Shown here piece by piece: positions 1-64,000 of a DNA stretch of 64,000 nt (positions within the stretch are counted from its first letter, which is position 1; each line of letters begins with the position of its first letter). This stretch comes from Streptococcus sp. LPB0220. GTDB lineage: Bacteria > Bacillota > Bacilli > Lactobacillales > Streptococcaceae. The stretch lies in contig NZ_CP044230.1 in assembly GCF_008727815.1 (NCBI RefSeq), forward strand, positions 1,782,001-1,846,000. Reading direction: 5' to 3'. The notes under the pieces are model-generated. The model saw only the letters and a program-made list of their open reading frames with translations. It did not search any database and was not told the origin of the DNA. Position numbers and translations under genes: made by a program.

Positions 1-2024
1 ACGCGATTAAGATCTTGAAGAGAAGCCTTAATAAACTCTTTTTGATCCAAATGCATGATGAGAGCTGTCCGTCCAGAATTGTGGTAGTTTTCAATGACAT
101 CGTAGCTCTTTAAGAATTTCATACCTTTTTCATTAGAGGCAAGGTTTCTTTCAAAATCTTTATAGTCGACTTTAAGGGTATTTGGATCATACAGATCAAT
201 GATTCGCAGGTCTCCATAATCCTTATCAGGATCCAAGACCACTTTGGTTGCCATCAAACCAAAACGAATATTTTCTCCATCAGTATAACGAACATCATTG
301 TAATCTGTCGTTTTTGAAATCTCAAAGCTTTCCTTCAAAGGAATCAGCTTAAAGGTCCAATCTGATGTTTGGTCTTTAGCAAGGTTTGATTGTGTTTGAT
401 AAGTGACACGACCTGTATTCTTGAATTCATTCTTGGTCGCATCATTTTCATCGTAACGAGTCTTCTCTGGATCTTTGAAGCTTGTATAGGTATTGAAGCG
501 AATTCCTTGACCAGATTTTAGGACAAAATCATCCTTCATTTCCATCCGCCAACCGACAACGGTTCCATACTTGGTTAAGTCGATAAAACCATTGCCGTCT
601 TTATCGGTTTCTGGCTGAACTTCTTTTTGACTACCATCTTCTAAAGTAAGGATGATGCGTTTCACATATTTGCTAATATACTCACCAATACCGTAATTTC
701 CTTGCATAAGACGAGCGTAATCAATCTTGGTGAATTTTAACCGAGAGTCCACTGTCTCATCATAGAAAACAAAATTCTTTTGTGTCGAAGGAGTTTTATT
801 ATCAAAAGCGATGATCCATTTATAGTTTGCTGCCTTGTATTCAGTTGAATCATAGACATCACCATCTGCTTTTTTGGCAAAACTTCCAGCCCCTTCCAGG
901 TCACGAGAGGTCAAGCGGAAAATAAGAGAATCTTCAGCTGTAATATCCGGTTCTCCCTCTCCACGATTGGCAGGAATTCCCACAATACTTCCTGAGTTTG
1001 TCAAATCCTTACTAAGGACGTCTTTGAGAGTCTGGTCCTTTTCCAAAACTAAATCAGGAAACTTCAAGTAAAGGTAACTTGTATTCTTGATTTTTGCCAT
1101 GAATTCTTGGTGATAAGCTGCTGGATTACCGTTTGCATCTGCTGTAAACGTCTTAGAAACGGTGCCATCTCCATTATCTACCCAACCTTCAGACTTAGCT
1201 GTATCTAAAACTGCTGTCCGGGTATTGCCATTTTTATCTGTATAGGTTGGCAACTTATCGGTAAGCGTTACTGATTCTAATTGACGATATTGTCCCCCAT
1301 ACTGTCCTTGCATTCCCTCCAATTGAAATGCAAATGGAACAGATGATGGGGTTTCAATATAATTTTTTCCGTCAGCCCCTTTGACAACACCAGGCATGGC
1401 TTCCGCATAGTCCTTGGACATGGCTTCGTTCAAGTTTTGGTTGATATACTTGGTTAAGCGATAGTCATTGTACTTGGGTTTCCAAATGATATCATTGAGT
1501 TTTGCTTCTTGACCATTGATATTCAAGGTACCCGTAATATCCAATGAATAATTGGTCGGTGCATAACCGACTTTAAATTTTCCAATAAATGGTAAAGTCA
1601 GGACCTCTGACTTTTGGTAATTGTTAAAGTGAAGTGTGACTTGATAATCATCTCCAACTTTTGTAACCGTTGGTTTGTCATGCTCTGAAGCACTATTGAA
1701 GTCAGGGAAACTAACTTCTCGTAAGTACTTTCCAGGAACCTTCAAGGTCACCGTTACTTCATTAATATCCGTTGTCAAATTCTTAGGGGTGATCTGGATA
1801 TAACCAGACATGGTATCCCCTGTGTAATAGGACATCCCATCTGGATGGTTCTGTTTATCCCCATACATAAGGGTAACATCCAAGGCCCCATTATCCCCGA
1901 CTGCTAGCTCATTGGCAAAGGCTGTGATCGCCCCTTGACCAAGCTGGCCTAGCATCATGAAAATTGTTAAAATGGCAAAACCTTTTTTCAAAAAGTCTTT
2001 CCATAATGAACGAAGCTTTTTCAT
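1..2024 (-). CDS. Large secreted surface protein / adhesin, 3' end outside window
   Basis: An open frame begins with ATG at 2022-2024 and stays open to the left window edge (674 codons), so the C-terminus is missing. The N-terminus is a classic signal peptide: basic MKKLRSLWKDFLKKG, a hydrophobic stretch, then a likely cleavage site near ITAFA-NE. The mature part is rich in Thr, Asp, Asn, Tyr and Lys with beta-strand-like segments and no membrane spans, as in streptococcal wall-anchored adhesins built of Ig-like or isopeptide domains. An LPXTG anchor would be expected downstream but cannot be seen. A good Shine-Dalgarno (AAAGGAGATAAGAC before ATG) supports the start. Specific ligand unknown. 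A dyad at 2134-2166 lies upstream. Sure of a secreted surface protein; not sure of the family. Confidence 0.8.
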   Translation of the reverse strand, partial: MKKLRSLWKDFLKKGFAILTIFMMLGQLGQGAITAFANELAVGDNGALDVTLMYGDKQNHPDGMSYYTGDTMSGYIQITPKNLTTDINEVTVTLKVPGKYLREVSFPDFNSASEHDKPTVTKVGDDYQVTLHFNNYQKSEVLTLPFIGKFKVGYAPTNYSLDITGTLNINGQEAKLNDIIWKPKYNDYRLTKYINQNLNEAMSKDYAEAMPGVVKGADGKNYIETPSSVPFAFQLEGMQGQYGGQYRQLESVTLTDKLPTYTDKNGNTRTAVLDTAKSEGWVDNGDGTVSKTFTADANGNPAAYHQEFMAKIKNTSYLYLKFPDLVLEKDQTLKDVLSKDLTNSGSIVGIPANRGEGEPDITAEDSLIFRLTSRDLEGAGSFAKKADGDVYDSTEYKAANYKWIIAFDNKTPSTQKNFVFYDETVDSRLKFTKIDYARLMQGNYGIGEYISKYVKRIILTLEDGSQKEVQPETDKDGNGFIDLTKYGTVVGWRMEMKDDFVLKSGQGIRFNTYTSFKDPEKTRYDENDATKNEFKNTGRVTYQTQSNLAKDQTSDWTFKLIPLKESFEISKTTDYNDVRYTDGENIRFGLMATKVVLDPDKDYGDLRIIDLYDPNTLKVDYKDFERNLASNEKGMKFLKSYDVIENYHNSGRTALIMHLDQKEFIKASLQDLNR

Positions 2025-2133
2025 GTCTTATCTCCTTTACTTTTGTTAGCCTTCCAAAAGGCCCTCCCTTTAATTTTATCACTTATTTTTTAAAATATCC
2101 TTTGCTTTTCAAATTAAATCATCACTATTCAAT

Positions 2134-2166
2134 AATATAGACATTATTTGCAATGATGTCTATATT
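2134..2166. promoter_or_regulatory. Inverted repeat upstream of surface-protein gene, possible operator
   Basis: A perfect 11-bp inverted repeat, AATATAGACAT ... ATGTCTATATT, with an 11-bp spacer, sits about 110-140 bp before the surface-protein ATG. One arm overlaps a TATAAT-like hexamer on the minus strand. No T-run follows, so it looks more like a protein-binding site than a terminator. The rest of 2025-2285 shows no ORF. The regulator is unknown. Confidence 0.35.
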
Positions 2167-2285
2167 ATAAATCACTATCTGGTACTGATTTCCCCTTTCT
2201 TCTATCCAAGGGCAAGAAAATAAAACATTTATAAACAAGGAGGAGCAGTCTGCCAATTCTTATTCTTCCTTGATTTTCTTCATAC

Positions 2286-2316
2286 AAAAAAACTCAAACA
2301 CATCTGCTTGAGTTTT
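2286..2316 (-). terminator. Intrinsic terminator of acyltransferase gene
   Basis: AAAACTCAA / TTGAGTTTT stem with a 10-nt loop, followed on the minus strand by a T-run, 10 bp after the acyltransferase stop codon. Confidence 0.75.
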
Positions 2317-2326
2317 GTACACCCTA

Positions 2327-3382
2327 CTATTGGTTGATTATTTTATCTAACTCTTCACCATTTGAAGGAATCTTTTGTTTTTCCCTTCTCTCTCGTACCC
2401 ACAGCATAGCTAGTCCAAAAAGGTGACTACCAAACAAGGCAGTCACAAAAATCAGCTTGCCCCTGTCTGGATAAGAGAGAGGGAGGCTGCTAAAGCCATA
2501 GCGAGCCCACTCGATAAAGATCGGATGCGAAAAGTAAAGAGCTATACTCATTTGCTTTAAATACTGTAAATTATAGCTTTTCAAAAAGGACGATCGCAGG
2601 CAGGCATTGACAAAATAAACGGTCACAAAAGGAAGAAGAAAGAAAAAGTTCTTATCAATTCCTTGGTGTTGAAAAATAATGATCCCTTCTAGACAGAGCA
2701 ATCCAAAGGCAAGAGCTAGCTTTTGCCAACGGTGAATTCTAAAAGTTTGTGCATGAAAATGGTCATACAGATAATAACCCATATAAATAAAAATGGGCGT
2801 GTAAAAGAGACCATTTCGCGCTGTAAAAAATAAATTGCTGTAGAGCTGGTAACCTTTGAGAAGACTTGTGGTGTCCAGATAAGCCGAATAGGTCTCGATC
2901 AAGCCCCAGCAGTAAAGAAGAAAGGTGATCACCCCCGTCCAAACCATACCTAGGTGTTTGACCAATTGATTGACCAAAAACAAACCCAGCAAAAAGGCTG
3001 GGATATACCAGAGTTGGTAGCACATCCCCAGATAGATCAGTGCAATGAGAACACCTGCTGGAAAAAGATAGATAGGAAGATGGAGACTAGAGAAAAAGAG
3101 CCAGGCATAAGGAAGGTAAACAAAACTCCAAAACAAATAGGTTTTTACGATTTTGGCCAGATAGGTCTTCATTTTCTTAGAATTCCCTAGTGATTGCTTG
3201 AGGAAAAAGCTGGCACAGACGATAAAAAATGGCACTGCTAGCCGGCCAAGCATACTCTTGAGACCAAAATGCAGTGGCTCATAAGAGGTTAAACGACCAC
3301 TATGCACCAAAATCACTGCAATCGCAAAGAGATATTGAAAAAAGCTGATACTAGAGGTGTTATAGAGGGGATTCTTTTGCAT
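2327..3382 (-). CDS. Acyltransferase family 3 membrane protein
   Basis: A 351-residue polytopic protein with about ten hydrophobic segments. The N-terminus reads FFQYLFAIAVILVHSGR, the characteristic first helix of acyltransferase_3 proteins with the conserved His before a small residue. A following RLAVPFFIVCASFFL segment fits the same family (OatA-like O-acetyltransferases, exopolysaccharide acetylases). These move acyl groups onto carbohydrate or other envelope substrates at the membrane. There is no fused SGNH domain at the C-terminus, unlike OatA. It is monocistronic, divergent from pabBC. The acceptor cannot be told from sequence. Confidence 0.75.
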   Translation of the reverse strand: MQKNPLYNTSSISFFQYLFAIAVILVHSGRLTSYEPLHFGLKSMLGRLAVPFFIVCASFFLKQSLGNSKKMKTYLAKIVKTYLFWSFVYLPYAWLFFSSLHLPIYLFPAGVLIALIYLGMCYQLWYIPAFLLGLFLVNQLVKHLGMVWTGVITFLLYCWGLIETYSAYLDTTSLLKGYQLYSNLFFTARNGLFYTPIFIYMGYYLYDHFHAQTFRIHRWQKLALAFGLLCLEGIIIFQHQGIDKNFFFLLPFVTVYFVNACLRSSFLKSYNLQYLKQMSIALYFSHPIFIEWARYGFSSLPLSYPDRGKLIFVTALFGSHLFGLAMLWVRERREKQKIPSNGEELDKIINQ

Positions 3383-3500
3383 ATTCCTACTCCTTGCCCA
3401 AAGCAGTTTCTATGGTTATTTTAGCATGAAAGGGAAGGCCAAGCAAGGAATCTTACATCCTTATCTACCTTTTTTCCTCTATTTTTGATATACTCAAAGC

Positions 3501-5228
3501 ATGCATAAACAAACCATTATTGATTTTAAAGAGCTTGGATTGCGCCACCTTTTCACCAAGCCCATCAAAGAATTAAAAACCAGAGACCTCGACCAAGTAG
3601 AGGATCTTCTTAGAGAAGTCGAAGCCTACCAGGAGCAAGGCTTTTATGCTGTTGGCTATGTCAGCTATGAGGCTGCTCCTGCTTTTGAGAAGAAGTTTGC
3701 TGTCCATCCAGCCCCTCTTATGGGAGAGTATCTCCTCTATTTTACTATCCACGAGAAGGTCGAAACCCTTCCTTTTCCAGAGGACTATGAAGCTGTGGAT
3801 CTTCCAGCCAATTGGAAGGAAGAGGTAGAGGCGCCTGCTTATCAAGAAGCCATCGAGACCATCCATCACCATATTCGCCAGGGAGATACCTACCAGGTCA
3901 ACTACACTGTCCAGCTTTCTCAAGAGCTAAAAGCAGATCCTTTGGCCATCTACAATCGCTTAGTGGTAGAGCAAAAGGCCCATTACAATGCCTTCATCCA
4001 GCACGATGATGTCTCTATCCTCTCCATCAGTCCTGAGCTCTTTTTTGAGCAAGACGACCGGCTACTGACCACGCGCCCCATGAAAGGAACGACGCACCGT
4101 GGTCTCACCAACCAAGAGGATCTTCAAGAGGCTGCTTGGCTAGAAGCCGACCCGAAAAATCGAGCAGAAAACATGATGATCGTCGACCTCCTCCGCAATG
4201 ACATGAACCGGATTTCGGAGATTGGAAGTGAGCAGGTGACCCATCTCTGCCAAGTCGAGCAATACTCCACTGTTTGGCAGATGACCTCGACCATTGAAAG
4301 TCGCTTACGAGCTGAAATCGACCTGATCCAAACCTTCCGAGCTCTCTTTCCTTGTGGCTCGATTACAGGAGCACCGAAGATCTCCACTATGGAAATCATC
4401 CAAAAGACGGAGAAGTCTCCTCGAGGTGTCTACTGTGGAACGATCGGCATCCTTCTTCCAAAAGGGAAACGGATTTTTAATGTAGCCATCCGGACCCTTC
4501 AAATGCAGGGGAATCAAGCCATCTATGGCGTGGGAGGAGGCATCACTTGGGACAGCAAATGGGAAGGTGAATACCAGGAAACCAAGCAAAAATCGGCTGT
4601 CCTCTACCGGCAAGAACCTCGCTTTGAGCTCCTGACGACTGGCTGCATCCACCAAGGAGAGTTGACTTTCCTCGACCAACATGTAACACGCTTGAGAGAA
4701 GCTAGTCGCTACTTTGCATATCCTTATGATGAGTCGAAGCTCCTGAAAGAACTTCAAGAAGAACTCGCTCATTTAGATCTCAACCTTGACTATCGTTGTC
4801 GGATTGCCTTGCAAAAAAACGGGACCTTCCACCTAGAGATCACGGAGCTGACCGACTTGCCAGCTAGCTATCTACAGGCCCAACTGACCGAGCAGAAGCT
4901 TGATTTAGCGACGCCATTTACTTATTTCAAAACGAGTCAGAGAGACCATCTAGGCCAGTCAGATCACGAGCAAATTTTTCATCTGCCAGACGGAAGCTTG
5001 CTAGAGACGACGATTGGCAATCTGGTGCTGGAGATAGAGGGACAACTCTATACCCCACCAGCTCACCTCCCCTTACTCGATGGCATTTATCGGCGCCATC
5101 TTCTTGAGACCCAGCAGGTTGAAGAAAAACTCTTAACTCTGAACGATTTAATAGACGCCGATCGTATTTATGCCTGCAATGCTCTTCGTGGTCTCTACGA
5201 ACTAGATTTTCAAAGAAAGGATTCCTGA
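3501..5228 (+). CDS. pabB: Bifunctional aminodeoxychorismate synthase component I / aminodeoxychorismate lyase
   Basis: A 575-residue fusion in the p-aminobenzoate branch of folate synthesis. Residues 1-360 are a chorismate-binding PabB domain with TTRPMKGT, the acidic ADPKNRAENMMIVDLLRND block and GSITGAPKISTMEIIQ. Residues about 370-575 are a PLP fold-type IV lyase (PabC) domain: FKTSQRD carries the expected PLP lysine, followed by LLETTIGNLV and LLDGIYRRHLL. PabB makes 4-amino-4-deoxychorismate using ammonia from a PabA subunit, and PabC releases pyruvate and PABA. No pabA is in this window. The stop overlaps the ATG of the next gene by one base (TGATG), indicating translational coupling. 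Confidence 0.92.
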   Translation: MHKQTIIDFKELGLRHLFTKPIKELKTRDLDQVEDLLREVEAYQEQGFYAVGYVSYEAAPAFEKKFAVHPAPLMGEYLLYFTIHEKVETLPFPEDYEAVDLPANWKEEVEAPAYQEAIETIHHHIRQGDTYQVNYTVQLSQELKADPLAIYNRLVVEQKAHYNAFIQHDDVSILSISPELFFEQDDRLLTTRPMKGTTHRGLTNQEDLQEAAWLEADPKNRAENMMIVDLLRNDMNRISEIGSEQVTHLCQVEQYSTVWQMTSTIESRLRAEIDLIQTFRALFPCGSITGAPKISTMEIIQKTEKSPRGVYCGTIGILLPKGKRIFNVAIRTLQMQGNQAIYGVGGGITWDSKWEGEYQETKQKSAVLYRQEPRFELLTTGCIHQGELTFLDQHVTRLREASRYFAYPYDESKLLKELQEELAHLDLNLDYRCRIALQKNGTFHLEITELTDLPASYLQAQLTEQKLDLATPFTYFKTSQRDHLGQSDHEQIFHLPDGSLLETTIGNLVLEIEGQLYTPPAHLPLLDGIYRRHLLETQQVEEKLLTLNDLIDADRIYACNALRGLYELDFQRKDS

Positions 5229-5842
5229 TGAAACTGATTTTTTTACATGGACTAGGACAGGATGTCCTCTCTTGGCAAGGAGTCCAATTTGCACTTTCAC
5301 CCTTGCACTCCAAAACTTTTGATATTTTCTCCCATCCAAAAGAAAGCTATCAGGAAGTCAAAGAAAGGTTGACGGAGCGCCTCCAGCAAGAAAGCGAACC
5401 CTTTATTCTGGTAGGACTCTCACTAGGTGGCGTGCTCGCTCTTGATCTCTCCAGACAAGACTTCCCGCAACTCAAGGGCTTGGTCCTTGCGGGAACTCAA
5501 TACAAACTCAACACCAATCCCCTCTATCGGCTCCAGATCCTTCTCTTTCGTCTACTTCCCAAGCATGTCTTTGAAAAGCAAGATGCCAATAAACAACAGA
5601 TGCTTCAAATCTTGACCGAATTAAAAGGGCTCAATTTAACCGATACCGTTAAAGCTTGCCCTCTTCCTAGCTTGGTGATTTGTGGTAGCAGAGATTGGGC
5701 CAATCAATCTTCTTCTAAAAAATTGGCCAAGCTCCTGCCAAAAGGCCGCTATCAAGAAATCGCAGACGGAGGCCATCTACTCAATACCGAGAAACCCTAT
5801 GAACTCGCGCAAGCCATCAAAGAGTTTGTCGCTGGATTTTAA
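5228..5842 (+). CDS. Alpha/beta hydrolase
   Basis: A 204-residue single-domain serine hydrolase. The nucleophile elbow is GLSLGG (around residue 65), the acid is in CGSRDW and the catalytic His in DGGHLLN near the C-terminus. An early LHGLGQD fits the HGxG oxyanion region. No signal peptide, so cytoplasmic. It is translationally coupled to pabB (TGATG overlap), so a role near folate/PABA metabolism is possible but unproven. The substrate is unknown; esterase or thioesterase activity would fit. The transcript runs into a structured repeat that ends in a T-run. Confidence 0.8.
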   Translation: MKLIFLHGLGQDVLSWQGVQFALSPLHSKTFDIFSHPKESYQEVKERLTERLQQESEPFILVGLSLGGVLALDLSRQDFPQLKGLVLAGTQYKLNTNPLYRLQILLFRLLPKHVFEKQDANKQQMLQILTELKGLNLTDTVKACPLPSLVICGSRDWANQSSSKKLAKLLPKGRYQEIADGGHLLNTEKPYELAQAIKEFVAGF

Positions 5843-5848
5843 AATGAA

Positions 5849-6030
5849 GAGGCTGGGACAAAAGTCCTAGCCTCTCAATTATTTTTGGATTGTCGAGCAA
5901 GACGCAGTGGTTGAGTGGGCTCTACTACGCTGATTTCATCAGCTTTTACAGCCCTACTCAACTGTGCGGAGGTGGGACGACGAAATCGAGTTCTAACGAA
6001 TTACCGATTTCTGTCCCACTCTCTTTTTTT
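5849..6030 (+). repeat. Structured repeat family F, copy 1 (three stem-loops, ends in terminator)
   Basis: This copy is nearly identical to 33045-33218 and 57204-57381. Stem 1 pairs GAGGCTGGGAC with GTCCTAGCCTC around AAAA. Stem 2 pairs CGCAGTGGTTGAGTGGGCT with AGCCCTACTCAACTGTGCG around an inner GCTGA/TCAGC hairpin. Stem 3 pairs GTGGGAC-GAAATCG with CGATTTC-GTCCCAC. Here stem 3 is followed by CTCTTTTTTT, so this copy should terminate the pabB-hydrolase transcript. No ORF. I do not recognise it as BOX, RUP or SPRITE. Confidence 0.85.
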
Positions 6031-6127
6031 AGAAATATTTGAGAATTGCTTGATAGTTATTTGAAAAGCAAGCTGTATACTAAGAGTGTAAAGAAAACAA
6101 CTAGTCATTTGGACGAAGGAGAAAACC

Positions 6128-7036
6128 ATGGAAAAAGTATTAGAAATTTCCCATTTGAGTAAAAAATTTGGTCATCAATACGCCTTAAATGATGTGAATC
6201 TCACCATTCGCAAAGGCGACGTCTACGGCCTGATCGGCAAAAATGGTGCAGGGAAAACCACCCTCATCAAGGTCATCACCCAGCTGATTCAAGAAACTGA
6301 TGGAAGCGTCTCTCTCTTTGCTTCTACAAATCGCTCCCAGTGGACCCAAGCGCTTAAACGGGTTGGATCCGTCATTGAGAGTCCCGTGGCCCATAAGCAT
6401 ATGACCGCTTATCAAAACCTGGTCTACTATTGCAAGGCTCGCCATATCCCCAATCCCGACCAGGTCATCAAAGAAACCCTGAACTATGTTGGCCTGAATA
6501 ATACGGGTAAGAAGAAATTCCGTGACTTCTCACTAGGAATGAAACAACGGTTGGGAATTGCGATTGCTCTCATTGCTAAGCCAGATTTCCTTATTCTGGA
6601 CGAACCCATCAATGGCCTTGATCCAGTCGGAATCAAGGAATTCCGTCAGATGATCAAACGCCTCAATGATGAACTCGGCATGACCATCCTCATTTCCAGT
6701 CACATCCTCTCCGAACTCTATCTGGTTGCCAATCGCTTTGGTATTGTCGACCAAGGACGCCTGATCAAAGAAATTAGCAAGGCTGAATTCGAAGAACAAG
6801 GAGAAGACTACATCATCCTCAAGACTAGCCAGCTAGCCCTTGCGAGTCAACTGATTCAGGATCAACTCCATCACCGCATCAAGGTCATCGATAAGGATGG
6901 AGAAATCCATATCTTCGGACAGACTCACGATATTAAAGTCATTGTCAAAGCCCTCGTTCAAGCCGATATTGACGTGGACGAAATCTACTATGCCCGCCAA
7001 GATCTGGAAAAATTCTTTACGGACTTGGTAGACTAG
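6128..7036 (+). CDS. ABC transporter ATP-binding protein (antimicrobial-peptide/bacitracin export type)
   Basis: A 302-residue ATPase. Walker A is GKNGAGKTT (residues about 38-46), the signature is FSLGMKQRLGIA, Walker B is FLILDEPINGLD, and a switch His lies in ISSHILSEL. The C-terminal 80 residues form the accessory region typical of BcrA/lantibiotic-immunity and Nod-type exporters. The next gene is the matching permease, and a two-component system converges from the other side of a shared terminator. That arrangement is common for antimicrobial-peptide resistance pumps, but the substrate is inference. The ATG follows GGACGAAGGAGAAAACC, a strong RBS. A TATACT hexamer lies at 6076-6081. Confidence 0.88.
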   Translation: MEKVLEISHLSKKFGHQYALNDVNLTIRKGDVYGLIGKNGAGKTTLIKVITQLIQETDGSVSLFASTNRSQWTQALKRVGSVIESPVAHKHMTAYQNLVYYCKARHIPNPDQVIKETLNYVGLNNTGKKKFRDFSLGMKQRLGIAIALIAKPDFLILDEPINGLDPVGIKEFRQMIKRLNDELGMTILISSHILSELYLVANRFGIVDQGRLIKEISKAEFEEQGEDYIILKTSQLALASQLIQDQLHHRIKVIDKDGEIHIFGQTHDIKVIVKALVQADIDVDEIYYARQDLEKFFTDLVD

Positions 7037-7093
7037 TCCAATCACCGTCTTCCTCTATTACCTATCCCACATATTTCATTTAGGAGATTTATC

Positions 7094-7846
7094 ATGTTGC
7101 ATACCATTCAAGCAGATTTTTACAGACTTTTTCGCTCCAAAGGTTTTTGGATTACAGAAGCCATTCTCGTTCTCAACATCCTGTCTGGAGTCATCTTTGG
7201 AGCTACTGGCCACGTCGGCGTCAATACGGAATCCAAATTGCCCCAAGCGACCGAAGTTTGGACAGGCTTTAAAGCTTTGACCAACTACTCTTCCAGCATC
7301 AGTGTGACCATCCTCTTTACCATTATTGTCATCACCTTGGTCCTGGGAACAGACTTAACGCAAAACTTATACAAGAATAGTCTGGCCTATGGCGTTTCTC
7401 GCACCAGTTACTACTTTGCCAAAAGCGCCGTTGTTCTGACCATTGCTCTCTTCCAATTTCTTGTTTCTTATGGTCTCGTCTTCTTGATCGCGACGCTCTA
7501 CAATGGACTTGGCACCATGCCAGAGCACTTCTTGGCTCATTTTGGACTGACCGTGCTGATTCAGTTCCTTTCCACCTTGGCTTGGGTCAGCATCATTTCC
7601 TTCCTTCTTTATGCCAGCCAATCCATCACCTTGGCCTTCGTTGGCTACTTCATTGGAAATATCCTCTTAAGCCTTCCTGCGCTCTTCCTTAAAGATATTG
7701 ATATTCTCCACTATCTAAACTTGGAATTCCAATATTCCATGGTACAGAGCACAACAGCAACAACCAACACCCTCTCGATCGCCCTTGGATTCATCCTTGT
7801 TTTCGGCTTCCTAGGACTGGCTACTTTTAAACACAAAGATTTATAA
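7094..7846 (+). CDS. ABC-2 type transporter permease
   Basis: A 250-residue membrane protein with about six transmembrane segments, starting with a cytoplasmic MLHTIQADFYRLFRSKGFW as in the ABC-2 permeases of lantibiotic and bacitracin immunity systems. It lies 57 bp after the ATPase gene with its own RBS (TTTAGGAGATTTATC), and the two should form a homodimeric or pseudo-dimeric exporter. The transcript ends at a bidirectional hairpin shared with the convergent histidine kinase gene. Substrate not determinable. Confidence 0.85.
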   Translation: MLHTIQADFYRLFRSKGFWITEAILVLNILSGVIFGATGHVGVNTESKLPQATEVWTGFKALTNYSSSISVTILFTIIVITLVLGTDLTQNLYKNSLAYGVSRTSYYFAKSAVVLTIALFQFLVSYGLVFLIATLYNGLGTMPEHFLAHFGLTVLIQFLSTLAWVSIISFLLYASQSITLAFVGYFIGNILLSLPALFLKDIDILHYLNLEFQYSMVQSTTATTNTLSIALGFILVFGFLGLATFKHKDL

Positions 7847-7847
7847 C

Positions 7848-7879
7848 AAAAAGACTTGAGCAGTGCTCAAGCCTTTTTT
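7848..7879. terminator. Bidirectional terminator between ABC permease and histidine kinase
   Basis: CTTGAGCA/TGCTCAAG stem flanked by an A-run on the left and a T-run on the right. It serves the permease (+) and overlaps the last codons of the kinase gene (-). Confidence 0.8.
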
Positions 7880-8754
7880 CTTAGTGTAATGGTCAAGATA
7901 AACCAGTCTGCCTCCGTTGCCAGTTGCAAGTCTCCCCCTAAGATCTCTACAAAATTTTGAATAATGTAGAGACCCAAGCCAGAAGACTCCTCTGTATCCG
8001 AGAGATTTTCAGAGTAGAATCGACTAGCCAATTGGTCTAAGTGCTGGATCGGTTGTTGCACAATATTGCGCAGCTCGACCCGAATCGTGTCCGCGTCTGA
8101 GGTCAAGGTCAAACGGGCCTGCTCCTTTCCATGCTTGAGGACATTGCTGAGCATATTTTGCAAGAGGCGCTCCCAGAGCTCTGGATCCGTAGCATAATGA
8201 AGATGCTCTTCTAGCTCTACCTCTAAGGCAATCCCCGCCTCAGACAGGCTGTCATAATACTGGAACAACTGCTGAGTCAGGACTTGGCTGAGATCGACGT
8301 CTGAAATCCGAGGCTGAATGGCTCCCTCCATCAAGCGTCTGTATTCCAAGAGAGATTCCAGGCGTTTTGAGACGACTTGAAGATTGGAAGCAATTTTCTT
8401 CAGCTTTTCCTCTTCCTGCGTCCCACCCTTGATGATTTGTTGGGTATAGCCCGATGCAATGGTCAAAGGCGTCCGGATATCGTGGGCAATATTACTAATG
8501 GCCATATCCAAGGTCTTTTTCTCTTGAAAGGCAATCCGATTGGTCCGCTCGATCTGATCAAAGAGATCACTGACCTGCTTGGTCAAGGCAACCAATTCTT
8601 TTTTTGAAACACGTGACGTTAACCGTACTCCACTCCCATTTTGGAGCTTCTGTTGAATCTGCTCCTGCAAATCTTTGAGAGCAGAGAGTAGGCGAAGGTA
8701 GCCCAGTCCCAAGAGAAGGACAAGGACGACAAGAATTAGAACTAAAACCCACAT
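7867..8754 (-). CDS. Two-component sensor histidine kinase
   Basis: A 295-residue kinase. A single N-terminal transmembrane helix (residues about 2-22) has almost no extracellular part, and a linker follows. The HisKA box is ISNIAHDIRTPLTIASGY (phospho-accepting His about residue 114). The ATPase has an N box MLSNVLKHGKEQ and a G box SSGLGLYIIQNFV. With no extracellular sensor domain it resembles intramembrane-sensing kinases that often respond through an ABC transporter, and one is encoded convergently next door. ATG overlaps the response regulator stop (TAATG). Signal unknown. Confidence 0.88.
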   Translation of the reverse strand: MWVLVLILVVLVLLLGLGYLRLLSALKDLQEQIQQKLQNGSGVRLTSRVSKKELVALTKQVSDLFDQIERTNRIAFQEKKTLDMAISNIAHDIRTPLTIASGYTQQIIKGGTQEEEKLKKIASNLQVVSKRLESLLEYRRLMEGAIQPRISDVDLSQVLTQQLFQYYDSLSEAGIALEVELEEHLHYATDPELWERLLQNMLSNVLKHGKEQARLTLTSDADTIRVELRNIVQQPIQHLDQLASRFYSENLSDTEESSGLGLYIIQNFVEILGGDLQLATEADWFILTITLRKKA

Positions 8755-9443
8755 TACTTGTCTCCTTTCAAGCGAACACCCAAGCCCCAGACCGTTTCAA
8801 TATAGTCCTCATTTGGGTCAAGCTGGGCAATTTTCTTTCGAAGATTGCTTAATTGGGCATTGAGGGTATTGTCTCCAGGCAGATAGACTTCTTCCCAGAC
8901 AGCTTCATACAATTCTTCTTTGGTGAAAATCTTCTTTGGATGCGCCAGCAAGGTCTCAAAAATTTGAAATTCTTTTTTGCCCAATCGAAGCGTCTGTTCG
9001 CCGGACTCCAGTTCAAAGGTTTCTGGATTTAAGACCAAATTCTTAAAGGATCGCTTTTGCGACGCTTGAGATTCCTGTGCTACCGTCGGTTGATTTCTCA
9101 ACTGCACCGTCACCCGAGCCGCCACTTCGTCCAGATTAAAGGGCTTGACAATATAATCATTGGCACCTGCAAGGAGATACTGGCTAATGAGGTGTTTGTC
9201 TCCCAGAGCGGTCATCATGATAACCGGTGTCTGACTCTGCAAACGGATCTCCTCAAGGACCTGATCCCCATTTTTCCCTGGAAGCATGATATCCAGAAGG
9301 ACCAAATCAACGGCTTCTTGCTGGAAGAGCCGCAGCCCTTCTGTACCTGAAAAAGCCTGAAGGACCTCATGATCTTCACTTAAGAGACTGTATAAAATTT
9401 CTTGGATATCATTATTATCCTCGATTAATAAAATCCGTGTCAC
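8754..9443 (-). CDS. OmpR/PhoB-family response regulator
   Basis: A 229-residue regulator. The receiver domain (1-118) has acidic IEDN, phospho-acceptor Asp in LVLLDIMLPG, Thr/Ser in IMMTA and Lys in YIVKPF. The C-terminal winged helix (about 130-227) ends in NTLNAQLSNLRKKI and YIETVWGLGVRL, the OmpR-type recognition region. The start codon is GTG at 9443, preceded by AAAAAAGGAGCGAGGCAA. First gene of a coupled pair with the kinase. The likely target is the convergent ABC exporter, by context only. Confidence 0.9.
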   Translation of the reverse strand: MTRILLIEDNNDIQEILYSLLSEDHEVLQAFSGTEGLRLFQQEAVDLVLLDIMLPGKNGDQVLEEIRLQSQTPVIMMTALGDKHLISQYLLAGANDYIVKPFNLDEVAARVTVQLRNQPTVAQESQASQKRSFKNLVLNPETFELESGEQTLRLGKKEFQIFETLLAHPKKIFTKEELYEAVWEEVYLPGDNTLNAQLSNLRKKIAQLDPNEDYIETVWGLGVRLKGDK

Positions 9444-9585
9444 TTGCCTCGCTCCTTTTTTCTTTTCTTGCGAAATCAGTTCTATTCCCCTAGCCTATCA
9501 AATAAAGGGACCTTCGTCAATGAAAATCTGATAAAATTCTATTGTACCCAGCTAGATCTGCATGTTAGATCATCACAAGATGAAC

Positions 9586-9615
9586 TTGACGATCTTTTCT
9601 TTCAAAGGGTATAAT
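9586..9615 (+). promoter_or_regulatory. Sigma-70-type promoter of 9647 gene
   Basis: TTGACG (9586-9591), an 18-bp spacer and TATAAT (9610-9615), about 32 bp before the ATG. Confidence 0.65.
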
Positions 9616-9646
9616 AGGACCAATGACACAATAGGGAGACTCATCT

Positions 9647-10180
9647 ATGAAAAATCATGCTAAAACTAAAATCAGTCTTGTATCCATCCTTGTCATCCTG
9701 GGCGTTGCTGCAAGAATGATGCGAGTCATCCACCGCCAGCAAATCAGGGAGCAAAACAGACAAACCATTCAAACGACTAAAAAGGTTGCAGAGTTTCAGA
9801 AAACACTAGACGAGGAAGAAACGAAGAAACGCAACGAAACCTTCAACAAGATTTATAATGAATCCCTTGTTCGGAATAAGTTTGAGAATTGGCAAAAAGT
9901 CGATGAACTCCATGGTTTGGGACAAAGAACTGGGCAATTTTATATCTATAACTTTGAAAAAAAAGAAGAGATTCTCTTAGAGAATACTGATCAAGCATTT
10001 GTTCTACCTATTCGAGACAAGAGTGATAACGTCACATTTCAGGCTATCTTTGCCCACAAGGACGGTCAGTGGCACATCATGAAGCCAGACGGAAGTTCTC
10101 AGTTGCAACTAGGAGCAGCCAACATTTCCGCTGAATCTAAGTTTGTCATCGAGAACAATGTCTTAGATTACGACCAGTAA
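9647..10180 (+). CDS. Hypothetical membrane-anchored protein
   Basis: 177 residues, not recognised. One N-terminal hydrophobic segment (about residues 10-26, KISLVSILVILGVAARMM) would be an uncleaved anchor or signal. A basic, Glu/Lys/Gln-rich likely coiled-coil stretch (about 30-75) and a soluble C-terminal domain follow. There is no lipobox. It has its own strong promoter and RBS (ATAGGGAGACTCATCT) and ends before a bidirectional terminator, so it is a stand-alone gene. It sits beside the divergent response regulator, but a functional link is unproven. Confidence 0.7.
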   Translation: MKNHAKTKISLVSILVILGVAARMMRVIHRQQIREQNRQTIQTTKKVAEFQKTLDEEETKKRNETFNKIYNESLVRNKFENWQKVDELHGLGQRTGQFYIYNFEKKEEILLENTDQAFVLPIRDKSDNVTFQAIFAHKDGQWHIMKPDGSSQLQLGAANISAESKFVIENNVLDYDQ

Positions 10181-10209
10181 ATCCGTAATGACTTGGCTAA
10201 ACTACATAC

Positions 10210-10254
10210 AAAAAGCTTAGGACCCCAGCTTGTGGTTGGGATTCTAAGCTTTTT
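10210..10254. terminator. Bidirectional terminator
   Basis: AAAAAGCTTAG / CTAAGCTTTTT stem extended by GACCCCA / TGGTTGGG-type pairing. It lies between the 9647 gene (+) and the 6-phospho-beta-glucosidase gene (-). Confidence 0.8.
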
Positions 10255-10294
10255 CGTTGAGAGGAGAAAGTCGGCCAGCAAGTACCGAAAACTT

Positions 10295-11743
<1,449 letters not shown>

Positions 11744-11942
11744 TCACTTGATTTGATAGTTCTATTATACCCTTCTCTTTCCAAAAAATCCTACAAGATC
11801 TTATGGAAAACTAAACCTATTCTAAGGTAACTCATACACTTTGGAACATAAAAAAGACTGGATTGCTCCGATCTTTCAATAGTTCATTTTCTCACATTCT
11901 GTTTTAAGAATAGCTAAGGTTGACGTTAAATGACCACGCCTC

Positions 11943-12290
11943 CTATTTCATACGATAAAAATCAATCACTAAACCAGCTGGGCCTTCAACTAGCAGGCTT
12001 TCGGTTCCCCAATCGGTTACAACTGAACCGTTTAAAACTTGGATACCAAGCTCTTTCAACCGTTTGTAGTTCTGGTCTACATCCTCAACCTCGATATGAA
12101 GAATGATTCCTGACTGAAAGTTTTCCAAAGGAACCAAATGATTTTGAGACAACATGAGACAGTGACTGCCAATCGTGAACTGAGCAAAACTGTCGTCAAC
12201 ATAATCGGCTTTTTTATCCAAAATATGCTCCAAGTCAGCACAGACCTGGGGAATATTTGAAACGATGATATCTAATTGATTTAAATTCAT
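11943..12290 (-). CDS. VOC (glyoxalase/bleomycin-resistance) family protein
   Basis: 115 residues forming one pair of beta-alpha-beta-beta-beta modules: MNLNQLDIIVSNIPQVCADLEHIL at the start and LLVEGPAGLVIDFYRM at the end, the usual last strand with a Glu/Asp-Phe motif. Such proteins bind metal or small ligands as dimers; many are lyases or resistance proteins. Function unassigned. It is separated from spxB by a terminator, so independently transcribed or read through. Confidence 0.75.
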   Translation of the reverse strand: MNLNQLDIIVSNIPQVCADLEHILDKKADYVDDSFAQFTIGSHCLMLSQNHLVPLENFQSGIILHIEVEDVDQNYKRLKELGIQVLNGSVVTDWGTESLLVEGPAGLVIDFYRMK

Positions 12291-12303
12291 TTACTATCCT
12301 CCA

Positions 12304-12331
12304 CAAAAAGACCGGATTCCCCCGGTCTTTT
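12304..12331 (-). terminator. Terminator of spxB
   Basis: AAAAGACCGG / CCGGTCTTTT stem with a T-run on the minus strand, 70 bp after the spxB stop. Confidence 0.8.
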
Positions 12332-12399
12332 AAGTTTCTCTCTATGAAAATCAAAGCATAAAATCTACAATGTTTACATTTGATTTTCCACGAGAGGAA

Positions 12400-14175
12400 T
12401 TATTTGATTGCGCGTGATTGCAATCCTTCTTCTTCCAAGAAGAGGCGGAATGGTACGAGTTCTTCTGCTTCGTATTTTTCCTTGAAGGCTTTGATGGCTT
12501 CTTCTGAGTGTTGTTTTGGATCCAACTCAAGTACTTCTACTGGAAGTGGACGGTCTTGAGTGATGCGAGCATCGATAACAACAGTTTTACCTTCTTTGTT
12601 CAATTTAACAGCTTCAGCAACGACTGCGTCGATGGCTTCGATACGGTTTACAGTGAATCCTACAGCACCTTGCGCTTCAGCGATTTTCGCATAGTCAGCA
12701 TTAGGGAAGTCACAACCAAACAAGTGTTTGTTTGTGTCTTCGTATTTGTCCTTGATGAAGGCATATTTACCATTTGAGAAGACAACATTGATAACTGGAA
12801 GGTCGTATTGAACGTTTGTGATAACGTCTGGGTAGCACATGTTGAATGCACCGTCACCCATGATGTTCCATACTTGGCGATCTGGATTGTCTTTCTTAGC
12901 AGCGATACCACCAGGAAGGGCAATACCCATTGTCGCAAAGAGTGGAGATGTACGCCACATGTTCTTAGGTGTCATGTGAAGGTGACGAGTAGATGTTTGA
13001 GTAGTGTCACCGACGTCGATTGAGTAGATAGCGTCTTGATCAGCATGTTTGTTGATTGCATTGTAAACTTGATACAATTGCAATTCACCCTCAGTTTTAC
13101 CTTCGAGTTTGTTCATGTAATCACGCCAGTTTTGGTTGTTCTTCACGTTTGCACGCCACCATGGAGTAGACTCAACTGGATTCACTTTATCAAGGATTGC
13201 TTTCGCTGCTTGACCTGCATCACCAAGGATGGAAGCGTCAAGAGCATGGCGTTTACCAAGTTTGTAAGGGTCAATATCCACTTGGATGAATTTTTCAGTG
13301 TTCTTGAATGCTTCGTAAACTTCAGCAAATGGGAAGTTTGAACCAAGGAAAAGAACTGTGTCTGCTTCAAAGACAACTTCGTTGGCTGGCTTCCAACCAA
13401 CACGGTAAGCAGAACCTGTCAACCCTTCGTAGTCCCATTCGAAGGCTTCAAAGTTTTTACCAGTTGTAATAATTGGTGCTTTGATCTTACGAGACAATTC
13501 AGTGATCACATCACCAGCACCAACACCACCGAAACCAGCGTAGATCACTGGACGTTCCGCATTGTTCAAGATTTCAACAGCTTTATCGATTTCCACTTCG
13601 TTCAAGGCAGGAGCGATAAAGCGACGTTCATAAGAACCTGATCCATAGTAAGAGTTTTCGTCGATTTCTTGGAATCCAAAGTTTACGGGGATTTCAACAA
13701 CGGCTGGACCTTTTTTAGAAACGGCAGCACGGCAAGCTTCATCGATTACTTTTGGCAATTGTTCTGCGTAAGCTACACGTTTGTTGTAAACAGCGATACC
13801 GTTGTACATTGGGTTTTGGTTCAATTCTTGGAAGGCATCCATGTTCAGCTCGTTGTTTGGACGTGATCCAAGAATGGCAAGGAATGGAGTGTTATCCATA
13901 GCTGCATCGTAAACACCGTTGATCAAGTGAGTCGCACCAGGTCCACCTGAACCAACTGCAACCCCGATAGAGCCACCAAATTTAGCTTGCATAACCGCTG
14001 CAAGAGCACCAGTTTCTTCGTGACGAACTTGCAAGAAACGGATATCTTTGTCTTCAGCCAAAGCGTCCATAAGTGAGCTAAGTGTTCCAGATGGGATACC
14101 GTAGATCGTATCTACGCCCCATGTTTTCAATACATTAAGCATTGCTGCAGATGCAGTAATTTTCCCTTGAGTCAT
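12400..14175 (-). CDS. spxB: Pyruvate oxidase
   Basis: A 591-residue ThDP/FAD enzyme: pyruvate + phosphate + O2 to acetyl phosphate + CO2 + H2O2. Residues 1-180 hold the ThDP pyrimidine domain ([21 protein letters not shown], with Glu in [11 protein letters not shown]). A central FAD/Rossmann domain follows, then the ThDP-Mg motif [20 protein letters not shown] with [15 protein letters not shown]. Full family length, intact, with a highly biased codon usage typical of abundant proteins. In mitis/sanguinis streptococci this enzyme gives most of the H2O2. The 365-bp upstream region has a TATAAT hexamer at 14429-14434 and cre-like sequence. Confidence 0.95.
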
Positions 14176-14282
14176 TCTAACTCTCCTTTAATTCTATTTT
14201 GATCCCTTAAAATGCAGCATAGCGCTTCTACTTCATCTTTGCGATCATCTCGCCTTGAAAATGAGTTTTTTCTGACTTTTCT

Positions 14283-14312
14283 CATGAAAACGATTTACAA
14301 AACGATTACAGT
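14283..14312 (-). promoter_or_regulatory. Candidate catabolite-response (cre-like) site upstream of spxB
   Basis: Two overlapping half-matches to the CcpA site lie about 110-135 bp before the ATG: CTGTAATCGTTTT and AAATCGTTTTCAT (minus strand). Neither is a perfect 16-bp cre. CcpA control of spxB is known in related streptococci, so the site is plausible but inferred. Confidence 0.35.
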
Positions 14313-14480
14313 ATTAATTTATCACAAAGAGATTCACATGTATAAGGATCTGCTCAGAGATGCTCAATCCCTATTCCATAACAGATGCTCTTTTTGAGAA
14401 ATTTTCACAAACTATCCTACAATAGGGTATTATACTATATTTTCTTACCCTCTATTTTCCCTTAGAGCTGTAAGGAATGA

Positions 14481-14511
14481 TAAAAAAGTACTACAGCATG
14501 CTGTAGTACTC
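14481..14511 (-). terminator. Perfect palindromic terminator downstream of copA
   Basis: A 24-bp perfect palindrome (AGTACTACAGCA and its complement, 14487-14510) is followed on the minus strand by TTTTTTA. It closes the copper operon transcript and lies between family S copy A and the spxB promoter. Confidence 0.75.
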
Positions 14512-14537
14512 AAATTGATGGCAAAGTATTTTTAAAA

Positions 14538-14673
14538 AAACTTTCCTTAGGTGAGTACGGACGTCAGCGAACTTCTTCGAAGTTCCATGACTTAGTTTTG
14601 AGCCTAAGGTCTCAAAACTACCGAGTGCTTGAAATGATAATGTTTCAAGCACTTTTCTCACGGCGGAAAGTTT
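14538..14673 (+). repeat. Structured repeat family S, copy A
   Basis: One of five copies. The termini pair (AAACTTTCC..GTGAG with CTCAC..GGAAAGTTT) and enclose three hairpins: GAACTTC/GAAGTTC, AGTTTTGAG/CTCAAAACT with loop CCTAAGGT, and AGTGCTTGAAA/TTTCAAGCACT. Here it lies antisense to copA, between the copA stop and its terminator. The stretch 14674-14807 resembles the outer flanks of copies C, D and E. Confidence 0.85.
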
Positions 14674-14807
14674 TCTGTATTTTCTTGATTCAATCTAAAA
14701 ATTGGAACTTATTTTACTTTATTCGTTGAATCACTTAACTTATATTACTTAAAAAAGTTTGACTACGTTCTAATCGCTACTGCATACTGTATCACTTCTT
14801 ATTTTCA

Positions 14808-17030
14808 TTAATCAATCTTTGCGACATTGAGGAGCAGCGAGCTGGTCAAAACAGACAAAGAACTAAGGGCCATGGCAAGACCTGCTAGTTCTGGATTGAG
14901 GGTCAATCCCAGTCCTACAAAGACTCCAGCAGCAATTGGAATCCCAAGGATATTGTAGATAGAGGCCCAGAAGAGATTGAGTAAGATGCGACGGAAGGTC
15001 TTTTGACTCATGTCAAAGGCGCGCACAACGCCAAGCAAATCATTTTGCGTGAGCACGATGCCACCGGACTCGATCGCAATATCCGTTCCAGATCCCATGG
15101 CAATTCCAACATCTGCAATCGAGAGAGCTGGAGCATCATTGATCCCATCTCCAACAAAGGCTACCTTACTACTTTCTTGCAGTTTTTGGATGGCGCTAGC
15201 TTTTTCTTGAGGAAGGACATCAGCAATGACGGTGTCAATTCCCACTTGCTTAGCAATAGCTTGGGCCACCCGTTCATTATCCCCTGTTAACATGACCGTT
15301 TTCAAGCCCCGTTCTTTGAGCTTTTTGATCGCTTCTTTTGAGCTGGCCTTCGGAGCATCTTGAATGGCAATCAAGCCAATCACTTGCCCATCCACAGACA
15401 AACTGATCACTGTTTTGGCCTGCTCTTGCAAGTCTACCATCCGTTTTTCAAGCTCCGGATCCATCGCTGTCCCGTCATGAAGTTTGCCATTTCCCAAGGT
15501 CACCAACTGCTGGTCGATCTGACCTTGGACCCCTTTTCCTTCAATCGCTTGGAAGTTTTCCACAGGGGATAGCACCAAACCTTTTTCTTCTGCTTGGGAT
15601 AACACCGCTTGGGCTAGTGGATGTTCTGAAAAAGTTTCAAGACTAGCAGCCAGTGTCAAGACACGCGCTTCATCTCCTACCACATCGGTTACGAGCGGTT
15701 GGCCAATGGTGATGGTCCCTGTCTTATCAAACACAACGGTTTGAATCTTTTGCACTTCTTGAAGAACTGTTCCATTTTTAATCAGAACCCCCATCTTGGC
15801 ACTACGACCAGTTCCGACCATAAGGGCTGTTGGCGTCGCCAAACCAAGGGCACAAGGACAGGCAATAATGAGGACAGAGACTGCATAGAGCATGGCCTCT
15901 TGGAGCGACGCGCCCAGAAGCACGGACCAAACCCAGAAAGTCGCAATGGCCAAAATCGTCACCACTGGAACAAAGATACCTGAAATCTTATCCGTCAAAT
16001 CTTGAATAGGAGCACGACTGGATTGGGCCATTTTGACAAAGTCCACAATTTGAGATAAGAGGGTCTCACTACCGACTTTTTCAGCCTTAAAGAGAATGGT
16101 CCCATTGCTGTTGATAGTGGAGCCAATGACTGCATCACCAACTGATTTTTCCACAGGCAAACTTTCACCTGTCACCATCGACTCATCAATGGTCGTACTT
16201 CCTTCTACAATCGTCCCATCAACCGCGATCTTTTCCCCAGGACGGACCCGAATCAAATCACCAATGTGGATATCTTCCGCCGCCACCTCGACATAGTTCC
16301 CATCACGGAGAACTTGAGCCGTTTTTGCCTGCAAATCCAACAACTTTTCCACAGCCTCGGAGGCATTGTTACGCATCCGTTCTTCAAAGATTTGCCCTAA
16401 GAGGATAAAGAAGATGATAAAACCCGCAGCCTCAAAGTATACTGGCTGACCAGTAAAAAGAGCAAATACACTATAGACATAGGCTACCAGGGTTCCAAGA
16501 GCTACCAAGGTATCCATATTGGAATGGTGCTTCTTAAATGAGGCCCAGGCACTCTTGATAAAAGGTACTCCTGCTACCAACATGATCGGCGTTGTCGCTA
16601 GAAAAGTCCCCCAGCGACTGACTGGATGGGAGACAAGTCCTGCCCACATCCCGATCATCAAGATCAATAAAGGAAGGGTAAAGATACTAGTAATCCAAAA
16701 GCGATCCCGTAAACTTAAGACACGACGGCGTTTTTCCACAACCGTGTAGGAACCCTTTTGCATCTTCATTCCACATGAAAACTCGAAGTCCCCTGTTTCT
16801 GTCGGGGTAAAGGATATCACTTTATCCACACCGACTTCCAAAGGCTCTAAAATCCCCTGATCTTCAAACAAAATTTCCTTGTAACAGCCGGAAGGATTGA
16901 CCCGATGGAAGGTGATTTCAGCAGGGATCCCTTTTTGAAGTTGAAATTCTTTGGGACTATAGCCCTTTTCTGCTGTAATACGGATCTTTTGCACTCCGTT
17001 TTCCACAACTGCTTTTTGTTTTTCTACCAT
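14808..17030 (-). CDS. copA: Copper-exporting P1B-type ATPase with N-terminal cupredoxin domain
   Basis: 740 residues from ATG 17030, chosen because AAAGGAGTAGGT precedes it; an upstream in-frame codon at 17051 overlaps cupA and lacks an RBS. Residues about 10-95 form a cupredoxin-like domain ([23 protein letters not shown]) instead of the usual CXXC metal-binding domain. Transmembrane helices follow, then actuator VTGESLPV, metal-binding CPC in [15 protein letters not shown], phosphorylation DKTGTIT, ATP-binding HPLA and [10 protein letters not shown]. It exports Cu(I). The layout matches pneumococcal CopA, which takes Cu(I) from CupA. Third gene of copY-cupA-copA. Confidence 0.93.
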
Positions 17031-17040
17031 ACCTACTCCT

Positions 17041-17412
17041 TTATTCCACAATCATGTGACCATGCATCATGTTCATTCCACATGAATACCCATATTCGCC
17101 CGCTTTTTCTGGCGTAATTTCAATGACATGTTTTTCACCCAAAGGCAAATCTTCATGAACGCCAAAATCCGGAAAGATCACTTGAGCCAGACATGAAGAT
17201 GGATCCTTGCGATTAAAGATGATCCGGGCTGGAACATTCTTTTTCAGAACGATGGTTTCAGGCGAATAGCCCCCCATGACTTCGACTTCAATTTCTTGAT
17301 AACCTGATTTCTGACGAGCGTGGTCGCTTACCTTTTCATGCTCTGCAAAGAACCACCAAGCAATAAAAGCAACCCCAAGTAAACAAACAATACTAATTAA
17401 CAATCCAAACAT
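17041..17412 (-). CDS. cupA: Membrane-anchored copper chaperone CupA (cupredoxin fold)
   Basis: 123 residues: an N-terminal transmembrane anchor (about 2-22), then a cupredoxin domain. Cys74 (PSSCLAQV), Cys111 and Met113 ([11 protein letters not shown]), plus Met115/Met116, sit at the positions of the two Cu(I) sites described for pneumococcal CupA. It buffers Cu(I) at the membrane and passes it to CopA. The CopA N-terminal domain is a clear paralogue. It lies between copY (18 bp upstream) and copA (10 bp downstream). Confidence 0.92.
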
Positions 17413-17430
17413 TGAAATTCCTTCTTTCTA

Positions 17431-17826
17431 TTACATACAATTGCAAGGGACTGTTTCGACAGCCTCTGCTTTCTTTTCTTCCAGGACCTGCTGCAGCTGA
17501 TTAAGATCTGCAAGCGTAAAGTCACTCTCCTGAATCAAGTTTTCAAGCACCTGGACAATTCTTTTTGAGCAAACCTTGTCTTTCACCTCCTCAACCACCA
17601 AGTCTAAACTCTGGTCCTGCTTCAACAAAGCCGAGTAGACAAAGGCTTTGCCAGATTTTTCTCTGGTCAGACAGCCCTTTTCAACCAAGCGCGTCAAGAG
17701 GGTCTTGATGGTCGACTTCGACCAGTCAAAGCGCTCGGACAAGACGGCGATCAAATCCCTGCTGGTCTGCTTGCCTTCCATCCAGATAATTTTCATGATG
17801 CGCCATTCCGCATTGGAAATTTGCAT
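17431..17826 (-). CDS. copY: CopY/TcrY-family copper-responsive repressor
   Basis: 131 residues: an N-terminal BlaI/MecI-type winged helix (ISNAEWRIMKIIW, STIKTLLTRLVEKG) and a C-terminal dimerisation region. It ends in VPCNCM, one CxC pair right before the stop, whereas the classic Enterococcus hirae CopY has a CxCx4CxC zinc/copper site; Cys is also present at KDKVCSKR. It represses its own operon by binding cop boxes, two of which lie just upstream at 17846 and 17887. Confidence 0.9.
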   Translation of the reverse strand: MQISNAEWRIMKIIWMEGKQTSRDLIAVLSERFDWSKSTIKTLLTRLVEKGCLTREKSGKAFVYSALLKQDQSLDLVVEEVKDKVCSKRIVQVLENLIQESDFTLADLNQLQQVLEEKKAEAVETVPCNCM

Positions 17827-17845
17827 GGCTTCTCCTTTCTAAATC

Positions 17846-17898
17846 TACATTTGTAAATCTTATGATGCCATTCTACTCCTAAGATTTACATTTGTCAA
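17846..17898 (-). promoter_or_regulatory. cop operon promoter with two cop boxes
   Basis: On the minus strand TTGACA (17893-17898), a 17-bp spacer and TAGAAT (17870-17875) form a promoter. A cop box (GACAAATGTA, 17887-17896) overlaps the -35 and a perfect one (TACAAATGTA, 17846-17855) lies downstream of the start point. The known consensus is TACAnnTGTA. CopY bound here would block polymerase. Confidence 0.85.
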
Positions 17899-17908
17899 CC
17901 AAAAAGAC

Positions 17909-17938
17909 AAAAAAATTTCCTCTTGGAAATAGAGGAAG
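17909..17938 (-). terminator. Terminator beyond family S copy B
   Basis: TTCCTCT / AGAGGAA stem followed on the minus strand by ATTTTTTTG. It is the first terminator after the SGNH hydrolase stop, so family S copy B lies inside that transcript. Confidence 0.7.
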
Positions 17939-18030
17939 GTAGACAATCTGTTTTTACAAAAAATCATCTAAAGAAATCTAAAAAGAAATAGAATTGATTT
18001 CAATTATAAGAACCATTCAAATATTTCCTG

Positions 18031-18166
18031 AAACTTTCCGCCGTGAGAAAAGTGCTAGAAACACTATTGTTTCTAGCACTCGGGAGTTTTGGAACCTTAG
18101 GTCCAAAACTAAGTCATGGAACTTCAAAGAAGTTCTCTGACGTCCGTACTCACCTAAGGAAAGTTT
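18031..18166 (-). repeat. Structured repeat family S, copy B
   Basis: Same architecture as copy A, in sense orientation 79 bp after the SGNH hydrolase stop. Hairpin 2 is AGTTTTGGA/TCCAAAACT (compare GAG/CTC in copy A) and hairpin 3 is AGTGCTAGAAAC/GTTTCTAGCACT, paired changes that keep both stems. Confidence 0.85.
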
Positions 18167-18245
18167 TTAAGAAGACTTTATCTTCAATCTGAAATTTTTC
18201 TTTGAAGATTTGTCTAGTTGGGCTTTTTCGCTCCCTATTTTGTCT

Positions 18246-18878
18246 CTATAATGTCTCCTGCAGAGCTTGGGCTAGAACTCGGTAACCAGCCACACTTAAA
18301 TGGAGACCATCTGTCGTATAGGCTTCTGCTAACTGCCTCTTTTCATCCAATAAAGACGAATACACATCAATATAGCTGACCTGGTGGTAGGCCTGGGCCA
18401 ATTCTTGATAGGCTTGATTGAGGGCTTGAATTTTTTCATTGGTCCGCACATAGACCTTTTGTTTGTATCGCTCTTCTTGACTCACCGGTAGAACCGAGAT
18501 CAGGTTGATGTGGGTCAGCGGAAAATCTCTCATAATTGCTTGTATGACCGCTTCTACATTGTCCAAGGTTTCCTTTTGAGGAATTTCTTTTCCGATATCA
18601 TTGGTCCCGATCAAGAGAAAGATCTGATCCACCACCGTTCCAAAGACATGGGCGTCTAGATACTCACGAAGGAGATCCGTCTTATAGCCTCGTACTCCTC
18701 GATTGACCATGTGTTTGGGACTTTGTAATAGTTCATGAATGGGGAAATACTCCACGATAGAGTCTCCAATAAAGATCAAACCAGGCTCCTTCAGAGGGGC
18801 TTGATTGAGCTCCCGATAGGTTGTTACGATTTTCTCCTGCTCCTTTAAGAGCCAGTCTTCTAACAGCTGTACTGCCAT
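18246..18878 (-). CDS. SGNH/GDSL-family hydrolase
   Basis: A 210-residue esterase/lipase-like protein with the four SGNH blocks: IFIGDSIVEYFP (Ser), NRGVRGY (Gly), LIGTNDIG (Asn) and TDGLHLSVAGY (Asp-His). No signal peptide, so probably cytoplasmic, as in the platelet-activating-factor acetylhydrolase-like group. It begins directly after the HAD gene stop, so the two are one operon. Substrate unknown. The 3' UTR carries family S copy B. Confidence 0.85.
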   Translation of the reverse strand: MAVQLLEDWLLKEQEKIVTTYRELNQAPLKEPGLIFIGDSIVEYFPIHELLQSPKHMVNRGVRGYKTDLLREYLDAHVFGTVVDQIFLLIGTNDIGKEIPQKETLDNVEAVIQAIMRDFPLTHINLISVLPVSQEERYKQKVYVRTNEKIQALNQAYQELAQAYHQVSYIDVYSSLLDEKRQLAEAYTTDGLHLSVAGYRVLAQALQETL

Positions 18879-19727
18879 CTATTTCTTTCCTTTCACTTGT
18901 TCCCAGGAGGTCAATCCTAGATACTCTTCGATCACCTGGTAGACACCGTCTTCTTGATGACTCGGCGCTAGGTGTTTGGCAACAGCCTTGACAGCTCTTT
19001 CTGCATTGGCCACAGCATAGGAGTGACCAGCCATCTCAAGCATTTCGATGTCGTTTCCACTATCCCCAAAAGCCATGACCTGGCTGGCATCAAGCTGCCA
19101 TTTCTCCATTAATTGAGCCAGTCCCCAGGCCTTGTGAATGCCTGCTTGTAAGAGATCCATGCTTCCAAAACCGCTCGAAACCGCCATGAGCTGATCTCCA
19201 AAAGCCTGCTGGACTTCTTGGCGCACTTGATCGAGACGATCCAAGCCAACCACCAAGCTCATTTTAAGCACCTGATCAAATAGATCTGCTGTCAATTCCG
19301 GAACAAACTTCATCCGCTTGTACAAGGCTTCAATCACTTCCGGCTGCATGAATTTCTCAACTTCTGTAAAGACCGTTCCTTCCTTGACAAAGCCACCATT
19401 GACAGCTGACACAACCAGCTGGTCTGAAATTTCCCGCCCCTTAAAATAAGCAAGAACCGCCTCTACTAGTTCTCGATCCCAGAATTTTCCTAGAATCATC
19501 TGGTCATCCTCAAAAATCCGAGCTCCGTTGGCCACGACCAGGGTCACCCGCTTGACCAAAGGACCCAAGAGCTGGCGCATGCGATGGATTTCATTTCCCG
19601 TCGCAATGACAAAGCGTATCCCTTTTTGATCCAAGTGGTTCAACAGCCTTTCCAGACGCGGGAGATCCACCTCTCCTCGCTCATCTAATAAGGTCCCATC
19701 CATATCTGTTGCTATCAACTTAATCAT
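18879..19727 (-). CDS. Cof-type HAD-IIB phosphatase
   Basis: 282 residues from ATG 19727. An in-frame upstream Met (19805) is rejected because a TATAAT-like hexamer and an AAAAGG RBS lie between. Motif I is DMDGTLLDERG, motif II is in VIATGNE and motif IV is GDSGNDIEML; a C2B cap lies between them. Cof proteins dephosphorylate sugar phosphates, flavin or pyridoxal phosphates; the substrate cannot be chosen from sequence. Operon with the SGNH hydrolase. Confidence 0.87.
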   Translation of the reverse strand: MIKLIATDMDGTLLDERGEVDLPRLERLLNHLDQKGIRFVIATGNEIHRMRQLLGPLVKRVTLVVANGARIFEDDQMILGKFWDRELVEAVLAYFKGREISDQLVVSAVNGGFVKEGTVFTEVEKFMQPEVIEALYKRMKFVPELTADLFDQVLKMSLVVGLDRLDQVRQEVQQAFGDQLMAVSSGFGSMDLLQAGIHKAWGLAQLMEKWQLDASQVMAFGDSGNDIEMLEMAGHSYAVANAERAVKAVAKHLAPSHQEDGVYQVIEEYLGLTSWEQVKGKK

Positions 19728-19863
19728 ACAATCTAACCTTTTCCCTTTCAAAGGGTGTAAATTATCTGGTTCCATTATACCACAGATCAAGCCAGTCAAA
19801 ACCACCCATGAAAACAGGTGCCTTCCTCTTAGGCTGAAGGTTGCTACTGATGGCCAAGGGAAC

Positions 19864-20442
19864 TTATGAATATAAGCCCTTTTCTACACTTTCCTGAACC
19901 AACTCTTCCGTCAGTTTCCATAATTCTTCCGATTCACTTTTTATAAATTTTTTCTTTTCTAATACCATCTCTGAACGGATATGATCAGGATTATAATTGA
20001 CTTCTGATACTTCCAAGTGATTGATCAGTGGTACCAATGCGTCAATCACTCTTGCATATCTTGCCTCAGGACTCTGGCCTTTTTCAAACTCCAACCACGA
20101 ATTTTTCATATTCACATATGTTGCTTCTGGAAGGAGGCTCATTGTTTTTTCTATAGATGCTAACTCTCTATCATGAGCATGAAGCTTTTTTTCATCATCA
20201 AACACCCAAGTATCTCCGGCATAAATCTCACCTAAATCATGAATCAGTAACAGAAACATGACCTTTTCCATATTCAATTTTTCAGGATAATAATCTTGCA
20301 GAACCATCGCAGCGATCGCACCCTGCCAAGAATGCTCGGCACTATTTTCAAACCGTCCATCAAGGGTTCTATTAAACCTTGTTACTGACTTTAATTTCTC
20401 GATTTCTTTAATAAAATCAACTGTCTGATTCAAATCACTCAT
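19864..20442 (-). CDS. HD-domain protein (YfbR/5'-deoxynucleotidase-like)
   Basis: 192 residues from ATG 20442 (RBS TAGGGAGGTTGGAGTCGCC); an upstream Met at 20502 is less likely. HD-superfamily metal ligands are visible: NSAEHSW, then LLLIHDLGEIYAGDT (HD pair), and a later Asp in VIDALVPLINH. Such proteins remove phosphate from nucleotides. It is isolated, with the acquired island directly upstream. It is more AT-rich than the HAD gene. Substrate unproven. Confidence 0.75.
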   Translation of the reverse strand: MSDLNQTVDFIKEIEKLKSVTRFNRTLDGRFENSAEHSWQGAIAAMVLQDYYPEKLNMEKVMFLLLIHDLGEIYAGDTWVFDDEKKLHAHDRELASIEKTMSLLPEATYVNMKNSWLEFEKGQSPEARYARVIDALVPLINHLEVSEVNYNPDHIRSEMVLEKKKFIKSESEELWKLTEELVQESVEKGLYS

Positions 20443-20534
20443 GGCGACTCCAACCTCCCTATTCGAAATTACGACTATCATACCAAAAATCAGGTTTTCC
20501 ATAAATGAATTCCCGTATTTGCAAAAAGAAAATG

Positions 20535-20608
20535 TCCCTCCTTTTCCAAGTTCTTCCTTTTTTCTAACAAGAGCAAGAAAAAAGCTAACCGATCCTGACC
20601 GGTTAGCT
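20535..20608. repeat. Left flank repeat of the acquired island
   Basis: The stretch from the C/T-rich CTCCTTTTCC through TTTTTCTAACAAGA to AAAAAAGCTAACCGATCCT matches 27148-27234 in the same orientation with a few substitutions and one short gap. It brackets the left end of the AT-rich six-gene operon. Confidence 0.65.
20578..20608 (-). terminator. Terminator of the methyltransferase-ABC importer operon
   Basis: GCTAACCG / CGGTTAGC stem followed on the minus strand by TTTTTTC. A second hairpin (AGCTCCA / TGGAGCT, 20617-20639) lies just before it. Confidence 0.8.
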
Positions 20609-20701
20609 CAGAAGGAAGCTCCATTTTGACAGTGGAGCTTACTAAAATAGGAATCGTTTTTGGCAACACAAACCAGTTTAGGATTATTCACTGCTCGTTC
20701 T

Positions 20702-22111
20702 TCAAATTAAAGTCTCTATCAATTGACCCTCTTTTAAAGCAACGACGGTTGAACAAATCGCTTCAATTAACGACTGATTATGACTAATAAAGACTATCGT
20801 CATATTTGTTTCCTCTTGAACTTTTTGCAAAACTTGTATCACTTTTTCCTGATTCGCATCATCTAGCGAACTCGTTATTTCATCACAAATCAAGCACTCT
20901 GGTTGTGCGAATATTGCCCTTGCAATGGCACACCTTTGACATTGCCCTCCGGATAATTGATGAGGATATTTTTCTAACCAATCCAATTCTAACTCGAGAT
21001 TTGTAAATAATTCCTGTATCATTCGAATCCGTTCTGAACGATCCTTTATTTTTCGAATAAATCTTAATGGTTCTTCTAAGCTTTTCAATATCGTTTGATT
21101 CGGATTAAAAGATAATAAACTATTTTGGAATAAATATTGAACTCTTCGATAATAGCTTTGTTTTTCTTGAGCCAATACTTCTCTTAATTCTTTTCCTTCA
21201 ATCAGAATATGGCCTTCATATGGAATAAAGCCAGATAAAATCCTTGCAAGAGTTGTTTTCCCAGCTCCTGAATGTCCGATGATTCCTGTTACTTCATATT
21301 TTGGAATATCAACTGTAAGATTTTTAAGAATCACATTCTCATCTTTATAATGGCTTGTTACATGTTTCAATTGGAAAAATGTTTCTTTTTTCTCATTCGA
21401 TAATCGATTAAAATTGAATTTCTTATGAGAATCTTCCTTCTGTGCGACTAATTCCCCCTCTTCTAAAGTCAACACTTTTGTACAAAAATTATACGCTAAC
21501 TCTCGTTGATGAGTCACCATAATCGTTGCTGTACGATATTGCTTTGCAAGATGAACAATTAATTGCATCATTTCCATTTGCAATGGAACGTCTAAAGCAC
21601 TAAAGGGTTCATCCGCAATGATTAATTTCGGATGATTGATAAACGCCATTGCAATCATTACTCTTTGCAACATTCCTCCAGATAATTCATGAGGATATAA
21701 TTGTAATACTTTTTCTTCTAATTGAACCATTTTCAGTGCTTCAATTATTTTTTGAGGATTGGCTTCTAGCATTATTTCTTCCAACTGTTGTCCAATTGTA
21801 AATAAGGGATCTATGCTATGTTGTCCATTTTGAAAAATGATGCCAATATCTTGTCGTAAATATTCTCTTCTCTTTTTACTAGATAAGGTCAACCAGTTTT
21901 CTTCTAAAAACTTCATTTCACTCGCATTCATCATGACCTTTTGATGAATATTCCCAAGTAAACATTCTAAAAAAGTCGATTTTCCAATACCGGACTCGCC
22001 AATTATCCCGATGACTTCTCCTTCTTTAATAGAAAAGTCTAAATTTTTGAGAATTACTTCCTGTCCGTATGAGGCGTTTAATTGTTTGACTTCAAAAATA
22101 GTCTTTTCCAT
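20702..22111 (-). CDS. Fused double-domain ABC ATPase (NikDE/DppDF-type)
   Basis: 469 residues carrying two complete ATPase domains in one chain. Domain 1 has Walker A GESGIGKS (38-45), signature LSGGMLQRV and IIADEPFSALD. Domain 2 has Walker A GHSGAGKTT (about 280), signature LSGGQCQRC and LICDEITSSLD. This is the DppD-DppF or NikD-NikE pair fused, as in YejF/GsiA. It energises uptake through the two permeases upstream. ATG overlaps the receptor stop (TAATG). Codons are strongly AT-rich compared with neighbours. Last gene of the six-gene operon. Confidence 0.87.
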   Translation of the reverse strand: MEKTIFEVKQLNASYGQEVILKNLDFSIKEGEVIGIIGESGIGKSTFLECLLGNIHQKVMMNASEMKFLEENWLTLSSKKRREYLRQDIGIIFQNGQHSIDPLFTIGQQLEEIMLEANPQKIIEALKMVQLEEKVLQLYPHELSGGMLQRVMIAMAFINHPKLIIADEPFSALDVPLQMEMMQLIVHLAKQYRTATIMVTHQRELAYNFCTKVLTLEEGELVAQKEDSHKKFNFNRLSNEKKETFFQLKHVTSHYKDENVILKNLTVDIPKYEVTGIIGHSGAGKTTLARILSGFIPYEGHILIEGKELREVLAQEKQSYYRRVQYLFQNSLLSFNPNQTILKSLEEPLRFIRKIKDRSERIRMIQELFTNLELELDWLEKYPHQLSGGQCQRCAIARAIFAQPECLICDEITSSLDDANQEKVIQVLQKVQEETNMTIVFISHNQSLIEAICSTVVALKEGQLIETLI

Positions 22112-23625
22112 TAGTCTTTTACCAATTTATTCGTAACTTGATAGATATCAGACGGAGATAGTTCAAAATGATGAATAGAATTGTTCATTGCTGCATGTAA
22201 GTTGACAAATCCAATGTAATAAACAACTGCTTCGTCTTTCGCATAGTCTTGAATTTTTGCTACTTCACTAGGTAGTTTATCCGCATCTTCTTCATGAGCT
22301 AAGGCAGAAATTTTTTCATCTAACCATTGATCTGAATTTTTCACATAATTCAATGCCCCATCACTCGATAAAGCTGCATTTAGGAAGTAATAAGGATCTC
22401 CCGTTGCCAATGTTAATGAGGAAGCTAATGCAATGTCATAATCTAATTGATTAAATCCATCGACAGTTTCTTGAATATCAATTTTCAAATCAATCCCTAC
22501 TTTTTTCAATTGTTGTTGCAAAGCTGTAGCAATTTTTTCATTGGCTAATCTCTTATATGTTTTTAGAACAATTTGTAATGGTTCATTTTGTGCATTAACT
22601 AGAATACCATCTGCATTTTTCGTTTTATAGCCGGCTTCTTCTAATAATTTTTTCGTCATTTCTGGTTGGTATTGTTTATTAGCAAAAGTACCACTTGAAT
22701 AAATACTTGAATCTAAAAAGGCACCATCTGCAGGAGTTACATGACCTTTTAAGAAATCTTGTGTCAATTCTTTTTTATCAATCGCATATAAAATAGCTTG
22801 ACGAACTTTTTTATCTTGCAATCTTGCTTTATTCAATTCTAAATGATAGGTTCTTGTACTTGATTGATTATACACTTGTACGGAAGAATCTTTCTTTAAT
22901 GAATCCGCTACATCATCATTTAAATCTACTCCACCATCTACTTCTTTTGATTTAATCGCTAATTCCAATGTTTTTTGATCCGGAATTAATTGATAATGAA
23001 CTTCCTTAATGGAAGCATTGCCACCCCAATAATGAGTCGAAGCCGTTAATGAAATGGAATCATTTGGTTTAAATTCTTTCACCTCATAAGGGCCTGTTCC
23101 TACAATTTTATCCTTGCTTGTTACATCTACAATGGCCGTTTTTGAATCCACTAATTCATGAATAAATTGAGGACTTGGTTTTTCAGTATGAACTGTAAAA
23201 GTTTGTGAATTATTCGCTGTATAAGTAGCTGTTTTAAAAATTTCACCTTCCTTATGATTTTCTCCTACTCTTTTCAGGCTAGCAATGACTGCATCACTAT
23301 TAACAGGATTTCCATTTGAAAATTTTACATTTTCTTTTAAATGAATTTCCCATGTTTGATCATCAATCTTCTTATAAGAGGATGCTAACCAAGGTTCTAC
23401 ATGAAAGTCATTTGTTAAACGAAATAAGGTTTCGCCAATCCCAAAACGAATGGTAAACCAGCCTTCCCAATCTTTTGCTGGATCAATCCCTGCTGTAAAT
23501 TGAGGATCCCCAATTTTCAAAATTGAATTTTGGCTACCTTTTTGTTGTTGAGATGTTGGATGTACAGGTGCGCATCCAACTAATACTGCTGCTGCAATGA
23601 TGCATAACAAATTTTTTAATTTCAT
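22111..23625 (-). CDS. Nickel/peptide-type ABC substrate-binding lipoprotein
   Basis: 504 residues from ATG 23625 (RBS AAGAGAGGAAAAT; overlaps the permease stop as ATGA). The lipoprotein signal peptide MKLKNLLCIIAAAVLVGC ends in lipobox LVGC. The mature protein is an SBP_bac_5 family receptor. ENVKFSNGNPVNSDAV, VGTGPYEVKEF and QLIPDQKTLELAI resemble NikA/CntA-type metal-chelate receptors more than long oligopeptide receptors. It delivers a metal complex, metallophore or small peptide to the permease pair; nickel is the best guess from similarity, unproven. Confidence 0.82.
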   Translation of the reverse strand: MKLKNLLCIIAAAVLVGCAPVHPTSQQQKGSQNSILKIGDPQFTAGIDPAKDWEGWFTIRFGIGETLFRLTNDFHVEPWLASSYKKIDDQTWEIHLKENVKFSNGNPVNSDAVIASLKRVGENHKEGEIFKTATYTANNSQTFTVHTEKPSPQFIHELVDSKTAIVDVTSKDKIVGTGPYEVKEFKPNDSISLTASTHYWGGNASIKEVHYQLIPDQKTLELAIKSKEVDGGVDLNDDVADSLKKDSSVQVYNQSSTRTYHLELNKARLQDKKVRQAILYAIDKKELTQDFLKGHVTPADGAFLDSSIYSSGTFANKQYQPEMTKKLLEEAGYKTKNADGILVNAQNEPLQIVLKTYKRLANEKIATALQQQLKKVGIDLKIDIQETVDGFNQLDYDIALASSLTLATGDPYYFLNAALSSDGALNYVKNSDQWLDEKISALAHEEDADKLPSEVAKIQDYAKDEAVVYYIGFVNLHAAMNNSIHHFELSPSDIYQVTNKLVKD

Positions 23626-24410
23626 ATTTTCCTCTCTTTCGTCTGTTGAATCCAATGATGAATTCCGTTAAACATAATAATCGTTAGCGTAATCGCAAGT
23701 CCTGGAGCAATCATTAACCATGGCGCTTGTTCAAACGATAATCTTCCCTCATTTAACATAGCTCCCCATTCTGGTTGAGGGACTTTCACTCCTATTCCTA
23801 AAAAAGATAAGGTTGCTAAACTTAAGATCGTACTTGAAATATTGACGATCATATACGTCACTAATGGTCGTTGAATATTTTTTAAAATCGTCATCAGCCG
23901 ATACCACAATGGAGCTCCTTGCATATACATCACTGTGACATATTCTCGAACTTTAATTTTACGAATTTCTCCTCTTGTTAATTTGGCATAATAAGGTAAA
24001 TAACTAATGACAAGAGCAATGATCCCATTTCTTAACCCTCCACCTAATACTCCAGCTACCGTAATAGCTATGAGTAAACTAGGAATGGCTAACAAAATAT
24101 CAATGATACTCGTTATGATTCTATCAATCCGCTCACCAAATATCCCTGCTAATCCTCCTAAAAGAATTCCTCCTAAATAAGATAAACCAACAATGAAGAG
24201 AGAAGCTCCAATCGAATATCTAGCTCCTACAATCACTCGAATAAAAATATCTCGACCAAAATCATCCGTACCAAACCAATGACTAGCATTTGGTGGACTT
24301 AACACAGCATTGGCATTCATCGTCTCATAGTTTAAAAATAATGTACTCCATAATAGTAATACAAATACTAAAACAATCATGCCAATTTTCCATTTTCTCT
24401 TATTTGTCAT
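23622..24410 (-). CDS. ABC importer permease (NikC/DppC/OppC family)
   Basis: 262 residues with about six transmembrane helices. An N-terminal LSPPNASHWFGTDDFGRDIF is the hallmark DppC/NikC segment, and the EAA loop is around MYMQGAPLWYRLMTILKNI. It pairs with the next permease to form the channel. It overlaps the genes on both sides by 4 bp (ATGA), indicating tight coupling. Confidence 0.87.
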   Translation of the reverse strand: MTNKRKWKIGMIVLVFVLLLWSTLFLNYETMNANAVLSPPNASHWFGTDDFGRDIFIRVIVGARYSIGASLFIVGLSYLGGILLGGLAGIFGERIDRIITSIIDILLAIPSLLIAITVAGVLGGGLRNGIIALVISYLPYYAKLTRGEIRKIKVREYVTVMYMQGAPLWYRLMTILKNIQRPLVTYMIVNISSTILSLATLSFLGIGVKVPQPEWGAMLNEGRLSFEQAPWLMIAPGLAITLTIIMFNGIHHWIQQTKERKI

Positions 24411-25342
24411 GACAAGTCACCGCCTTTAATACGGGTATCTGTCCTATTTTGTATTCCGTCAGAAATTTGAGTGAGCACTAAATATAAAAAGCTAATAGAA
24501 ACTACAATCATTTGTACGAGTGGATAGTCTCTCGAACGAATACTATCCATTAATAACTTCCCAATTCCTGGCCAATAAAAAATGGTTTCTACTACAACGA
24601 CACCCGCCATTAAAGAACCAAACGATAATAAGATAATGGTCACCATCGTAGGCAATATATTTTTCAATAAATGTCGTTGAAAGATTTTTGACTCTTCTAT
24701 TCCACGGTAATAAAGCACTTTAACATATTCCTGTTGTAATTCTTGTTCTAACAAGACCGAAAATTGTTGAATAAATTTTGCACTCATTGGAATAACAAGC
24801 GTCATAACCGGTAATATTAAACCACTCCCCCCTTGTTTAGCTAGTAAAGGAACCCATCTTAATTGAACGCTAAATACATACATTAAGAAATAACCAATCA
24901 CGAAAGACGGTAATGACATGTTGAAAAATAGAATCAATTGAAAGAGTGACTTTACAATCCGATTGTGACATCGTACAAAAAATATAGACAAGGGGATGGA
25001 AATTCCTAGTGAAACCATTAATGTTATCACTGCCAATTGAACCGTATTCATAACGGCTGGAATCATTAAATTCTTAGTCGGGATATCTGATATTAAGCTC
25101 TTTCCAAAATCTCCTTGAAGAAATTTAAGGAGCCAATTTCCATATTGTACAAGTAAGGGTTGATTCAGCCCCATTTCCTCACGCATGAGTGCAAGAGCTT
25201 CTGTAGAGACACGACCCGTTCCAACTGACATTTTGACAGAAGCAGGATCACTAGGAGCTATATGAATGAGTAAAAATACAAAAAATGAAATGGCAACAAA
25301 AAGTATAAATATGGTTAAAATTCTTTTCATTACTTTAAACAA
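24407..25342 (-). CDS. ABC importer permease (NikB/DppB/OppB family)
   Basis: 311 residues. It starts with RILTIFILFVAISFFVFLLIHIAPSDPA-type sequence, the usual first helix and PxDP motif of OppB/NikB permeases; the EAA-like loop is around VKVLYYRGIEESKIFQRHLL. The start is TTG at 25342 with AAGGAG 9 bp upstream, or ATG at 25330 without a close RBS; TTG is preferred. Second partner of the transmembrane channel. Confidence 0.85.
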   Translation of the reverse strand: MFKVMKRILTIFILFVAISFFVFLLIHIAPSDPASVKMSVGTGRVSTEALALMREEMGLNQPLLVQYGNWLLKFLQGDFGKSLISDIPTKNLMIPAVMNTVQLAVITLMVSLGISIPLSIFFVRCHNRIVKSLFQLILFFNMSLPSFVIGYFLMYVFSVQLRWVPLLAKQGGSGLILPVMTLVIPMSAKFIQQFSVLLEQELQQEYVKVLYYRGIEESKIFQRHLLKNILPTMVTIILLSFGSLMAGVVVVETIFYWPGIGKLLMDSIRSRDYPLVQMIVVSISFLYLVLTQISDGIQNRTDTRIKGGDLS

Positions 25343-25355
25343 TTACTTCCACTCC

Positions 25356-26090
25356 TTACTTTTTAGCACATAGTAAGAATAAAGGTGTTGGATTATAAAA
25401 CTCATCTTTTTCTAGATAAATCCTTTGGCTAATAGATCGATCAATTTGCAGAGAGTCAACTTCTTGATTTAATAAATATTGTACATCCCATTGAGGTCGT
25501 ACTTCACTAGAAATGGATAAACTTCTTTGAATCCGTTCGCACTCTGTTAAAGTATCTTGACTTAAATGATGATGAGCATGATGCTGTGGTAAATGACTCG
25601 TATCCGTCATACTAGAAGCACCATAATTTCCATCAATATTAATAAGTAACCCACCTTTTTTTAATACTCGAAGCCATTCACGATAAGCTTTCGGAACATC
25701 TGGTAATGTCCAAGTAACATTTCTTGCAATCACTATATCAAAGCTTGCATCCGCAAATGCTAGATTTTGAGCATCCATAGTTAAAAACTGTGCATCGAAC
25801 TTTTCCTGTTTAGCAAAAACAGTAGCTAAATGGATCATTTCCTTTGTTAAATCAATTCCGATTACTTCATGTCCCATCTGACTTAAAATTCCTGTAAAGA
25901 ATCCTGTTCCACAACCAATATCTAAAATTTTTAACAGTTTCTTTTGTGGTAAATATTTTTCAAATTCTGTAATCCATCTATCTTTTAAGGGACTATGAAA
26001 CTCTCTTGTTCGTTGTTCTAAAAAAGAAGAACTTCGATTTGTCCAATAATGTTCAACTCGTTCATGCATGGTTTGTTCCATAGCCTTCAC
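25356..26090 (-). CDS. Class I SAM-dependent methyltransferase 2
   Basis: 244 residues, Rossmann methyltransferase (Methyltransf_11/25 type). Motif I is LDIGCGTGFFTGIL, then acidic IGIDLT and a post-motif region MDAQNLAFADASFDIVIARN. It starts at GTG 26090 (AGGGGG RBS) or ATG 26081; the GTG overlaps the stop of methyltransferase 1. It is a paralogue of the previous gene and shares its NxTW and RPQWDV(I)DY(L)-like motifs. Co-transcribed with a metal/peptide importer, so it may modify the transported ligand; the substrate is unknown. Confidence 0.8.
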   Translation of the reverse strand: MKAMEQTMHERVEHYWTNRSSSFLEQRTREFHSPLKDRWITEFEKYLPQKKLLKILDIGCGTGFFTGILSQMGHEVIGIDLTKEMIHLATVFAKQEKFDAQFLTMDAQNLAFADASFDIVIARNVTWTLPDVPKAYREWLRVLKKGGLLINIDGNYGASSMTDTSHLPQHHAHHHLSQDTLTECERIQRSLSISSEVRPQWDVQYLLNQEVDSLQIDRSISQRIYLEKDEFYNPTPLFLLCAKK

Positions 26091-26863
26091 TTATCCCCCT
26101 TTACGATTTTGATACAAAACATTGGTGTTGCTCCGTAATTTAATTGTTCTTCATAATCCCACACTAAATCCCCAAAATTTTCTTCCGTTTCTACTGAAAT
26201 CCCTTCCAGTGAAGAAAAATAGTCTATATCCCATTGCGGTCTTTGTTGATAGGTCAAAGGTAATTGCTGAACAATCCAATCCATTTTTTCCTCATCAATC
26301 CCTTCACCTTGCCAATAATCTTCTAACTTCTCTTCAACAGCTTTTTGGCGTTTTTTTTCAAATTCTTTTTCTAATGATTCATTTTGAAGAAACGCATACC
26401 AGTTTGCGTCAAAAATCAATAAGGTTCCATTTGGTTTCAAGACTTTTAACCACTCTGAATAAGCTTGTTGTGGTTTTTCTAGATTCCAAGTTAAATTTCG
26501 ACTAACAATGATATCAAAACTTTCTGGTTTAAAATCTAAATTTTGGGCATCCATTTTCATGAGTTGGATGCTTGAATGGCCTTTGCCATATTTTTGAATA
26601 TTCTCTTTGGCAACTTCTAGCATGTTATTGGAAACATCAATACCAGTTATAGTTGTATAACCTAATTCTTCTAAAATAATTGTGAAAAACCCAGGGCCTG
26701 TTCCTATATCTAACACTTTAATATTTTGGTTAGCTGGTAACAATCGTTGCAATTGTTGTTTCCAACTTTCTCTTTGAGTTCCTTCTAATTCTTTTTCATT
26801 CACTTTAGAATAGCCTGTGTACCGATGATTCCAATAGTTTTGTATTTCTTCTAACAGGTTCAC
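26087..26863 (-). CDS. Class I SAM-dependent methyltransferase 1
   Basis: 258 residues. It starts with GTG at 26863 after AAAGGGAGTAACAAAT. The SAM site is LDIGTGPGFFTIIL, then ITGIDVS and MDAQNLDFKPESFDIIVSRNLTW. The middle carries an insert that includes EKRQKAVEEKLEDYW. The first gene of the operon, with a 378-bp upstream region that should hold its promoter. Similarity to the downstream methyltransferase points to a duplication. Possible roles are metallophore or peptide methylation; none proven. Confidence 0.8.
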   Translation of the reverse strand: MNLLEEIQNYWNHRYTGYSKVNEKELEGTQRESWKQQLQRLLPANQNIKVLDIGTGPGFFTIILEELGYTTITGIDVSNNMLEVAKENIQKYGKGHSSIQLMKMDAQNLDFKPESFDIIVSRNLTWNLEKPQQAYSEWLKVLKPNGTLLIFDANWYAFLQNESLEKEFEKKRQKAVEEKLEDYWQGEGIDEEKMDWIVQQLPLTYQQRPQWDIDYFSSLEGISVETEENFGDLVWDYEEQLNYGATPMFCIKIVKGDK

Positions 26864-26932
26864 ATTTGTTACTCCCTTTTCAACTCGCTTATTTAATTTC
26901 TGTTACAAGTTTACCAAAGAATGCTTGAATTA

Positions 26933-26990
26933 ATGTTAACAAATCATCACATCGAAAATGATTTTTTTAAGGAAACATATGTTAACAAAA
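26933..26990. promoter_or_regulatory. Duplicated ATGTTAACAAA motif in the island promoter region
   Basis: ATGTTAACAAA occurs at 26933-26943 and again at 26979-26989, 46 bp apart in direct orientation, each centred on palindromic GTTAAC. They precede the methyltransferase operon by 70-125 bp. This could be the operator of a metal-responsive regulator. It resembles but does not match the AdcR consensus TTAACnnGTTAA. The rest of 26991-27140 shows no ORF. Confidence 0.35.
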
Positions 26991-27147
26991 AGAATTCCAG
27001 ATGACATCCGAAATTCTTCCCCCAAAATTCATAGCTTGATGCAATTTAAGAATCTGTTGCAATTAGTTGGATTATAACCTTTCACCCTTCACCTTAGAAA
27101 TGAATCCAATCTTTCATCCTTTCTTTTATTTTATCCTATTTAAGGGA

Positions 27148-27234
27148 AATCCCCTCCTTTTTGGAATACTTCCATTTTTCTAACAAGACTACAAGGGCAA
27201 TTAAAAAAGCTAACCGATCCTTACCGCTTAGCTT
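27148..27234. repeat. Right flank repeat of the acquired island
   Basis: It matches 20535-20608 in direct orientation: CTCCTTTTT, CTTCC-TTTTTCTAACAAGA and AAAAAAGCTAACCGATCCT are shared; one extra CTACAAGGGCAATT-type insertion separates blocks. It includes the terminator of the DUF554 gene. Confidence 0.65.
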
Positions 27235-27243
27235 CTATTTTTT
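27203..27243 (-). terminator. Terminator of the DUF554 gene
   Basis: GCTAAxCGG ... CCGATxxTTAGC-type hairpin with TTTTTTAATT on the minus strand, directly after the DUF554 stop codon at 27242-27244. Confidence 0.65.
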
Positions 27244-27957
27244 AACCAACAAAAGCCCAAATAATGGCAATCAGCACTGCAGGCAGGAGATTAGCGACCT
27301 TGATTCGTTTGCCCCAGATGAGGTTGATCCCTACACAGAGAATGAGGCTGGAGCCAACTAGTGACAGATTCGAAAGGGCTTGTGGGGTCATGATTGGTGC
27401 GATCAAATGGGCCAAAAGCGTAATCGCCCCCTGAAAGATCACAAGTGGAACCACCGCAAAGATGGCACCCTTTCCTTTTGAAACGGTCAAGACCAGAACG
27501 ATGACCATATCCAGAATAGCCTTGGCCAACAAGGTCGAAGTGTCGCCTGTCAAGCCATCCTGGACAGCTCCGACTACCGCCATAGCCCCGATACAAATGG
27601 TCAAGGCCGTCGTCATAAAGGCATCGACAAAGCTGGTATCACCTTGGTTGCCCGTCTTTTCCTTCAGCCAGCTTCCCAGGCGCTCAAAACCCCCTCAATC
27701 TTCAAGAGTTCCCCGATAATGGTCCCGATTACTAGACTCAGAATCAACATCATACTGCCGTGACTTTCCACATGACTTCCATGCACCACCAGCATCTTTT
27801 CCAAGGTCCCTGCAATGCCCAAGACAAAAACAGCAACTCCTGTCACTTTCAGAAGGGTCTCATGAAAATCTTCTGATAAACGTTGACCGATGAGCAGTCC
27901 TAAAAGCCCACCAAATACAACTCCTAAGGCATTATAAAAGGTCCCTAAACCGATCAT
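27242..27957 (-). pseudogene. DUF554 family membrane protein, frameshifted
   Basis: Two adjacent frames together match one DUF554 protein of about 237 residues. The N-terminal part (27957 down to about 27690) covers MIGLGTFYNALGVVFGGLLG to LLKIEG and then ends early in VLSAWEAG-stop. The C-terminal part continues in another frame (FERLGSWLKEKTGNQG onward) to AIIWAFVG. The switch lies at a run of five C (27690-27694, G on the coding strand). Six would restore the frame (IEGGFERLGSW). A real one-base loss, slippage or a sequencing error are all possible. DUF554 proteins are multi-pass membrane proteins of unknown function. Confidence 0.8.
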
Positions 27958-27980
27958 TTACAAACTCCTTCGTTCATTTT

Positions 27981-29645
27981 TCATTCTTTTTCAATTTCTT
28001 TCAAAGACCAGTACCCCGTCTCTTCATACTGGTCAATCAAGTCCTTGGCTGTTTGCGTAATCTCCTCTGGATAATGCAGGCTTTCTAGGGTATTTACCGC
28101 ATTTTTAGTCACAGCTGACCCTGGCTTGATCTGGTAGTCAAAGACGATCTTGCCATCCACATAGCGGCTATCAAAATGGTAATTGTCATTCACTTCACCA
28201 GAGGCCGCGACCAGCTCAATATCATGACTGGAAATCATGTAGAGGCAGTTTTGGGCAGCCAACCAGCGGACAATTCCAAGGCCTGATCCGATCCGCTCGA
28301 TGGTATTAGTCCCCTTAAAGAGCTCGTCAATAAAGAAATAGTGAAAACCTGGCTCTTTGAGGTGCTGAATCATACGCAAAATAGCTTTACTTTCGGTGAT
28401 AAAGTAGCTATCTCCAACTTCAATATCATCGCTTACATCCATAGCCGTTAGGACATGACCGTAAGGCAGGGCCAAGGTTTCTCCATAGGCAAAGCCCAGC
28501 CCTTGAGCCAGAATAGCATTGATAGCGACGGTCTTCAAATAGGTTGATTTCCCAGACGCATTGTCCCCACTGATGACCATATTTTTTTGAAAATGCACAT
28601 CATTTGCAATCGGATTGGACAGCAAGGGATGATAGAGCGTCTCGCCTTCAATCCCACCCGTCTCTGTAAAGACCGGCTGACAGACCACTTCTAGATCCCG
28701 CTTATGGCGCAAGAGACTAATAGCGACTTCCATCTCCCCTAGCAGATCCAGAAGCTTCTGGGCTTCTTTTTGATGAGCTTTCACCTGATTGTAAATATAA
28801 ACCTGAGCGATCTGCGGGAGTAAAAAGAGGACGTTAAGGTAGAGCAAAATAATTTCCATCTCAGAAGTCCCCGTTGGACTCTGCAAGACACTGGCAAGGA
28901 TCCGAGCTTTCTTAAAGGGTTTGACCGCTTGCTTGAGTTCTTCTCGTTGTGGTAGGGCTAGATGGCTCAAGCGTTCTGCCGAAGCAAAGATGCGGACCAA
29001 GTAGCTAACATTGTCCAGACGGATTTTATTAGACCAATTGCGCAAACTTGAAAAGACGATATTAAAGACCACACTGATCACCAAGAGGGTAATCGCCCCA
29101 ACTGGCTCAAAGGGGATGACAAAGAGACAGAGGATTGGAAGACAGGCCAAGGCTATGTAGAGGGGCAAACCTGCATAATGCTTGCCAGGCTTTGCGACAA
29201 TGCTACGCGCCATGTTGTGGTTCTTCTTGCCCAGTTGGTTGAAAATGACCTGGACCTTGAGCCGCAAATCCGGATGCTCTTCAAAGAAGGCTTCTAAGTC
29301 ATGAAGTTGGTCCTGAGGCTGGAATTCCAGCAGGCGCATTTTTTGATAGAGAGCTTCTGCCCCAAGGCTCGATTGGGTGTAATTGAGCTGATCAAAGACC
29401 GCATCCAAAGCCAAATCATGCCAAGTCTGATCATCCACTTGGCTATCGATCGTCCTTCCCTTAGCTGGATAAGCCAGACTGTCAATCAAACTTTCTTCCG
29501 TGTCTTTTTTACGAAAGAAAGGCGCTCCATCCCAAGCTTTTTTCAGCTTTTGCGCGAGGCGGATGGCCGTCAGAAATTTGGTTGCCCAAATCACCACCAT
29601 CAATCCTAGGATCCCAAGCGGGATCCAGTTCACATTTCCTTCCAT
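27981..29645 (-). CDS. MutS-like ATPase with N-terminal membrane segment
   Basis: 554 residues. The C-terminal third is a MutS ATPase (domain V): Walker A ISGDNASGKSTYLKT, Walker B FIDELFKGTNTIER and ISSHDIELV. An N-terminal hydrophobic segment (about 7-23), a middle pair of hydrophobic helices (about 175-210) and helical linkers stand where canonical MutS has mismatch-recognition domain I, which is absent. It belongs to the uncharacterised membrane-associated MutS-related group in Firmicutes and is unlikely to do mismatch repair. Gap of 3 bp to the CapA gene upstream, so one operon. Confidence 0.8.
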   Translation of the reverse strand: MEGNVNWIPLGILGLMVVIWATKFLTAIRLAQKLKKAWDGAPFFRKKDTEESLIDSLAYPAKGRTIDSQVDDQTWHDLALDAVFDQLNYTQSSLGAEALYQKMRLLEFQPQDQLHDLEAFFEEHPDLRLKVQVIFNQLGKKNHNMARSIVAKPGKHYAGLPLYIALACLPILCLFVIPFEPVGAITLLVISVVFNIVFSSLRNWSNKIRLDNVSYLVRIFASAERLSHLALPQREELKQAVKPFKKARILASVLQSPTGTSEMEIILLYLNVLFLLPQIAQVYIYNQVKAHQKEAQKLLDLLGEMEVAISLLRHKRDLEVVCQPVFTETGGIEGETLYHPLLSNPIANDVHFQKNMVISGDNASGKSTYLKTVAINAILAQGLGFAYGETLALPYGHVLTAMDVSDDIEVGDSYFITESKAILRMIQHLKEPGFHYFFIDELFKGTNTIERIGSGLGIVRWLAAQNCLYMISSHDIELVAASGEVNDNYHFDSRYVDGKIVFDYQIKPGSAVTKNAVNTLESLHYPEEITQTAKDLIDQYEETGYWSLKEIEKE

Positions 29646-29648
29646 GCT

Positions 29649-30992
29649 CTATTCCTTTCCACTCTGAGGCCAGTCCAAGTGAACATGTTCCTTCATTTCT
29701 CGGTAAGCCGTGTCCACTCTCTCCTTGGTCTCCTCATCCAGCTTATCGCGGTATTTGCCACCCTGGATAAAATCTTCCAAAATATAGGTCTGGTACTTGT
29801 ACAACTCATAGCCTTCAGGAGAATAGGTCCCCTTCGGAGTTCGACTAACCCAGGTTGGATGAGCAGTAGCTGTCTTAATCTTTGTCTTGCGGCCGACCTT
29901 TTCGATGGTTACATCCATCAAGACTCCTCGCTCTGTCCACTGGGCAGTCTCCACGTCCCCCATGGTTTCCAGACGCTGATTAGAAAGGAAATTCCCCATC
30001 GAGTAGATGATGAGCTTGTTTTGACCATCTTTATTGACCACTTCAGCAGGCTCTACAACATGGGGATGTCCGCCAAAGACAATATCAGCTCCCCAAGAAA
30101 CCATCTTATGATAGAGCTCTTTTTGCTCTTCTGTCGGCTCCAATTGGTACTCAATTCCCATTTGGGGCATGACAATGGTAATATCGGCCTCTTGCTCCGC
30201 CTTTTGGATCTCCGCCTTCATCCGCTCTTCATCCAGATCAGACAAGACATCTGCTTGCTCCTCTGGAGTAAGGGTCGTTTCCATCCCATTAAAGCCGTAA
30301 GCATAGGCTAGAATAGCAATCTTGATGCCATTCACTTCCTTGATCACCAAGGGGGCCTGCCCTCTCTTTTCATGCGTGTAGACACCGACAGGTGTGATGC
30401 CTGCATCTTCAAAGGCCTTAGCTGTCGAATAGACCCCTTCTAGACCTGAATCCAGGATATGGTTGTGTCCCAAATCCATGACATCATAACCAGCATCCTT
30501 GATGGCTGGTACGACTTCACTCGGCGCATTAAAGAGAGGATAACCTGACAAATAGTAATTTGGGTTGATGGTTCCCTCAAAATCACCCAAGGCTAGATCT
30601 GCTTTTTGTAGCCAGGGTTTGACATACTCATAATTTTCATGAAAATCATAAGTCCCATCTTCTTTTTGCGCACTCATATAGACCAGATCGTGATAGAGCT
30701 GATCTCCATTGGCCATGATCCGAGCTGTATGAGGAATCTGATCAGCCGGTGTCTTGGCCTTGTACACAACCTCTGCCCGTTCGGTTGCGGTGATCGGAAA
30801 GCCTTGGAACTTTTGCACCCACAAGATAGCATTGGCCACGATAAAAACGACTGACAAGAGCACATAGACAAACTGTTCATTCGTCAGCTCAATCCTTGAA
30901 AAAAGACGATCAAAAGTCCAATCAAAGGCCGCCGATAGTTCTTTTCCAATCGTTTTGATAGTTCTTTTCACATTCTCCCATTTCTCTATCAT
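29649..30992 (-). CDS. CapA-family (PGA_cap) metallophosphatase-like protein
   Basis: 447 residues from ATG 30992 (GAAGAAGAGGTAGAA before it); a 43-residue longer frame start at 31121 has no RBS. One transmembrane helix (about residues 40-60), then an extracellular PGA_cap domain: ANGDQLYH, LGDFEGTINP, MDLGHNHILDSG, MPQMGIEYQ, FGGHPHVVEP and YSMGNFLSNQ. The family is named for poly-gamma-glutamate capsule synthesis, but no capB/capC homologues are nearby, so a different envelope role is likely. Transcribed with the MutS-like gene. Confidence 0.83.
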   Translation of the reverse strand: MIEKWENVKRTIKTIGKELSAAFDWTFDRLFSRIELTNEQFVYVLLSVVFIVANAILWVQKFQGFPITATERAEVVYKAKTPADQIPHTARIMANGDQLYHDLVYMSAQKEDGTYDFHENYEYVKPWLQKADLALGDFEGTINPNYYLSGYPLFNAPSEVVPAIKDAGYDVMDLGHNHILDSGLEGVYSTAKAFEDAGITPVGVYTHEKRGQAPLVIKEVNGIKIAILAYAYGFNGMETTLTPEEQADVLSDLDEERMKAEIQKAEQEADITIVMPQMGIEYQLEPTEEQKELYHKMVSWGADIVFGGHPHVVEPAEVVNKDGQNKLIIYSMGNFLSNQRLETMGDVETAQWTERGVLMDVTIEKVGRKTKIKTATAHPTWVSRTPKGTYSPEGYELYKYQTYILEDFIQGGKYRDKLDEETKERVDTAYREMKEHVHLDWPQSGKE

Positions 30993-31094
30993 TTCTACCT
31001 CTTCTTCATATCCAGTTTCTCCAATGATCCGCCAACAGATTGAGCTGTCATTGAAATACTTTCTCTTCATTGTATCACAATTTTTAAGAAGAGA

Positions 31095-31151
31095 AAAAAG
31101 AGAGCAGGACAGAAACGCCATTGTTTAGAAACGCTTCATCGTCCTGCTCTT
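31095..31151 (-). terminator. Terminator related to family F stem 3 (solo copy)
   Basis: On the minus strand GAGCAGGACGATGAAGCG ... CGTTTCTGTCCTGCTCTC is followed by TTTTTTCTC. It keeps the family F stem-3 pattern (GGACGAnGAAnCG, TTCTAA, CGnTTTCTGTCC) with different paired bases. It terminates the 31186 gene. Confidence 0.75.
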
Positions 31152-31185
31152 GCACAGTTGATTGATTCATATAAATGGTCGCAAA

Positions 31186-31389
31186 TCACTTCTTATCGTT
31201 TGATTTGGACAAGCTGATCGCAATCATGACAAGACTTAGGAAAAAGGCCGAAAGCAACCCTTTTGTCGTCCGATTCATAAAAGGTTGATGAAATACAAAA
31301 TGATTATAGGCAGTAAATCCTAATCCAATCAGAGTCACCAAAGCCGAAAGCGCAAAAATCGTTCGCCATAAATTTCTATTTTTCATCAT
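31186..31389 (-). CDS. Small two-helix membrane protein
   Basis: 67 residues, not recognised. Two hydrophobic segments (about 9-28 and 44-60) are separated by a polar HQPFMNRTTKG hinge; the C-terminus is basic (KSNDKK). It lies 34 bp downstream of msrAB on the same strand and ends at its own strong terminator, so it is probably the last gene of that transcript. Function unknown. Confidence 0.6.
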   Translation of the reverse strand: MMKNRNLWRTIFALSALVTLIGLGFTAYNHFVFHQPFMNRTTKGLLSAFFLSLVMIAISLSKSNDKK

Positions 31390-31423
31390 AAACTCCGTTT
31401 TTTGATCTGCGAGAAAGACCCAC

Positions 31424-32359
31424 TTATTTCAAAGCTTTTAACAAATAACCATAGCCTTCTTGCTCCATCTCTTCTTTTGGAATAAAGCGCAGAGAGGCCG
31501 AATTGATACAGTATCGAAGACCACCCTGGTCTTTTGGACCATCGGTGAAGACATGGCCTAGATGAGCATTGCCTGAGCGGGAACGAACTTCAATCCGCTC
31601 CATTCCGTGGCTATGATCCTGGTAATAGTGGACAACATCTTTGGCAATGGGACGGGAGAAACTTGGCCATCCACAGCCAGACGCAAACTTATCCTTAGCA
31701 AAAAAGAGAGGTTCCCCCGTCGTAATATCCACATAAATCCCCTCTTCAAAGGTCTGATCATAGGCATTGTGGAAAGGACGTTCCGTCGCGCTTTCTTGAG
31801 TGACTTGGTACTGCTCTGCTGTCAGTTTCGCCTTTAGGATTTCTTGGTCTGGCTTCTGATAAGCTGCCGGATCAATCAAGGGCTGCTCAGCATCTGTCAC
31901 ATCGATATGGCAATAGCCTCCAGGATTCTTCTTAAGGTAGTCTTGGTGGTAGTCCTCAGCTGGGATGTAGTGGCGCAAGGGTTCCAACTCAACCGCTATT
32001 TTGCGTCCCAGTTGCTTCTCTTCTTCCGCAAACACTTGGGCGATCACTTCACGATCTGCCTCGTCTGTATAATAGACACCCGTCCGATATTGGCGGCCTC
32101 GATCATTTCCCTGTTTGTTAACGGACAAGGGATCGATCACCCGGAAATAGTAGAGCAGAATTGCTCGTAGGGTGATTTTATCTGGATCGTAGATAACTTG
32201 TACAGTCTCTGCATGATCCGTTTCCTTGATCAGTTGGTAATTGGTCGTTTCTACCTGGCCATTGGCATAGCCCACCGTCGTCTGTTCTACACCGGGGATC
32301 CGTGAAAAATATTCCTCTAAACCCCAAAAACAGCCACCTGCTAGATAAATCTCTGCCAT
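31424..32359 (-). CDS. msrAB: Bifunctional peptide methionine sulfoxide reductase MsrA/MsrB
   Basis: 311 residues. The MsrA domain comes first, with catalytic [11 protein letters not shown] (Cys10) and S-epimer specificity. The MsrB domain (about 170-311) has CGWPSFSRP and resolving/catalytic Cys in [11 protein letters not shown] for the R-epimer. There is no signal peptide or thioredoxin domain, so this is the cytoplasmic fusion rather than the secreted SsbB/MsrAB2 type. It repairs oxidised methionine, which matters in a strain carrying spxB. The start fits [13 protein letters not shown] with AGGAAGAAAG upstream. Confidence 0.93.
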
Positions 32360-32456
32360 CTTTCTTCCTCGCTTTCCGCATTCCCTAAAAGGAACACTTC
32401 TTATCTATTAGCTCCATCATAATCCAAGAGCCTCAGATTGTCAAGGATTCTGCATC

Positions 32457-32488
32457 AAAAATCCCTTCTACTATATGTAAAAGGGATT
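32457..32488 (-). terminator. Terminator after the 28-residue ORF
   Basis: AATCCCTT / AAGGGATT-type stem with a short T-run on the minus strand, separating the small ORF transcript from msrAB. Confidence 0.65.
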
Positions 32489-32497
32489 CAGTCCTTC

Positions 32498-32584
32498 TTA
32501 TTTTTCAAATAAGAAAAAGAGTGAGTAGTAGAAATTCCAAAACGATAGGGTTAACTGATGTAGAAAATCATGAAGGACTACCAT
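32498..32584 (-). CDS. Candidate 28-residue hydrophobic peptide
   Basis: ATG at 32584 is preceded by a full Shine-Dalgarno, AGGAGGTGTTGGTC, and the frame runs 28 codons to TAA, followed 10 bp later by a hairpin terminator. The peptide (MVVLHDFLHQLTLSFWNFYY, then SLFFLFEK) is strongly hydrophobic and aromatic with a charged end, like small membrane peptides or type I toxins. It lies 48 bp downstream of the 109-residue gene on the same strand. No homologue recognised; a signalling or toxic peptide is speculation. Confidence 0.5.
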   Translation of the reverse strand: MVVLHDFLHQLTLSFWNFYYSLFFLFEK

Positions 32585-32632
32585 GACCAACACCTCCTCT
32601 GAATATCTGTGGACAAGCACCAGGCACATCAA

Positions 32633-32962
32633 CTACAAAACCACCGTCGGTCCGTAGATCTGTAACTGAGACTTCACTACCTCATAATGCCAGTGATCAT
32701 AAGCTCGCCAAGCTTGAAAGGCCTCTTCGTTCAAAGCTAGCCCACCCAGACCAATCAATAGACTGGCGGTCTGATAAAACTTTTCTAACTCAATCAACAG
32801 ACGATTGTCTACCCGCCTAGCCTTTCGTAAACCTTTCAACATCTGATCTAGATTTTCTCGAAATCGAAGGGCATCTGGACTGGGGGTGCATCCTTTCAAA
32901 AAGGCTGTTTGAAGAAGGGTGATCGTCGTCCTTGCCTCTTGAATCACATCCCTTTCTTCCAT
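32633..32962 (-). CDS. Hypothetical small helical protein
   Basis: 109 residues, not recognised. It looks all-helical, with several amphipathic helices (EARTTITLLQTAFL, LRFRENLDQMLKGL, RLLIELEKFYQTASLLIG, EAFQAWRAYDHWHYEVV). It has no signal peptide. Size and helix count resemble four-helix bacteriocin-immunity proteins, but no diagnostic motif is seen. Upstream is a TG-TACAAT extended -10 and GGAAGG RBS. It appears co-transcribed with the 28-residue peptide downstream. Confidence 0.6.
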   Translation of the reverse strand: MEERDVIQEARTTITLLQTAFLKGCTPSPDALRFRENLDQMLKGLRKARRVDNRLLIELEKFYQTASLLIGLGGLALNEEAFQAWRAYDHWHYEVVKSQLQIYGPTVVL

Positions 32963-33044
32963 TTAAATAACCTTCCTTTTCACCTCCATTGTACACCTTT
33001 TTCTCTCTATAAAAATGGAAAATTCCTAAAACTAGGAACAGAAT

Positions 33045-33218
33045 GAGGCTGGGACAAAAGTCCTAGCCTCTCAATTGTTTCTAAATTGTCGAGCAAGACG
33101 CAGTGGTTGAGTGGGTCTACTACGCTGATTTCATCAGCTTTTACAGCCCTACTCAACTGTGCGGAGGTGGGACGACGAAATCGAATTCTAACGAATTACC
33201 GATTTCTGTCCCACTCTC
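33045..33218 (+). repeat. Structured repeat family F, copy 2
   Basis: Same three-stem arrangement as copy 1, missing one C in the stem-2 strand (GGGTCTACT for GGGCTCTACT). There is no T-run after stem 3, so it does not end in a terminator on the plus strand. It fills the interval between the 109-residue gene and the pyrD terminator. Confidence 0.85.
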
Positions 33219-33221
33219 ATA

Positions 33222-33259
33222 AAAAACTCCCCCAAGTTTCCACTTGAGGAAGTTCTTTT
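33222..33259 (-). terminator. Terminator of pyrD
   Basis: AACTTCCTCAAGT pairs with ACTTGGGGGAGTT (two G-U-type positions) and a TTTTTT run follows on the minus strand. Confidence 0.7.
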
Positions 33260-33266
33260 CGAAAAA

Positions 33267-34202
33267 TTAGTCAATGTAGTGTAATTTCCCACGGAAGTCT
33301 TCCAGGCTTTGGTAGCCTTTTTCTTCCATGATGGCTTTGAGCTCCGCAGTGATGCGTTCAAAAGCTCCTACTCCTTCTTTATGAAGCGTGGTTCCGATTT
33401 GCACCATACTAGCCCCACATAGAATATGTTCAAAGGCATCACGACCGGTCAAGACACCACCTGTCCCCACAATCTGAATTTCTGGATTCAGGCGTTGATA
33501 AAAGGCATGGACATTAGCAAGGGCAGTTGGTTTGACATACTCTCCACCAATCCCACCAAAGCCGTTCTTCGGACGAATTACTACGGATTCATCTTCAATG
33601 TAGAGACCATTCCCTACGGAATTGACACAATTGACAAACTTAAGCGGGTATTTGTTAAAGATTGCTGCTGCTTGATCGAAGTGAACAATATCAAAGTAAG
33701 GTGGCAATTTAATACCAAGCGGTTTTGTGAAATAGGCAAAGACCTCGGACAAGATCCGATCGGTCGTATCAAAGTCATAAGCAATCTGAGGTTTTCCAGG
33801 GACATTAGGGCAAGAAAGGTTCAGTTCTGTCAAGCCTTTAAAGTCGCTGTCTTGCACCTTTTTCAAGATGGTATGGGTCTCTTCAGGAGACATGCCGACA
33901 AGAGATAAGAAGAAGGTCCGGTCAGGATCTGTTTTTTGCAACTCTAATAGGTAATCCAAATAATAATCCAAGCCTTGGTTGGGAAGGCCCATCGAATTGA
34001 TCGAGCCAAGTGGCACATCATGATAGCGTGGTTCGGGATTTCCAGCACGGAATTCTAAGGTCGCTGTCTTGGTCACAAAAGTCCCAGCAGCCGAATTCTT
34101 CACTTCTTCCAACTCTTCCTTGGTCATACAGGCCACTCCTGCCGCATTCATCAGGCAATTGTCAAATTCAAAACCAGCAATTTGCGTTTTTGTCGATACC
34201 AT
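33267..34202 (-). CDS. pyrD: Dihydroorotate dehydrogenase, class 1A
   Basis: 311 residues, the length of homodimeric fumarate-dependent class 1A enzymes (Lactococcus PyrDA). FMN-binding and substrate motifs: [37 protein letters not shown] with the adjacent catalytic-loop region, and [17 protein letters not shown]. It oxidises dihydroorotate to orotate in pyrimidine synthesis in the cytosol. Monocistronic, separate from a pyr operon; no PyrR leader is seen. The short class 1A form would not need the PyrK subunit. Confidence 0.9.
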
Positions 34203-34373
34203 CTTGTACTCCTTTTTGAAACACCCATCAACAGAATCGTTCGGGATGCTCTCTATTTTCTTCTTTCATTATACCATCACTTGGAAGCTTCCGGACAAAC
34301 AAAGCTAAAAATTCTTGCAAACATTCGGACTTTCCTAGTCGCGATAAAATTTTCAGAAAATTCAACTTTTTTC

Positions 34374-34402
34374 TTTACAAGCCAAAAAAAGTCTGCTATA
34401 AT
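34374..34402 (+). promoter_or_regulatory. gdhA promoter
   Basis: TTTACA (34374-34379), a 17-bp spacer and TATAAT (34397-34402). The predicted start is about 34408, giving a leader of roughly 94 nt. Confidence 0.75.
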
Positions 34403-34407
34403 GATCC

Positions 34408-35848
<1,441 letters not shown>

Positions 35849-35891
35849 TCAATCGATATTTTTCTTTGAGACCTTCGGGTCAAAGCCTCTC

Positions 35892-35927
35892 AACTCCTGA
35901 AACCAATGTGTTTCAGGAGTTTTTTGT
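35892..35927 (+). terminator. Terminator of gdhA
   Basis: AACTCCTGAAAC / GTTTCAGGAGTT perfect 12-bp stem and a following T-run. Confidence 0.85.
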
Positions 35928-36129
35928 AGCTACTGATCTCTTTAAGGACAATTGGTTCCAAGGGAGGAAAATCATTTTTAAAGAAGGGAATCTTAACCGT
36001 CATTAGTGGTGAGAAATTTGAGCCATCTCTATTTCTGTATCTTTTTCTAAAAAAATTTTATTTTTTTTACTTTACCCCCTTGCATTTTTAATAAATTAGT
36101 ATTAAACTATAGCAAAAGGAGGTGCGCTT

Positions 36130-36450
36130 ATGTTTTATTTTGCTCAAGACAAGTCAACTACCATTGAATTCCTTAAGTCTGAATTGATGCAACTGCTTTC
36201 TGATATGCGTCAGGAGATTGCAGCAAGCCGTCAAGCACAGACTTGTACTGCTTGCCAGCACATCCAACACTGCATTAACAAGATCCAAAGGGCAAAAAGT
36301 TCCGTAGCCATAGCCCTCCCGATCGAATCATTGGATCTCGAAATCACCGCCCTATTGCGCAAGCAATTATTGATCTTGCCACCTGAGGCTCGAAAGATTT
36401 GGGATCAGATTAAATATTTGGATGACAAATACTGCCACTTAAGATCGTAA
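36130..36450 (+). CDS. Hypothetical small cysteine-containing protein
   Basis: 106 residues, not recognised. Helical N-terminus, then CTACQHIQHC (Cys38, Cys41, Cys47), a possible metal or disulfide site, and a further Cys near the C-terminus (KYCHLRS). No signal peptide or membrane helix. A strong RBS, AAAAGGAGGTGCGCTT, precedes the ATG. It stands alone with a bidirectional terminator after it. Confidence 0.65.
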   Translation: MFYFAQDKSTTIEFLKSELMQLLSDMRQEIAASRQAQTCTACQHIQHCINKIQRAKSSVAIALPIESLDLEITALLRKQLLILPPEARKIWDQIKYLDDKYCHLRS

Positions 36451-36458
36451 CATCGATT

Positions 36459-36493
36459 AAAAAAGCTCAGAAAAATATTTCTGAGCTTTTTTT
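36459..36493. terminator. Bidirectional terminator
   Basis: AAAAAAGCTCAGAAA / TTTCTGAGCTTTTTT stem between the 36130 gene (+) and mscS (-). Confidence 0.85.
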
Positions 36494-37340
36494 ACATGAT
36501 TCCGTTATTTCCTGTTGGAAGGTTGATTCCTGCTTCCATCAAGGCATCATGATAGAGTTTATAGTAAGTATGGTAAACAGTAACCTGGGTTCCATTTTGA
36601 GCGGTCATCGCAATACGGAAGGAGTAGCGACCATTTTTTTCAATCTGTGGGCCTAAAATGGTAGGACCTGTCAACACTTCTGGGTGTTTGTCTTGTTGAG
36701 ACTGGTTGACCTGAGCGATGACCTGGTAGATCTTGTCAAGATCAGTATTCGCATCTAGTGGAATATCCACCAGCACGCGCATATCTCCACGCGAGAGGTT
36801 GCTGACGACAGTGATATTGCGGTTTGGGACAAAGTGGAGAGTCCCGTCAAAATCACGTACTTGAGTTGTCCGAATTCCCACACTGCTAACGATGCCGGCA
36901 ATATTAATAGAACCATTGGTAAGTCGGACATTGTCCCCCACATCCAGCTGGCGTTCTAAAAGGATAAAGAAACCATTGACCAAATCGGAAAGGAAGCCCT
37001 GGGCTCCCATACCGATCGCCACCCCAGCAATCCCAGCACCAGCCAATAGACTAGAGACTGGAAGACCCAGGATCGACAAGATCCAGTAGATCAAGATAAA
37101 ATACAAGCAGTAGTTCAAGAGACTCTCTACTAAACGGAGAATGGTTTTTTTACGGGCTTCATCCTGCACCGTATACTTAAAAGAAGGGGTTAATATCCGC
37201 TTGACCAGGCTATGGATGACCTTTTTAGCGATAAAAAATAAGAGAAAGACAAAAATCAGGGAGATGCATTTTGAAATTAGGTCATCAAAAATCTTTGTCC
37301 AGTCTATTTTACTGAAATAACGTTGGAAAGCTTGACTCAT
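36492..37340 (-). CDS. mscS: Small-conductance mechanosensitive channel (MscS family)
   Basis: 282 residues. Three hydrophobic helices; TM3 carries the glycine/alanine-rich LLAGAGIAGVAIGMGAQGFLSDLVNGFFIL pattern that lines the MscS pore (broken here at the 20-residue limit as LLAGAGIAGVAIGMGAQ). The beta domain has VGDNVRL and GIVSSVGIRTTQVRDFDG. It releases solutes on hypo-osmotic shock. Divergent from sstT. The protein is of usual MscS length, with no extra domains. Confidence 0.88.
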   Translation of the reverse strand: MSQAFQRYFSKIDWTKIFDDLISKCISLIFVFLLFFIAKKVIHSLVKRILTPSFKYTVQDEARKKTILRLVESLLNYCLYFILIYWILSILGLPVSSLLAGAGIAGVAIGMGAQGFLSDLVNGFFILLERQLDVGDNVRLTNGSINIAGIVSSVGIRTTQVRDFDGTLHFVPNRNITVVSNLSRGDMRVLVDIPLDANTDLDKIYQVIAQVNQSQQDKHPEVLTGPTILGPQIEKNGRYSFRIAMTAQNGTQVTVYHTYYKLYHDALMEAGINLPTGNNGIM

Positions 37341-37417
37341 TTATTCGGGCCTTTCTAACAAAGAATAGTATGATTATATCAAATATTCGGAAATAAGGCT
37401 ATTTTTAAAAAATTTCA

Positions 37418-37446
37418 TTGCTTTCCCCCCCTAACTATCGTATAAT
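37418..37446 (+). promoter_or_regulatory. sstT promoter
   Basis: TTGCTT (37418-37423), a 17-bp spacer and TATAAT (37441-37446). The -35 hexamer coincides with an in-frame TTG that could be mistaken for an upstream start codon. Confidence 0.75.
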
Positions 37447-37477
37447 ATTCCTTAATTATTTTTTAAGGAGGCCTTAC

Positions 37478-38695
37478 ATGATTCATCGACTGATTACCAC
37501 TTGGAATAAAACCAACCTTATGAAAAGGATCGCAATCGGGATTGTACTTGGTGTCGTTCTAGCACTTGTATTTCCGAAAGCAACTGGGATTGGACTCCTG
37601 GGAGAGTTCTTCGTTGGAGGGCTCCGTGCCATCGCACCCCTTCTGGTCTTTGCGCTCGTCGCAAATGCTCTCTCCCAACACCAAAAAGGGACAGAGACCA
37701 ATATGAAAAAGGTCATCGTCCTCTATCTCCTAGGAACCTTTGCAGCCGCCTTCGTCGCTGTTTTGGTCAATTACATCTTCCCCATCACCATTACCCTGAC
37801 TGGAAAGGCCGCTGAAGGATCCTCTCCAAACGGGATTGGCGAAGTGATTAGTAACCTCTTGCTCAAGATCGTCGACAACCCGGTCAACGCCTTGCAGCAA
37901 GCCAACTACATTGGGATCCTTTCTTGGGCCACTGTGTTTGGAATTGCCATGAGAGAGGCGAGTGAACATAGTAAAGACCTCCTACAAACCCTAGCAGACA
38001 TCACTTCAAAAATTGTCGAGTGGATTATCAACCTAGCTCCATTTGGGATCTTAGGTTTGGTCTTCACGACCATCGCTGGCCAAGGACTCAGTGCCCTTAG
38101 TAACTACGGGATTCTCTTGGTAGTATTGGTGGGAACGATGGCTTTTGTCGCTCTGGTCATCAATCCATTGATCGTCTTTTTCATGATCCGCAAAAATCCC
38201 TATCCCCTTGTTTTTAAATGCCTTCGCGTCAGTGGGGTGACCGCCTTCTTCACCAGAAGTTCTGCAGCCAACATCCCTGTCAACATGCGTCTCTGTGAAG
38301 AATTGGGGCTGAATCCAGATACCTACTCTGTTTCTATCCCTCTTGGATCGACCATTAACATGGCAGGTGCAGCGGTAACTATCAATACCTTAACCCTTGC
38401 AGCAGCCAATACTTTAGGGATTCAGGTTGACTTTGGAACAGCGCTTATCCTCAGTGTTGTGGCAGCCATCTCAGCCTGCGGGGCATCTGGAGTTGCGGGA
38501 GGATCTCTCCTTCTCATCCCTGTTGCTTGTAGCCTCTTTGGCATCACCAATGATTTGGCCATGCAAGTCGTCAGTGTCGGCTTTATCATCGGGGTCATTC
38601 AAGACTCTTGCGAAACAGCCCTCAACTCTTCGACAGATGTGCTCTTCACTGCCATCGCTGAAATGAGCAGCTGGCCAAAAGAAAAACGCTATTAA
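37478..38695 (+). CDS. sstT: Na+/serine-threonine symporter
   Basis: 405 residues from ATG 37478 after TTTTTAAGGAGGCCTTAC; the in-frame TTG at 37418 is inside the promoter. DAACS-family motifs: [19 protein letters not shown] (the serine-rich hairpin) and [15 protein letters not shown] in the substrate region. It imports serine and threonine with sodium. Multi-pass membrane protein, monocistronic, ending at a bidirectional terminator. Confidence 0.92.
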
Positions 38696-38716
38696 AGGAT
38701 CCTATCTCAAATAGAC

Positions 38717-38752
38717 AAGAAAACCCAGACCTCACGATCTGGGTTTTCTTAT
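38717..38752. terminator. Bidirectional terminator
   Basis: AAGAAAACCCAGA / TCTGGGTTTTCTT stem between sstT (+) and the AGCS remnant (-). Confidence 0.85.
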
Positions 38753-38973
38753 TTCTTAAAGTAGCGTTTACTTTCTTTGATAATGACTGGGGAGAGGGCC
38801 AAGAGCGCAATCAGGTTGGGTAGAGCCATGAGCCCATTGACGATATCCGCAATGACCCAGACCAGATACAGCTTAAGGAAACCACCTAGTCCAACCATAA
38901 CCAAGAGCAGCAAAAGCGGGGCATTCCATACTAAATTATCGAGTTGCTGAAAAAACTGCAATACATGATCCAT
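38749..38973 (-). pseudogene. Sodium:alanine/glycine symporter (AGCS) with large in-frame internal deletion
   Basis: A 74-residue ORF whose first about 31 residues (MDHVLQFFQQLDNLVWNAPL onward) match the N-terminus of AGCS transporters and whose last about 43 (LVWVIADIVNGLMALPNL, SPVIIKESKRYFKK) match the extreme C-terminus. A normal AGCS protein is about 440-480 residues, so roughly 370-400 internal codons are gone while the frame, RBS (AAAAGGAGACAGAAA) and terminator stay. It cannot transport as such. It sits behind a glycine riboswitch. It could be decay or a retained two-helix peptide. Confidence 0.8.
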
Positions 38974-39020
38974 TTTCTGTCTCCTTTTTATCGACCGCTC
39001 GACAGAAATGAGAAAAAGAA

Positions 39021-39045
39021 AGAGTACATGTCAAACATGTACTCT
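39021..39045 (-). terminator. Expression-platform terminator of the glycine riboswitch
   Basis: AGAGTACATGT / ACATGTACTCT perfect stem, followed on the minus strand by TTCTTTTTCTC, between the aptamer and the AGCS remnant. Confidence 0.7.
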
Positions 39046-39080
39046 GGTCCTGCTTAAAATAGGGGACTTCCCCTATTTTT

Positions 39081-39215
39081 CGCTCTGTCCTTTTACCTGA
39101 GAGTTTGAGTAGATGCATCCTCTACCTTGCCCCTTCGGTGCCATTTCTGGTCTCTCCAGAGTTCCGTCCATTCACAGTCACTCACGCTCCTGCAAACTTC
39201 ATTCGGTCGTATGTA
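39081..39215 (-). ncRNA. Glycine riboswitch (gcvT-type aptamer)
   Basis: On the minus strand the conserved core is complete: GGACGGAACTCTGGAGAGA, GGCACCGAAGGGGCAAG, then ACTCTCAGGTAAAAGGACAG and AGC. The P1-type pairing CTCTG/CAGAG closes it. One full aptamer is visible (39081-39170), with a partial 5' extension to about 39215. It is followed by an intrinsic terminator and the AGCS remnant, matching known glycine riboswitch control of AGCS symporters in streptococci. Confidence 0.9.
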
Positions 39216-39298
39216 ATTTTCTCTATTTTAATCGATTTTCAATGCTTTGTCAACGATTCATGAAAATATCTTGCAAGGTTTCTGCAAATGTACGGTTT

Positions 39299-40717
39299 TT
39301 AATCACTCAAAGAGAAGTGATTGGTCATGAGGTTGCTAGCATCGAGCAAAATCTTGTCCAAGAGTTGATCCGTCGCTTCTTGAATCTGATCACTCATGGC
39401 TTGGTTTTCAGCCTCAAAATCGACGGTTTCACCTGCTGCAAGGGCACGATCAACTTTATTGATACGTGCATGTCCCCAGGCCATTGTCGATTCTTGGTAA
39501 TCATCTAGATCCCCAACATGGTGGGCATAGTGAGGATCTGCTAGTCCTGCAATAATCCGGTTAGCCCAGTAGAAGGAATCCGTTGTCACCTTAGCCGTAG
39601 TATTGGCAAAGTAATCTGGCGTTGTATCCACTTGGGTAAAGAAAGGAACGGCTGTATTGTAAGGCATCGAACCATAAGAAATCCATTGGATGCCTGTCGT
39701 TTCTTGTGGTTTATTGGGACGCAATTGCAGAATCGCTGTCTGGCTGGTCCGGTTGATCCCAATTGTTCGGAAAGTCCTCTGACTCACGTGATCTCCTTCC
39801 GGTCCATAAGGATCGTAGATGGTATCTTGGTAGTGATTGCTCAAGACATATTTCACATCCTCAATCGTCACCTTGCGATAGGGTTTTTGACACCAAGGAA
39901 TCTCAAAGCTCCGTGGATCCTGCTCAATTTCAGGATTAAGGAAACGCTGGATGGCCCAAGCCCGCGGTGTATTGTAGTGACGGTCCTTGTCTTTTTGGCT
40001 ACCAAAGGCATAGCGTGGATTAAAACCTTTTCCTTCTTGATCCAGAATCAAATGGTGCTCTGTGACAAAATTTTCAAGATCTGGGTCACAGAGAAACTCG
40101 CCTGGATTTCCAAATTCAAAATAATCACTTCCCAGTTGGTTCGGGTTGGTCACATAGGCATCATCTGGAACACGGCGCGCCATCCAGTGGTGACCTCCGA
40201 TGGTTTCCAACCACCAGATTTCATTCACATCTGAAATCGCAATCCCGTTAGATTCATAGGTTCCGTACTCTTCTAAAATCTTTCCGAGACGCAAAACCCC
40301 TTCGCGGGCAGTCTTGACATAAGGCAAGACCAAGGTCAGCATGTCTTCCTCACCGATGCCACTCTCTACAAGAGGATCGGCCCCTAGCACACGGCTATTG
40401 GTCGTAATGGTCTCTGTCTCACTCATGGCGACATTATAGATATTGATCCCAGCTTCTCCCCAGATCCCGTCTTTAGGAATGGCATCTGGAACCGCCGTAT
40501 AGCGAACTGGATTATCTGGCAAGTCGATTTCAAAAGATGATAAAATAGACTTGTAATGACGCGGTTGATCTTCTGGTTTGACCACGATTAATTTCTTAGG
40601 CGTAAAAACGCCATTTTGAGAATCCTCTGTTCGTGCTACAATGGTCGAACCATCATAGCTAGCATTTTTTCCGACTAGAATCGTTGTACACGAATCTGCA
40701 CTTTCACGTTTACGCAT
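39299..40717 (-). CDS. pepD: Cytoplasmic C69-family dipeptidase
   Basis: 472 residues, PepD/dipeptidase A family (Ntn hydrolase, C69). It starts [20 protein letters not shown]; Cys10 is the predicted N-terminal nucleophile after propeptide removal, followed by [16 protein letters not shown]. Other family blocks: [18 protein letters not shown] and [12 protein letters not shown]. It cleaves dipeptides. Start supported by GGGAGGATACGC. Monocistronic, with family S copy C and flanks upstream. A secreted relative is encoded at 58221-59882. Confidence 0.9.
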
Positions 40718-40843
40718 GCGTATCCTCCCAAATCATTCATTGCCTCTATTATAGCACTTTTAAAAGGGAGAACCTACTGAAAATCAGATTTGAAAACGGA
40801 TCGCTTTCAATATTTTTCAATCATTTTCATTTTATAAAGTTTT

Positions 40844-40873
40844 AAAAACCCTAGCTGATAAACAGCTAGGATT
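40844..40873 (-). terminator. Terminator beyond family S copy C
   Basis: CCTAGCTG / CAGCTAGG stem, with GGGTTTTTAAAA on the minus strand. First terminator after mutS2 and copy C. A similar CTAGCTGATGAACAACTAGG occurs at 41128-41148 on the other side of the element. Confidence 0.65.
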
Positions 40874-40967
40874 TAGAATGTAGATAAAATTTTTACTTAA
40901 AACAACTTAACTGATATAGAATAATTAAAATTGATACATACTAATAGGCTCATTCAGACAAATACTG

Positions 40968-41103
40968 AAACTTTCCGCCGTGAGAAAAGTGCCTGAAACA
41001 TAATTGTTTCATGCACTCGGGAGTTTTGAAACCTTAGGTTCAAAACTAAGTCATGGAACTTCTTCGAAGTTCGCTGACGTCCGTACTCACCTAAGGAAAG
41101 TTT
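40968..41103 (-). repeat. Structured repeat family S, copy C
   Basis: Sense orientation, 55 bp after the mutS2 stop. Hairpin 2 is AGTTTTGAA/TTCAAAACT. Hairpin 3 has one mismatch (AGTGCATGAAAC/GTTTCAGGCACT). Its outer flank to about 40870 matches the flank of copy D for about 100 bp. Confidence 0.85.
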
Positions 41104-41158
41104 CTAAGATAACTTTTTCTTCAATCTGGATCTAGCTGATGAACAACTAGGGCTTAAC

Positions 41159-43498
41159 TTAGCCTTTAAACGTGACAATGGTTGCGCCGCTTCCACCTGC
41201 ATTTTGTGGGGCATATTCAAAACTCTTGACATGCTTGTTGCGGCGGAGGTATTTTGTCACCCCTTCACGGATGACTCCCGTCCCGATCCCGTGGATGATA
41301 TCGACTTGGGCCATGTTGTTGAGCAGAGCCTGATCGATAAAGCCATCTAGCTCTTGCATGGCCTCTTCATAGCGTTTTCCACGGAGGTCCAGACGCGCTC
41401 TCGGCCCACTCGTGTTCGAACGTTTGACGACATTCACCTGGCGTTTCTTAGGTTGAGCCGCTTCTTTTTCAGCCTTGATGAGGTTGAATTCTTTTTCTTC
41501 CAAGGTCATCTTGATCAAGCCGACTTGCGCCTCCCAGCGACCATCTTTGAGTTGCTTGACCAGGGTTCCGCGTTGGCCATAGCTGATAACCAAGATTTCA
41601 TCTCCTACCTTAGGAGCACGCGCCTTTTTGGCTTTTTTCAAGACCTTGTTTTTAGAAAGGTCGACGGTTTCAGGCGCTAGTTTTTTCAACTGAGCCTTGG
41701 CCTCAATGATCTCATGTGGTTTTAACTGGGATTTAGCGTGAAGCCCTTGAAGGATACGGTCACTCTCTGAGAGGGCCATGTCCACAATTTCCTTGGCCTC
41801 TTCTCTCGCCTTATTGAGCTCTGTTTCTCTCTCTCGGGTCAGTTCGTTATAGAGTTTTCGAAGAGCGCGATTGAATTTGAGATTTTCTTGTTCGACCTCT
41901 TGAATGGTATCCAAGCGCTTGCGACTTTCTAAGGTCTGCGCCTCTAATTTTTCAATAATCTGATTGACATCATTATCCGTATTGGTCATCTTCATGGCAT
42001 CCTGGATAATGGTCTCAGACAAGCCCAAACGGCGGGCAATTTCAAAGGCATTGGAGCGACCAGGAACTCCTTGCATGAAGCGATAGGTTGGACGCAGACT
42101 CGCTGTGTCAAATTCCATACTGGCATTTTGCACTCCTGCAGTCTCAATTCCGTAGGCCTTGAGCTCTGGATAGTGGGTTGTCGCCATGGTCTTAATCCCG
42201 CGTAAACGCAGGTCTTCTAGGATAGCAATCGCAAGGCCCGCCCCCTCTTGAGGATCGGTTCCAGCCCCCAACTCATCCAGAAGGATCAAGGAGGCGGTAT
42301 CCACTTGATTCAAGATAGATACGATATTGGTCATATGACTGGAGAAGGTCGACAAGCTCTGCTCGATCGATTGTTCATCTCCAATATCTGCAAAGACCTG
42401 TGAGAAGATGCCCACACGACTACCTTGATCCGCTAGGATGGGAAGACCAGACTGGGCCATAATTTGCGCTAGTCCCAGCGTTTTTAGCATGATGGTTTTA
42501 CCACCTGTATTGGGACCGGTAATCACAATTTCTGTCAAGTCCTCAGTAAAATGCAGGTCATTCGCGACGGCATTTTCAATCAAGGGATGACGTAGTTGCA
42601 AGAGCTGAATAGAGCGATTGCTGCTAACCTCTGGTACCACTGCCTTATAATCGCGCATAAAGCGATACTTGGCCTTGATCAAGTCCAAATGACCGATAAT
42701 CCAAGCGTTGTTAGCAATCTCTGCTGCGTGAGGGCGCAGGGTGTCAGACAATTCCTCCAGAATCTGAATGATTTCATACCGTTCATCTGCTCGATGGTTG
42801 GCAATTTCTTCATTAAGATTGACGACTGCTCGAGGCTCGATATAAACAGTATTCCCGCTGGCTGAGATATCGTGGACCACCCCTGCAATCCGGTTGCGAT
42901 AGGTATTTTTTACGGGTAGAACATTGCGGCCATTCCGACTAGCAATCACAGCATCCGCCAACATATCGGCCTTGCTTTTCAGCAGATCTTGTAGAATCTC
43001 TCTGACCTGGTGTTCATTTTCCTGGATTCGACGACGAATTTTGGCCAATTTTTCGCTGGCAAAAGACTCGACAAAACCTCCTTCGTTGATAGCTTGAAGC
43101 CCACCTTGTAGGCGTGGTAAATCCACCAAGTTGTCAAAGAGGCGATTGAGCCTTTCCAGACGGACATTTTCCAAGTTGTCGTAGAAATCCTTAAGCTCAT
43201 GTGTCACCCGAAGAACAGCTTTTAGCGCTAGTAATTCATCGATATTGAGGGATGCCTCCATCTCCAAACGCTTGGCCACTGGACGGACATCTTGAATGGT
43301 CGACACGGCAAAGCGAGGCTCTTCCAAGAGGATCTGTTCCATATCTTCTAGCTCCATAAAGGCCGTTTCGATGCTTTCTTTTTTATCAGTTGGAGTAAGG
43401 GCTGCTAGCTCCATCTCCCCTTGTTCTGTCTGTAGATAGGGTTCAAAGAGTTGCTTGACCTTGTCAAACTCCAGAATATCTAAGATTTTTTTGTTCAT
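41159..43498 (-). CDS. mutS2: Endonuclease MutS2
   Basis: 779 residues. Core and lever domains come first, then the MutS ATPase with Walker [18 protein letters not shown] and [17 protein letters not shown], a long coiled coil (about 510-620), a KOW-like [15 protein letters not shown] and a C-terminal Smr domain ([26 protein letters not shown]). No mismatch-recognition domain I. MutS2 limits recombination and acts on collided ribosomes in related bacteria. A hairpin with T-run stands directly before its RBS. Confidence 0.93.
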
Positions 43499-43509
43499 AT
43501 TTCTCCTAC

Positions 43510-43551
43510 AAAAAAAGTGAGCGTCCTTCTTTAAATCGGACTTGTCTCACT
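43510..43551 (-). terminator. Hairpin with T-run directly before mutS2
   Basis: GTGAG...GTCC pairs with GGAC...CTCAC and is followed by TTTTTTT, then AGGAGAAATATG. It lies between cvpA and mutS2, so it may attenuate read-through from zapA-cvpA into mutS2. Confidence 0.6.
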
Positions 43552-43571
43552 CCTTTCTTCATTTTTGCTCC

Positions 43572-44126
43572 TTAAGCTCCGATAATCGCAGTCACCCACA
43601 AGTTGTGGAACAGACTGGAACTGATCGGGGTATGAAGGATGATAAAGCGGATCAATCCACTTGCATTGAGTCTATTTTGGATGGAAGCCATGGGAACCGT
43701 TGAGAGGACAGTCAAGCCCATTTGAATGACCAAAAGAGTTATCACGACGGCGATCACCCCCGCTCCAATTTGATACTTGCGATCCTCCAGTTTTTCTGGC
43801 TGGGGTACCAAGTGCATAAAGATCCCGATCACACGACCAATCAGGTAGATCATCGCAAAAATCAACACATAAGCTAAACCTGCATAAAAGATGTCATCTA
43901 ATTGAAATAGGTAGCGGTTGGCATAAAAATAATTCACCGATTGCTGGGTGGGACTCGAAAAAGGAACCCATAGAGACAACACCTTGGCCAGTCCCTTGTA
44001 GCTGCCACCTGCAATCAAGAGGGCCACTAAGGTCACTAGAAAATAATAGGACTGGAGGATAATCCCTCTTGCATAGCCAATATAAAAGCTCCATGCCAAA
44101 ATCAATAAGATTAAGAAAGTTAACAT
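43572..44126 (-). CDS. cvpA: CvpA family membrane protein
   Basis: 184 residues with four transmembrane helices. It starts MLTFLILLILAWSFYIGYARGIILQ, the CvpA pattern with a Gly-rich turn after helix 1. CvpA proteins are linked to colicin V production in E. coli and to envelope integrity; the exact role in streptococci is unclear. It follows zapA by 10 bp and precedes mutS2, an order (zapA-cvpA-mutS2) conserved in many Firmicutes. Confidence 0.85.
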   Translation of the reverse strand: MLTFLILLILAWSFYIGYARGIILQSYYFLVTLVALLIAGGSYKGLAKVLSLWVPFSSPTQQSVNYFYANRYLFQLDDIFYAGLAYVLIFAMIYLIGRVIGIFMHLVPQPEKLEDRKYQIGAGVIAVVITLLVIQMGLTVLSTVPMASIQNRLNASGLIRFIILHTPISSSLFHNLWVTAIIGA

Positions 44127-44136
44127 GTATCTCCTC

Positions 44137-44427
44137 TTATTTGGATGATTTATCCTTTAAGTCGTCTAAAGCCTTGCGACGAAAATCATCTAATTCTTTT
44201 TCTTTGTCGTCAAACTCGATCTCGCGATTTAGTTGCATGGACAAACTATTTACTGCCAATAGGATCGCGATGGTTTCATCATCTGCCTCTGGCATTTGTT
44301 CCTTAATTGCTTGGTATTTTTCTTTCGCAACACGTTCGACTTCTTCCATAAACAAATTATCATGGTTGGTTGTTAAAGTGAGCGCTTTGTTTCCAAATGT
44401 AAATTTATATCTATTTAAGCTCGCCAT
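44137..44427 (-). CDS. zapA: Cell division protein ZapA
   Basis: 96 residues from ATG 44427 (CGTGAGGTGATTTTT before it); an in-frame GTG at 44436 lies within the RBS. The globular N-terminal domain (NRYKFTFGNKALTLTTNHDN) and a C-terminal coiled coil (LNREIEFDDKEKELDDFRRK) match streptococcal ZapA. It bundles FtsZ filaments at the division site. First gene of zapA-cvpA-(mutS2). Confidence 0.82.
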   Translation of the reverse strand: MASLNRYKFTFGNKALTLTTNHDNLFMEEVERVAKEKYQAIKEQMPEADDETIAILLAVNSLSMQLNREIEFDDKEKELDDFRRKALDDLKDKSSK

Positions 44428-44563
44428 AAAAATCACCTCACGGTATTATATCAAAAATGGCTAGCTTTGTCAGTAGCAAAGCCCCTCTTCACAGGGATTT
44501 TCCAGTGGATTCTTTCTTTCTTTTTGCTCCCTCTCTCCCTGAATTTGTGGTACAATAGTGGTT

Positions 44564-45463
44564 ATGGAAAGTATGACACTCACTCCAACACAGGAGCAAA
44601 TCCTTGATTTTGTCCATACCTATCGCCGTTCTCTCTCTCAAAGCAAGAATCCTCATATGGATTATTTCTTTCGACTAGAGGGAGCGACCGTTTCGATCTA
44701 CAAGTCTGGAAAAGTCTTGCTTCAGGGCAATGACCTGACTCCTTACCTGGCCTTTTTCGGGCAAGATGCTGAGAACCCTAAAGGTTCTACTACTTCATCT
44801 GCAGGACAAGATTTAGCCATGATCGGAACCGACGAGGTTGGAAACGGCTCTTATTTTGGTGGACTCACCGTCGTTGCATCCTTTGTCACACCTGACCAGC
44901 ACGACTGGCTAAAAAAGCTCGGTGTTGGGGATTCAAAGACCTTGGATGATCGAAAAATTCAGCAATTGGCTCCTCTCCTTGAGGAAAACATCCAGCACCA
45001 AGCACTCTTATTGTCTCCAAAGAAGTACAATGAAGTCATTGCTTCTGGCTACAATGCTGTTTCGGTCAAAGTGGCCCTGCACAATCAGGCTATCTATCTT
45101 CTATTGAATAAAGGAATCCAAGCAGAACGAATTGTGATCGATGCCTTTACGACGGCTAAAAACTACCAAAAATACGTGAAAGCTGAAAAAAATCAGGTCA
45201 CCCAAGCCATTGAGTTGGAAGAAAAAGCAGAAAGCAAATATTTAGCGGTTGCAGTTAGTTCCATCATCGCCCGCAATCTCTTCCTTCAAAATCTAGAAGA
45301 TCTGGGCAAGGAACTGGGCTTTAATCTCCCTAGTGGAGCAGGGGCGAAGTCAGACCAAGTCGCTGCTAAATTGCTTCAGACCTACGGGATGAAGGCTCTG
45401 GGTTATTGTGCCAAACTCCATTTTAAAAACACAGAAAAAGCAAAGAAATTACTAGAAAGATAA
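44564..45463 (+). CDS. rnhC: Ribonuclease HIII
   Basis: 299 residues from ATG 44564. The N-terminal TBP-like substrate-binding domain (1-85) is followed by the catalytic domain with [12 protein letters not shown] (Asp-Glu), [16 protein letters not shown] and the late acidic residue near GAGAKSDQ. It removes RNA from RNA-DNA hybrids. A TGG-TACAAT extended -10 (44551-44556) ends only 7 bp before the ATG and no RBS is visible, so translation may be leaderless, or start at ATG 44573. It lies 3 bp before lepB. Confidence 0.9.
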
Positions 45464-45466
45464 GTT

Positions 45467-46117
45467 ATGTCAAAAAGAAGTTCAAAACAGTCATCTAGCT
45501 CACCAGTGGTGAGATTCCTTAAAGAATGGGGCCTCTTCAGTATTATTGTTGGTCTCATTATCGCCTCTCGCATCTACCTCTGGGCTCCGGTCAAGGTGGA
45601 CGGCCATTCGATGGATCCAACCCTAGCAGATAGCGAGTATCTCCTTGTGGTCAACCACCTCTCAATTGATCGTTTCGACATTGTCGTTGCCAATGAAAAA
45701 GACGACGACGGCAAAACCAAGGACATTGTCAAGCGGGTCATCGGTCTTCCTGGAGATACCATCCAATACGATAACGATACCCTCTACATCAATGGGAAAA
45801 AGACCAATGAGCCCTATTTGAAAGACTACATTGCTCGTTTCAAAAAAGATAAATTGCAATCGACCTACACTGGAAAAGGGTTCGAAGAAAACGGAGAACT
45901 CTTCCGCCAATTGGCCAATACAGCCCAAGCTTTTACAGTAGACAAGGATGGCAATCCTAAATTTACCTTGAAGTTGCTCGACGATGAATACCTCCTACTT
46001 GGAGATGACCGGATCGTTTCAAAAGATAGCCGTCAGGTCGGAGCTTTCAAGAAAGAACAAATCAAAGGGCAAGCCGTCTTTAGACTATGGCCGATCTACC
46101 CTTTCAAAACTTATTAG
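45467..46117 (+). CDS. lepB: Signal peptidase I
   Basis: 216 residues with one N-terminal transmembrane helix (about 20-37). Catalytic Ser in KVDGHSMDPTLAD (about residue 49), catalytic Lys in DIVKRVIGLPGD, and the conserved LLGDDRIVSKDSRQVG. It cleaves secretory signal peptides outside the membrane, and should process proteins such as the 1-2024 adhesin and the C69 peptidase. It is coupled to rnhC with a 3-bp gap. Confidence 0.92.
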   Translation: MSKRSSKQSSSSPVVRFLKEWGLFSIIVGLIIASRIYLWAPVKVDGHSMDPTLADSEYLLVVNHLSIDRFDIVVANEKDDDGKTKDIVKRVIGLPGDTIQYDNDTLYINGKKTNEPYLKDYIARFKKDKLQSTYTGKGFEENGELFRQLANTAQAFTVDKDGNPKFTLKLLDDEYLLLGDDRIVSKDSRQVGAFKKEQIKGQAVFRLWPIYPFKTY

Positions 46118-46133
46118 TATAGATTAACAGACT

Positions 46134-46165
46134 GAGGCTGAGACAAGTATGTCCCAGCCTTGCTT
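46134..46165 (+). terminator. Hairpin after lepB, resembling family F stem 1
   Basis: GAGGCTGAGACA / TGTCCCAGCCT with one mismatch, similar to family F stem 1 (GAGGCTGGGAC / GTCCTAGCCTC). Followed by TGCTTTAT only, so a weak terminator or a solo family F fragment before recD2. Confidence 0.5.
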
Positions 46166-46181
46166 TATAAAAAGGAAAGAA

Positions 46182-48617
46182 ATGATGGAATATTATTTTT
46201 CTGGTACTATTGAGCGCATTATTTTTGAAAATCCTAGCAGTTTTTTTCGAATCCTCTTGCTCGATATCAGCGATACCGATGCCGAAAACTTTAATGATTT
46301 TGAGATTATTGTGACGGGCACCATGGCAGATATCATGGAAGGCGAAGACTACACCTTCTGGGGGGAGCTGGTCCATCATCCTAAATACGGAGAGCAGCTC
46401 AAAATCAGTCGCTATGAACGTGCCAAACCCTCTAGCAAGGGCTTAGTGAAATATTTTTCTAGTGATCACTTTAAAGGAATTGGTCTCAAAACAGCCCAAA
46501 AAATCGTGGACCTCTATGGGGACGATACCATTGACAAAATTTTGGAGGCCCCTGAAAAATTAGAAGAAATCACAGGCCTCTCCAAGAAAAACCGCCTGGC
46601 TTTTGTAGAAAAACTCCGTCAGAATTACGGGACAGAGCGCATTCTCGCCCAACTAGCCAACTATGGCATTCCCAATAAATTGGCCTTTCAGATCCAAGAC
46701 TTTTATAAAGAAGAAACCCTCCAGATCGTGGAGCAACAGCCCTACCAATTGGTGGAAGATATCCAAGGCATGGGCTTTAAAATCGCGGACCAATTGGCAG
46801 AAGAATTGGGCATTGCTAGTGACGCTCCTGAGCGTTTCCGCGCGGGTCTGATCCACAGCCTCTTTAGCTACTCTATCGAGACTGGAAATACCTATATCGA
46901 AGCCAAGGATCTCCTGCGCTATACCATTGACCTGTTAGAATCAGCTCGGCCAATAGAATTGGATCCTTCCACTGTCGCCCAAGAATTAGGACGCCTCATT
47001 GAGGAAGACAAGGTTCAAAATGTGGACACCAAGATCTTTGACAACAGCCTCTTCTTTGCGGAGGAAGGCATTCGCAGCCATATTGGTCGATTGTTGGAAA
47101 AAGGAAAGCAAGCTTCATTTGAAGCCGAGAAAATCAACCGGGCTATCGAGGCGGTTGAAAAAGATCTGGGGATTCGCTACGATGCCATTCAAAAAGAGGC
47201 CATTCACCAGGCTATCCAAAACAAGGTCTTTATCCTCACTGGGGGTCCTGGGACAGGAAAGACTACCGTTATTAATGGGATGATCAGTGTCTATGCCCAA
47301 CTCCACCAACTGGATCTTCGCAAGAAACAAGACCTGCCGATCCTCTTGGCTGCTCCAACGGGACGGGCAGCTAGGCGCATGAATGAGCTGACAGGACTTC
47401 CGAGCGCCACCATCCACCGCCATTTGGGGATGACAGGAGATGATGACACCAGCCACTTAGAGGACTATCTGGATGCAGACTTTATCATTGTGGACGAATT
47501 TTCCATGGTTGATACCTGGCTGGCTAATCAATTACTTAGCAACATTGCAACGGATACGAAACTCTTGATTGTGGGAGATGCCGACCAATTACCTTCCGTC
47601 AGCCCTGGTCAGGTCTTGGCTGATCTCTTGCAGATTCCGAGCATCCCTCAGACCAAACTGGAACATATTTTCCGACAGAGTGAGGACTCGACCATTGTCT
47701 CACTAGCAGGAGATATTCGCCAGGGCAAGCTTCCTCAAGATTTCACAGAACGAAAAGCCGACCGCTCTTATTTCGAAGCCGGAAGCGAACACATCCCTAA
47801 GATGATCGAACAAATCACTTCTGCTGCCCTTCGTAGTCAAATCCCTGCTCGAGATATCCAAGTCTTGGCACCCATGTACAAGGGCCAGGCCGGCATTGAC
47901 AATATCAATACGCTCATGCAAGACCTTCTCAATCCAGCTGTCAAAGATCAGGTCGTCTTTGACACGCCAGACTGCCAATACCGCGATGGAGACAAGGTCA
48001 TCCATCTGGTCAATGATGCAGAAAGCAATGTCTTTAACGGAGATATCGGCTACATTACCGATCTTCTCCCAGGAAAATATACAGAATCCAAGCAAGATGA
48101 ATTGACTATCCAATTTGATGGCAATGAAATCGTCTACCCGCGCAATGAATGGTACAAGATTCGCTTAGCCTATGCGATGAGTATTCACAAATCGCAAGGA
48201 AGCGAATTTCCTGTGGTGATTTTACCCATTACCAATCAAAGCCACCGGATGTTGCAGCGTAATTTGATCTATACCGCCATCACGCGCTCAAAGAGCAAGC
48301 TGATTCTCTTAGGAGAATACAGCGCCTTTGATTTCGCTACTAAAAATACAGGTACAGCGCGCAAGACCTATTTGGTTGAACGCTTCAAGGAACTGGACGG
48401 AGGCGAAGCAACCACAGACTATTCTTCATCCCTTGCAACGGCTTCTGCTACAGTCGAATCTGCACGAAGCAAGGAAGAAACTGTTGAAACGAAAGCAGAG
48501 ACGTCTAAACCTACTGTCTATCGACTAACAGAAGACAATCTCCACACCATCTCGCCTATGATTGGACTAACAGAAGAAGAGATTGCAGCCTTCTTTGATA
48601 TCAAAAAAGACGACTAG
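46182..48617 (+). CDS. recD2: ATP-dependent helicase RecD2
   Basis: 811 residues from ATG 46182 (AAAAGGAAAGAA before it; ATG 46185 is also possible). An N-terminal OB-like and tandem helix-hairpin-helix region (FKGIGLKTAQKIVDLYG, IQGMGFKIADQLAEELG) marks RecD2 rather than RecBCD RecD. SF1B motifs: GGPGTGKTT, DEFSMVD, VGDADQLPSVSPGQ and the C-terminal YAMSIHKSQGSEF. A 5'-3' DNA helicase for repair. The last 60 residues are a low-complexity Ser/Thr/Glu linker followed by a short conserved tail. Confidence 0.92.
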   Translation: MMEYYFSGTIERIIFENPSSFFRILLLDISDTDAENFNDFEIIVTGTMADIMEGEDYTFWGELVHHPKYGEQLKISRYERAKPSSKGLVKYFSSDHFKGIGLKTAQKIVDLYGDDTIDKILEAPEKLEEITGLSKKNRLAFVEKLRQNYGTERILAQLANYGIPNKLAFQIQDFYKEETLQIVEQQPYQLVEDIQGMGFKIADQLAEELGIASDAPERFRAGLIHSLFSYSIETGNTYIEAKDLLRYTIDLLESARPIELDPSTVAQELGRLIEEDKVQNVDTKIFDNSLFFAEEGIRSHIGRLLEKGKQASFEAEKINRAIEAVEKDLGIRYDAIQKEAIHQAIQNKVFILTGGPGTGKTTVINGMISVYAQLHQLDLRKKQDLPILLAAPTGRAARRMNELTGLPSATIHRHLGMTGDDDTSHLEDYLDADFIIVDEFSMVDTWLANQLLSNIATDTKLLIVGDADQLPSVSPGQVLADLLQIPSIPQTKLEHIFRQSEDSTIVSLAGDIRQGKLPQDFTERKADRSYFEAGSEHIPKMIEQITSAALRSQIPARDIQVLAPMYKGQAGIDNINTLMQDLLNPAVKDQVVFDTPDCQYRDGDKVIHLVNDAESNVFNGDIGYITDLLPGKYTESKQDELTIQFDGNEIVYPRNEWYKIRLAYAMSIHKSQGSEFPVVILPITNQSHRMLQRNLIYTAITRSKSKLILLGEYSAFDFATKNTGTARKTYLVERFKELDGGEATTDYSSSLATASATVESARSKEETVETKAETSKPTVYRLTEDNLHTISPMIGLTEEEIAAFFDIKKDD

Positions 48618-48625
48618 TGAACAGA

Positions 48626-49732
48626 CTAGTTGTCTTTTTCTTCCTCTACCAGAGGCAGTTCAGTATGATCGACGAAATTGGTCATGGTGACACCCAAGAG
48701 GCGGATTCCTGTATTTATCGATTCGATTTCTTGAAAAATGTGACGCGCTGAACGATTGATGCGCTCAGCATCTCGCGTTGGCTCCGTCAAGGTGATACGC
48801 TTAGTCAAGGTGGTAAAGTCTCCATAGCGCACTTTTAAGACCAAGGTCTTTCCTTGCTTGCCATGTTTTTCCAGCGATTGGGCCACCTTACTGGACAGAT
48901 TGGCAATTTCTTCTAAAATATCATCCTCAGCATAAAGGAGCTTGCGGTAGGTCCGCTCTTTTCCGATCGACTTGCGGATGCGGTGACTTTTGACAGGGCT
49001 ATTATGAATCCCTCGTGCCTTGCGAAAGAGATCATAGCCAAATCGCCCAAACCGATCAATCAAAGTCATCTCCGGGATGACTAAAAGATCCGCGCCAGTA
49101 TAGACACCCATCTCATGTAGTCTCTCTACTGTCTTCTTTCCTACTCCATGAAATTTGGCAATGTCCATTTGGCTCAGGAAATCCTCAGCGTCCTCCGGTA
49201 AGACCACCGTTAGGCCACGAGGCTTTTGGTAGTCACTCGCCATCTTGGCCAAAAACTTATTATAAGAAACACCCGCTGAAGCTGTGAGATGCAACTCTTC
49301 CCAGATAGCATGCTGAATCAAGCGGGCGATTTTGACAGCTGATTTGCTCTGGATTTTATTTTCCGTCACATCTAGATAGGCTTCATCAATACTCATGGGC
49401 TCGATGAGATCTGTATAACGCTTGAAAATCTCACGGACCTGCTCACCTACTTCTCGGTATTTCTCATAATTTCCAGAGATAAAAATGGCTTGAGGACAAA
49501 GGTCCAGCGCTTCTTTAGAGCTCATAGCTGAATGAATGCCATATTTCCTTGCTTCATAGTTACAAGTCGAGACAACACCTCTCCCTCCTGACTGACGAGG
49601 GTCCTGGCCAATCACGACAGGCTTACCCTTTAAACTAGGGTTGTCTCTTTCTTCGACGGCAGCAAAAAATGCATCCATATCAATATGAATAATCTTGCGA
49701 CTGGTATCATTCACTAATGGAAATATCAGCAT
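48626..49732 (-). CDS. dinB: DNA polymerase IV (Y-family)
   Basis: 368 residues. Palm motifs [17 protein letters not shown] and [11 protein letters not shown] (catalytic acidic residues), [17 protein letters not shown] in the thumb, Hh[13 protein letters not shown], and a C-terminal little finger. The C-terminus ([11 protein letters not shown]) has no clear QLxLF beta-clamp motif. It does error-prone translesion synthesis. Convergent with recD2 (8-bp gap, no obvious terminator). Confidence 0.92.
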
Positions 49733-49908
49733 TTTTCACCCTCCTTTCTTTCTATTATAGGAAGAAAATTTCAGAATTGCAAAAATCGGCTCTCCAGAAA
49801 ACATGAAAATTGTTGAAAAACTGTGTTTGTTTTCAAAAATATAGTACAGTATCGCAGAGGATTTGAAACTGTATTACAAAAGAATCTGCTGTTTTTCGCA
49901 ATTTGTCT

Positions 49909-49937
49909 TTGTGTAACCGGTTTCTGTATGGTATACT
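49909..49937 (+). promoter_or_regulatory. pflB promoter
   Basis: TTGTGT (49909-49914), a 17-bp spacer and TATACT (49932-49937), 55 bp before the ATG. A TTGAAAAAC/TTTTCAA dyad at about 49813-49836 lies upstream. Confidence 0.65.
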
Positions 49938-49992
49938 ACTATTGTAAGTGCAACAGATATAGTTGCTAGAAAGACAATAGAGGAAAATAAAA

Positions 49993-52308
49993 ATGGTTGT
50001 TAAAACAGTCGTTGAAGCACAAGATATTTTTGACAAAGCCTGGGAAGGCTTCAAAGGTGAAGATTGGAAAGAAAAAGCAAGCGTTTCTCGCTTCGTTCAA
50101 GCTAACTACACACCTTATGATGGAGATGAAAGCTTCCTAGCTGGTCCAACTGAACGTTCTCTTCACATCAAGAAGATTGTTGAAGAAACAAAAGCTCATT
50201 ACGAAGAAACTCGTTTCCCATACGATAACCGTCCAACATCTATCGCTGATATCGCAGCTGGATATATCGACAAAGAAAACGAAGTCATCTTCGGTATCCA
50301 AAATGATGAATTGTTCAAATTGAACTTCATGCCTCGTGGTGGTATCCGTATGGCGGAAACTACTTTGAAAGAAAATGGATACGAACCAGATCCTGCAGTT
50401 CATGAAATCTTCACAAAATACGTTACAACTGTAAACGACGGTATCTTCCGCGCTTACACTTCTAACATCCGTCGTGCTCGTCACGCTCACACTGTAACTG
50501 GTCTTCCAGACGCTTACTCTCGTGGACGTATCATCGGGGTTTATGCTCGTTTGGCTCTTTACGGTGCTGACTACTTGATGGCTGAAAAAGCAAACGACTG
50601 GAACTCTATTACTGAAATCGATGAAGAATCAATCCGTCTTCGTGAAGAAGTAAACCTTCAATACCAAGCACTTCAAGAAGTTGTTAAATTGGGTGACCTT
50701 TATGGTGTAGACGTACGTCGTCCTGCCTTCGATACAAAAGAAGCGATCCAATGGACAAACATCGCCTTCATGGCTGTCTGCCGTGTGATCAACGGTGCTG
50801 CTACTTCTCTTGGACGTGTGCCAATCGTTTTGGATATCTACGCTGAACGTGACTTGGCTCGTGGTACTTACACTGAATCAGAAATCCAAGAATTCGTTGA
50901 TGATTTCGTTATGAAATTGCGTACTGTTAAATTTGCTCGTACAAAAGCTTACGACGAATTGTACTCAGGTGACCCAACCTTCATCACAACTTCTATGGCT
51001 GGTATGGGTAACGACGGACGTCACCGTGTTACTAAGATGGACTACCGTTTCTTGAACACTTTGGACAACATCGGTAACTCTCCAGAACCAAACTTGACAG
51101 TTCTTTGGACTGACAAATTGCCATACAACTTCCGTCGCTACTGTATGCATATGAGCCATAAACACTCTTCTATCCAATACGAAGGTGTAACAACAATGGC
51201 GAAAGACGGATACGGTGAAATGAGCTGTATCTCATGTTGTGTATCTCCACTTGACCCAGAAAACGAAGAACAACGCCACAACATCCAATACTTCGGTGCT
51301 CGTGTTAACGTTCTTAAAGCTCTTCTTACTGGTTTGAACGGTGGTTACGACGATGTTCATAAAGACTATAAAGTATTTGACATCGATCCAATCCGTGACG
51401 AAGTTCTTGAATTCGAATCTGTTAAAGCAAACTTCGAAAAATCTCTTGACTGGTTGACAGACACTTACGTAGATGCTTTGAACATCATCCACTACATGAC
51501 TGATAAGTACAACTACGAAGCTGTTCAAATGGCCTTCTTGCCAACTCACCAACGCGCTAACATGGGATTCGGTATCTGTGGATTTGCCAACACTGTTGAT
51601 ACGTTGTCAGCAATCAAATACGCTACTGTTAAACCAATCCGTGACGAAGATGGCTACATCTACGATTACGAAACAATCGGTGAATACCCACGTTGGGGTG
51701 AAGATGACCCACGTTCTAACGAATTGGCAGAATGGTTGATCGAAGCTTACACTACTCGTCTTCGCAGCCACAAACTTTACAAGAACGCTGAAGCAACTGT
51801 TTCACTTCTTACCATCACTTCTAACGTTGCTTACTCTAAACAAACTGGTAACTCACCAGTCCACAAAGGGGTATACCTCAACGAAGATGGTTCTGTGAAC
51901 TTGTCTAAATTGGAATTCTTCTCACCAGGTGCTAACCCATCTAACAAAGCTAAAGGTGGATGGTTGCAAAACTTGAACTCACTTGCTAGCCTTGACTTTG
52001 GTTACGCAGCTGATGGTATCTCACTCACTACTCAAGTATCACCACGTGCTCTTGGTAAAACTCGTGACGAACAAGTTGATAACTTGGTAACCATCCTTGA
52101 TGGATACTTCGAAAACGGTGGACAACACTGTAACTTGAACGTTATGGACTTGAACGATGTTTACGAAAAGATCATGTCAGGTGAAGACGTTATCGTTCGT
52201 ATCTCTGGATACTGTGTAAACACTAAATACCTCACTCCAGAACAAAAAACTGAATTGACACAACGTGTCTTCCACGAAGTTCTTTCAATGGATGATGCCT
52301 TGAACTAA
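49993..52308 (+). CDS. pflB: Pyruvate formate-lyase (formate C-acetyltransferase)
   Basis: 771 residues. Active-site Cys pair in [15 protein letters not shown], radical-bearing Gly in [15 protein letters not shown] near the C-terminus. It converts pyruvate and CoA to acetyl-CoA and formate under anaerobiosis, activated by PflA (not in this window) and destroyed by oxygen, complementing SpxB. Very strong codon bias, so abundant. The RBS is GAGGAAAATAAAA. Followed by a strong terminator. Confidence 0.95.
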
Positions 52309-52325
52309 GATTCAAATAGGTCTTA

Positions 52326-52353
52326 AAAACCAGTCGGAAACGGCTGGTTTTTT
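52326..52353 (+). terminator. Terminator of pflB
   Basis: AAAACCAG / CTGGTTTT stem with inner pairing and a TTTTTTC run, 17 bp after the stop codon. Confidence 0.85.
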
Positions 52354-52413
52354 CATCCCCATCGCAAGAGTATTCTGAATTTTGAAAGAGTTTAAGAGCC
52401 TACTATATAGAGT

Positions 52414-52442
52414 TTGACAGCGCTTTCTCCAAGTGTTATAGT
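52414..52442 (+). promoter_or_regulatory. Consensus promoter for 37-residue ORF
   Basis: TTGACA (52414-52419), exactly 17 bp, TATAGT (52437-52442), 33 bp before the small ORF start. Confidence 0.75.
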
Positions 52443-52474
52443 AGAGCTGTAAATAATATAGAAGGGGTGATCCT

Positions 52475-52588
52475 ATGTTTTTAACATTTATTTTCGCTAT
52501 TATTTGGCTCTTTATCCTGATTGCACTGATCTTTTTAGCAACCCTTCTCGTCCAGGATAGCACCGTGCAGCACCACCACCCGAGTTAA
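52475..52588 (+). CDS. 37-residue single-pass membrane peptide
   Basis: ATG 52475 is preceded by TAGAAGGGGTGATCCT and a near-perfect promoter, and the frame runs to TAA at 52586-52588. The peptide has one long hydrophobic helix (about residues 2-26) and a polar C-tail with three His in a row (STVQHHHPS). No homologue recognised. Signals for both transcription and translation are good, so it is probably a real small protein; function unknown. Confidence 0.65.
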   Translation: MFLTFIFAIIWLFILIALIFLATLLVQDSTVQHHHPS

Positions 52589-52726
52589 CGAATGATAAGC
52601 CTAAACAATAGCTATTCTAAACGAATTCAGAAAGGATAAGAAACAAACTAGAATTGTCAGATTTTAGTTCTGTCTCTCGTCCTTTTTTGCTATAATAGAA
52701 ACAGATTATTTAGTAAGAAGGAAATT

Positions 52727-53485
52727 ATGGAAGAGTCAAAACAGATCAACCAAGTGATCGACGTCCTGATGTTAGCTGGAACCCTCCTGATCGAGAGCGG
52801 TTCTGAGATTCACCGGGTCGAAGATACCATGATCCGGATCGCCCATTCACAAGGAATCGTCGATTGCAATGTTTTAGCGATGCCAGTCGCTATTTTCTTT
52901 TCAATCGAGAATGCCAATGTCACGCGCATGAAACGGATCTTGCGGACCAATTACAATATCGAAAAGGTCTGTGACGTCAATCAGATCTCCCGTCAACTCG
53001 TCTCTGGAGAGATAGATCTCGAGCAAGCCTACAAAGCCCTGAGCGAGTTGAAAATGAAGCGCGTTCCTTATACCAATCTCCAGTTGACCATTGCGGCAAC
53101 TCTTAGTGCGCCTTTCTTCTCCATCATGTTTGGAGGAAATTTCTATGATGCGATTGGAGCGGGTATTGCGACTGTCTTTGCCTTTGCTTTTTCTCTTGTC
53201 GTTGAGAAATACGTTCGCATTCCTTTTGTCACTGCCTTTGCGGCCGCCTTTGTCTTTGGTTTTTTGGCCCATATCTGGACGCGCTATAGTGGTTTTCCTT
53301 CCAATACCGATCTCATTATCGCAGGCTGTGTCATGCCCTTCGTTCCTGGAATCGCTATGACCAATGCCGTCCGCGATCTGATGAATTACCACCTCAACTC
53401 TGGGATGAGCAAACTCTTTGAGACTCTCCTCATTACTCTTGCACTTGGTGCCGGTACAACCGTTGCCCTCGTCCTTATGAAATAA
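52727..53485 (+). CDS. Threonine/serine exporter, ThrE N-terminal-type subunit
   Basis: 252 residues: a cytosolic N-terminal region (about 1-115) with LLIESGSEIHRVEDTM (the DUF1212/ThrE signature) and about five transmembrane helices after it, including IAGCVMPFVPGIAMTNAVRD. In Corynebacterium ThrE is one protein; here the ThrE_2-like half is the next gene, 4 bp downstream. The pair probably exports threonine/serine or related small molecules. TATAAT at 52691-52696 may be its promoter. Confidence 0.85.
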   Translation: MEESKQINQVIDVLMLAGTLLIESGSEIHRVEDTMIRIAHSQGIVDCNVLAMPVAIFFSIENANVTRMKRILRTNYNIEKVCDVNQISRQLVSGEIDLEQAYKALSELKMKRVPYTNLQLTIAATLSAPFFSIMFGGNFYDAIGAGIATVFAFAFSLVVEKYVRIPFVTAFAAAFVFGFLAHIWTRYSGFPSNTDLIIAGCVMPFVPGIAMTNAVRDLMNYHLNSGMSKLFETLLITLALGAGTTVALVLMK

Positions 53486-53489
53486 AATC

Positions 53490-53957
53490 ATGAACCTAAC
53501 TGAATTTTTAATCCAAGCGGTGGCCAGTTTGATTGCCATCATCACCTTTTTAATTGTCCTAAATGTGCAGCGCTCCATGTTGATTCCTGGAGGAATCCTC
53601 GGTATGGGCATCTGGCTACTTTACTATATCCTGAAAGGGCCTACCAATGTCATCGTTGCAACCTTTATCGCAGCCATTGTCGGCTCCTGTATCAGTCAGA
53701 TTTTAAGTATCATTCTCAAGACGCCTGTCGTGGTCTTTATGTTGTCCATTCTCGCACCCTTGGTTCCTGGATATATTTCCTATCGCACCACTTCCTTCTT
53801 TGTCAGTGGCCAATATCGCCAAGCAGTGACCAGCGTGACCCTAGTTGTGATTCTGGCCTTGGTCATCTCCATCGGGATGGCTAGTGGATCTGTCGTCTTG
53901 AAACTCTACCATTCCTACCAACGCCATCAAAAAAGAAAAACGACCAATGCCAACTAG
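53490..53957 (+). CDS. Threonine/serine exporter, ThrE C-terminal-type subunit (DUF3815)
   Basis: 155 residues with four or five transmembrane helices and APLVPGYISYRTTSFFV, the ThrE_2 family signature mirroring the VPG motif of its partner. The start is ATG 53490, 4 bp after the upstream stop. The last codons form part of the terminator hairpin. Works with the preceding subunit. Confidence 0.85.
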   Translation: MNLTEFLIQAVASLIAIITFLIVLNVQRSMLIPGGILGMGIWLLYYILKGPTNVIVATFIAAIVGSCISQILSIILKTPVVVFMLSILAPLVPGYISYRTTSFFVSGQYRQAVTSVTLVVILALVISIGMASGSVVLKLYHSYQRHQKRKTTNAN

Positions 53958-53977
53958 CATTGGTTGTTCAATTTTTA
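53940..53977 (+). terminator. Terminator of the ThrE pair
   Basis: ACCAATGC / GCATTGGT stem with TTGTTCAATTTTT after it, overlapping the stop codon of the second subunit. Confidence 0.7.
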
Positions 53978-54060
53978 TGAGTGTCATCGCTTGCATTTTC
54001 CACATAAAAGAATACAATAAAAGTGAAAAAACAAATCCTTTAAAGTATGCGAGGTGATGT

Positions 54061-54294
54061 ATGATGCTAAACAAGTATATCAAGTATCTTCCTTGGATGA
54101 TCCTAGGAGCCCTCCCCTCCTATCAATCAGCAACTATCTATGCCCGTAATTCATTTGACTTGTTCTATCTGACCTTGAACTTTCTGATTGTGTACATCGC
54201 TTTAATCGTCTTCTACGAAAATGTTCTAAGAGACAAATGCAAAGAACTCTTCATACGAATCATGAGCAATCCTAAAAAAGATAAGCAAGGATAA
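54061..54294 (+). CDS. Small two-helix membrane protein
   Basis: 77 residues, not recognised. Two hydrophobic segments (about 9-24 and 33-52), with a basic C-terminus (RIMSNPKKDKQG). RBS GCGAGGTGATGT; ATG 54064 is an alternative. It has its own terminator at 54301-54326 and a TTGCAT-16-TACAAT promoter-like pair upstream, so it is probably monocistronic. Function unknown. Confidence 0.6.
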   Translation: MMLNKYIKYLPWMILGALPSYQSATIYARNSFDLFYLTLNFLIVYIALIVFYENVLRDKCKELFIRIMSNPKKDKQG

Positions 54295-54300
54295 GAGTTG

Positions 54301-54326
54301 AAAAGCCATCTGAGGATGGCTTTTTC
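54301..54326 (+). terminator. Terminator of 54061 gene
   Basis: AAAAGCCATC / GATGGCTTTTT stem, TGAG loop, T-run. Confidence 0.8.
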
Positions 54327-54481
54327 TTATAGATTTTCTATTTTTTATTTGAAACATTGCAAAATCGGTCCCGAGAATGATTTCCTTGCTGATCTAGCTT
54401 TTTCAAGGGAGTTTTACCCTTAAATATGGTAAAATAGTAACGAAATATACTAGTAGATATCAAATAAAAAAGAGGTTAAGA

Positions 54482-55654
54482 ATGACAATTGGGATTGATA
54501 AGATTGGTTTTGCGACGAGCCCTTATGTCTTGCGTTTAGAAGATTTGGCTGCTGCTCGTAATACTGATCCCGAAAAACTGAGCAAGGGTCTTCTCTTAAA
54601 AGAACAAAGTGTTGCACCGATCACAGAAGACATCGTCACATTGGCTGCTACTGCAGCAGATGATATTTTAACAGACGAAGATAAAGAAGCGATCGACATG
54701 GTGATTCTTGCGACAGAATCTGGAATCGACCAGAGTAAGGCCGCTGCTGTGTTTGTCCATGGCTTACTAGACATCCAGCCTTTCGCTCGCTCTTTTGAGA
54801 TGAAAGAAGCTTGCTATGCTGCAACTGCTGCTTTGGATTATGCTAAACTCCATGTTGAAAAATTCCCACAGAGTAAGGTTTTGGTCATTGCCAGTGACAT
54901 TGCTAAATACGGAATTGGGACTCCTGGTGAACCAACACAGGGGGCTGGAGCGGTTGCCATGCTAATCAGCCAAAATCCTCGTATTCTATCTTTTAACGAT
55001 GATAATGTTGCCCAAACACGCGATGTCATGGATTTTTGGCGTCCAAATTACGCGACAACTCCCTTCGTGAATGGGATTTATTCAACGCAACAATATCTAG
55101 ATTCTCTGAAAACAACCTGGGCGGAATACCAGAAACGGACTGGCCTTGCCTTGACAGACTTTGCGGCCGTCTGCTTCCACTTGCCTTATCCGAAATTAGC
55201 TCTCAAGGGCTTGAAAAAAATCCTGTATAAGTCAGTGTCAGAAGAGAAAAAAGATCAATTACAATACAACTTTGATCAATCGATTCTATACAGCCAACGC
55301 GTGGGAAATATCTACACTGGATCTCTTTTCCTAGGCTTGCTGTCACTACTGGAAAATGACCCCCAACTCAAAGCTGGAGACCGAATCGCCCTCTTTAGCT
55401 ATGGAAGTGGAGCGGTTTCTGAGATCTTTAGTGCCAATCTCGTTCCTGGTTTTGAGCAACTCTTAGATCACAAACGCATGGAAAAACTGGACCAACGTAC
55501 GGTTCTTAGTGTTGCTGACTACGAACGACTCTTTTATGAGGAAGTAGATCTAGATCCTAGTGGCAATCAAGTGTTTGAGCCTGCTACTCATCAAACTTTT
55601 GCTTTGACAGAGATCAAGGAACACCAACGCACTTACCAGAAAGTAGAAAAATAA
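54482..55654 (+). CDS. mvaS: Hydroxymethylglutaryl-CoA synthase
   Basis: 390 residues, the bacterial HMG-CoA synthase length. Catalytic Cys in EACYAATAAL (about residue 110) and an upstream Glu in ATESGIDQSKAA. Condenses acetoacetyl-CoA and acetyl-CoA. RBS AAAGAGGTTAAG. The stop overlaps mvaA's ATG (TAATG), so the two first steps of the mevalonate pathway are coupled. Confidence 0.94.
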   Translation: MTIGIDKIGFATSPYVLRLEDLAAARNTDPEKLSKGLLLKEQSVAPITEDIVTLAATAADDILTDEDKEAIDMVILATESGIDQSKAAAVFVHGLLDIQPFARSFEMKEACYAATAALDYAKLHVEKFPQSKVLVIASDIAKYGIGTPGEPTQGAGAVAMLISQNPRILSFNDDNVAQTRDVMDFWRPNYATTPFVNGIYSTQQYLDSLKTTWAEYQKRTGLALTDFAAVCFHLPYPKLALKGLKKILYKSVSEEKKDQLQYNFDQSILYSQRVGNIYTGSLFLGLLSLLENDPQLKAGDRIALFSYGSGAVSEIFSANLVPGFEQLLDHKRMEKLDQRTVLSVADYERLFYEEVDLDPSGNQVFEPATHQTFALTEIKEHQRTYQKVEK

Positions 55655-56916
55655 TGGCACGATTACCAGGTTTTGCAAAACTTTCTCCCACAGAACGCAT
55701 AGAGGCCTTACTGAAGGAAGGCCTCTTAACTTGGGATGAAGCACAGATCTTAAAAGAACAAAAGGGATTCCCCCTTTCTATTGCAGATCAACTGACGGAA
55801 AATGTCTTGTCGACTTTTGACTTGCCTTTTAGCCTCGCTCCTTATTTCCTGATCAATGGTCGTGACTATGTCCTTCCCATGGTCACAGAAGAACCATCCG
55901 TGGTCGCGGCTGCCAGCTTTGCAGCCAAGCTCATCCAACGTTCGGGCGGTTTCACCACCCAGGTGCACCAGCGCCAAATGATCGGTGAGATTGCTCTGAC
56001 GGATGTTAAGGATTGGGAAATTGCGAGCAAACGCATCCTAGATGACAGGGAAACCCTTCTTCAGCTGGCTAATGAAGCCTATCCTTCTATCGTTAAGCGT
56101 AGAGGTGGAGCGAGAGATCTTTGGGTCGAAAACAAGGGGGACTTTCTTATTGTCTACTTGGCTGTCGATCCCAAAGAAGCCATGGGGGCCAATATGCTCA
56201 ATACCATGTTAGAAGCTCTGACCGATCGCATCCAGGAACTCTCTGGTGGTCAGGCCTTGATGGCAATTTTATCCAACTTGGCCACTCGCTCTTTGGTGAG
56301 TGCACGGTGTGCGATCGATTTTAAAGCACTGAGTCGAAATCCTGAGGAAGCCATTGAGATTGCCCACCGGATGGAGCTAGCTAGCCAACTGGCTCAAGCG
56401 GATCCTTACCGTGCAGCCACACATAACAAGGGAATTTTTAACGGGATCGATGCCCTGGTCCTTGCGACAGGTAATGACTGGCGGGCCATCGAAGCAGGAG
56501 CCCATGCCTATGCTGCACAAAGTGGTTCATACAAGGGCTTGAGCCACTGGACAAGTCAGCCAGAAGAGAAAAAACTCTATGGGGAGATCACCCTGCCAAT
56601 GCCAGTTGCGACAAAAGGGGGCTCTATCGGCCTCAACCCAACGGTTCAAGTCAGCCACCGTTTGCTAGGAGAACCTTCTGCTATTGAATTAGCAGGTATC
56701 ATCGCTTCGCTCGGTTTGGCGCAGAATTTCGCAGCCCTCAAAGCCCTTGTCACCACAGGAATCCAAGCAGGACATATGAAACTCCAAGCACGCTCCCTAG
56801 CCCTTCTAGCAGGTGCTAAGGAAGAGGAAGTTCCCCGATTGGTCAGCCAACTCCTTGAAAACAAACCCTTTAACTTAGAGAAGGCACAAACACTCTTACA
56901 AGAATTGAGAAAATAA
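55654..56916 (+). CDS. mvaA: Hydroxymethylglutaryl-CoA reductase, class II
   Basis: 420 residues, soluble bacterial class II form. Substrate-binding MVTEEPSVVAAAS, nucleotide region LGANMLN-like (AMGANMLNTMLEAL), and NKGIFNGIDALVLATGNDWRA with the catalytic Asp region. It reduces HMG-CoA to mevalonate. Coupled to mvaS; 51 bp after its stop family S copy D begins. Confidence 0.94.
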   Translation: MARLPGFAKLSPTERIEALLKEGLLTWDEAQILKEQKGFPLSIADQLTENVLSTFDLPFSLAPYFLINGRDYVLPMVTEEPSVVAAASFAAKLIQRSGGFTTQVHQRQMIGEIALTDVKDWEIASKRILDDRETLLQLANEAYPSIVKRRGGARDLWVENKGDFLIVYLAVDPKEAMGANMLNTMLEALTDRIQELSGGQALMAILSNLATRSLVSARCAIDFKALSRNPEEAIEIAHRMELASQLAQADPYRAATHNKGIFNGIDALVLATGNDWRAIEAGAHAYAAQSGSYKGLSHWTSQPEEKKLYGEITLPMPVATKGGSIGLNPTVQVSHRLLGEPSAIELAGIIASLGLAQNFAALKALVTTGIQAGHMKLQARSLALLAGAKEEEVPRLVSQLLENKPFNLEKAQTLLQELRK

Positions 56917-56967
56917 AAGAACTAAGATAAGGTTTTCGTTTTCAGATTGAAGACAAAGTCATTTTTG

Positions 56968-57103
56968 AAACTTTCCTTAGGTGAGTACGGACGTCAGAGA
57001 ACTTCGAAGAAGTTCCATGACTTAGTTTTGAACCTAAAGTTTCAAAACTCCCGAGTGCTAGAAACAATCCTATTTCTAGCACTTTTCTCACGGCGGAAAG
57101 TTT
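56968..57103 (+). repeat. Structured repeat family S, copy D
   Basis: Sense orientation after mvaA. Loop 2 is CCTAAAGT instead of CCTAAGGT; hairpin 3 is AGTGCTAGAAA/TTTCTAGCACT. The right flank (57104-57180) matches the flank of copy C in reverse, and then family F copy 3 follows. Confidence 0.85.
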
Positions 57104-57203
57104 CAGTGTATGTTTGAATGAGCCTATTGGTATGTATCAGTTTTAATTATTCTGCATCACTTAGCTTGTTTTATGTAAAAAACAGTTTGTTTACATTCTA
57201 AAA

Positions 57204-57381
57204 GAGGCTGGGACAAAAGTCCTAGCCTCTCAATTATTTTTGGATTGTCGAGCAAGACGCAGTGGTTGAGTGGGCTCTACTACGCTGATTTCATCAGCTT
57301 TTACAGCCCTACTCAACTGTGCGGAGGTGGGACGACGAAATCGAATTCTAACGAATTACCGATTTCTGTCCCACTCTCTTT
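57204..57381 (+). repeat. Structured repeat family F, copy 3
   Basis: Almost identical to copy 1. Stem 3 is followed by CTCTTTTGTG, so it can serve as the terminator of the mvaS-mvaA transcript. Between it and the convergent PrsW gene there is only 19 bp. Confidence 0.85.
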
Positions 57382-57400
57382 TGTGTTTGAAAAATTTTTC

Positions 57401-58228
57401 TTATTGTTTTAAAAATGGCAACTCGGGATGTTTCTTGGTATAGAGCACCACCTCGATAAAGGTCCCTACTTGGACGGCAAAGAGTAGTCCGACGAGAAGA
57501 TTAATCCGATGGTCTGTTTCATAAAACGGAGAGTTCCATAAGAAGTGATTGGCTACTGTCGAGAGAACACACCAAAGCCCAAAGAGTTTTTCCTTTTGCT
57601 GGGTTACTTGAGACAACAAGAGGAAGATACCAACGGATACAACAGCTGTATAGAGGGCATGTGAAGCTAATCCACCAGAGATCCGGTTGATGGCCTCAGT
57701 AACCGCAGCTAATTGACTGGTTTTGGTTTGGCGGGCAACGTACCCTAAATCCTCAATGATTTGAAAACCAAAGCCAGAGCCCAAGCCTGCAATTAGAATC
57801 GCTTTTAGATCTTTCTTGCCAACCATCAAGACAACCCAAAAGGCAACTAGGGCCTTAAAGAATTCCTCTGAAAATGGGGCCGTCAAGGCATCGGTCCACT
57901 TGTTAAAGACAGTGGCATCCTTGATCACATGGCTATTCATAATATCAATCAAGCTATTGCCTGAAAAGCTCAACCAGCCTGCTACGAAGGCTCCTCCAAA
58001 CATGGCAATCCATAAGAGATAGGTTGGGACAGTCAACTTCTTGGCCAATCGTTTTGAAAAGAGATAGAGCGGGATAATAATAGCAGCTAAGACAGACAAG
58101 TTTAAGACCAAATCTCTGCCTGCAGACTGGCTAAATTCTTGTTGAGAAAGATGACCGAGTTCAAACTCCAAGCCAATTCCTGCCAACAGTAGAAAAAGAT
58201 AGATCGAGGCTCTTTGAATTTTAGTCAT
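57401..58228 (-). CDS. PrsW-family intramembrane metalloprotease
   Basis: 275 residues with about eight transmembrane helices. The PrsW motifs are visible: APFSEEFFKALVAF (EExxK with two acidic metal ligands), GFGFQIIEDLGYV (FExxxY-like) and GGLASHALYTAVV (H in the third motif). PrsW cleaves membrane anti-sigma factors in Bacillus; here the substrate is unknown. It overlaps the upstream C69 peptidase gene by 8 bp, so the two proteins are made together. Confidence 0.8.
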   Translation of the reverse strand: MTKIQRASIYLFLLLAGIGLEFELGHLSQQEFSQSAGRDLVLNLSVLAAIIIPLYLFSKRLAKKLTVPTYLLWIAMFGGAFVAGWLSFSGNSLIDIMNSHVIKDATVFNKWTDALTAPFSEEFFKALVAFWVVLMVGKKDLKAILIAGLGSGFGFQIIEDLGYVARQTKTSQLAAVTEAINRISGGLASHALYTAVVSVGIFLLLSQVTQQKEKLFGLWCVLSTVANHFLWNSPFYETDHRINLLVGLLFAVQVGTFIEVVLYTKKHPELPFLKQ

Positions 58229-59882
58229 CTTGTTTTCCTCCCTTTTGTTTCTTTGAGCGAATCAGGTAGATCACAATCGCTAGAAGGGTTGCCCCGAATA
58301 AGCCTGCTGCTAGAATGTAATCATAGTCAAATTCAACGAGATCAATCTTTTCTTCATAAGCAGCATCTTCTTCGTCATCTAGATCTTGCAGGGCACTTTT
58401 TCCGTGTTCATCTGCTACCTTTTGCTCTGCTTCTTTTCTGATTTCTTGCAAGCGTTCGAAGGTTTTCTCAGCTCTCGCCAAGCTTTCCTCTGTTGACTTC
58501 TTACTAGCTTCTTCAGGCTGAGAAGCAAGAGCAATTTGTTCCTTATCACTCAGATCTTGTTCAACCATCCACTGAGACTCCAATCGTTCCATTTCAGTAC
58601 GAATCGCCCCATCTTCGAATAAATCTGGATACTTGGCCACAAGGTCATTGATTCTTGAAATGGTCCAATACCAAGAGCGATCATTGTAATGATCCCCTAA
58701 TTCTTGGTAGGCTTGATAGGTGTTGAGAATATTGCCATAGTAGGGTAGGTATGGAGCATTTCGTGGACTACCCATCGACAGCCACATGGTGCCTCCACCT
58801 GCACTCGCTGGGACATCATCTTTCAGTTGGAAAATATGGGCCTCCATGACATTTGGATTGGAAATAGGGTATTTATAAACCGCATCAAACTCCCCTTTTT
58901 TCGGAATGCCTTTTCCATCCAACTCCATTTGATCCTGTGGTTTATATTTGGTTCCTTCCAAACGATTGCGTTGGAGATTCATGGCATCGCGGAGGGTTAA
59001 TTTTCGATCGGTTGTATGAAGAAGGTCAAAGGACGCATCGTCATATTTAACAGGAGAGCTTGGGTCTAGCGATTTGATTCCCGACCAAACCCGAGAGCGA
59101 TCTGCTTCTTGCAAAGGCGGATTATAGGATTGAGAAACGTGGAATTTTCCGTCCACTTCCTTATAGCTATTGGCTTCTTTGGCGACTTTTTCAAGATCTT
59201 TTGAAGCGATCGTGCGTTCGGTATCCGATTGATCGACATGCCCTAAGAAGAAGGTATTTGGAAAGACCGCAAATCGATCCTCTGGGAAGAGAATCGCTGC
59301 ATATTGATGGCCAGATAGGATTTCCATATACCAGACGCCTTCTTTATCGGCAATGGTCACAATATTTCCTTCTGCAGCGCCTTTTTCTTCGACGATTTTA
59401 GCAATGAGTTCAACCCCTTCTCTTGCGGTTTTCACACTAGGGAGAACGATACTGGTCAAGCCCGATTCTGCGAGGCCATCCTTAACATAGGGATCCACTT
59501 TTTGGATCTTATCATTTGCTGAAGCAGATACAGTGGCAGAAATGGAAACCCCATATTCATTGAATCCTGCTTCGTCAAAAATTCCCTGATCAGGGGTGAC
59601 ATCTGGAACCGCTGTATACTTATAGCTAATCTCTGGCAAGGGATATTGAAAACCGTTGGCAGCATCTTCAAAAATGGCTCCTTTTTTATTGTAGACACGC
59701 TCTCTGACCACAAAATTTTTATTATGGTTGGGCTCTAAATCTTCGGTACGCCCTACCAAGGTCGAACCGTCGGCTGTCAGTTTCTTACCTATGATGAACC
59801 CTGTACAAGCTTCAACAGGTTGAGCAATTAACAAAAGCGGAAGCAAGGCTGCTACAGCTGATCGAAAATAGTGCTTCTTCAT
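58221..59882 (-). CDS. Secreted, membrane-anchored C69-family peptidase
   Basis: 553 residues. A signal peptide (MKKHYFRSAVAALLPLLLIA) is cleaved so that Cys26 of EACTGFIIG would become the N-terminal nucleophile of an Ntn-type C69 peptidase, with LTADGSTLVGRTED after it. The domain runs to about residue 470, followed by a charged helical stretch (about 470-515), a transmembrane helix (about 520-540) and a basic tail (RSKKQKGGKQDD). It should sit outside the cell. Relative of the cytoplasmic PepD at 39299. Co-transcribed with the PrsW-like gene. Confidence 0.85.
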   Translation of the reverse strand: MKKHYFRSAVAALLPLLLIAQPVEACTGFIIGKKLTADGSTLVGRTEDLEPNHNKNFVVRERVYNKKGAIFEDAANGFQYPLPEISYKYTAVPDVTPDQGIFDEAGFNEYGVSISATVSASANDKIQKVDPYVKDGLAESGLTSIVLPSVKTAREGVELIAKIVEEKGAAEGNIVTIADKEGVWYMEILSGHQYAAILFPEDRFAVFPNTFFLGHVDQSDTERTIASKDLEKVAKEANSYKEVDGKFHVSQSYNPPLQEADRSRVWSGIKSLDPSSPVKYDDASFDLLHTTDRKLTLRDAMNLQRNRLEGTKYKPQDQMELDGKGIPKKGEFDAVYKYPISNPNVMEAHIFQLKDDVPASAGGGTMWLSMGSPRNAPYLPYYGNILNTYQAYQELGDHYNDRSWYWTISRINDLVAKYPDLFEDGAIRTEMERLESQWMVEQDLSDKEQIALASQPEEASKKSTEESLARAEKTFERLQEIRKEAEQKVADEHGKSALQDLDDEEDAAYEEKIDLVEFDYDYILAAGLFGATLLAIVIYLIRSKKQKGGKQDD

Positions 59883-60010
59883 CCTAAACTCCTTTTTAAA
59901 AATGTTTTTCCTTATTTAGTATACTCTTTTACAAGCCTATTTTGCAAGCGATTCCAGTAACCGTAAACGATTCGTAAACTATCAGAATTTTTGAGGAGAA
60001 CACTTTTTCA

Positions 60011-60046
60011 AAAAAAGAAAGGATTGACTTTTTAAAGCCAATCCTA
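60011..60046 (-). terminator. Terminator beyond family S copy E
   Basis: AGGATTGG / CCAATCCT-type stem with a TTTCTTTTTTT run on the minus strand; first terminator after fni and copy E. Confidence 0.75.
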
Positions 60047-60142
60047 AACGTATAGAAACTAATTTTTAAGTAAAATAGGTTAAGTGATTCTTCAAAGAAC
60101 TATAAAAGAGTTCTAATTTTCAAAATGAATCATAATATACGA

Positions 60143-60278
60143 AAACTTTCCGCTGTGAGAAAAGTGCCTGAAACGTTTTTATTTCAGGCACTCGGGAGTT
60201 TTGAAACCTTAGGTTCAAAACTAAGTCATAGAACTTCGTAGAAGTTCGCTGACGTCCGTACTCACCTAAGGAAAGTTT
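60143..60278 (-). repeat. Structured repeat family S, copy E
   Basis: Sense orientation, 16 bp after the fni stop. Hairpin 3 is AGTGCCTGAAA/TTTCAGGCACT: a C-G pair replaces the T-A pair of copies A, B and D. The closing-stem side reads CACAGCGG instead of CACGGCGG. Confidence 0.85.
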
Positions 60279-60294
60279 CTAAAATGATTTTTCT

Positions 60295-62292
<1,998 letters not shown>

Positions 62293-62303
<11 letters not shown>

Positions 62304-63243
62304 CTTGAGGGTCCTTTGTCTTAGATACGATGGTCCGATAGCGGGCTTTAAATAAAGGCACCAGCTGATCCAAGTCTTCTTCTAAACAGAGAACCTTAAC
62401 GTTTGGCCCTGCATCCATAGTAAAGTAACAAGCATGGCCTGCTGCGCGAAGCTCACGGACAAAGTCCATGGCTTTGTGGCTTTCTTCTGTCAAGTAGCTA
62501 AAGGCTGGAGTGGCTGTTCTAGTCGTCGTATGCATAGCAAGGGCATTGCGCTCTGTCAGCTGACCGACCTGTTCAAAATCATTGCCAGCTAGATAGTCCA
62601 GCATGTCCTTATAATCTTGTCGAGACTCTTCGATCCATTCTTTGAAATTAGTCGAAGTCTCCATGCAGCGTTTCATACCTTCCCGGCTGGAAACGGGCTT
62701 TTGCTTGTCATTGAGAACCAGCATGATCATCGCGAGTTTCAGGTCTGTTTTAACCTTATAAATTTCTCCACTTTCTTTGTCCCAAGCTGCTAAGGGACCA
62801 AAGAAAGACCGTGAAGAAGAGCCCGAAGCAAACTTGGCTTTTTGAGCCAATTCCTCCTGGCTCAAGCCCAAATCATAATACTGATTGCAAGCCTTGACAA
62901 GAGCAGAGAGGCCACTCGAGCTAGAGGACAAGCCTGCTGCGGTTGGCATGTTGTTGCTGGTATCCACCCGAACAAATCCTGCTTCATCTGCTGGCTTCAA
63001 GCTATCAATCACAGCTCCAATTTTGGCTTGCTCAGCTGGATTTTGGAATTCCCCATCGATGTAAAATTTATGCGCAGTCGCATCTGCTGGCAAGGGAGAG
63101 AGACTCGTCTCTGTATACATATTCTCTAAGGTCAACGAAATCGAACTGGTCGAAGGGACCATCTGTTTGGCATCTTCTTTTCCCCAGTATTTGATAATCG
63201 CAATATTAGCATAGGACTTAGCCTTTACAGGTTTTCGATCCAT
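62293..63243 (-). CDS. mvaD: Diphosphomevalonate decarboxylase
   Basis: 316 residues. Conserved IAIIKYWGKED near the start, NMPTAAGLSSSSSGLSALV (phosphate loop) and MDAGPNVKVLC with the catalytic Asp. It makes isopentenyl diphosphate with ATP. It overlaps mvaK1 by 19 bp at its 5' end and mvaK2 by 11 bp. Confidence 0.93.
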
Positions 63244-64000
63244 GTATGGTGCGCTCCTTCTTTTTCTAATGCATGGGCAATGGTTGCTGCTTCACGAGAA
63301 TCCTTGACGAGGGCAATCACACAGCCTCCAAGACCGCCTCCGCTCATTTTAGCACCTAAGGCCCCATTTCCAAGGGCAACGGCGACCAGGTGGTCTGCTT
63401 TTTCACAGCTGACACCTACGGCTCTCAAGTGCTCATGGCAAGTAGTCAGAGCCTGTCCTAGGTTCGTTAGATCATTCATTTTCAGAGCCGCTTCTACCTG
63501 CTGGGTCAACTGACCAATCTCATGGAAATGGGACAAAACTTCCTGCCCTTTAGCTTCAACCTTTTGAATCGCCTCACGGGTATTGCCGTGAATCCCCGTA
63601 TCCGCAATCACCAAACTCGCTTTTATACCCAGCTCCAGCGGGTAAAAGCCGACATTCCGGATGAATTTAATGGCTTGATCGCTCAGACAAGTCTTGGCAT
63701 CCAGACCGCTTGGATTCATATGGGCAATGGTTTCTGCTCGATTGACCAGGATTTCTAAGGTCTCATCGTCCAGCTCCTCTTGATAATAGTCAAAAACTGC
63801 ACGAATAGCTGCGATACTGACCGCCGCAGAGGACCCCATCCCCCGTTTTTCCGGTACCATAGACTGAATCCGACAGCGAATCCGGGCCTCACGAATCCCG
63901 AGGTGCTCAAGAGACGCAAAAACCGCCATGGACAATGTGTCATCTTCAAACAAAATCCATGGACTGTCTGCCGGGATGATCTGGCAGATCACTTCGATAT
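63225..64000 (-). CDS. mvaK1: Mevalonate kinase, 5' end outside window
   Basis: The reading frame continues to the right edge (codons for ..IEV precede the in-frame GTG at 63992), so about 35 N-terminal residues lie outside. ATP loop EKRGMGSSAAVSIAAIRA, the Asp/Lys region NPSGLDAKTCLSD and C-terminal GAKMSGGGLGGCVIALV are present. It phosphorylates mevalonate. First gene of the mvaK1-mvaD-mvaK2-fni cluster. Confidence 0.92.
   Translation of the reverse strand, partial: IEVICQIIPADSPWILFEDDTLSMAVFASLEHLGIREARIRCRIQSMVPEKRGMGSSAAVSIAAIRAVFDYYQEELDDETLEILVNRAETIAHMNPSGLDAKTCLSDQAIKFIRNVGFYPLELGIKASLVIADTGIHGNTREAIQKVEAKGQEVLSHFHEIGQLTQQVEAALKMNDLTNLGQALTTCHEHLRAVGVSCEKADHLVAVALGNGALGAKMSGGGLGGCVIALVKDSREAATIAHALEKEGAHHTWIENL

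Follow-up and report, generated by a model that had tools for sequence, protein, structure and literature searches.

A cloverleaf-forming streptococcal repeat with features of a mobile element that inserts in terminator hairpins and duplicates them

A 64,000-nt window of the Streptococcus sp. LPB0220 genome (contig NZ_CP044230.1, positions 1,782,001 to 1,846,000) contains five copies of a 136-nt sequence that can fold into a cloverleaf and whose stems differ between copies in a paired manner. Such a locus raises the question of whether the pairing reflects selection on RNA structure or a MITE-like repeat whose mobility depends on the fold, the two readings offered by the original prediction. 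We confirmed the five copies in the window sequence at 14538–14673 (+), 18031–18166 (−), 40968–41103 (−), 56968–57103 (+) and 60143–60278 (−), and 5/5 share an identical 27-base stretch in the 5′ part, where none is expected by chance. The outer stem AAACTTTCC/GGAAAGTTT, the inner stem GTGAG/CTCAC and the three hairpins are all present, as are the paired changes GAG/CTC, GGA/TCC and GAA/TTC that had been named. Below, strand A is the strand on which the cloverleaf was originally read and strand B the opposite one.

The 136-nt cloverleaf proved to be the core of a longer element, measuring 253–260 bp in the window copies and extending beyond the boundaries first proposed. A common left stretch of ~25 nt and a right stretch of ~95 nt flank the core, and their outer ends are formed by inverted repeats with imperfect matching, AGATTGAAGACAAAG and TTTGTCTACATTCT. 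The copy in focus, with its core at 40968–41103 on the minus strand (strand A), spans 253 bp from inverted end to inverted end (40875–41127); its left end, AGATTGAAGAAAAAG at 41113–41127, and its right end, TTTATCTACATTCT at 40875–40888, each contain one mismatch. Two copies of a terminator hairpin, CCTAGTTGTTCATCAGCTAG at 41132–41151 and CCTAGCTGTTTATCAGCTAG at 40851–40870, lie on either side on the same strand. The other whole elements occupy 14512–14771 (+), 17934–18190 (−), 56944–57199 (+) and 60045–60301 (−), the last with a weak right end (5 mismatches). Both inverted ends were found at up to 4 mismatches in 14/29 copies of the own genome versus 0.15% of 2,000 random places; under the same threshold they were present in 4/44 other streptococcal copies and in 0/33 copies from two other genera.

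In some elements, additional modules are found inside hairpins 2 and 3 or between them. L031 is one of these, and at its site a strain without the module exists (L146). Within the own genome, a module of ~113 nt (AAGATACAAAGGGCG...GTAGCCCGTGTTCAATT) between these hairpins occurs in L031, L033, L034 and, in shortened form, L035, and may be a repeat of its own. Another copy in this genome, L038, has an internal deletion, and its left end is repeated in inverted orientation at the right, resulting in a single long palindrome. The window also contains a second repeat of ~181 nt at 5847–6027, 33042–33222 and 57202–57382, with two copies 99% alike and one at 69%; it weakly matches Rfam family RF02894 (S35; 32.6–34.2 bits, cut-off 69), and its third copy directly adjoins the cloverleaf element at 56944–57199. 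A glycine riboswitch (RF00504, 61.9 bits) is located at 39075–39169.

The distribution of the element was assessed by the covariance-model search of streptococci that had been suggested as a check. Using a model built from 29 own copies and scoring up to 22 places per genome, we detected the element in 126/147 sampled Streptococcus genomes. The genome of the window itself, a single contig of 2.13 Mb, contains ~40 element sites as counted from 52 match rows. With a broader model, an order-wide draw gave matches in 45/295 genomes and 3/74 genera, including two non-Streptococcus genomes with at least 53 and at least 7 matches, a few of the 53 being antisense or partial. In a class-wide draw under strict filters, all 26 matching genomes out of 398 belonged to Streptococcus. 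Among the matches listed for the exact 27-base core were S. parasanguinis, S. australis, S. rubneri, S. xiaochunlingii and other Streptococcus records. Phage and plasmid records yielded no blastn match to the element, and the exact core was absent from viral contigs; one match to the end pattern in the viral contigs contained no core according to the model and looks unrelated. In G268, a genome from another genus of the order, we observed tandem and miniature cloverleaf copies (L246, L254, L256, L258, L262 and L271), some of them apparently reduced to the outer stems and the second hairpin.

The flanks of the element revealed where it lands. For the own genome, we compared left and right flanks in 29 of 30 copies (L029 was left out), counting orthologous sites once. 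In 15/29 copies and in 5/25 other streptococcal sites, the two flanks were alike beyond every cross-locus control, with about one such site expected in each set; the corresponding count in the two other genera was 0/31. The repeated flank is mostly an intrinsic terminator, recognizable as a hairpin with a T tract directly downstream of a gene, with L007 and L055 among the 20 positive sites having short, marginal duplications without a clear hairpin. A clear duplication is absent in 14/29 own copies and in 4/17 copies of a further genome, G020.

G020 contains 19 exact copies of the end motif, and 17 of these loci were read. One end is exact by selection, and the other has at most 2 mismatches in 16/17 copies. 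At 13/17 loci the same hairpin of 19–28 bp stands on both sides, 0–1 nt from the element ends; the other four lack a duplication, and the far end of L382, one of these four, could be located only poorly. In the 12 correctly measured loci, the duplication is centered on the hairpin axis with an offset of at most 1 nt (L398, for which the alignment gives 25/26, was left out), and in 10/13 loci the fold comes within 1 nt of either end of the duplication. Duplication length follows the span between the outermost G-C pairs (Spearman 0.78, p = 0.002, n = 13), a measure chosen after the full palindrome span had shown no correlation (Spearman −0.04), which we attribute to A and T tracts that lengthen the palindrome past the duplication. 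In copies with readable flanks, the hairpin is thus duplicated with one copy per side, symmetrically about its axis and with a length that follows hairpin size. A duplication length set by the target's fold would be consistent with cleavage at both hairpin feet, which we take as the likely mode of cutting.

Comparison between strains supplied empty sites. L088 carries a single terminator at a site where, in L004, two terminators enclose an element. L130 likewise has a single terminator at the site of the element at 17934–18190, at which L013 shows the right hairpin together with a left copy that has decayed. Conversely, the window has one terminator and no element at 11840–11942, a site that is filled in L157, L087 and L144; L157 has two terminators, but its upstream sequence differs from that of the window, and in L087 and L144 the right part is gone and a single hairpin remains. 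Strains differ in the orientation of the element at two window sites (L128 and, at 60045–60301, L113), for which recombination between the palindromic flanks could be the cause.

The MITE-like alternative of the original prediction is supported by the inverted ends and the target duplications, by the empty sites and by the broad distribution of the element. We therefore favor, with a probability of roughly two in three, a non-autonomous, MITE-like mobile element that has the cloverleaf as its core, is bounded by imperfect inverted ends and inserts in intrinsic-terminator hairpins. The copies lacking a clear duplication, and the absence of duplications and of such ends in the two other genera, weigh against this reading. 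A mobilizing enzyme was sought in several ways, and none was found. The 14 most recurrent gene clusters among 233 open frames from 70 loci of other genomes included no transposase, all being host-type by reading. A PF09299 profile gave 0/144 matches, with its controls equally silent. The end pattern AGAATGTAGACAAAC occurs in 11/118 genomes; 11 of 13 such loci scored with the model contain the cloverleaf element, some weakly, and the remaining two, L363 and L373 of G057, look like degenerate relatives.

Long target duplications are also a feature of IS1202-family insertion sequences, for part of which duplications of 16–28 bp have been published (PMC10132070), and the cloverleaf element might accordingly be a MITE of such a sequence. 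IS1202-like sequences above the NF033594 cut-off were present in 4/197 Streptococcus genomes, and three of these (G026, G098 and G131) have 19, at least 22 and 11 cloverleaf-element matches. Genome G781 contains IS1202-like copies of ~1.56 kb at L333 and L353 with duplications of roughly 20–27 bp. These two duplications are not hairpins by reading, however, and the IS1202-like ends in G781 read TGTTATCATTCGAAAGT, differing from those of the cloverleaf element. None of seven scanned IS1202-like copies holds the cloverleaf-element end motif with fewer than 3 mismatches, and the window's genome has no NF033594 match. For the insertion sequences found, this origin is largely refuted by the inverted ends, which are not shared, and we regard it as highly improbable overall.

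With mobility as the favored reading, the paired changes in the stems required an explanation. Folding of one copy gave the described cloverleaf at −51.2 kcal/mol (z = −6.1). Across 48 distinct sequences, 95.5% of stem cells are paired versus 76.9% after shuffling, and 392 cells show double changes versus 87. Significant covariation, which the original prediction had expected, was detected in 28/48 structure pairs and in none outside the structure, using an R-scape-like script with a tree-based null rather than R-scape itself. The same script applied to the streptococcal rows alone returned 19 significant pairs, again none outside the structure, and a sequence-only alignment of 45 streptococcal rows returned ten, all in stems by reading of positions. 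A pseudoknot between CCTTAGG near the 5′ end and CCTAAGG in loop 2 had also been proposed. Both motifs are present, but one of the five window copies reads CCTAAAG, and in the alignment of 48 distinct sequences the pseudoknot has no double change at all and is unpaired in 19 cells at one of its pairs, on which basis it was rejected.

A functional RNA is one alternative, and a match in Rfam that had not been anticipated speaks for it. All five window copies match RF02616 (SSRC8_2) on strand B with E values of 9.4e-14 to 3.2e-10; the scores of 47.8–59.0 bits lie below the curated cut-off of 72. The focus copy matches over the full model length at 40861–41142 on the plus strand (56.9 bits), as does a relative, L060, which at 74.1 bits exceeds the cut-off. 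The comparison with Rfam thus uncovered a catalogued family, although on the strand opposite to the one described and, for the window copies, below threshold. In S. pyogenes, SSRC8 was predicted and gave a signal on a Northern blot, and its ends were determined by circular RACE (PMC3675131); by that account, some copies are transcribed. It is catalogued as an sRNA gene, and the accessible portion of its source paper lists partial homologs in other streptococci without mention of repeats or mobility and describes neither a multi-copy mobile element nor terminator duplication (PMC3675131). Under this alternative, the element would be an sRNA or mRNA element expressed from strand B and preserved because its RNA structure is under selection, and its spread would be incidental.

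Genomic context bears on this alternative in both directions. Several genomes contain copies between rmlC and rmlB and between grpE and dnaK, and at these places strand B has the sense of the mRNA; the genes beside them recur in 10 and 9 loci, respectively (names by reading of translations), making domestication possible for some copies. Against a functional RNA, strand A is the sense strand of both neighbors in 12/30 own and 21/36 other-genus copies, and the element is inverted in other strains at two window sites. Copies are rare between divergent genes (1/30 own, 2/44 other streptococcal and 3/36 other-genus copies by our own gene calling).

RNA helices tolerate G-U but not A-C pairs, and a clear excess of G-U over A-C is expected of a structured functional RNA. 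No such excess was found in well-paired positions. In 76 non-redundant rows (86 minus those >97% identical), the 45 pairs with at least 75% Watson–Crick cells contain 3,177 Watson–Crick, 44 G-U and 46 A-C combinations among 3,328 cells, in an alignment that was fitted to the model. Split by group, these are 15 G-U and 29 A-C in streptococci and 29 G-U and 17 A-C in the other genera. The 75% filter leaves out one partly G-U position, and all 48 pairs unfiltered give 3,255 Watson–Crick, 75 G-U and 49 A-C cells, a mild RNA-like excess that speaks for the RNA alternative. Two positions with poor pairing at the foot of the last stem account for 30 of the additional G-U cells and thus for most of this excess. 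The RNA controls behaved differently, although these sets are small: 25 tRNAs of the own genome gave 41 G-U and 0 A-C, with aragorn brackets admitting no A-C by construction, and 14 glycine riboswitches gave 31 G-U and 1 A-C over a 13-pair RNAalifold structure, which favors G-U. A fixed-geometry tRNA control (36 G-U, 7 A-C) was partly out of register and was left out. Pairing in the element is thus close to strand-symmetric. Because G-U is no commoner than A-C in well-paired positions, the covariation does not point to RNA, and selection on RNA structure as originally stated is not supported.

Rates of change provided a further view. In the 28 closest of 33 ortholog comparisons, which come from 13 own copies, stems changed at 0.85% per base at shared sites, roughly fourfold more slowly than unpaired sites (3.8%), with the nearby flank at 3.4%; the misregistered comparisons L007–L121 and L014 and the diverged site L016 were left out. 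The stems are therefore kept, by selection or by repair, and their slower change could also mean a host function. Weighing these points, we consider a functional RNA an unlikely origin of the pairing; DNA-level folding or template switching fits the covariation better.

Template switching within hairpins, a published cause of compensatory changes (PMC8794818), would rewrite both arms together and could generate the covariation by mutation, with no selection on structure. Several observations fit: double-change cells far outnumber one-sided ones (392 versus 17, summed from the covariation table), mismatches are nearly strand-symmetric, and the diverged ortholog pair L016 shows 5–6 double changes in two stems. 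Terminators behave similarly, with a terminator copy in L004 that has also diverged with paired arms and, in L374 of G020, a loop inverted between the two hairpin copies (TTTC versus GAAA). On the other hand, the outer stems covary even though they enclose >100 nt, and the 28 close ortholog comparisons contain only single changes and no double change. A purely mutational origin is a serious possibility, but one toward which we do not lean.

The element invites comparison with the known small repeats of streptococci. BOX, RUP and SPRITE, as characterized in PMC3049150, are likewise small, structured and multi-copy, and BOX is modular. They are described there as almost absent outside S. pneumoniae and S. 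mitis except for BOX relatives in S. suis (PMC3049150), in contrast to the 126/147 genomes with the cloverleaf element. SPRITE itself resembles a terminator, whereas the cloverleaf element duplicates that of its host. A further candidate, described in 2011, is a BOX-type repeat of S. suis that has boxE and boxF at its limits. As far as the available description goes (PMC3049150), it is similar in size (115 + 133 nt) and has inner modules, which likewise occur inside some cloverleaf-element copies. The S. suis family could be a relative; that the two are one and the same, a comparison made by description alone, seems distinctly doubtful to us.

How might a mobile element of this kind copy a terminator? 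Known IS1202-like sequences share the long target duplications but differ in their ends and, for the two copies seen, in duplicating non-hairpin targets. Another parallel is CRISPR spacer integration, in which Cas1–Cas2 joins DNA at both ends of an often palindromic repeat and the whole repeat is duplicated. Here, by contrast, the insert is a repeated element of ~250–400 bp and the target a terminator hairpin. By analogy, an enzyme acting in trans would nick the palindrome, either extruded or recognized as such, at both of its feet and on opposite strands. The element ends would then be joined at these feet, and gap filling would copy the hairpin in a fashion comparable to the copying of the CRISPR repeat by Cas1–Cas2. 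Stem pairing of the cloverleaf would be kept at the DNA level, as a folded single strand, as a cruciform or by template-switch repair, rather than for an RNA function. The terminator remaining on either side would limit harm to the host.

A duplication length that follows the hairpin, unlike the product of a fixed-stagger transposase, points to structure-specific integration. We tentatively propose, as a possibility that we rate somewhat below even odds, a hitherto undescribed recombinase that recognizes DNA hairpins by structure and inserts the element at both feet, with the cloverleaf as its folded single-stranded DNA substrate. If so, any terminator could be a target and be copied whole, with the duplication length set by the target fold and not by the enzyme.

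In the titles and abstract beginnings covered, from which most subscription journals are missing, we recognized no description of the cloverleaf element or of hairpin duplication apart from the SSRC8 paper (PMC3675131), and the insertion mode appears to be new. Duplication of a hairpin on insertion is an unusual landing-site choice for mobile DNA, and a terminator on each side would make for a neat, low-harm insertion. For RNA biology, the element counsels caution: where G-U pairs are few, even very strong covariation does not on its own speak for RNA function. For streptococci, a catalogued sRNA family is part of a genus-wide mobile element, and SSRC8 homologs should therefore not be taken as conserved regulators without care.
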